Shown piece by piece: positions 1 through 28,174 of a stretch of DNA of 28,174 bases. Below the pieces are notes generated by a model. That model was not told the origin of the DNA, made no database searches, and saw only the letters and a list, made by a program, of their open reading frames with translations. Position 1 is the first letter of the stretch. Every line of letters begins with the position of its first letter. Source of the stretch: a virus; the IMG/VR virus record IMGVR_UViG_3300043775_003238, positions 1-28,174 of that record; one strand, given 5' to 3'. A program made the position numbers and the translations under genes.

Positions 1-17
1 AGCAAGACAGTACTAAA

Positions 18-446
18 ATGGAATTCCTTCTAACCCTTAACGACAACATTGTAGTTCAAAGGTATTTCAATGTTAGAGGTTATAATCCTAACGCAAAAAA
101 CTCAATTGAATTCTATAACTTGATTAACGAAATCAAGGATGACTTACAGTATCATTTGAAAATGAAGACTGTGATTTACATGACGGACAATAGTGAATCT
201 ATCATGCATGACCCATCAGTTATGGACACCTCTTATACTGATGGACCAGAAATCTTTAACATCTTTGTTAAGAATGGGGACACGACAATTTGTCATAGAA
301 TTTTTGATGGAAAATATTTTCCACCCAAGGTTCGTTATACCGTTGACGTACGACCATTTTTGAAAGACATTCTCAGAGAATTGACTGACATTTTTTCAGA
401 ACAGAGATTATCTTATCAATATTTGGATTTTGATTTGAGTAAGTGA
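18..446 (+). CDS. Unrecognised 142-aa protein
   Basis: I do not recognise this family. The product is a soluble-looking, mixed-charge protein of 142 residues with no signal peptide, membrane segment, cysteine cluster or low-complexity tract. The aromatic/acidic C-terminus ends in YLDFDLSK. It lies 35 bases upstream of the helicase gene on the same strand, so co-expression with replication and nucleotide genes is likely, but that says little about its role. The ATG at 18 is the first one in the window in this frame. There is no in-frame stop between base 3 and this ATG, so the true start could lie upstream, outside the window, and the protein could be longer than shown. No obvious Shine-Dalgarno sequence precedes the ATG. 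Confidence 0.7.
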   Translation: MEFLLTLNDNIVVQRYFNVRGYNPNAKNSIEFYNLINEIKDDLQYHLKMKTVIYMTDNSESIMHDPSVMDTSYTDGPEIFNIFVKNGDTTICHRIFDGKYFPPKVRYTVDVRPFLKDILRELTDIFSEQRLSYQYLDFDLSK

Positions 447-481
447 GTATTTAATAATACACAGGGGAGCAATACAAATAT
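446..481 (+). promoter_or_regulatory. Short spacer with purine-rich box before helicase gene
   Basis: This 35-base gap holds an A/T stretch (TATTTAATAATA, 449-460) that could serve as a -10-like element, and AGGGGAG at 463-469, the most Shine-Dalgarno-like sequence in front of any gene here. However, it sits about 12 bases from the ATG, longer than the usual spacing. Function is inferred only from position. Confidence 0.25.
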
Positions 482-1858
482 ATGAACAAAAATTTCGATT
501 ACTTAGGGAACACTTTCCAGATTCAGTTATTGAATCAGATTGTGGTAGATAAAGATTTTTCATCATCTATTCTTGATGTCATCGAGTCAACATACTTTGA
601 TAACAAGTATTTCAAAATCATTTTACAAATGATTAAGGAGTACTATGTGAAGTATGAATCAACCCCTAACTTCGAAACTCTCGAACAAATTATCAAGTCT
701 GAAGTTTCTCAAGAATTGGTTGCTAAAATTGTTTTGGATACACTAAAACAAGTAAAGGAAGCACCATTCGAAGGAACACAATTTGTCCAAGAAAAGGCTT
801 TGAAATTCTGTAAACAACAGGAACTTCAAAAGGCTATGGATAAGGCACAAAAAATTATCACTCAAGGAGATTTTGAATCTTACGATAAAGTGGAGGGGTT
901 AGTTAGAGAGGCACTACAAGTAGGGGAGATAGACAAAGGACAGACGGATATTTTCTATGGACTTGAAACCGTTTTGGATGAAGACTATAGACATCCAATA
1001 CCTATGGGTATACCAGGTATTGATAAACTACTTAAGGGTGGTTTAGCGAAGGGAGAGATAGGTGTAATCCTTGCTCCAACTGGTGTTGGTAAGACAACTA
1101 TCTTGACCAAGATTGCGAATACCGCATTCAACTTGGGATACAATGTCCTTCAGGTATTCTTCGAAGACAATCCTAAAATTGTCCAAAGGAAACACTTCAC
1201 AATATGGACAGGTATTCCACCTGATGAGTTGGCAAAACATAGAGAAGATGTGATGTCTAAGATTACTGAAATACAAGAGACAATGAAAAACAAACTTGTA
1301 TTGAAGAAGTTGGCATCTGATACTATGACAATGAACCAACTTAAAAATCAGGTTAGAAAAATGATTGCGGATGGAAACAAAATTGATATGATTATGTTAG
1401 ATTATATCGACTGTGTATTACCTGAGTCATCATCAAAGGATGAGTGGAAAGCTGAAGGTTCGGTAATGAGAGGGTTTGAGGCAATGTGCCACGAACTCAA
1501 CTTGGTTGGTTGGACTGCAACTCAAGGGAATAGAAGTTCTATTTCTTCAGAGGTGGTAACCACTGACCAAATGGGAGGGTCAATCAAAAAGGCCCAAGTT
1601 GGACACGTCATCATCACGGTGGCAAAGACACTTCAACAGAAAGAAATGAATTTGGCGACAATCGCGATAACAAAGTCTCGTCTTGGAAAGGATGGGGTTG
1701 TATTCGAGAACTGTAAATTCAACAATGAACTTCTTGAAATTGATACTGAAAGTTCGGTGACGTTCTTAGGATTTGAGGAACAACAAGAAGAGAAGAAGAG
1801 AGACAGAGTCAAAGAATTGATGGAGAAGAGAAAACAAAAGGAACAACAACAATTATAA
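482..1858 (+). CDS. dnaB: Replicative DNA helicase, DnaB / T4 gp41 type
   Basis: This is a hexameric 5'-3' replicative helicase that would unwind DNA at the phage fork. At 458 residues its length is close to T4 gp41 and bacterial DnaB. The first ~150 residues are a helical N-terminal domain. The RecA-fold ATPase domain begins near residue 175 (GIPGIDKLLKGGL). Walker A is APTGVGKT at 198-205, with a catalytic-type Glu at 228 in FFEDN. Walker B is IDMIMLDYID at 301-310. Motif H3 is GWTATQGNRSS at 343-353, carrying the sensor Gln348. The H4 region lies around 364-377, and an arginine-finger-like ITKSRLGKDG sits at 396-405. The C-terminal ~25 residues are strongly charged (KKRDRVKELMEKRKQKEQQQ), probably a flexible helical tail for partner binding. 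It precedes nrdB by 15 bases, linking replication with dNTP supply. No primase domain is fused to it. Confidence 0.93.
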   Translation: MNKNFDYLGNTFQIQLLNQIVVDKDFSSSILDVIESTYFDNKYFKIILQMIKEYYVKYESTPNFETLEQIIKSEVSQELVAKIVLDTLKQVKEAPFEGTQFVQEKALKFCKQQELQKAMDKAQKIITQGDFESYDKVEGLVREALQVGEIDKGQTDIFYGLETVLDEDYRHPIPMGIPGIDKLLKGGLAKGEIGVILAPTGVGKTTILTKIANTAFNLGYNVLQVFFEDNPKIVQRKHFTIWTGIPPDELAKHREDVMSKITEIQETMKNKLVLKKLASDTMTMNQLKNQVRKMIADGNKIDMIMLDYIDCVLPESSSKDEWKAEGSVMRGFEAMCHELNLVGWTATQGNRSSISSEVVTTDQMGGSIKKAQVGHVIITVAKTLQQKEMNLATIAITKSRLGKDGVVFENCKFNNELLEIDTESSVTFLGFEEQQEEKKRDRVKELMEKRKQKEQQQL

Positions 1859-1873
1859 AACACACAATTAATT

Positions 1874-2821
1874 ATGGAAAAAATTTTAATAGAGAATCCC
1901 AACAGATTCGTTATATTCCCCATTGAGCACAATGATATTTGGGAATTTTACAAACAACATCAAGCAGCATTTTGGACTGCTGAAGAGGTAGATTTGACTA
2001 ACGATATTAGAGATTGGAATAATCTTACTGAAAATGAACAATATTTCGTTAAAAATATTTTATCATTCTTCGCAGCTTCTGATGGTATTGTTAATGAAAA
2101 TCTTGCAGAAAATTTCTTAAAGGAAGTACAATATCCTGAGGCTAAATTTTTCTATGGATTTCAGTTGATGATGGAAAACATTCATAGCTTGATGTATTCA
2201 TTACTCATCGATACATATATCTCAAACGAAAAAGAAAAACAACTTTGTTTTACAGCATTAGATAATCTACCTGCAGTTCAAAAGAAGGCTAAGTGGGCTC
2301 TTGATTGGATTGAAAACGCATCCTTCCAAGAGAGACTTGTGGCATTCGCTGCGGTTGAAGGTATCTTCTTTTCAGGGTCTTTCTGTTCAATTTTCTGGTT
2401 GAAGTCGAGAGGTATTATGCAAGGTTTGTGTAATGCAAATAGTTTGATTTTCAAAGACGAGAATCTTCACTGTGACTTTGCAATTCACTTGGTTAATAAT
2501 CACTTGGAGACTAAACCATCAGAAAAAAGAATCAAAGAAATTCTATTGTCTGCATTGGAGATTGAAAAAGAATTCATCACTGAATCATTACCTGTTTCAC
2601 TTATTGGTATGAACTCCAATCTTATGAAACAATATTTGGAATTCGTTACTGATGGATTGTTGGTTAAGTTTGGATGTAAAAAAGAATTCAATGTTGAACA
2701 ACCATTCAAGTTTATGGAACAAATTGCAGTTGAAACAAAGGGTAACTTCTTTGAGTCAAGAACAATGGAATACCAAAAAGCTAAACTAAACGAAGAGTTA
2801 TCATTTGATTCTGATTTTTAA
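1874..2821 (+). CDS. nrdB: Class Ia ribonucleotide reductase, beta (radical-generating) subunit
   Basis: NrdB/R2 assembles a di-metal centre and a tyrosyl radical that drives NDP-to-dNDP reduction in the partner alpha subunit. By comparison with mouse R2, the metal ligands are Asp40 (in EEVDL), Glu101 and His104 (MENIH), Glu162 (AAVEGIFF), and Glu196 and His199 (DENLHCDF). The radical Tyr is Tyr108 in HSLMYSLL, so this is a tyrosyl-radical enzyme. The C-terminus ends FDSDF, the short acidic/aromatic tail with which class Ia beta docks on alpha. Several blocks ([27 protein letters not shown]) closely resemble eukaryotic-type R2 as I recall it, rather than the E. coli form. At 315 residues it lacks the long N-terminal extension of animal R2. 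It is followed 18 bases later by nrdA, giving a B-A gene order. Confidence 0.95.
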
Positions 2822-2839
2822 TTTAATACTTTTATATCT

Positions 2840-5266
2840 ATGATGTCATTAAAAATTAAAAAAAGAGGAGGGGAGGATGTTGCCTTCAATCCACAAAAAA
2901 TTTATAATAGAATTAAACGAGCTGCTAAGGGTTTGACTGTTAACTCTGATGAAATATTCATTAAAGTTATTACATCAGTACCAACTGAAGGTAATATAAC
3001 CACAAAAGAGTTAGATAAACTTGTTTATGAAATCGCTGCGGCATATACTGGTAGTCATTATGATTATTCTAGACTTGCGGCTTCAGTTGCGATTTCATCG
3101 TATCATAAAGATACCGATCCAAGTTTTTCAAATGTAATGCACACCCTTCATGTTGATGGTGTAGTTCATGATGACCTAATGGAGGTGATTGAAAAGTATG
3201 GTCCGTCTAAGATTGATGAGGTAATCAATCATGAGAATGATTACAATTTTGATTACTTTGGATGGAGATCACTACAAGAAATGTACTTGTTGAAAACTCC
3301 TCAGGGTAAAGTAATCGAAAGACCACAACATATGTATATGAGAGTTGCTCTATGGGTAACTAATTCATTCGAAGAAGCGGTAGAATATTATCATTCATTA
3401 TCAAGTCAGAGAATTTCTAAGGCAACACCAATTATGATTAACTCAGGAACCAAAGTTCCTCAGTTAGCGTCTTGTGTGTTACATTATAATAATTCAGATT
3501 CAAGAGAAGGATTACTAAAAACCTTGAATGACATCTCAACCTATTCTTCAGATGCTGCGGGTATTGGATTGTCTATGTCAAACATCAGAAGTAAAGAAAG
3601 TAGAATCAAATCATCTGGTGGTTTTGCTGGTGGATTGTTAAAATATCTTAAGATTGTAAACGAATCATTGAGATTCTTTAACCAACAAGGAAGAAGACCT
3701 GGTAGTGCTGCGATATACTTGGAACCATGGCACAAAGATATTTTTGATTTATTGGATATCAAAAAGAATACAGGTGCTGAAGAATTAAGAGCGAGAGATT
3801 TATTTACCGCACTTTGGATTCCTGATAACTTCATGAGAGCAGTTAAAAACAATGAAGATTGGTATTTGTTCTGTCCGAATGATATTATCAAAGCGGGTAT
3901 TAAACCATTACAGGAATGTTTCGGTGATGAATATGAAAGAAACTATCAGTTGGCGGTAAAAGCAGGAATCGGTCGAAAAGTAAAAGCACAAGAGATTTGG
4001 AGTAAAGTCATTGAATCTCAAGTTGAAACTGGTGTACCTTACTTATGTGCTAAAGATAGTGCGAACAAAAAAACAAATCATCAAAACATTGGTGTGATTA
4101 AACAATCTAACCTATGTAATGAAATCTATCAGTATACTGATGAGAATACAACTGCGATTTGTACACTATCATCAATCGTACTTAAAAACTTTATTGTTGA
4201 TGGTAAGTTTGATTACAAACTATTGATTGAAGAAGTTAGAAAGGCGGTTAGAGCGTTGAACAATGTTATCGACAAGAATAATTATTCAACTGAAAAAGGT
4301 CTTAAAGGAGGTTTAGAACAAAGAGCGATTGGTATTGGGGTACAAGGTTTAGCTGACGTATTCTGTTTATTGGACTATGTATTCACTTCAGATGAAGCTA
4401 AAACTTTGAATAAGAATATTTTTGAGGCAATTTATTATGCGGCAATCACTGAAAGTAATGATTTGTGTAAGAAAGGAATTAGACACCCTTACGAATTCTT
4501 CAAAGGTTCTCCAATGTCGAAAGGGATTTTCCAATTTGATATGTGGGGGTTGAATGACTCTGAATTATTCTTGGATTGGGAAACGTTGAAAAAAGACGTA
4601 CAAGAATTTGGTGTTTGTAACTCCTTATTCACTGCTCAGATGCCAGTCGCGTCTTCAGCAAAAATTACTGGTTCATTTGAGATGACCGAACCAGCACATT
4701 CCGCATTGTTTAATAGAAGAGTTGTTGGTGGGGAGATTATGATTGTGAACAAGTACTTGATTAATGACTTTGAAAAAATTGGTATTTGGTCCGAAGATTT
4801 GAAGAATGAAATTATTATGAATGAAGGTTCAATTCAAAACATTAACTTCAATCAATACCTTGACCCTGAAGACAAAAACTATAACAAAAAGGTTAAGAGA
4901 ATTGAGCATTTAATTCCTAAGTATAAAACAATTTGGGAGATTTCTCAGAGAGATTTGATTAATATGGCGGCAGATAGAGCACCATTCATTGATCAGTCTC
5001 AGTCTATGAACATATATATGTCGAACCCTACGTTGTCTAAAATTACATCATCTCACTTTCACTCGTGGGAAAAAGGTTTGAAAACATTGTGTTATTATGT
5101 AAGGACTAAGGCAATTTCAACAGGGGCTAAACACTTAGCGTTGGATATGTCAAAGGCACAAAAACCAAAACCAAATGTTGAAGTTCCTAAAGTTGATTAT
5201 AGTAGTATGAATTTACCACCAAAACCAGAAGGAATTGAAATTGAATGTTTCGGTTGTTCTTCCTAA
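2840..5266 (+). CDS. nrdA: Class Ia ribonucleotide reductase, alpha (catalytic) subunit
   Basis: NrdA/R1 reduces ribonucleoside diphosphates using the radical supplied by NrdB. It has 808 residues, full length for the family. Residues 1-90 form an ATP-cone-like regulatory domain (KKRGGEDVAFNPQKI), so dATP/ATP activity control is likely kept. In the barrel, Cys212 (LASCVLHY) and Cys441 (TAICTLSS) match the redox pair. Asn424, Cys426 and Glu428 in NLCNE match the active-site Asn, thiyl Cys and Glu. Tyr752-Tyr753 (LCYYVRTKA) match the radical-transfer tyrosines. The C-terminal tail ends ECFGCSS, with Cys803 and Cys806 serving as the thioredoxin/glutaredoxin-linked shuttle pair. All expected catalytic residues are present, so the enzyme should be active. 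ATG codons at 2840 and 2843 are adjacent and either may be used. A probable terminator follows the stop within 14 bases. No intron or inserted endonuclease interrupts it. Confidence 0.95.
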   Translation: MMSLKIKKRGGEDVAFNPQKIYNRIKRAAKGLTVNSDEIFIKVITSVPTEGNITTKELDKLVYEIAAAYTGSHYDYSRLAASVAISSYHKDTDPSFSNVMHTLHVDGVVHDDLMEVIEKYGPSKIDEVINHENDYNFDYFGWRSLQEMYLLKTPQGKVIERPQHMYMRVALWVTNSFEEAVEYYHSLSSQRISKATPIMINSGTKVPQLASCVLHYNNSDSREGLLKTLNDISTYSSDAAGIGLSMSNIRSKESRIKSSGGFAGGLLKYLKIVNESLRFFNQQGRRPGSAAIYLEPWHKDIFDLLDIKKNTGAEELRARDLFTALWIPDNFMRAVKNNEDWYLFCPNDIIKAGIKPLQECFGDEYERNYQLAVKAGIGRKVKAQEIWSKVIESQVETGVPYLCAKDSANKKTNHQNIGVIKQSNLCNEIYQYTDENTTAICTLSSIVLKNFIVDGKFDYKLLIEEVRKAVRALNNVIDKNNYSTEKGLKGGLEQRAIGIGVQGLADVFCLLDYVFTSDEAKTLNKNIFEAIYYAAITESNDLCKKGIRHPYEFFKGSPMSKGIFQFDMWGLNDSELFLDWETLKKDVQEFGVCNSLFTAQMPVASSAKITGSFEMTEPAHSALFNRRVVGGEIMIVNKYLINDFEKIGIWSEDLKNEIIMNEGSIQNINFNQYLDPEDKNYNKKVKRIEHLIPKYKTIWEISQRDLINMAADRAPFIDQSQSMNIYMSNPTLSKITSSHFHSWEKGLKTLCYYVRTKAISTGAKHLALDMSKAQKPKPNVEVPKVDYSSMNLPPKPEGIEIECFGCSS

Positions 5267-5279
5267 TTAAATAATTAAT

Positions 5280-5304
5280 CCCGATATATATCGGGATTTT
5301 TTAT
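5280..5304 (+). terminator. Rho-independent terminator after nrdA
   Basis: CCCGATATATATCGGG (5280-5295) is a perfect 16-base palindrome, giving a stem of up to 8 bp with a tight turn, and is followed by ATTTTTTATTT. Being self-complementary with an A/T run on both sides, it may act in both directions. It separates the replication/nucleotide block from the tail block. Confidence 0.8.
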
Positions 5305-5307
5305 TTG

Positions 5308-5322
5308 TGGCTATTTATAAGG
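5308..5322 (+). promoter_or_regulatory. Candidate late promoter before gp25-like gene
   Basis: TATTTATA occupies 5312-5319, immediately after the nrdA terminator and 30 bases before the chosen ATG of the first structural gene. A related ATTTATA element precedes the genes at 7763, 16245 and 25286, with a degenerate version before 23359. The T4 late consensus is TATAAATA; this is its reverse complement, so the match is suggestive only. Confidence 0.35.
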
Positions 5323-5349
5323 AAAAACAAGGGTCTTATATTTATCTTT

Positions 5350-5820
5350 ATGGCGAACGGAGTAACATATGGAATAAACTTTCCTTTCAGAGATTCGAGA
5401 CGGGGTGATTTTTTAGAACTTACCCAATTAGAATCTCAGCAAATTAAATCTGACTTAATTCACCTTCTTTTAACTAGAAAAGGTAGTAGGTATTTTTTAC
5501 CTGATTTTGGAACAAGACTGTATGAATTTTTATTTGAGCCATTTGATGGTTTAACTTTTGATGCAATACAATCAGATATAAGAGATGCTGTTCAAGTTTA
5601 TATGCCAAACCTGTTATTGAATCAAATATCAATCACACCTGCTGACCCAATGGAAGAAGTTGATACCATGTTAGGTGAAAATACACTTGGAACAAGCGAG
5701 TCTCCAATTTATAGATTACCTGGAAAAGGAACTTCGGAATATACCGCTAAAATTAGAATAGATTACTCGAACAACAGATCGACTTTTGCTCAAAGTGATT
5801 TTGTTATTATTAATATTTAA
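5350..5820 (+). CDS. 25: Baseplate wedge protein, gp25 / GpW-like family
   Basis: This is a small wedge component of contractile-tail baseplates, equivalent to T4 gp25 and P2 gpW. It would help join the sheath/hub to the wedge. The family is often labelled 'lysozyme', but its role in baseplates is structural. The signature is the block around residues 38-70 (IHLLLTRKGSRYFLPDFGTR, then LYEFLFEPFD), matching the G-x-R-x-x-x-P-x-F-G core of the family, followed by an amphipathic helix (FDAIQSDIRDAVQVYMPNLL). I start at the ATG at 5350, giving 156 residues. The frame also has a TTG at 5307-5309 region that would add about 15 hydrophobic residues, but those codons overlap the terminator tail and the candidate promoter, so that start is unlikely. 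It precedes the gp6-like gene by 5 bases, the same order as T4 25-6. Confidence 0.88.
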   Translation: MANGVTYGINFPFRDSRRGDFLELTQLESQQIKSDLIHLLLTRKGSRYFLPDFGTRLYEFLFEPFDGLTFDAIQSDIRDAVQVYMPNLLLNQISITPADPMEEVDTMLGENTLGTSESPIYRLPGKGTSEYTAKIRIDYSNNRSTFAQSDFVIINI

Positions 5821-5825
5821 TATAG

Positions 5826-7664
5826 ATGGCAAATCGTAAAATTTCATATACAACTAGAGATTATCAGGGGATAAGAACTGAGTTATTAAACTATGTAAGA
5901 ACATACTATCCTGAATTGATTCAGGATTTTAATGACGCATCTGTATTCTCGGTATTTTTGGACTTGAATGCTGCGGTTGCTGATAACTTACATTATCACA
6001 TAGATAGAAGTATTCAAGAAACAGTACTTCAATATGCGCAACAAAGATCTTCAATATATAATATTGCGAGAACTTATGGATTAAAACTTCCTGGACAAAG
6101 ACCATCAGTATCTTTAGTAGATTTTTCAATTACCGTACCTGCCTTTGGAGATAAAGAAGATGAGAGATATCTTGGAACTTTAGCGAGAGGGTCTCAAGTG
6201 TCAGGTGCTGGTATAATATTTGAAAACATATATGACGTTGATTTTACATCACCATATAATGCCCAAGGGTTTCCCAACAGATTAAAAATACCTAACTTCA
6301 ATGCCAATAATGTTTTGGTTAATTATACTATTACCAAGAGAGAATTAGTTGTTAATGGTATTACTAAAGTTTTCAAAAGGGTTATTACTCCAAACGATGT
6401 TAAGCCATTTTTTGAATTATTCTTACCTGAAAAAAATGTATTAGGAATCACAAGTGTATTACTTAAAAGTGGTACTGAATATACAAACATACCTACAGCG
6501 GCGGAATTCTTAGGAGTTCCTAACAAATGGTATGAAGTAGATGCCCTTGCCGAAGATAGAGTTTTTATTGAAGACCCTACAAAAGTTTCCGACCAACCAG
6601 GAATTAAAGTTGGTAGATATATTCAAACACAAAATAGATTCATTAGTGAATACACTCCTGAAGGGTTTAAGAAATTAACTTTTGGTGGAGGAACCAATAC
6701 GGCACAAGATGCGTTAAATCAATTTACAACATTAGGGGCAACGATAGACCTACAAAGATATTCAAACAATTTATCTTTGGGTTCGGCTTTAACTCCGAAT
6801 TCAACTCTGTTTGTTCAATATAGAGTTGGGGGTGGTTTAGGTACTAACTTGGGAACAAATGTTATCACTCAGATTGGTACTGTATCTTTCTTTGTTAATG
6901 GTCCATCAGAACTAACAAACTCATCGGTAGTTAATTCTTTGAGATGTAACAACGTTACTGCTGCAATTGGTGGAGCAGGGTTACCATCTTTGGAAGAAAT
7001 TAGAAATTATGTATCATTCAACTTTTCCGCACAGAAGAGAGCGGTGACAGTTCAAGACTACGAATCTATCATCAGGAATATGCCTTCAGAATTTGGAGCA
7101 CCTGCAAAAGTTTCAGTTACAGAAAACGATAATAAAATTTTAATTCAATTGTTGTCTTACGATACCTCTGGTAAATTAACTAATATTGTATCGAACACCT
7201 TGAGACAAAATGTTGCAACCTATCTTTCTAATTATAGAATGATTAATGACTATATTTCCATTTTGACTGCTGAAGTAATTGATCTTAGTGTTGAGGTATC
7301 AGTTGTATTAACTTCGGCACAGAATTCAGGACAAGTTATTGCTGATGTTGTAGACAGAATTTCGACTTACTTTAATCCACAAGTGAGGGAATTAGGACAG
7401 AATGTTTATTTGTCTGAGATACAAAGTATTGTACAGAACCAAAATGGTGTACTTACAGTAGCAGGAATTAAGGTATTCAATAATGTGGGTGGACAATATT
7501 CTTCGGCTGAAACATCTATGCAATATTCTGATCCTGAAACGAGACAAATTGCTCCTGTTGCCGACACTATTTTTGCTCAGCCTTCACAAGTTTATCAAAT
7601 AAGATATCCAAATAAGGATATTAAAGTTTCAGTAGTAAACTTCCAATCCACAACATTCTCTTAA
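5826..7664 (+). CDS. 6: Baseplate wedge protein, T4 gp6 / P2 gpJ-like
   Basis: Its predicted role is to form the inner ring of the baseplate wedge, as T4 gp6 does (660 residues; here 612). The N-terminus (ISYTTRDYQGIRTELLNYV, then YYPELIQDFNDASVFSVFLD) is the characteristic start of gp6/J-type wedge proteins. The following helical stretch (LNAAVADNLHYHIDRSIQET) and QRSSIYNIARTYGLKLPG are also family-like. The middle is a beta-rich insertion. The section around residues 395-430 (SFNFSAQKRAVTVQDYESII, then MPSEFGAPAKVSV) matches the conserved J-domain core. Gene order directly behind the gp25-like gene is the strongest supporting context. It is followed by a 98-base gap, the longest in the tail block before 23252, so the next gene may have its own promoter. 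Confidence 0.88.
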   Translation: MANRKISYTTRDYQGIRTELLNYVRTYYPELIQDFNDASVFSVFLDLNAAVADNLHYHIDRSIQETVLQYAQQRSSIYNIARTYGLKLPGQRPSVSLVDFSITVPAFGDKEDERYLGTLARGSQVSGAGIIFENIYDVDFTSPYNAQGFPNRLKIPNFNANNVLVNYTITKRELVVNGITKVFKRVITPNDVKPFFELFLPEKNVLGITSVLLKSGTEYTNIPTAAEFLGVPNKWYEVDALAEDRVFIEDPTKVSDQPGIKVGRYIQTQNRFISEYTPEGFKKLTFGGGTNTAQDALNQFTTLGATIDLQRYSNNLSLGSALTPNSTLFVQYRVGGGLGTNLGTNVITQIGTVSFFVNGPSELTNSSVVNSLRCNNVTAAIGGAGLPSLEEIRNYVSFNFSAQKRAVTVQDYESIIRNMPSEFGAPAKVSVTENDNKILIQLLSYDTSGKLTNIVSNTLRQNVATYLSNYRMINDYISILTAEVIDLSVEVSVVLTSAQNSGQVIADVVDRISTYFNPQVRELGQNVYLSEIQSIVQNQNGVLTVAGIKVFNNVGGQYSSAETSMQYSDPETRQIAPVADTIFAQPSQVYQIRYPNKDIKVSVVNFQSTTFS

Positions 7665-7762
7665 TAGGTTTATTATCCTAAGCTTTGGTTTATAATTTAC
7701 AATGTGTGTCTATTTGTTTCTTAAAAATTACACATAAACTATTTATAAATTAAAGATATTAC
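7665..7762 (+). promoter_or_regulatory. 98-base gap with candidate late promoter
   Basis: The gap is A/T-rich. TATTTATA lies at 7740-7747, 15 bases before the ATG at 7763, and is extended to CTATTTATAAAT. A weak 6-bp inverted repeat (ATGTGT ... ACACAT, loop about 23 bases) is present around 7702-7736 but lacks a T-run, so I do not call a terminator. A T4-type late promoter here would leave a leader of only a few bases. Confidence 0.35.
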
Positions 7763-10700
7763 ATGGGTGATTCATATAGAATTAGGACCGAACTTGGTAT
7801 TAACAAATCAATTAATGTACAGTTAGACCAAGAATTTGAGTTCTTAGAAATTTTATCTCTTAAAATACAACAAACAGATATCTACACAAGAAGTTGTGCT
7901 AATTATGGTGTTTTAGTTGGTAGGGTCACCGCAAATAATGGATTTGGGGTACCTAATGCTAGAGTTTCTATATTCATACCTATTGAACAGGTTGACGAAT
8001 CAAATCCATTAATAACAAGTATCTATCCATACAAATCACCAAATGACAAAAATAGTGATGGGTATCGATACAATCTATTACCATATACACCTTCTTATTC
8101 AAAACATGCTGCGACTGGAACATTACCAACAAAATCGGATGTTCTAACAGGAAGTACTGCCGTAGAAATTTACGACAAATATTATAGGTTTACAACAAAA
8201 ACTAATGATAGTGGAGATTATATGATTATGGGTGTTCCGTTGGGGGAACGAACGATAGTCATGGATGTTGACCTTTCTGACATCGGGGAATTTTCTTTAA
8301 CACCTCAAGATTTAATTAGAATCGGTTTAGCCACAGAAGCACAAGTTGCGGGTAACAGATTTCGAACATCAAATGATTTGAATTCTTTACCTCAGATTAT
8401 TAATTTAACTAAAAATGCTGAGATTTCTCCTTTGTGGGGTGACCCTGAAATATGTGATATATCAATTAACAGATTAGATTTCGATTTAAGAGACGATGCT
8501 AACGTTGATATACAACCGACTGCGGTTTTTATGGGTTCTGTTTTTTCTACTCCTGACAAGTTTAGGTTAAGAAAAAATTGTAAACCCAAAGATAATATGG
8601 GTAATTTGTGTGATTTGACTTCTGGACCTGGTCAAATATTAGCAATTAGACAAACCGCAGATCAGGATGTAGATGGTAATCCTGTCTTGGAAGTATTCGA
8701 ATTGGAACAAGCGGGTAACATTATTGATGGAGATGGAACATGGTTGACAGAATTACCGATGAATTTGGATTATGTTATAACCAATGAATTTGGAGAAAGA
8801 GTTGTTTCAAATGACCAATCAATTGGTATACCCACTAAATCAAAATTTAGGTTTAAGGTTAAATGGACGCAACCAACTGACTTAACAATACAAAGTAGAC
8901 GACCGCATTATTTACTACCTAATGTTAAAGAATATGGATGGGAGAATTCAAATACAGACCCAACTTATTTTTTTAATCAAATAAATAAAAGAAAACAACA
9001 AAGTTCGTACTATTTTGGATTGGCGTGGAGTGGTTATACCGATGGATTTGTCGGGTCAGAACAAATTGAAAGACTTGATGAAATCATAAATTGTGAAGAT
9101 ACATTTTACGAGTTTCAATTCAATAGGGTATACACTGTATCATCGTTAATTGATCAATATAAAAAAGGAGGTAGAGGAAGATTTATTGGGATTAAAGAAA
9201 TTGATGACGATACCTGTGATAGTACAATAAACAAATTTCCTGTAAATGACGGATTCAAAAACTTTGATTTATTGTTTTTTTTGTTTTCAATAATATTCAC
9301 AGTTCTTCAGTTTGTTGGAGTGGCACTATTAGTAGTATCCCACTTTATATTGTTTATTTATACGACAGTAATACGGGCATTATGTTTCTTGTGCGGTGTT
9401 AGAATTCTTAGGACTAGACCATTTGCGTTTATTTGTAACGCTTTAAGATTAAAGTGTGAAACTAAGGATTTTACTATTAGATTACCAATGATTACTTATC
9501 CTGAGTGTCAATCTTGTTCATGTAATGAGACAAAAGTAAATTCTGAAGCAGTTTTAGGAGGAACTTCGGGGGTTCTATCTTACGTGTCATTTCCTGAAAG
9601 TTATTTTGAGGGGCTAGAATTAATTTTTGGGGCTGACGGAACTCCTTCTGAAGATGTACCAATAAAATCTTCAATTTTTGCACAAGCAATCGCAGGTAAT
9701 AACGACTCAGTATCTGACTTGGATATTTTCAAAACTCCAAAATCATCTGTTGTAAGATTTTTATCTGATGAGTCAGATGAAGATAAGCATTTCGCTTTTT
9801 CTGAAAGTTTAACTGTTGGAGAACGAATCAATATATTTAATACTAGAAAATCATATTTTGATAATCTGAATAAAATAAAAGTTACTTTTGCTCAGAGTTC
9901 AAACTTTGGTAAATTCCACTTTGATAATACAATTACAGTTTTATCAAACCAGTTTTATGACTCAGGTCAATTATTAACATCTGTAAATCCGGCAACAACA
10001 ACAGATAAAAACTTTTTATATACTGCTCAAACTGAAAATGGTGTTGTTAATGGTGTTACCGGTACTACAATTCAGGCGGCAACGTCTGTTAATGTTGACT
10101 ATGCTGTAACTCAAACATCTGACCAAACTGTTTTATATTCATTACCAACGGGAAGCACCATAACAAGACAATCATATCCACAAGACAGAGAATACTACCA
10201 AGTCGTAACGGCAATTACTGTTTCAGACGCTATTAAAATATGGAATTTAGGGGAATTAGAAACTTTTCCAAATGTATTAGCCGCACCATCACGATTAATT
10301 TTAGCTAAAAAAAGGTTGAGAGGGTATCGTAGAAACGATAAGGATTTTCTTATTAGTCCTTTGAATGCTTTCAGTGATATTGAAAATCAGTATATTCTTA
10401 TTTTACAAAGGGGGGTTGACCCGTATTCTCCAAAATATACAAATGAATATCGACTTGGAAGAATATTTGGAAAAAATATTGATGACCCTGGATTAACGAT
10501 TACTGCCCAAACAAGATTAAATATACCGATACAAAAATTAACTCAAACTAATATATCAGTACAACCATTTACCCAAAATGGTATGTTTTATCCATCGTAT
10601 TTCTTTGAGGCTGGAAATGATTTTTCTGGATTTACGACATCTACTGTAGGTTATTATGGAAGTTTGGATGCTACTTCTAATAACAACAGGTTGAGTCCTA

Positions 10701-12616
10701 AAAATATTGGAGGAGTCACTACTATGGTTAGTAAAACCAACAATGACTTTTATTCTTCAAATCAAAATTCTGCTAAATATGATGAGGCTGAAGATGTTTC
10801 GGGAGCATCTTATATTTTCTCTAATATTACTGCGTTTTCTTTAGACCCATTATCTGTTGTAGTTTTGGGAGCATCTGCTGGAGTGGGGGCAACTTTATTA
10901 CCATTCGTGGCTCTTGCGCCTTTTTTCCCAATAATAACTATCCTCCTAATTGGAGCGGCAGTAGCGGCGGTATTCGCGGCAATATTTGCAGTCAATTTCA
11001 ATTATAATGATGTTAGATATCAATATTTTACACCAAACGGGTATCCTCGGTTATTAGCAAATCCGATGCCAATCTCCTCCAAAAATAACAATGTTATGAG
11101 GACTGATAGATTACCATCATCCGATGTATTGAATGGTAGTTCGTGGGAAACTAATCCGGCATTACTTCAACAAAATAATAATTTTATTTTTTACAGTATT
11201 CCTGACCTTGATCAACCATTAGATTTGGCATCATATACAACGGGAGCTGAGATACCAACTGAGGATCTTGATGGACTACCAAATAATTTAACTGTGTTCT
11301 CAACATTTAGTTGTGAAAATATGGTTGGGTTAGATTGTTATGAAGGATTTGGTGACAATTTCAAGATAAACCAAGAGTGTACTACAAAGGACAATGTGTA
11401 TAAAGGTTGTTATTTGTTTTTAAGAAGACCCTTAGCTGATTTAGGAAAAGACCTTTCGAACTTTAATGAATGGGCATATAGATTCAGATTCTTTTATGGA
11501 CTGTGCAGGGGGGTTCTCGCTCAATCATTTATGAATAATTGGGTTAATGGAACTCTTTATATGTTCCCAATACAAGTTGACACCTTCTATAATAAACAAA
11601 ATAAAGTGGGTAAAGTGGAATATTGTAAGGACGTTGTTTATTTCAACACAGATAGTAATAATTTCTATTACAGAAGTAGTCCTTACAATGAGATTACAAA
11701 CACCTTTGTTGGAAAACGAACAAATAATGATGGAAGAGTAAATGAATTGAATTTGTTGTTTCCAACCACTTTAGTTAACATGGGTATGAAGGATATATTC
11801 TACTCAGAAATTACATTTGACCCAACAACAAAAGGATATATTATTCCTAACATAAATCCTACAAGTTATGGAGATACTTCCGACTTAGTAAATTTGTTTG
11901 TGGTGTCAAGAATTACTGACGAAAATTTCTTAGAGCAATTAATACCTTTAGGAGATAACGGTATAAATCAACTATTTTCAAGACCGGAATTAAGAATTGA
12001 TGGAGATTTGGCACAACTGATGTCTATCAACAGCGAAATAGGTAATATTAATTTTTCACCTGAGTATTATGATGTTCTAACTGGTGCAACAAATCAACCA
12101 ACGCAAATTCTTGGAACCGCGAAGAATCCTACAATAGCGGTTTGGTTTTCATCGACCACAGAGGATTTACAAACCAAAGATTATTTAACACCTGGTAGAA
12201 TTAATTTTAGAGGTACTGATGATATTGGGTATTATCCATATCCTTACGGAATTAAATCTCAAGTTGTACCTTTCTACCAATGGAAATTGAATAATACTAA
12301 GCTTATTTTTGGAGATCAATTTAACACATGGGCAACTTCACAATCGGATATTGTTCAAAATGTTAGGTACCAATCGTTAGATAGGTATGCCTCCGACACA
12401 CCATATTTCTATAGTGACAATTCAGAATCCAATGACTTGAACGCACGTGGGTATATTTTTAATGTTGATGGAACTGTTGGAGATGGTCAATATAAATCAA
12501 CAGGAGCGTTGAAACAAAAATTTGTGGTAGGTGCTCCTTACCAATTTTATTTTGGAACCATAGTCGGTGAAACCGCTTTGGATAAATTTAAGACTAAGTA
12601 TTCTGTAGATGAATAA
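7763..12616 (+). CDS. Giant (1617-aa) probable baseplate/tail structural protein with two hydrophobic segments
   Basis: I do not recognise the full-length family; position between the gp6-like gene and other tail genes makes a baseplate or tail role likely. Residues 4-34 (IRTELGINKSINV core) resemble the N-terminus of the 276-aa protein downstream. Residues about 46-172 look like a CarboxypepD-regulatory/CnaB-type beta-sandwich (GRVTANNGFGVPNARVSIFI, later TTKTNDSGDYMIMGVPLGER), with a long insertion between the two halves. A strongly hydrophobic tract at about 502-546 (DLLFFLFSIIFTVLQFVGVA and onward) could make two membrane helices. A second at about 1032-1076 is Ala/Ile/Val-rich. A cysteine cluster follows the first tract (Cys565, Cys582, Cys585, Cys587; CQSCSC). 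Membrane-like segments are unusual in baseplate proteins and suggest either buried hydrophobic cores or insertion into the host envelope during infection. The stop overlaps the next start by 8 bases. Confidence 0.75.
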   Translation: MGDSYRIRTELGINKSINVQLDQEFEFLEILSLKIQQTDIYTRSCANYGVLVGRVTANNGFGVPNARVSIFIPIEQVDESNPLITSIYPYKSPNDKNSDGYRYNLLPYTPSYSKHAATGTLPTKSDVLTGSTAVEIYDKYYRFTTKTNDSGDYMIMGVPLGERTIVMDVDLSDIGEFSLTPQDLIRIGLATEAQVAGNRFRTSNDLNSLPQIINLTKNAEISPLWGDPEICDISINRLDFDLRDDANVDIQPTAVFMGSVFSTPDKFRLRKNCKPKDNMGNLCDLTSGPGQILAIRQTADQDVDGNPVLEVFELEQAGNIIDGDGTWLTELPMNLDYVITNEFGERVVSNDQSIGIPTKSKFRFKVKWTQPTDLTIQSRRPHYLLPNVKEYGWENSNTDPTYFFNQINKRKQQSSYYFGLAWSGYTDGFVGSEQIERLDEIINCEDTFYEFQFNRVYTVSSLIDQYKKGGRGRFIGIKEIDDDTCDSTINKFPVNDGFKNFDLLFFLFSIIFTVLQFVGVALLVVSHFILFIYTTVIRALCFLCGVRILRTRPFAFICNALRLKCETKDFTIRLPMITYPECQSCSCNETKVNSEAVLGGTSGVLSYVSFPESYFEGLELIFGADGTPSEDVPIKSSIFAQAIAGNNDSVSDLDIFKTPKSSVVRFLSDESDEDKHFAFSESLTVGERINIFNTRKSYFDNLNKIKVTFAQSSNFGKFHFDNTITVLSNQFYDSGQLLTSVNPATTTDKNFLYTAQTENGVVNGVTGTTIQAATSVNVDYAVTQTSDQTVLYSLPTGSTITRQSYPQDREYYQVVTAITVSDAIKIWNLGELETFPNVLAAPSRLILAKKRLRGYRRNDKDFLISPLNAFSDIENQYILILQRGVDPYSPKYTNEYRLGRIFGKNIDDPGLTITAQTRLNIPIQKLTQTNISVQPFTQNGMFYPSYFFEAGNDFSGFTTSTVGYYGSLDATSNNNRLSPKNIGGVTTMVSKTNNDFYSSNQNSAKYDEAEDVSGASYIFSNITAFSLDPLSVVVLGASAGVGATLLPFVALAPFFPIITILLIGAAVAAVFAAIFAVNFNYNDVRYQYFTPNGYPRLLANPMPISSKNNNVMRTDRLPSSDVLNGSSWETNPALLQQNNNFIFYSIPDLDQPLDLASYTTGAEIPTEDLDGLPNNLTVFSTFSCENMVGLDCYEGFGDNFKINQECTTKDNVYKGCYLFLRRPLADLGKDLSNFNEWAYRFRFFYGLCRGVLAQSFMNNWVNGTLYMFPIQVDTFYNKQNKVGKVEYCKDVVYFNTDSNNFYYRSSPYNEITNTFVGKRTNNDGRVNELNLLFPTTLVNMGMKDIFYSEITFDPTTKGYIIPNINPTSYGDTSDLVNLFVVSRITDENFLEQLIPLGDNGINQLFSRPELRIDGDLAQLMSINSEIGNINFSPEYYDVLTGATNQPTQILGTAKNPTIAVWFSSTTEDLQTKDYLTPGRINFRGTDDIGYYPYPYGIKSQVVPFYQWKLNNTKLIFGDQFNTWATSQSDIVQNVRYQSLDRYASDTPYFYSDNSESNDLNARGYIFNVDGTVGDGQYKSTGALKQKFVVGAPYQFYFGTIVGETALDKFKTKYSVDE

Positions 12617-14306
12617 GTATACGATAATACCAAGTGGACTTAGATATAAGGGTGCTCCTTCATTAGACGAGGAAATATCTTTGACTCTTCAAGAGCAAAG
12701 TCAAGAACTCACTGAGTACGATAGGACATCTACGTTAAATCTTGCTCAGATTTATGACGATGAAAGACAAGAAAGTACAATATTTAGACCAACATTTAAG
12801 ATAACATACTTGTATGATAACACCTATACAGGTACTACAACTTATTTACCTTTCCAATATAATTTATACTATAGTGATCCAGCAAATTCAAAACAAAGTG
12901 GAATATGGAGAGGATTTCCGCAATATTATGAATTCGATTTTTATAGACCTAATATAGGAGATAGTCATTTTCAATACAAAGCAAAGAGTGCTTACACATA
13001 TAACTGGATGTACTATTTGACCTACCCTTATGAAAATGATAGTGATAGACAACTAACATATTACTCCACGAGTAACAATGATGTGAATTGGATTGCTTCA
13101 AGTGGAATACCATTCTCAATCGTAAATAATACTCAGAATGGTAATGGTTTGGTTTCTTTTATTTGTATTGCCCCTCATGGTTTGACGATAGGACAATATG
13201 TGGAATTATCGTTAACCTATCGTGGGTCTAACATATTCCAAGTTTATTCTATTGGTAATGGATTATATGGAAGTGACAAACATGTGTTCAACTTATTTAA
13301 TATTGGATTTACAGGTTCTACATTTAATAACGGGACAATTGGAACATTTAGAAGAGTTATTAATCCCGACAACTTAACAGAAACAAGATCTAAATATTAT
13401 GTTAAGAAATATAAGGTCTTAACTAACCTTACTGACCTTGCAATTACTAAGGCGGGATTTGAAAAAAATGTGTTTGGTGAAGAGAGGAAACTTGAATATA
13501 GTTCGATAACACCAAACAATGTTACAAGAATATCTCAAAAGACAAGTAGTAACACTTATGACGTAACATCTAACTATGACTTGAACTTTGCGGGTTTGTT
13601 GGATAATCAAAAAAGACCATTGAATGAAATTAGTTTAACAATAGTTAATAAAGGATATTCAGGATATTTTAATCAACCATTCAATAGTGTTGGATTGAAA
13701 CAAGGGTGGGGGTTCAATTTGGCAAAAACTCCAACTCCTTGGTGGGATTTGAATAATCAAAGGTCAAATACAAACATACCTGTTTCAGCATATACTCTCA
13801 CCAATGGTGCGACAAAAACATTTAATTATAATTTAGATTTGAAACCTGGTGATATAATGGACGGTGATTTCTGTGAGTGGAATGACTATGAACAAGTTGA
13901 ACGTGTTGTATCACCATATTACCATAAGATAAAGTTCAATCAAACGGTATTCCAAACAACAAACAATTTTTCTACGAACTCACCAGGTTATTATTATAAA
14001 CCCCATAACTCAATGGTATTGAAAGTGTTTTCGGATTATATTGAAACTGCGGAACTTGGGGAAATTGACAATGTTCCGAGTTGGGCATTTTATTCAACTA
14101 CCGACCAAGAGTTTCGATGGAGGGATATTTATACCTATGGGTTTATAGACAACTTGGGACGTGGTGTAGATTATCCTTACTTAAACTCAGCCCATTATCC
14201 TTATACTCAGGCGATTTTTAGATTGATTCCTGAAGGAATAAATTATAACGATAATCTTGACGGATTTGACTTCGCAATAAAACCACTAATAGATGAGTGT
14301 GAATAG
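12609..14306 (+). CDS. Unrecognised 565-aa tail/baseplate protein
   Basis: I do not recognise this family. The protein is rich in Tyr, Asn, Thr and Phe, with many short alternating hydrophobic/polar stretches, giving the look of a beta-rich virion protein. There is no signal peptide, membrane segment or repeated unit. The N-terminal ~60 residues are more charged (SLDEEISLTLQEQSQELTEY) and could form a helix that docks on a neighbour. The middle carries a compact motif (FICIAPHGLTIGQYVELSLT), reminiscent of a small beta-barrel, but I would not name a domain. The start ATG lies within the last codons of the 1617-aa gene (8-base overlap), and its own end overlaps the next gene by 14 bases, so the three are probably translationally coupled and assembled together. 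Structural role is inferred from location. Confidence 0.7.
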   Translation: MNKYTIIPSGLRYKGAPSLDEEISLTLQEQSQELTEYDRTSTLNLAQIYDDERQESTIFRPTFKITYLYDNTYTGTTTYLPFQYNLYYSDPANSKQSGIWRGFPQYYEFDFYRPNIGDSHFQYKAKSAYTYNWMYYLTYPYENDSDRQLTYYSTSNNDVNWIASSGIPFSIVNNTQNGNGLVSFICIAPHGLTIGQYVELSLTYRGSNIFQVYSIGNGLYGSDKHVFNLFNIGFTGSTFNNGTIGTFRRVINPDNLTETRSKYYVKKYKVLTNLTDLAITKAGFEKNVFGEERKLEYSSITPNNVTRISQKTSSNTYDVTSNYDLNFAGLLDNQKRPLNEISLTIVNKGYSGYFNQPFNSVGLKQGWGFNLAKTPTPWWDLNNQRSNTNIPVSAYTLTNGATKTFNYNLDLKPGDIMDGDFCEWNDYEQVERVVSPYYHKIKFNQTVFQTTNNFSTNSPGYYYKPHNSMVLKVFSDYIETAELGEIDNVPSWAFYSTTDQEFRWRDIYTYGFIDNLGRGVDYPYLNSAHYPYTQAIFRLIPEGINYNDNLDGFDFAIKPLIDECE

Positions 14307-15123
14307 ATTTGTAATTAGACAAGATGTTGGTGTTGACAAACAAATCAACATACCTGTAGAACTCAAGTGGGATTATTTGGGATTGGACTTGGCTATTGAT
14401 GAGTATGAAACCAAAGTAATTAAAGAAGTCATTGGTGACGGTAGAGATTTTGAGGTTTCAAGATTTGCTCACGCACCTGCTACAGGAACTACGAATGATA
14501 CATTAATCAATTATGAATTTTATTTTTATTCTGGAGGGTCTCTGAATGACCTGAGTAATTGGAGAATCAATTATTTAAGTGAAGGATTTACACCACAAGA
14601 AGTATATTATTATGATAACGTATTTTCCAATTCATTTTTCAAGTTGGATTTTTACGATACTCCTGATGAGAAACAACAAACAAATTATCTTACGATAATA
14701 TTGCCAACTCAACAAGGATTAATGATGGAAACTCAAATGCAGAGAACTATGGTTAATATTAGAAAACCACAGTTTATTTTGGATTATGTTGGAGATAAAG
14801 AAGGGTTTTTTATCTATTGGTTAAAGAAAAGAAATTTTCTTAATATCAATACATTCTATATGTCTGCAAAGTTTTTCAATGCTAAAACTGGACAATTCAC
14901 AAGAATGATGACAGGTAGAGGCACAAATCCATTGGACTTGACAAATGGCCCTCAGGTTTATTTGACAGGAAATAAATATGCTTTTGATAACACACAATTT
15001 TTATATTATACGGTTAAACTTGATTATGAAACACAAACTTACCAAGTGTTAAATACGAGTGGACAAAGGTTGGGAACCAACATTCCCATAAAATGGTATG
15101 AATATGTAAACCCTCCACAATAA
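14293..15123 (+). CDS. Unrecognised 276-aa tail/baseplate protein sharing an N-terminal motif with the 1617-aa protein
   Basis: This family is not recognised. The first ~35 residues (FVIRQDVGVDKQINIPVELK) align with residues 5-35 of the 1617-aa protein encoded at 7763 (pattern IR-x-[ED]-[LV]-G-[IV]-[ND]-K-x-IN-[VI]), suggesting a shared attachment module. The rest is beta-rich and aromatic, with NYEFYFYSGGSLNDLSNWRI and a later MTGRGTNPLDLTNGPQVYLT stretch. No membrane segment or signal peptide is seen. It begins inside the previous gene (14-base overlap), and its stop codon TAA shares its last base with the next ATG (TAATG), so it belongs to the coupled tail operon. A role as a small wedge or fibre-adaptor protein is inference from this context. 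Confidence 0.7.
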   Translation: MSVNRFVIRQDVGVDKQINIPVELKWDYLGLDLAIDEYETKVIKEVIGDGRDFEVSRFAHAPATGTTNDTLINYEFYFYSGGSLNDLSNWRINYLSEGFTPQEVYYYDNVFSNSFFKLDFYDTPDEKQQTNYLTIILPTQQGLMMETQMQRTMVNIRKPQFILDYVGDKEGFFIYWLKKRNFLNINTFYMSAKFFNAKTGQFTRMMTGRGTNPLDLTNGPQVYLTGNKYAFDNTQFLYYTVKLDYETQTYQVLNTSGQRLGTNIPIKWYEYVNPPQ

Positions 15124-16217
15124 TGTCACAGGATACTTATAGATTTATTGTCTCACCTGAGAATGTTGCCAGGGATTTATCCGTTGTAAATTACAGTGGT
15201 ACTCCTGTTGGGGTTTATTCTGCTATGACACAAGTTGTTAGTTCGGGGCCTAGTGGTACTTCTTTGTTAACCAATTTATCGGTGCCTATATTATTAAGAC
15301 AAACTGCGGTTGATGCGGGATACTATAGTCCATTCGATGGAGCGGTACTACAAAAAGATGTAGTTACCAATTTTATATTTTCATCAACTACAAATAGTCC
15401 ATACGTTTGGAATATTTACAATACTTCTGATGAATTTCAAAAGTTTTTGGAACTATCTGCGTATAAAGTGGATTGGGGGGACGGTAGCCCAAAACAAACA
15501 ATAACAAGTTATACCCCTAATTCAATAAGTCATACTTACCCAACGGCAATTAAACAATACACCATAACATTGGAACAAACAAATCCGTGGGGTGTGACAA
15601 AAGTTTCTAAGAAAATCAACGTACCTTTCACTGATGTTGTTATTTATAACCCAAATGGTGAATCTTTTTTCATACCTAGTGCTGGTAACTGGATTAATAC
15701 TCCTGTATCATATAACTATATTTTTTCAGGAGATGCTGTGAATGTAGTTTCGGCACAAACATCAAATAATTATGTCACGGTTCCATTTACAGTTTCGGGT
15801 AATACCAGATCGAGAATAAATGAACTGGCATTGTACGGTAGTCCAAAATTCCGAGTTGGAGTTCCTGTAATCAGTAATGGACAAATATGGGGGGCAATAT
15901 CAGATATAAATCCTGTGTACACTGCCTATACAATTACTGGAGTTCATTACTATGATTATAATGATGGGACTACAATATTTTTCCAACAATCATCTGGACT
16001 AACTTCAAATAATTTGACGGCACAACCTATTACTAAAGAAGAAGTTCTTCTAAAAGTAATTGACCAAGCACAAATACAAACCAACGTATTTGTTGAAAGA
16101 GGAAAAAATAGTGCTTATGAAAGAGTTATGAGATTGGGTGAGGTTGACAATTTGGGAGATATGATTAACTATGGATATGGATTCTTTAACGTAGTTAATA
16201 AAGAAAGTACTAATTGA
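15123..16217 (+). CDS. 364-aa tail protein with PKD-like domain
   Basis: This is a probable virion surface or baseplate-periphery protein. Residues about 112-168 form a PKD-like Ig fold: YKVDWGDGSP gives the typical W-G-D-G-S turn, followed by ISHTYPTAIKQYTITLEQTN with the family's H-x-Y and final strand. PKD domains are common in extracellular adhesive proteins and in phage tail proteins. The C-terminus (AYERVMRLGEVDNLGDMINY, then GYGFFNVVNKE) is helical and looks like a conserved docking end, though I cannot name it. The start is in a TAATG overlap with the preceding gene. The stop is followed by the HNH endonuclease gene rather than directly by the next structural gene, so this gene may have lost an original start-stop overlap, and possibly had its extreme C-terminus changed, when the endonuclease arrived. 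Confidence 0.75.
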   Translation: MSQDTYRFIVSPENVARDLSVVNYSGTPVGVYSAMTQVVSSGPSGTSLLTNLSVPILLRQTAVDAGYYSPFDGAVLQKDVVTNFIFSSTTNSPYVWNIYNTSDEFQKFLELSAYKVDWGDGSPKQTITSYTPNSISHTYPTAIKQYTITLEQTNPWGVTKVSKKINVPFTDVVIYNPNGESFFIPSAGNWINTPVSYNYIFSGDAVNVVSAQTSNNYVTVPFTVSGNTRSRINELALYGSPKFRVGVPVISNGQIWGAISDINPVYTAYTITGVHYYDYNDGTTIFFQQSSGLTSNNLTAQPITKEEVLLKVIDQAQIQTNVFVERGKNSAYERVMRLGEVDNLGDMINYGYGFFNVVNKESTN

Positions 16218-16232
16218 AAAAAGGAAATAAAG

Positions 16233-16240
16233 TATTTATA
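16233..16240 (+). promoter_or_regulatory. TATTTATA element just before the HNH gene
   Basis: This matches the element seen before the gp25-like and 1617-aa genes, but it lies only 4 bases from the ATG. As a T4-type -10 box it would produce an essentially leaderless transcript. Chance occurrence in A/T-rich DNA is a real alternative. Confidence 0.2.
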
Positions 16241-16244
16241 GAAG

Positions 16245-16889
16245 ATGAAAGTTTGTAGTAAATGTAATATTGAAAAACCATTCGAAGATTTTAATAAAGG
16301 TAGAGGATCCTGTAAACTGTGTACAAAGGAATACGATAGAATTAAATATTTGAATAATTCAGAAAAATATCGTGAATATAGTAAAAAAAGATATAAGGAT
16401 AATCCTGAATATCAAAAAAAATGGTCTATAAAAAACAAAGATAAACGTGATTCCACATTAAAAAAATGGAATGAGGAAAATAGAGAAAAGGCAGTTCAAT
16501 ACACTTTGAAGTGGAGAAGTAAAAACACTGAAAAATATAACCAATATATGGTGGATAGAAGAAAAAACGAACCATTATTCAAATTGGCTTTTAATGTTAG
16601 AAAGAGATTGAACAAATTTTTGAAAAATAAGAGTATAATTAAGTCAAATAAAACTTTCGATTTGGTCGGCATTACTCCGAAAGAATTGAAAGAACACCTC
16701 GAAAAACAATTTTTTCAAGGGATGTCTTGGGGTAATTATGGGGAATGGCATATTGACCACATTATACCTTTATCCTCTGCAAAAACAGAAGATGAAATTT
16801 ATAAATTGTGTCATTATACCAATCTTCAACCTTTGTGGGCTGAAGATAACTTAAGAAAAGGAAATAAATTAATTAAACAAGCGACATAA
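16245..16889 (+). CDS. Free-standing HNH homing-type endonuclease
   Basis: This is a mobile DNA endonuclease of the kind found between structural genes in T4-like phages. It has 214 residues. The N-terminus has two CxxC pairs (Cys4/Cys7 and Cys23/Cys26), a zinc-ribbon-like module. Residues ~35-110 are Lys/Tyr/Trp-rich, with a loosely repeated unit (KNKDKR ... EENREKA ... KNTEKYNQY) likely to be DNA-contacting helices. The catalytic HNH region is at 168-207: WHIDHIIPLSSA supplies Asp171-His172, followed by Asn193 (YTNLQPLWAE) and Asn202 (DNLRKGNK). All core residues are present, so it could be active. It interrupts an otherwise overlapping chain of tail genes: the sequence after its stop reads TAATG at the next gene's start, like the undisturbed junctions elsewhere. 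Its highly A-rich, Lys-rich composition differs from its neighbours and fits recent arrival. It has no structural role in the tail. Confidence 0.92.
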   Translation: MKVCSKCNIEKPFEDFNKGRGSCKLCTKEYDRIKYLNNSEKYREYSKKRYKDNPEYQKKWSIKNKDKRDSTLKKWNEENREKAVQYTLKWRSKNTEKYNQYMVDRRKNEPLFKLAFNVRKRLNKFLKNKSIIKSNKTFDLVGITPKELKEHLEKQFFQGMSWGNYGEWHIDHIIPLSSAKTEDEIYKLCHYTNLQPLWAEDNLRKGNKLIKQAT

Positions 16890-16891
16890 TA

Positions 16892-17800
16892 ATGGCAATT
16901 GGGAGCTATGGAACAATAAGACCATCAGACGTTAGTCCCGCTGATGTAGAGATAATTCTTAATTTTACGCCCACAAGGGACGTTACAGACCAATTTGTTT
17001 TAACAAAGTTGGACGCTCAAACTATATTGAGACCCTACTTCGCAAACTCTGAAACAGGAGGAAACGCTGGTGTTGAAGTATTGGGGGGACTTTACAATTT
17101 AACATTACCCGCAAATCAATTCAATGCGTTGGGAATTTACACATTATATATAAGACCTGCGGAAATCAGAACGGTAATTAGTGATTGTGGTGTTTTAAGT
17201 GCGTTACCTAACGTCAAAGGTATTATTATTGACATTTCTAATGTTCCTACACAATATCAAAACAAATTTGTACCTCAAGGATTAGTCGGATTCAGAGTTG
17301 AATATCTTAATCCTGATGGTTCTAAAATACCTAATTTCTTCAGAGTTGTTACATCAAGTTTCTTTTGTGAGCCTGTTGTAACAAATGAGGTTAACACGAC
17401 ACAAAAGGCGATAAGATATAGATATGTTGATGGAGATTCAAATCTAATATTTCTAACACTATCACCGTCATCATCACCAACAAACAAACCAAATGCAACT
17501 CCGTACATTGGACAGCCTGACCAAAATATTATAATCACTAATACCTTTTTCAATCCTGTATCTGTAGAGATTGAAATGGTTGAGTACGATATTTCTTCTC
17601 TTGCTATTGCTCTATATGGTAATCAAACCAAATCTATCGATGATGGTATCTACACTATCTACGATGCTAATGATAACATATACAGACAGTACAACCTATA
17701 CGAAATTAGAGACCAATTTAATGCTCTTCTTTATGAGGTTAGACAAAGCAGAGGTAATAATATTGATTTCAGTAAAAACTTTACAAATATAACTAGTTAA
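16892..17800 (+). CDS. Unrecognised 302-aa tail/baseplate protein
   Basis: I do not recognise this family. It lacks a signal peptide, membrane segments or repeats. The N-terminal portion (MAIGSYGTIRPSDVSPADVE) reads like the short exposed arm of a virion protein. The middle is beta-rich (LYNLTLPANQFNALGIYTLY, GLVGFRVEYLNPDGS). A Ser/Pro/Thr-rich linker (LSPSSSPTNKPN) is present at about 190-205. The C-terminus is helical and charged (YRQYNLYEIRDQFNALLYEV), consistent with docking onto a partner. The ATG lies 2 bases after the HNH stop, in the context TAATG, and the gene's own stop overlaps the start of the gpI-like gene in the same TAATG arrangement, so a baseplate wedge partner is the simplest inference. 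Confidence 0.72.
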   Translation: MAIGSYGTIRPSDVSPADVEIILNFTPTRDVTDQFVLTKLDAQTILRPYFANSETGGNAGVEVLGGLYNLTLPANQFNALGIYTLYIRPAEIRTVISDCGVLSALPNVKGIIIDISNVPTQYQNKFVPQGLVGFRVEYLNPDGSKIPNFFRVVTSSFFCEPVVTNEVNTTQKAIRYRYVDGDSNLIFLTLSPSSSPTNKPNATPYIGQPDQNIIITNTFFNPVSVEIEMVEYDISSLAIALYGNQTKSIDDGIYTIYDANDNIYRQYNLYEIRDQFNALLYEVRQSRGNNIDFSKNFTNITS

Positions 17801-20784
17801 TGGCTACGACTCAAGGTACTACTAAATTTTTTTATCCGCCACGACCCGGTAGTGGTGCTGCGACCTTCTCTGACAATATTGTAGGATTACAAACAGTTGA
17901 AGGGGGAGGACTCACGCAAGGTAACTTTGAGTTTACAACTTCGGTTACTGAAAAAGTTAATAGAACCTTTAATGTTGGGGCTTTCTCTGAACCTATAAGT
18001 TTGGAGGGATTGAATATTGGTGACGTTAATGAGAGTAGAAGAATTATGGCGACACAGTTCAGAGTATATCCGAACTATGATGTGTCTCAAGTTCTAAACT
18101 TTTCTATGTATGGATCTTTAAGTAAAAGATTTCAAGTATCTATTACTGAAATTATACATAGATTTCCGGCTTCATTAGATATAGTATTCAACAATGATAA
18201 TTTTATAACAGGTTCGACTGCTACTAATATATCTTATGATTCCGTATTGAATGAAACATCATTCCGTATTAATGTAAGTAGAATTAATAATCCATTCGAT
18301 ATTGATTATTCTTTAAGTGCTGCAACAAATTTATCTGTAAGAGAAATAACCGTTTCTCCGTATAGAAATTTGTATAATACTTATTTGGATTATTGTGTGT
18401 CAATCAATGACAATATTTTTAATATTGTTTCATTTACTCCATCACAAACACTGACAACAGGATTCATCGAATTCATTGTTTCAGGTTCACCATTTGGGGT
18501 GACAGCAACTACATCTAACGAAGAATTTCAAATAAGGCCAAATGATTTTGTTGTTGATAGAATTTTTGCTGAAGATTTTGATGAGGTACAAAAATTTTTA
18601 TTAAACCGACTTATAAGACCGGAGTATACTGCGGTATTTCAAGTGCCACAACAAAATGAAGCCGGACAATTTTATACTAATTTTCAACAAGTAACATGGC
18701 CTAAAGATGGGCCGTGGAATTTGGATATTAGGTCATTTTTGTTTGAGAATTACTTGAGCCAACTTGAGGAAATTGCGATTAATTTGGATTCCTTCAAAAC
18801 AAATTTAATCTCAAGATTTTTGGTTACAGATTCTTTGAAGGAATTTGATACATTAGGACAAAAAGTTGAAAAGATATTTCAAATTTATGGTAGAAGTTTT
18901 GACCAAATCAAACAATTCATAGATGCCTTGGCATACATGAACTCTGTTAGTTACAATCCTTCTAATGATATTCCATCACAACTTTTAGTGAATTTGGCAC
19001 AAACACTTGGATGGAGTTCTAATTTCTCGCCAATTACTAATGAGGACTTTTTAAGTTCTGTATTCGGAAATACATCAACACCAACCTATCCTGGTTATGC
19101 TAGGGCACTAACACCTACGGAATTGAATTATGCATTCTACCGTAATCTTATTCTTAACGCATCTTACTTATTCAAATCTAAGGGAACTAGACGTTCAGTT
19201 GAATTTATGTTAAGATTAATCGGAGCTCCCGATTCTTTAATTGAATTCAATGAACATATCTATTTGGCTGACCAAAAAATAAACATGGATCAATTTGGTA
19301 TTCAATGGGCGGCTATTTCAGGTGGTACTTATGTTGAAAATACTCCAAGTTTTATTCCAGGTTCAACTTATAAGATAAAGGGTCAAACATTTAGTGCGTT
19401 CACTTCAACTGCAACATATCAAGATGTAAACACCAGATTGGAGGATTACCCTGTTGATTTAGAAGGGTTTCCTAAAGCTCCTGAAAATACTGAAAGTTAT
19501 TTCTTTCAGATAGGATCTGGATGGTATGAATCAACACCTTCGCATAGAAGTCCTGATGAGGTAGTTGTAACAGGTCAGGTATTCACTGGTCAAAATTTTA
19601 ACATACAATCACAATTAACTCCTTTCACTTATGGACAACCATATCTTAATAGATTCAGAGATTTTCCATATATGACTGAAGGGTTCAAACTTAAGAAAGT
19701 GGTTGATAATAATAAATCATGGTTGGAAGAAGACGACAGAATTAGAATTTCAAATAGTGCGGATTATAATGCCTATTATTTTGTTGATAATGAAAAGTTA
19801 GTATTGAATGTTAAAAACGTAGACCTTTTCTTGAATCCAGCACAAGGTTTAGTTTATGATGTTTGGGAAGAATCAAGAAGATATGACTATCCGATACCTG
19901 AATCAGGATTAACAGTTGGTTATCCAGTACCTGGAGGAGTTGATTCTACTTTTATAAATCCACAGCCAAAAAAGAAAACGTTTTTTGAATTTTCTCAAAC
20001 TTTTTGGGAGAATATGATTAACGTAAGAAACCGTCAATATATTACAGATGGTAAAACAGGTGGATATCCCATCTTACAATCAATCTTTTGGAAATATATT
20101 GAATCGGAAAGCACGGTTGGATTACCCAATAACAAATACACCTATCAAAAATTAATTGACTACGTCAATGGTATTGGCCCATATTGGATGAAGTTAGTGG
20201 AACAAATGATTCCGGCAACAACAATATGGAATACAGGAGTTAGGATGGAGAATTCAATATTCCAAAGACAGAAGTTTGTTTATAGAAGACAAAGAGGATG
20301 TCGATTTATACCAGTACCTGTCGATCCATGTTTCATTATTTCAAGTATATTTGATTATACCTGTACTACAGAATACACCGATTTTAATATATTTCCTTGG
20401 TTAAACGGAGATGTTGATGTTAGTAATTTTAGTAGTATATTATCCAATAGAGTTAACAATATGTTAGCCCAAAGTGGGTTAACATTGAATGATTGTATAC
20501 AAAACTCAGTTCAAAGTACTTGGTATGTTGATTTGAGAATTGGTGGGGATGTTATAATTAAAGAGTTGTTTTATGTTGGATATGGTTTGACTGATGTCCC
20601 AACTAATACAATGTGGAGAAATGCATTGATACAATATCTTCCACAACTATATGATTATGGGTTCACATTTTTCTTAAACGGTAACATATTAACAATTACA
20701 AGTCTTACTTGTACTGAAAGAAATATTGGTGAAACACTTTCATTAAACTCGGGAATAAATATAAGTATAAATTGTAACGGTTAA
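17800..20784 (+). CDS. Probable baseplate wedge protein, P2 gpI / T4 gp7-like (994 aa)
   Basis: The proposed role is the large wedge protein that, with gp25- and gp6-like partners, makes the minimal contractile baseplate wedge. The basis is a gpI-like core: a long helical region (QLEEIAINLDSFKTNLISRF and FQIYGRSFDQIKQFIDALAY) followed at residues ~456-480 by YLFKSKGTRRSVEFMLRLIG. This resembles the K-G-T-x-x-x-[IV]-x-x-x-[LM]-x-[LI]-x-G motif typical of tail protein I. Its 994 residues are close to T4 gp7 (1032). An N-terminal beta-rich section (1-290) and a central insertion (~480-700, GQTFSAFTSTATYQ) extend the core. The last ~130 residues (after FIPVPVDPCF) resemble the C-terminus of the following SprB-repeat protein. 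Both boundaries are TAATG overlaps. The alternative is another wedge or fibre-attachment protein containing a gpI-like domain; I consider gp7-like the best call but not certain. Confidence 0.6.
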   Translation: MATTQGTTKFFYPPRPGSGAATFSDNIVGLQTVEGGGLTQGNFEFTTSVTEKVNRTFNVGAFSEPISLEGLNIGDVNESRRIMATQFRVYPNYDVSQVLNFSMYGSLSKRFQVSITEIIHRFPASLDIVFNNDNFITGSTATNISYDSVLNETSFRINVSRINNPFDIDYSLSAATNLSVREITVSPYRNLYNTYLDYCVSINDNIFNIVSFTPSQTLTTGFIEFIVSGSPFGVTATTSNEEFQIRPNDFVVDRIFAEDFDEVQKFLLNRLIRPEYTAVFQVPQQNEAGQFYTNFQQVTWPKDGPWNLDIRSFLFENYLSQLEEIAINLDSFKTNLISRFLVTDSLKEFDTLGQKVEKIFQIYGRSFDQIKQFIDALAYMNSVSYNPSNDIPSQLLVNLAQTLGWSSNFSPITNEDFLSSVFGNTSTPTYPGYARALTPTELNYAFYRNLILNASYLFKSKGTRRSVEFMLRLIGAPDSLIEFNEHIYLADQKINMDQFGIQWAAISGGTYVENTPSFIPGSTYKIKGQTFSAFTSTATYQDVNTRLEDYPVDLEGFPKAPENTESYFFQIGSGWYESTPSHRSPDEVVVTGQVFTGQNFNIQSQLTPFTYGQPYLNRFRDFPYMTEGFKLKKVVDNNKSWLEEDDRIRISNSADYNAYYFVDNEKLVLNVKNVDLFLNPAQGLVYDVWEESRRYDYPIPESGLTVGYPVPGGVDSTFINPQPKKKTFFEFSQTFWENMINVRNRQYITDGKTGGYPILQSIFWKYIESESTVGLPNNKYTYQKLIDYVNGIGPYWMKLVEQMIPATTIWNTGVRMENSIFQRQKFVYRRQRGCRFIPVPVDPCFIISSIFDYTCTTEYTDFNIFPWLNGDVDVSNFSSILSNRVNNMLAQSGLTLNDCIQNSVQSTWYVDLRIGGDVIIKELFYVGYGLTDVPTNTMWRNALIQYLPQLYDYGFTFFLNGNILTITSLTCTERNIGETLSLNSGINISINCNG

Positions 20785-22919
20785 TGGCGGTATTAAATTA
20801 TAATATAACGGTAACAGGTGATTGCTCTAATAATAATTCGGGGGCATTCAATCTATTTGTTAGTGCGGGAACGCCACCGTATACAATAGAGTTTATTACT
20901 CCGTCTTATCCATCTCAAACTATTGTGGCACAACCTGCATCTTTGGTAGGGTTGGCAAGTAATGTTTATCAAATTAGAGTAAACGATAGTACTTTACCTG
21001 TAAACAGCGAGTTTTTAGTTAATATCCCAATTTCTAGTGGAGTATGTGGATCAGTAACTGCGGTTCAAAATACAACTTGTGGAGTCAATAATGGATCTGT
21101 TACAGGTTCGTCAACATCTTTATATTCATCAACCAGTTTTTCTTTGTTTGATATTAATGACAATTATCTAACCTCTGCAATAACTAATACAGATGCGGTT
21201 GTTTTTGGTGGATTAAGCGCTGGAACATATTATTTAGGTGTAACTGATTTGGGAGGATGTACGGCATTTACTCCGACATTTATAGTCCAAGAATCTGAAA
21301 GTTTAGATTATGGATTGTATGTTGTACCAAACTCAAGTTGTGGTGGAACTCCAATAGGTAAAATTTTTGTGACAGGACAAACAGGTCTATCTCCTTATAG
21401 TTATTTGTGGAGTAATGGACAAACTGGTAGTACGATTACAGGATTAACTTCGGGTAATTATTCTGTTGATGTCACTGACGCTTATGGTTGTTCATTGACC
21501 AAATCGGCAACAATTACCAATGTGAATCCGATTGGGTTTGGAGTATTCACTTCTACCGCTCCGACATGTCTTCAGTCCAATGGGGTAATTAACTTAACCA
21601 TTACAGGTGGTACTGCTCCATTCTATTATTCGGCATCTACTGGTAATGTATTGGTATCTTATTCAAGAACTTTTTCAATTTCAGGATTATCCGCAGGACA
21701 ATATAACTTTCAAGTGACAGACGCGGGTTTGTGTCAAATGTTTGCGGGAACAACTCTTGAAACACCTGGAGGAATAACAAGTGTTTCAGTTCAAGGACAA
21801 AATTCGACTTGTTCAAGTAATAACGGTTCGATTACTATAAATGTGGTTGGAGGAACAATACCATATACATATACTTTGATTAGCCCAACGGGTAATCAGT
21901 TGAATATAAGTAATTCCCAGAGTACTCAAATATTTGGAAATCTAAGTGGGGGTACATATACCGTAGGTGTTACCGACAATAGTGGATGTTCTTATTTACA
22001 AGAAGTGAATTTAGTCGCTCAAAATAAATACACTATTTCAACTCAAGTAGTGGGCACGAGTTGTAATCAAAATAATGGGTCGGTTACAATTTTCACAACA
22101 AGTGGAGGAACTTTACCATTAGATTATTCTGTTGACGGAATTCAAAATGTAATAGATACAAATTTAACTGCGGTCACATTCAATAATTTAACTTCAGGTA
22201 CTCATGTTGTTACTGTAACTGACGCGGATGGATGTGTTCAAACTACAAACATTTTAGTACCAAGTAGTCAACCATTAAACTATACTTTATATAGTACTTC
22301 TTGTGGCAGTGGATCTAGTGGTAAAATTACCGCGTTCATAACCTCAGGTGAACCACCATTCAGTTTTAATTGGTCAGACAATGTGCCAAATGAACCGCAA
22401 CAAATACAAGTGAGTGGATTAACTGGTGGCACTTATTTTTTGACTGTAGTAGACAGTAATGGATGTTCATTAACAAGAAATACCACAATAACTTGTAGTA
22501 CAAACTCAACATCATATCAAACTTATGTGATGGGGGCTGAGGTATTTAACATAGAATCACCGACCAAGTTTGGTTTATTACAAATGTTAAATGAAGGATT
22601 TTTTGATTTGACATCGGAGAATACAAATTGTGACTTAATAAATGCGGTATTTACTGCCAAAGTTTCCGTAAATCCTTCAGGTATAATTGCTAGCCAAAAT
22701 TTCTTTACATCGACATCATTAGTTCAGGTTCCAACAGATAATCAGTGGTATGATACTATTCGAACTTTGTTATTAGGAATTCCAGGTGTTGGTAACGTGA
22801 TTATCGACCAACTAAATAATCAAATAACAATCGAAACAAGTAGAAATAATACTTCCCTCGAGGGTCAAGAAATTGTCATCGACTTGATTATAAACTACGA
22901 TATAATTTGTTTATCATGA
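20784..22919 (+). CDS. SprB-repeat-containing tail/fibre protein (711 aa)
   Basis: This is a likely surface-exposed, adhesive tail component. About seven tandem Ig-like repeats of ~75-85 residues fill residues 1-577. Each repeat tends to carry a Cys near the start, an NNGS-type turn (CGVNNGSV, CSSNNGSI, CNQNNGSV), a GGT-x-P-[YF] strand, then a closing LSxGxYxVxVTDxxGC (SGNYSVDVTDAYGC, GGTYTVGVTDNSGC, SGTHVVTVTDADGC). This is the pattern I associate with SprB repeats, named from the cell-surface adhesin of gliding Flavobacterium. The paired Cys in each repeat may form disulfides outside the cell. Residues ~578-711 are a different domain that resembles the end of the upstream 994-aa protein. 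There is no signal peptide, consistent with a virion protein rather than a secreted one. The start is in a TAATG overlap, and the end overlaps the next start by 4 bases (ATGA). Confidence 0.82.
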   Translation: MAVLNYNITVTGDCSNNNSGAFNLFVSAGTPPYTIEFITPSYPSQTIVAQPASLVGLASNVYQIRVNDSTLPVNSEFLVNIPISSGVCGSVTAVQNTTCGVNNGSVTGSSTSLYSSTSFSLFDINDNYLTSAITNTDAVVFGGLSAGTYYLGVTDLGGCTAFTPTFIVQESESLDYGLYVVPNSSCGGTPIGKIFVTGQTGLSPYSYLWSNGQTGSTITGLTSGNYSVDVTDAYGCSLTKSATITNVNPIGFGVFTSTAPTCLQSNGVINLTITGGTAPFYYSASTGNVLVSYSRTFSISGLSAGQYNFQVTDAGLCQMFAGTTLETPGGITSVSVQGQNSTCSSNNGSITINVVGGTIPYTYTLISPTGNQLNISNSQSTQIFGNLSGGTYTVGVTDNSGCSYLQEVNLVAQNKYTISTQVVGTSCNQNNGSVTIFTTSGGTLPLDYSVDGIQNVIDTNLTAVTFNNLTSGTHVVTVTDADGCVQTTNILVPSSQPLNYTLYSTSCGSGSSGKITAFITSGEPPFSFNWSDNVPNEPQQIQVSGLTGGTYFLTVVDSNGCSLTRNTTITCSTNSTSYQTYVMGAEVFNIESPTKFGLLQMLNEGFFDLTSENTNCDLINAVFTAKVSVNPSGIIASQNFFTSTSLVQVPTDNQWYDTIRTLLLGIPGVGNVIIDQLNNQITIETSRNNTSLEGQEIVIDLIINYDIICLS

Positions 22920-23251
22920 ATCAGGTAAGAATTACAGAAATATCGGGAGGTACATACCCTATAAGTGTTTACATATCAGATGTATATGGAAACAATCAAA
23001 CACTATTAGGTACTATATCTTCGGGGCCAGTTCCTCCTGTGGTAGAATATAATACCACAATACCATCGATTTTTTCAACGGCTCCTGAAATCATGTTGAA
23101 AATGGTTGACAGTAACAATTGTGAAGTATTCAAAATATTACAATGTACTTTTGGATGTGATTTCGAAATTACAATTGAATTAGCATCTTGTATTGTTAAC
23201 ATTGACATCCAAGAGTCTAATTGTAATTTTTCAATTTACACTACGGATTAG
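22916..23251 (+). CDS. Small Cys-containing companion of the SprB-repeat protein (111 aa)
   Basis: The ATG at 22916 overlaps the previous stop as ATGA, a coupling arrangement, so I start here rather than at a TTG nine bases upstream. The 111-residue product looks beta-rich and resembles a fragment of the same adhesive fold as its neighbour: MNQVRITEISGGTYPISVYI, followed by KMVDSNNCEVFKILQ, mirrors the GGTYxVxVTDxxGC ending of a SprB repeat. The C-terminal half is rich in Cys (QCTFGCDFEITIELASCIVN), ending CNFSIYTTD. It has no signal peptide. A cap, chaperone-like or fibre-end role is possible, but the sequence does not show which. It ends the chain of overlapping genes. Confidence 0.7.
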   Translation: MNQVRITEISGGTYPISVYISDVYGNNQTLLGTISSGPVPPVVEYNTTIPSIFSTAPEIMLKMVDSNNCEVFKILQCTFGCDFEITIELASCIVNIDIQESNCNFSIYTTD

Positions 23252-23358
23252 AACTGTGACATTGTTTTAGTTTAGCCAAAAAAAATATTCCCATCTAATT
23301 TTCATAATATAAGAAATCAAATAGAATACTTGTGGTATTTATTTAATAAAAACCTCGG
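23252..23358 (+). promoter_or_regulatory. 107-base gap with candidate late promoter
   Basis: This gap is A/T-rich with no clear hairpin terminator. TATTTATTTAATA lies at 23336-23348 and is preceded by TTGTGG, the same hexamer that precedes the element in front of the gp25-like gene (TTGTGGCTATTTATAA). The ATG at 23359 is 15 bases past TATTTATT. This supports, but does not prove, a shared promoter class. Confidence 0.3.
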
Positions 23359-25257
23359 ATGTCCATATATTCTATTTTAGTCACGAACAACGCACCCGGG
23401 TGCTCTACGGAAATTGAACAACAACTAACAGTAACTGGTTGTACTTCATATATAGTTAGATTGGCATCTAATTCAAACGCTTTGGGACCATTCAACATTT
23501 TTGTTGATGATGTAATCTATTATTCTGCTGCTACGAGAAATGAAATGTTCAATGGTATTGTCGTTTCTTTGGCGTGTGTAACGCCAACACCAACAGTAAC
23601 ACCAACACCTTCATTAACACCATCTCCAACTGCAACAGTTGGAACATCGCCTACTCCAACTGAAACGCCGACACAGACACCTAGTGAAACACCAACGGGA
23701 ACACCATCGGCTACGTCTTCACCAACTCCAACTAATACTGCGACAAGTACTCCAACTCCGACTACAACTCCAACTGAGACACCAACAAATACGCCTACAC
23801 CAACCAATACGCCAACAAACACTGCTACTCAAACTCCAACTGAGACACCAACAAATACGCCTACTAATACTGCTACTCAGACTTCGACACCGACAAATAC
23901 TCCATCAGAAACACCAACTAATACACCTACAAACACTACAACTCAAACTCCAACAAATACTGAAACTCCAACATCTACACCAACTGAAACTCCAACTAAC
24001 ACGCCTACAAATACGGAGACACCTACAAATACACCAACCGAAACTCCAACTAATACACCTACAAATACTGAAACTCCTACATCGACACCAACCGAAACTC
24101 CAACTAACACGCCTACAAATACTAGTACTCAAACTCCGACAAATACCGAAACTCCAACTGAAACACCAACTCCAACTAATACGCCAACACCAAGTTTGAC
24201 GGCGACAGAAACAAGCACGCCTACTCCAACCAATACGGAGACACCTACAAATACACCAACCGAAACTCCAACCAATACTCCTACTAATACTGAAACTCCT
24301 ACATCGACACCAACTGAAACACCTACAAATACACCAACCGAAACTCCAACAAATACACCTACACCAAGTGTTACTGCAACGGCGACTGCGACTTTAACTC
24401 CAACACCTACTGAAACTGCAACATCAACACCTACTCCAACTAATACTGCAACAGTAACTGCTACGGCGACTGAAACTCCTACACCAACCGTAACTGCAAC
24501 ATCTACTGAAACTCCTACACCAACGGCTACTGCAACTCCTACTGAGACGGCAACTCCTACTCAAACTGCGACTGTAACTTCAACTCCTACTGAGACGCCA
24601 ACAAATACTCCAACGGTAACACAAACACAGACACCAACTAATACAACAACACCAACTAATACCCCTTCACCTACACCTACTAATCAACCATTATTTGCTT
24701 ATGCATTTATTGACCAAGGAGCTGCGGCACCAAGAAATAACTTAAATGCTTGGATGACCGCTCAAGGAAGTACTTTCAAAGGATTTAATGTTGCGGGCAG
24801 TTCAACACCAAGCACTGTACAATCAACATTTGATTCTCAAATGAATGCTTATCTTAGTTATACAGGATGGGGGGTTTATAATCCGGCAATTGTGATTACA
24901 GGTATTACTTCAACGTCAGTTGGAACAGACCTTCAAGGACAAGCTATACAGGCATATAAATTCCAAACAGCGGTTTTACCTACAGGATCTTTCTCAGGAA
25001 CCAATGCATTCGTTACCTGGTTTGTATCCACTGCGGCAACGAATGGTCAAACATATTCAACAATAAATTATGGTCCTACCGCCGCTGCAACAACTACGTT
25101 AACCCTACCTGCGACTTATCTTGGGTTAGTTATTAATTATAGTGGTACAACGATACCTCCAGGGGTTTATAAAATGTATTCATCAATTACTGGAACTGAA
25201 TTTAGGCCATTAACTGGAAATTTACCACAGTACTATAGAGGTGGAACACTAACATAA
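23359..25257 (+). CDS. Tail fibre-like protein with long Thr/Pro stalk (632 aa)
   Basis: This is a probable fibre or fibre-like appendage with three parts. Residues 1-74 are a small Cys-containing domain ([38 protein letters not shown]), presumably the virion attachment end. Residues 75-441 are almost entirely Thr-Pro with Asn, Glu and Ser ([20 protein letters not shown]), a mucin- or cellulase-linker-like extended stalk. Residues 442-632 are a compact domain ([20 protein letters not shown] ... [10 protein letters not shown]), likely the distal or knob domain. The reading frame stays open for about 1.1 kb of repetitive DNA, and Thr/Pro codons vary synonymously, showing selection to keep the protein. 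It has its own upstream gap and candidate promoter. The stalk could be glycosylated through Thr, although no glycosyltransferase is seen here. The host receptor is unknown. Confidence 0.78.
23581..24681 (+). repeat. Thr/Pro-rich repeat tract (about 367 codons)
   Basis: The tract encodes alternating Thr and Pro with Asn, Glu or Ser every few residues. Larger units around [20 protein letters not shown] recur several times between about 23900 and 24350. Codons for Thr and Pro change between copies, so this is protein-level rather than pure DNA-level repetition, although local duplications are likely. Confidence 0.9.
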
Positions 25258-25258
25258 G

Positions 25259-25269
25259 ATTTATAAATA
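25259..25269 (+). promoter_or_regulatory. TATAAATA late-promoter-like element before the collagen-like gene
   Basis: TATAAATA at 25262-25269 is an exact match to the T4 late -10 consensus, within ATTTATAAATA. It starts a few bases after the preceding stop, with 16 bases, almost all A, before the ATG at 25286. This is the best-placed late-promoter candidate in the window. Confidence 0.45.
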
Positions 25270-25285
25270 AAAAAAAAAGAAAAAA

Positions 25286-28174
25286 ATGAGTTTCGAATAT
25301 AAAAATCCAACATCAGGAACACTACTTACAGGACCTAATTCGGTTTTAAGAGATTCTGATACAGGCACTAACTTTAGTGTTGATAGCATAGGTGGTTACA
25401 TGGAAGTTTGGAGTCTTTCAGACTTAAATTGGCAGATACCCGAACAAACAAAAATAGACGGTGGATATGTGTTATATTCAGGTAATAGTATCCCTATTTC
25501 ATTCAATTATGGAGGAGACGGACCAGCCCCGATAATAAGTCAATTAGATTTGAATAATGACGGAATTTCTTCAGGTAGAAGAAGATTGGGAATGTTGGTG
25601 TTTGTGCAAGAAACTCAGCAAACATATCAATATACCATACCTAACTACGAGTCATTGTGGAATGTTGCTTTAGCGGATGGAGACATCTTTGAATTTTCAA
25701 CAGGATATCAAGTTTTGAACACAGAGGCAGGTGGACAAGCTTTCCAAAACGCTTGGACAGGTTCAACAATTGAAGGTGTTAGTGGTGTTACAAGAGAAAA
25801 TGCGAGATGGAGAATTGCTGACTTAAACGATACTATCATAACAGGTGGTACATATTTTTCGGCAACAACATCTTTAGATTTGCGTGATAATTACGGAGGA
25901 ACTGTGACTATCACAGGATTTACAGGAACGGTAACGGGAGGAACTTATAATAGTGGTACTTCAACGTTATCTCTTAATAATAGTGATGGTAGTGTAGTAT
26001 CAATTACAGGTATAACTTCAGGGTCTGGATCGGCCTTATCCGTTGGAGACGGTGGAACACCGGTAACTAATGTTTCAGGAATTACATTTAGTGGAGCCTC
26101 AGTAACAAACGACGGTGATGGAAACATCACTGTAACAATAACTGGTACATGTTGTTCAAGTGGTACCTCGGGTACTAGTGGAACTTCAGGAACTGGAGGA
26201 ACAAGTGGTACATCAGGAACTGGAGGAACAAGTGGCACATCAGGAACTGACGGAACATCTGGATCTAGCGGAATAAGTGGAGTTGATGGTACTAATGGTT
26301 CATCAGGAACTAGTGGTTCATCAGGTACATCTGGTTCTTCAGGAACAACTGGTACATCTGGATCTAGCGGAACATCTGGTACTTCAGGAACTAGTGGAAC
26401 TGATGGAACAAGTGGTACTTCAGGAATCTCTGGAACATCTGGATCTAGCGGTATAAGTGGAGTTGATGGTACTGATGGATCGTCAGGAACTAGCGGAACT
26501 TCAGGTATTTCAGGAACATCTGGTACCTCAGGAACTAGCGGAATAGATGGAACTTCAGGTTCTTCAGGAACACACGGAACATCGGGTACTAGCGGAATAG
26601 ACGGAACTTCAGGAACTAGCGGTACAACTGGTACCTCAGGGACTAGCGGAATAGACGGAACTTCAGGTTCTTCAGGAACTAGCGGAACAACTGGTACCTC
26701 AGGAACTAGCGGAACAACTGGTACCTCAGGGACTAGCGGAATAGATGGAACTTCAGGTTCTTCAGGAACTAGCGGTACAGATGGAACTAGTGGAACTTCA
26801 GGTTCTTCGGGAACTAGCGGAATAGACGGAACTTCAGGAACTAGTGGAACTTCAGGTTCTTCAGGAACTAGCGGAATAGATGGAACTTCAGGTTCTTCAG
26901 GAACTAGTGGAATAGACGGAACTAGTGGAACTTCAGGTTCTTCAGGAACTAGTGGAATAGACGGAACTAGTGGAACTTCAGGTTCATCAGGGACTAGCGG
27001 AATAGACGGAACTAGCGGAACTTCAGGTTCTTCAGGAACTAGCGGAATAGACGGAACTAGTGGAACTTCAGGTTCTTCAGGAACTAGCGGAATAGACGGA
27101 ACTAGCGGAACTTCAGGTTCTTCAGGAACTAGCGGAATAGACGGAACTAGTGGAACTTCAGGTTCTTCAGGAACTAGTGGAACTTCAGGAACTAGCGGTA
27201 CAACAGGAACTAGCGGAACATCTGGTACTTCAGGAACACACGGAACATCGGGTACTAGCGGAATAGATGGAACTAGTGGAACTTCAGGAACTAGCGGAAC
27301 ATCAGGAACTAGTGGAACTTCAGGTTCTTCAGGAACACACGGAACTTCAGGAACTAGCGGAACATCTGGTACTAGCGGTACAACAGGAACTAGCGGAACA
27401 TCAGGAACTAGTGGAACAACTGGTACTTCAGGTACTAGCGGAACTAGTGGAACAACTGGTACTAGTGGAACATCAGGTACAACTGGTACCTCAGGAACTA
27501 GCGGAACATCTGGTACTTCAGGAACACACGGAACATCGGGTACTAGCGGAATAGATGGAACTAGTGGAACTTCAGGTTCTTCAGGAACTAGCGGAATAGA
27601 TGGAACTAGTGGAACTTCAGGTTCTTCAGGAACACACGGAACATCGGGTACTAGCGGAATAGATGGAACTAGTGGAACTTCAGGTTCTTCAGGAACTTCA
27701 GGTTCTTCGGGAACTAGCGGAATAGATGGAACTAGTGGAACTTCAGGTTCTTCAGGAACACACGGAACTTCAGGAACTAGCGGAACATCAGGAACAACTG
27801 GTACTTCAGGTACTAGCGGAACGTCAGGTACTAGCGGAATAGATGGAACTAGTGGAACTTCAGGTTCTTCAGGAACTAGCGGAATAGATGGAACATCTGG
27901 TACTAGCGGAACAACAGGAACTAGCGGAACATCAGGAACTAGTGGAACAACTGGTACTTCAGGTACTAGCGGTACAACAGGAACTAGTGGAACATCAGGG
28001 ACGACTGGTACTTCAGGAACTTCAGGAACTAGCGGAACATCTGGTACTAGCGGTACGACAGGAACTAGCGGAACATCAGGAACTAGTGGAACAACTGGTA
28101 CTTCAGGTACTAGCGGAACTTCAGGAACATCTGGTACTTCAGGTTCATCAGGAACTAGCGGAACATCAGGTACT
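25286..28174 (+). CDS. Collagen-like tail fibre protein, partial (at least 963 aa)
   Basis: The frame is open from the ATG at 25286 to the window end (963 complete codons), so the protein is truncated by the window, not by a stop. Residues 1-~230 form a non-repetitive head (MSFEYKNPTSGTLLTGPN ... RRRLGMLVFVQETQQTYQYT), probably the virion-attachment region. Residues ~230-288 are Gly/Thr/Ser-rich beta segments of fibre type (TFSGASVTNDGDGNITVTIT). Cys289-Cys290 come next. From Gly293 the sequence is an unbroken Gly-X-Y series of about 223 triplets (mostly GTS, GSS, GID, with GTD, GTH, GTT, GVD, GTN, GIS). No proline is evident in the shaft. A collagen-type trimeric fibre shaft is the natural interpretation, with the receptor-binding tip outside the window. 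Start choice is supported by the A-rich leader and the TATAAATA upstream. Confidence 0.85.
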   Translation, partial: MSFEYKNPTSGTLLTGPNSVLRDSDTGTNFSVDSIGGYMEVWSLSDLNWQIPEQTKIDGGYVLYSGNSIPISFNYGGDGPAPIISQLDLNNDGISSGRRRLGMLVFVQETQQTYQYTIPNYESLWNVALADGDIFEFSTGYQVLNTEAGGQAFQNAWTGSTIEGVSGVTRENARWRIADLNDTIITGGTYFSATTSLDLRDNYGGTVTITGFTGTVTGGTYNSGTSTLSLNNSDGSVVSITGITSGSGSALSVGDGGTPVTNVSGITFSGASVTNDGDGNITVTITGTCCSSGTSGTSGTSGTGGTSGTSGTGGTSGTSGTDGTSGSSGISGVDGTNGSSGTSGSSGTSGSSGTTGTSGSSGTSGTSGTSGTDGTSGTSGISGTSGSSGISGVDGTDGSSGTSGTSGISGTSGTSGTSGIDGTSGSSGTHGTSGTSGIDGTSGTSGTTGTSGTSGIDGTSGSSGTSGTTGTSGTSGTTGTSGTSGIDGTSGSSGTSGTDGTSGTSGSSGTSGIDGTSGTSGTSGSSGTSGIDGTSGSSGTSGIDGTSGTSGSSGTSGIDGTSGTSGSSGTSGIDGTSGTSGSSGTSGIDGTSGTSGSSGTSGIDGTSGTSGSSGTSGIDGTSGTSGSSGTSGTSGTSGTTGTSGTSGTSGTHGTSGTSGIDGTSGTSGTSGTSGTSGTSGSSGTHGTSGTSGTSGTSGTTGTSGTSGTSGTTGTSGTSGTSGTTGTSGTSGTTGTSGTSGTSGTSGTHGTSGTSGIDGTSGTSGSSGTSGIDGTSGTSGSSGTHGTSGTSGIDGTSGTSGSSGTSGSSGTSGIDGTSGTSGSSGTHGTSGTSGTSGTTGTSGTSGTSGTSGIDGTSGTSGSSGTSGIDGTSGTSGTTGTSGTSGTSGTTGTSGTSGTTGTSGTSGTTGTSGTSGTSGTSGTSGTTGTSGTSGTSGTTGTSGTSGTSGTSGTSGSSGTSGTSGT
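26156..28174 (+). repeat. Gly-X-Y (collagen-like) coding repeat, more than 2 kb
   Basis: The repeat is a 9-base period: a GGN codon, then usually ACN, TCN or ATA, then AGC/AGT, TCA/TCT or GAC/GAT. Many nested larger repeats (27, 36, 45 bases) are visible. Serine is coded either as AGC/AGT after ACT or as TCA/TCT, and Gly as GGA or GGT, so copies diverge mostly at synonymous positions. The repeat runs off the window end. Confidence 0.95.
26900..27169 (+). repeat. Six tandem copies of a 45-base unit
   Basis: Six head-to-tail 45-base units (starting at 26900, 26945, 26990, 27035, 27080 and 27125) each encode the 15 residues GTSGIDGTSGTSGSS. Differences between units are only synonymous (AGC versus AGT, GGA versus GGG, TCT versus TCA). 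A shorter 36-base variant precedes them at 26864. This is a recent local expansion within the shaft. Confidence 0.9.

Follow-up and report, generated by a model that had tools for sequence, protein, structure and literature searches.

Neighbouring genes for related baseplate proteins are known from contractile-tailed phages. In T4, gp10, gp11 and gp12 are the products of sequential genes, form the baseplate periphery and the short fibre, contact one another, and have a common fold that suggests a common origin (PMC3004832); in the same source, a disulphide may link gp10 to gp7. For phage Milano, cysteines are listed as the link between a wedge protein and a protein of the short tail fibre (PMC10811340). 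A third point of reference is the huge bS21-bearing phages with predicted hosts among freshwater Bacteroidetes, for which genomes of up to 331 kb and myovirus-type baseplate genes are described (PMC9723584). Here, a pair of adjacent genes, A and B, is described from a window of 28,174 nucleotides that spans positions 1 to 28,174 of IMG/VR virus record IMGVR_UViG_3300043775_003238. The T4 proteins (gp10, gp11 and gp12, and also gp9/gp10) are the closest precedent, in that A and B are likewise neighbouring genes whose products have a homologous domain. What sets A and B apart is that their homology is detectable at the sequence level and lies in a C-terminal domain, carried by a wedge-like protein and by a protein with SprB repeats. 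Among the matches listed, none linked T4 gp10, gp11 or gp12 to this domain by sequence or fold, which does not exclude such a link. The resemblance to Milano lies in the conserved cysteines of the shared domain, where a disulphide is putative. A and B follow the T4 and Milano logic, with other partners and with a domain that is distinct and unnamed. Among the open-licence literature matches listed, as judged by title and the start of the abstract, there was no paper on the A/B pair; a term search of PMC9723584 returned no mention of SprB or "tail fiber", and one of PMC7345892 found SprB in a reference only.

The window is a piece of a large tailed phage genome in which genes for a replicative helicase and a ribonucleotide reductase precede the baseplate genes (Table 1). 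The gp25-like and J-like genes and A lie on one strand, with six open reading frames (ORFs) between the J/gp6-like gene and A; these include long ORFs of no assigned family followed by an HNH/endonuclease VII-like gene that is inserted in the baseplate region (16245-16889). The presence of gp25-like and gp6/J-like genes upstream of A makes a contractile-tail baseplate operon likely. The ORFs and coordinates that the sequence-only reading gave for A and B proved correct. The ATG of B overlaps the TAA of A by one base (TAATG at 20782-20786), and the shared domain ends both proteins. A short ORF separates B from the Pro-Thr-rich protein, which comprises a head of ~74 aa, a Pro-Thr stalk and an end of ~189 aa. 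The long repetitive ORF that follows (25286-28174) matches tail-fibre and collagen-like PHROGs and runs off the window; its GC content is higher, at about 0.47, and the strand opposite its repeats holds a mirror open frame of 742 aa.

Table 1. Features of the window that bear on the A/B gene pair.
Feature	Position	Strand	Evidence
gp25-like baseplate wedge protein	5305..5820	+	PHROG 261 "baseplate wedge subunit", E 1.7e-17
gp6/J-like baseplate wedge protein	5826..7664	+	PHROG 6, E 3.6e-23; Pfam Baseplate_J, E 1.2e-7
Protein A, 994 aa, probable baseplate wedge protein	17800..20784	+	ORF; sub-threshold Tail_P2_I; core alignment
Shared C-terminal domain, A copy (A residues 848-994)	20341..20781	+	Cys899, Pro934 and Cys992 conserved
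Protein B, 711 aa, SprB (Ig-like) repeats followed by the shared domain	20784..22919	+	ORF; Pfam SprB, E 9.2e-21
Shared C-terminal domain, B copy (B residues 568-711)	22485..22916	+	Cys616, Pro650 and Cys709 conserved
Separate Pro-Thr-rich stalk protein, 632 aa	23359..25257	+	Stalk at residues ~75-443

Gene context together with weak similarity makes a baseplate wedge protein the most likely identity of A. A had been called gpI-like, and the gene order expected of such a protein is indeed present, downstream of homologues of W (gp25) and J (gp6) in a baseplate operon; the family match itself is weak, with Tail_P2_I (PF09684) touching residues ~447-482 of A at 10.5 bits, below the curated cut-off of 20.6 bits. 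Eleven of 17 relatives gave a sub-threshold Tail_P2_I match at about the same model positions as in the window, and none exceeded the cut-off. The same search matched 6 of 14 control genomes, two of them over the cut-off, so the match on A constitutes weak evidence. At E ≤ 0.1 for Pfam and NCBIfam and E ≤ 0.01 for PHROG, A matched no family, and none from these collections was outstanding for its relatives; by alignment, A has a conserved core of ~840 aa. B carries SprB repeats (PF13573) in five stretches at 73.6 bits against a cut-off of 28, and all of its family matches lie outside the shared domain. Bacterial gliding adhesins with SprB repeats typically bear a C-terminal sorting domain of the type IX secretion system (T9SS). 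B terminates in the shared domain instead of a T9SS sorting domain, and the search for the latter gave just 13.5 bits against a cut-off of 23 for Por_Secre_tail, at residues 428-490. The most likely reading of B is an arm or fibre built of repeats, and its description as fibre-like is based on these repeats and on the adhesin-like extensions found in its relatives.

The sequence-only reading held that the C-termini of A and B are related while the remainder of the two proteins is not. Compared directly, the two C-termini give a marginal signal: the local BLOSUM62 score of 60 (shuffle mean 34.6, SD 5.9) was reached by 4 of 2000 shuffles, the semi-global score of 41 by 19 of 2000, and BLASTP returned a 26-residue piece at E 0.004. 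The named motif pairs do line up in the pairwise alignment, with the helix pair NMLAQSGL/QMLNEGFF falling in the less certain N-terminal third. On pairwise comparison alone the case would be weak and inconclusive, and it is here that chance or convergence of short beta-rich tails might be invoked. Scans of viral contigs with each C-terminus recovered 68 and 45 loci, respectively, and within these the A homologue of one locus (L067) was matched both by a single-sequence search with the C-terminus of A and, at E 3.1e-6, by phmmer with the C-terminus of B. When the profile of each family was run against 3010 ORFs, matches at E ≤ 10 were confined to the other family. Profile-profile comparison of the two C-termini with hhalign gave 93.4% and E 2.5e-7 over 134 columns with alignments of 26 and 29 rows, and 97.0%, E 9.2e-11 and a score of 66 over the last ~97 columns with alignments of 71 rows drawn at random from longer lists. 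Controls remained at noise level, with scores of at most 20.8 for 64 segments, at most 19.6 for 100 column shuffles, and 10.3 and 13.6 for reversed profiles.

More distant loci were then added before single-family models were built. The domain sets initially held 176 A and 168 B sequences, and 174 A and 158 B non-redundant proteins were used for the single-family models and for the analyses of extensions and conservation; ORFs that run off a contig or have a matched stretch below 110 (later 125) residues are omitted from these sets. The B-only model matched 128 of 174 A proteins at a domain E ≤ 1e-3 (best 4.7e-10), the A-only model matched 60 of 158 B proteins at the same threshold (best 5.2e-7), and all of these matches lie inside the C-terminal domain. 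Of 2706 ORFs, 3 and 12 others were matched at E ≤ 10, every one of them an A or B frame truncated where its contig stops. Over their C-terminal ~145 residues, A and B thus carry two copies of one small alpha/beta domain; the profile and HMM evidence makes homology secure across the last ~97 of these residues and likely across all of them. Given the profile E value, the reciprocal matches confined to the domain, and the invariant positions common to both families (see below), chance or convergence is already contradicted and retains next to no probability. The remainder of the proteins (A 1-848 against B 1-568) is unrelated, as claimed, with hhalign at 0.06% and E 0.78 and nothing from BLASTP under E 0.67. 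Faint matches of the B model to A residues ~270-325, with i-Evalues above 1 and an hhalign score of 20.8 (3.6%) for the segment A 253-397, were rejected as noise.

AlphaFold models of the domain (pLDDT 86.7 for the A copy and 80.7 for the B copy) have the same order of elements, namely a short strand, a helix, a long beta hairpin, a helix, a small hairpin and a long last strand. The A model has two extra short helical turns, and the first 15 residues of the B model are of low confidence. Predicted structure, compared by order of elements rather than by overlay, is in line with a shared domain. No PDB fold match at E ≤ 0.001 was found for either model. The best VIA-align Z values, 5.5 and 5.7 for the two models, are below the level at which the tool is trusted, and the rows include a T7-type nozzle protein, a Y-family polymerase domain, flagellin and a tail-sheath domain. 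Both models draw overlapping, weak PDB neighbours of a common arrangement, which leaves some room for convergence when taken without the profile evidence. Milano chains are weakly represented among the fold matches of A (8foy, Z 4.1; 8fqc_K1, Z 4.0; 8fop_j, Z 3.8); judged by their lengths and ranges, these are probably the Milano sheath protein. It should be noted that the lack of a family among these PDB fold matches is not evidence of its absence. Searches of PDB sequences gave a best E of 0.21 with the mixed profile, a match that was set aside, and 0.44 with the full A alignment, and none at 0.1 with that of B. Against predicted viral structures (BFVD), the B model found A0A6J5LD72, an SprB-repeat protein of an "uncultured Caudovirales phage" (Foldseek E 2.4e-11, with 23% identity over 140 columns and a TM of 0.80 by query length). 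With its 714 aa, this protein is probably an orthologue of B; its predicted structure contains the domain of B, and its record name gives the repeats only, with no shared domain.

Conserved residues point to a structural role for the domain. In domain-alignment numbering, C51, W60, P86 and C144 are present in 174 of 174 A proteins, and G37, C48, F72, P82 and C141 in 158 of 158 B proteins. A mixed alignment of 18 rows has invariant C, F, P, I and C columns, and the same Cys, Pro and Cys positions are kept by both families. Six of the seven cysteines of A fall within its last 161 residues (A 834-992, window 20299-20775), with one in the preceding 833 residues; five of these six are invariant in a 10-row A alignment and the sixth is nearly so. 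A reasonable guess is that the conserved cysteines form a disulphide that pins the module, or they may be a buried pair. Variability bears on the suggestion that the wedge and the arm each use the domain to bind receptors or glycans. Across 54 lineages the A domain diverges faster than the core of A (median identity 0.35 vs 0.55), as parts in contact with the host often do, whereas in B the domain and the repeats vary to much the same extent (0.36 vs 0.39). As the invariant Cys and Pro positions suggest a structural role, and such adhesin-like modules as were recognised are located behind the domain and not within it, a binding module is regarded as quite unlikely.

The pair is inherited as a unit. 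A total of 349 loci were recovered, of which 331 have one A and one B ORF bearing the domain. A alone is present in 17, and B alone in one (L114), which is a piece of the window itself. Since the 349 loci include repeats of the same contigs, the 331 were reduced to 161 distinct junctions; all 161 have A followed by B on the same strand, with the B frame opening within about 90 bases of the end of A. In the first set of loci, the first ATG of B overlaps the stop codon of A by one base in 97 of 106 cases. Fifteen of the 17 A-only loci end within 1851 bases past A. The exceptions are L346 and L300, where no domain copy is present in the 2317 visible residues of the ORF after A and in the 1211 visible residues after A, respectively, so that the copy of A may do without that of B. 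The ORF after A in L346 (7453-14403) encodes a chain of more than 2300 residues of Pro-Thr linkers and small modules.

Whether the domain ends other fibre proteins could be addressed in 17 large records (104-326 kb): in all 17, domain matches at E ≤ 1 fall in the A and B frames only. No third copy was detected at this threshold, although such a loose first look could miss a very divergent one. The proposal of a duplicated module therefore holds as far as the module itself is concerned: it is real, it is duplicated, and in these records it is confined to A and B. One large record (G011) has an A copy plus a B copy matched in two pieces; two-piece matches of the B domain also occur at L328:7651-10137 and L339:7419-9917 and suggest an insertion inside the domain. 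In two large phage records (G002:C1:9486-9914 and G014:C1:90380-90808), the A-domain match contains one internal TAA. In a tree built from 54 domain copies of each protein, a single branch at 100/100 parts A from B (the bootstrap was unsettled, at 0.948 where 0.99 was wanted). The tree shows no exchange between A and B copies and, being unrooted, is silent on which copy is older; it fits a single duplication that would have preceded the diversification of this group of large phages.

Relatives of A from the window (E 1e-5) or of the B domain (E 1) were absent from 50,697 phage records, and cultured phages yielded no relative of the B domains of two further loci (L065 and L107). The A protein of L067 has a weak 135-residue match to a hypothetical protein of Microcystis phage Mel-JY01 (E 4e-3). 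When contigs of bacterial and archaeal genomes were scanned once with the B alignment, 49 pattern matches resulted, none of which was confirmed. A match to bS21 at E ≤ 0.01 was present in 8 of the 17 large records, over the cut-off in seven, a feature in common with the huge phages of freshwater Bacteroidetes described above, and a Bacteroidota host is accordingly considered likely.

In many relatives, Pro-Thr stalks are fused behind the domain of B, and in a few behind that of A; elsewhere they are encoded by separate genes, and some relatives have both. An extension of more than 20 residues past the domain was found in 52 of 158 B proteins (18 of 24 clusters) and in 13 of 174 A proteins (2 of 25 clusters), the longest reaching 640 residues. 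A loose Pro-Thr-type motif is present in 37 of the 52 B extensions and in all 13 A extensions. Ten extensions, eight from B and two from A, were scanned against Pfam: DUF285 repeats exceeded the cut-off in three, all from B, six had no match up to E 0.01, and one had a sub-threshold match alone. Among loci in which the B extension is 40 residues or shorter, 182 have a Pro-Thr-rich ORF downstream, 32 have none, and 48 end too early for a verdict; in 25 loci B has a Pro-Thr tail and is also followed by a Pro-Thr-rich ORF (both counts are of redundant loci). Pro-Thr stalks and variable modules directly behind the domain suggest that it also serves as a platform for tips, a role that goes beyond the fusions themselves.

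These observations are brought together in a tentative model, to which a probability of about 0.45 is assigned, in which the domain is a duplicated module at the baseplate edge whose A and B copies pack together or on the same surface and carry adhesive parts. The rigid core of A would sit in the wedge with its C-terminal copy pointing outward. B, made together with A, would meet it at the baseplate edge, its own copy packing against that of A or against the same neighbouring surface, and the two would carry the adhesive parts, with tips hanging from the domain via Pro-Thr stalks with variable modules. Two domain copies in adjacent, overlapping genes that are inherited together suggest parts that meet. 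The sequence-only reading had envisaged the module as a means of hanging an adhesive fibre on the wedge, and docking of B on A is plausible on these grounds. Several observations count against it. First, once the rest of the proteins is allowed for, distances of the A and B domains have a partial correlation of 0.32, which is low, vs 0.13 and 0.19 for the cross pairs, and lies below the 0.64 of the non-domain parts; the coevolution argument from distance matrices was set aside as too weak to use. Second, phage fibres usually anchor by their N-terminus, and the domain of B is C-terminal or precedes a C-terminal extension. Third, the model as a whole is weakened by the weak assignment of A to the wedge, given that sub-threshold Tail_P2_I matches also occur in unrelated control genomes.

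The main rival is that the copies are not in mutual contact and that each is a self-contained C-terminal module for assembly or display on a different part of the tail, e.g., a homotrimer seed or a cap with Pro-Thr-tethered tips. Such modules could account for the extension of both copies by Pro-Thr linkers and other modules, for the weak co-variation of the two domains, and for an A copy with no visible B copy in L346, and operon order alone could explain the adjacency of the genes; strict adjacency and exactly two copies per large record are a better fit to a working pair, and the rival is considered somewhat unlikely. Paired packing of the two copies can also be taken further: wedge and arm may be connected by a heterotypic joint of the two, a disulphide-pinned and duplicated "hinge" that bears interchangeable Pro-Thr-tethered tips and through which tip binding would be passed straight to the wedge and trigger contraction in large phages that probably infect Bacteroidota. 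This elaboration is speculative and improbable as a whole.

The observation that A and B share a domain is true and well supported, and the mechanism proposed for it is conditional on the arguments above. The domain provides a sequence handle on the outer baseplate of a widespread group of uncultivated large phages, and it adds a further case of the T4-type pattern in which neighbouring baseplate proteins derive from one ancestral domain. The Pro-Thr linkers and variable modules that follow it directly mark sites at which host-recognition parts may be swapped, which makes B-type proteins candidate carriers of receptor-binding functions in these phages.
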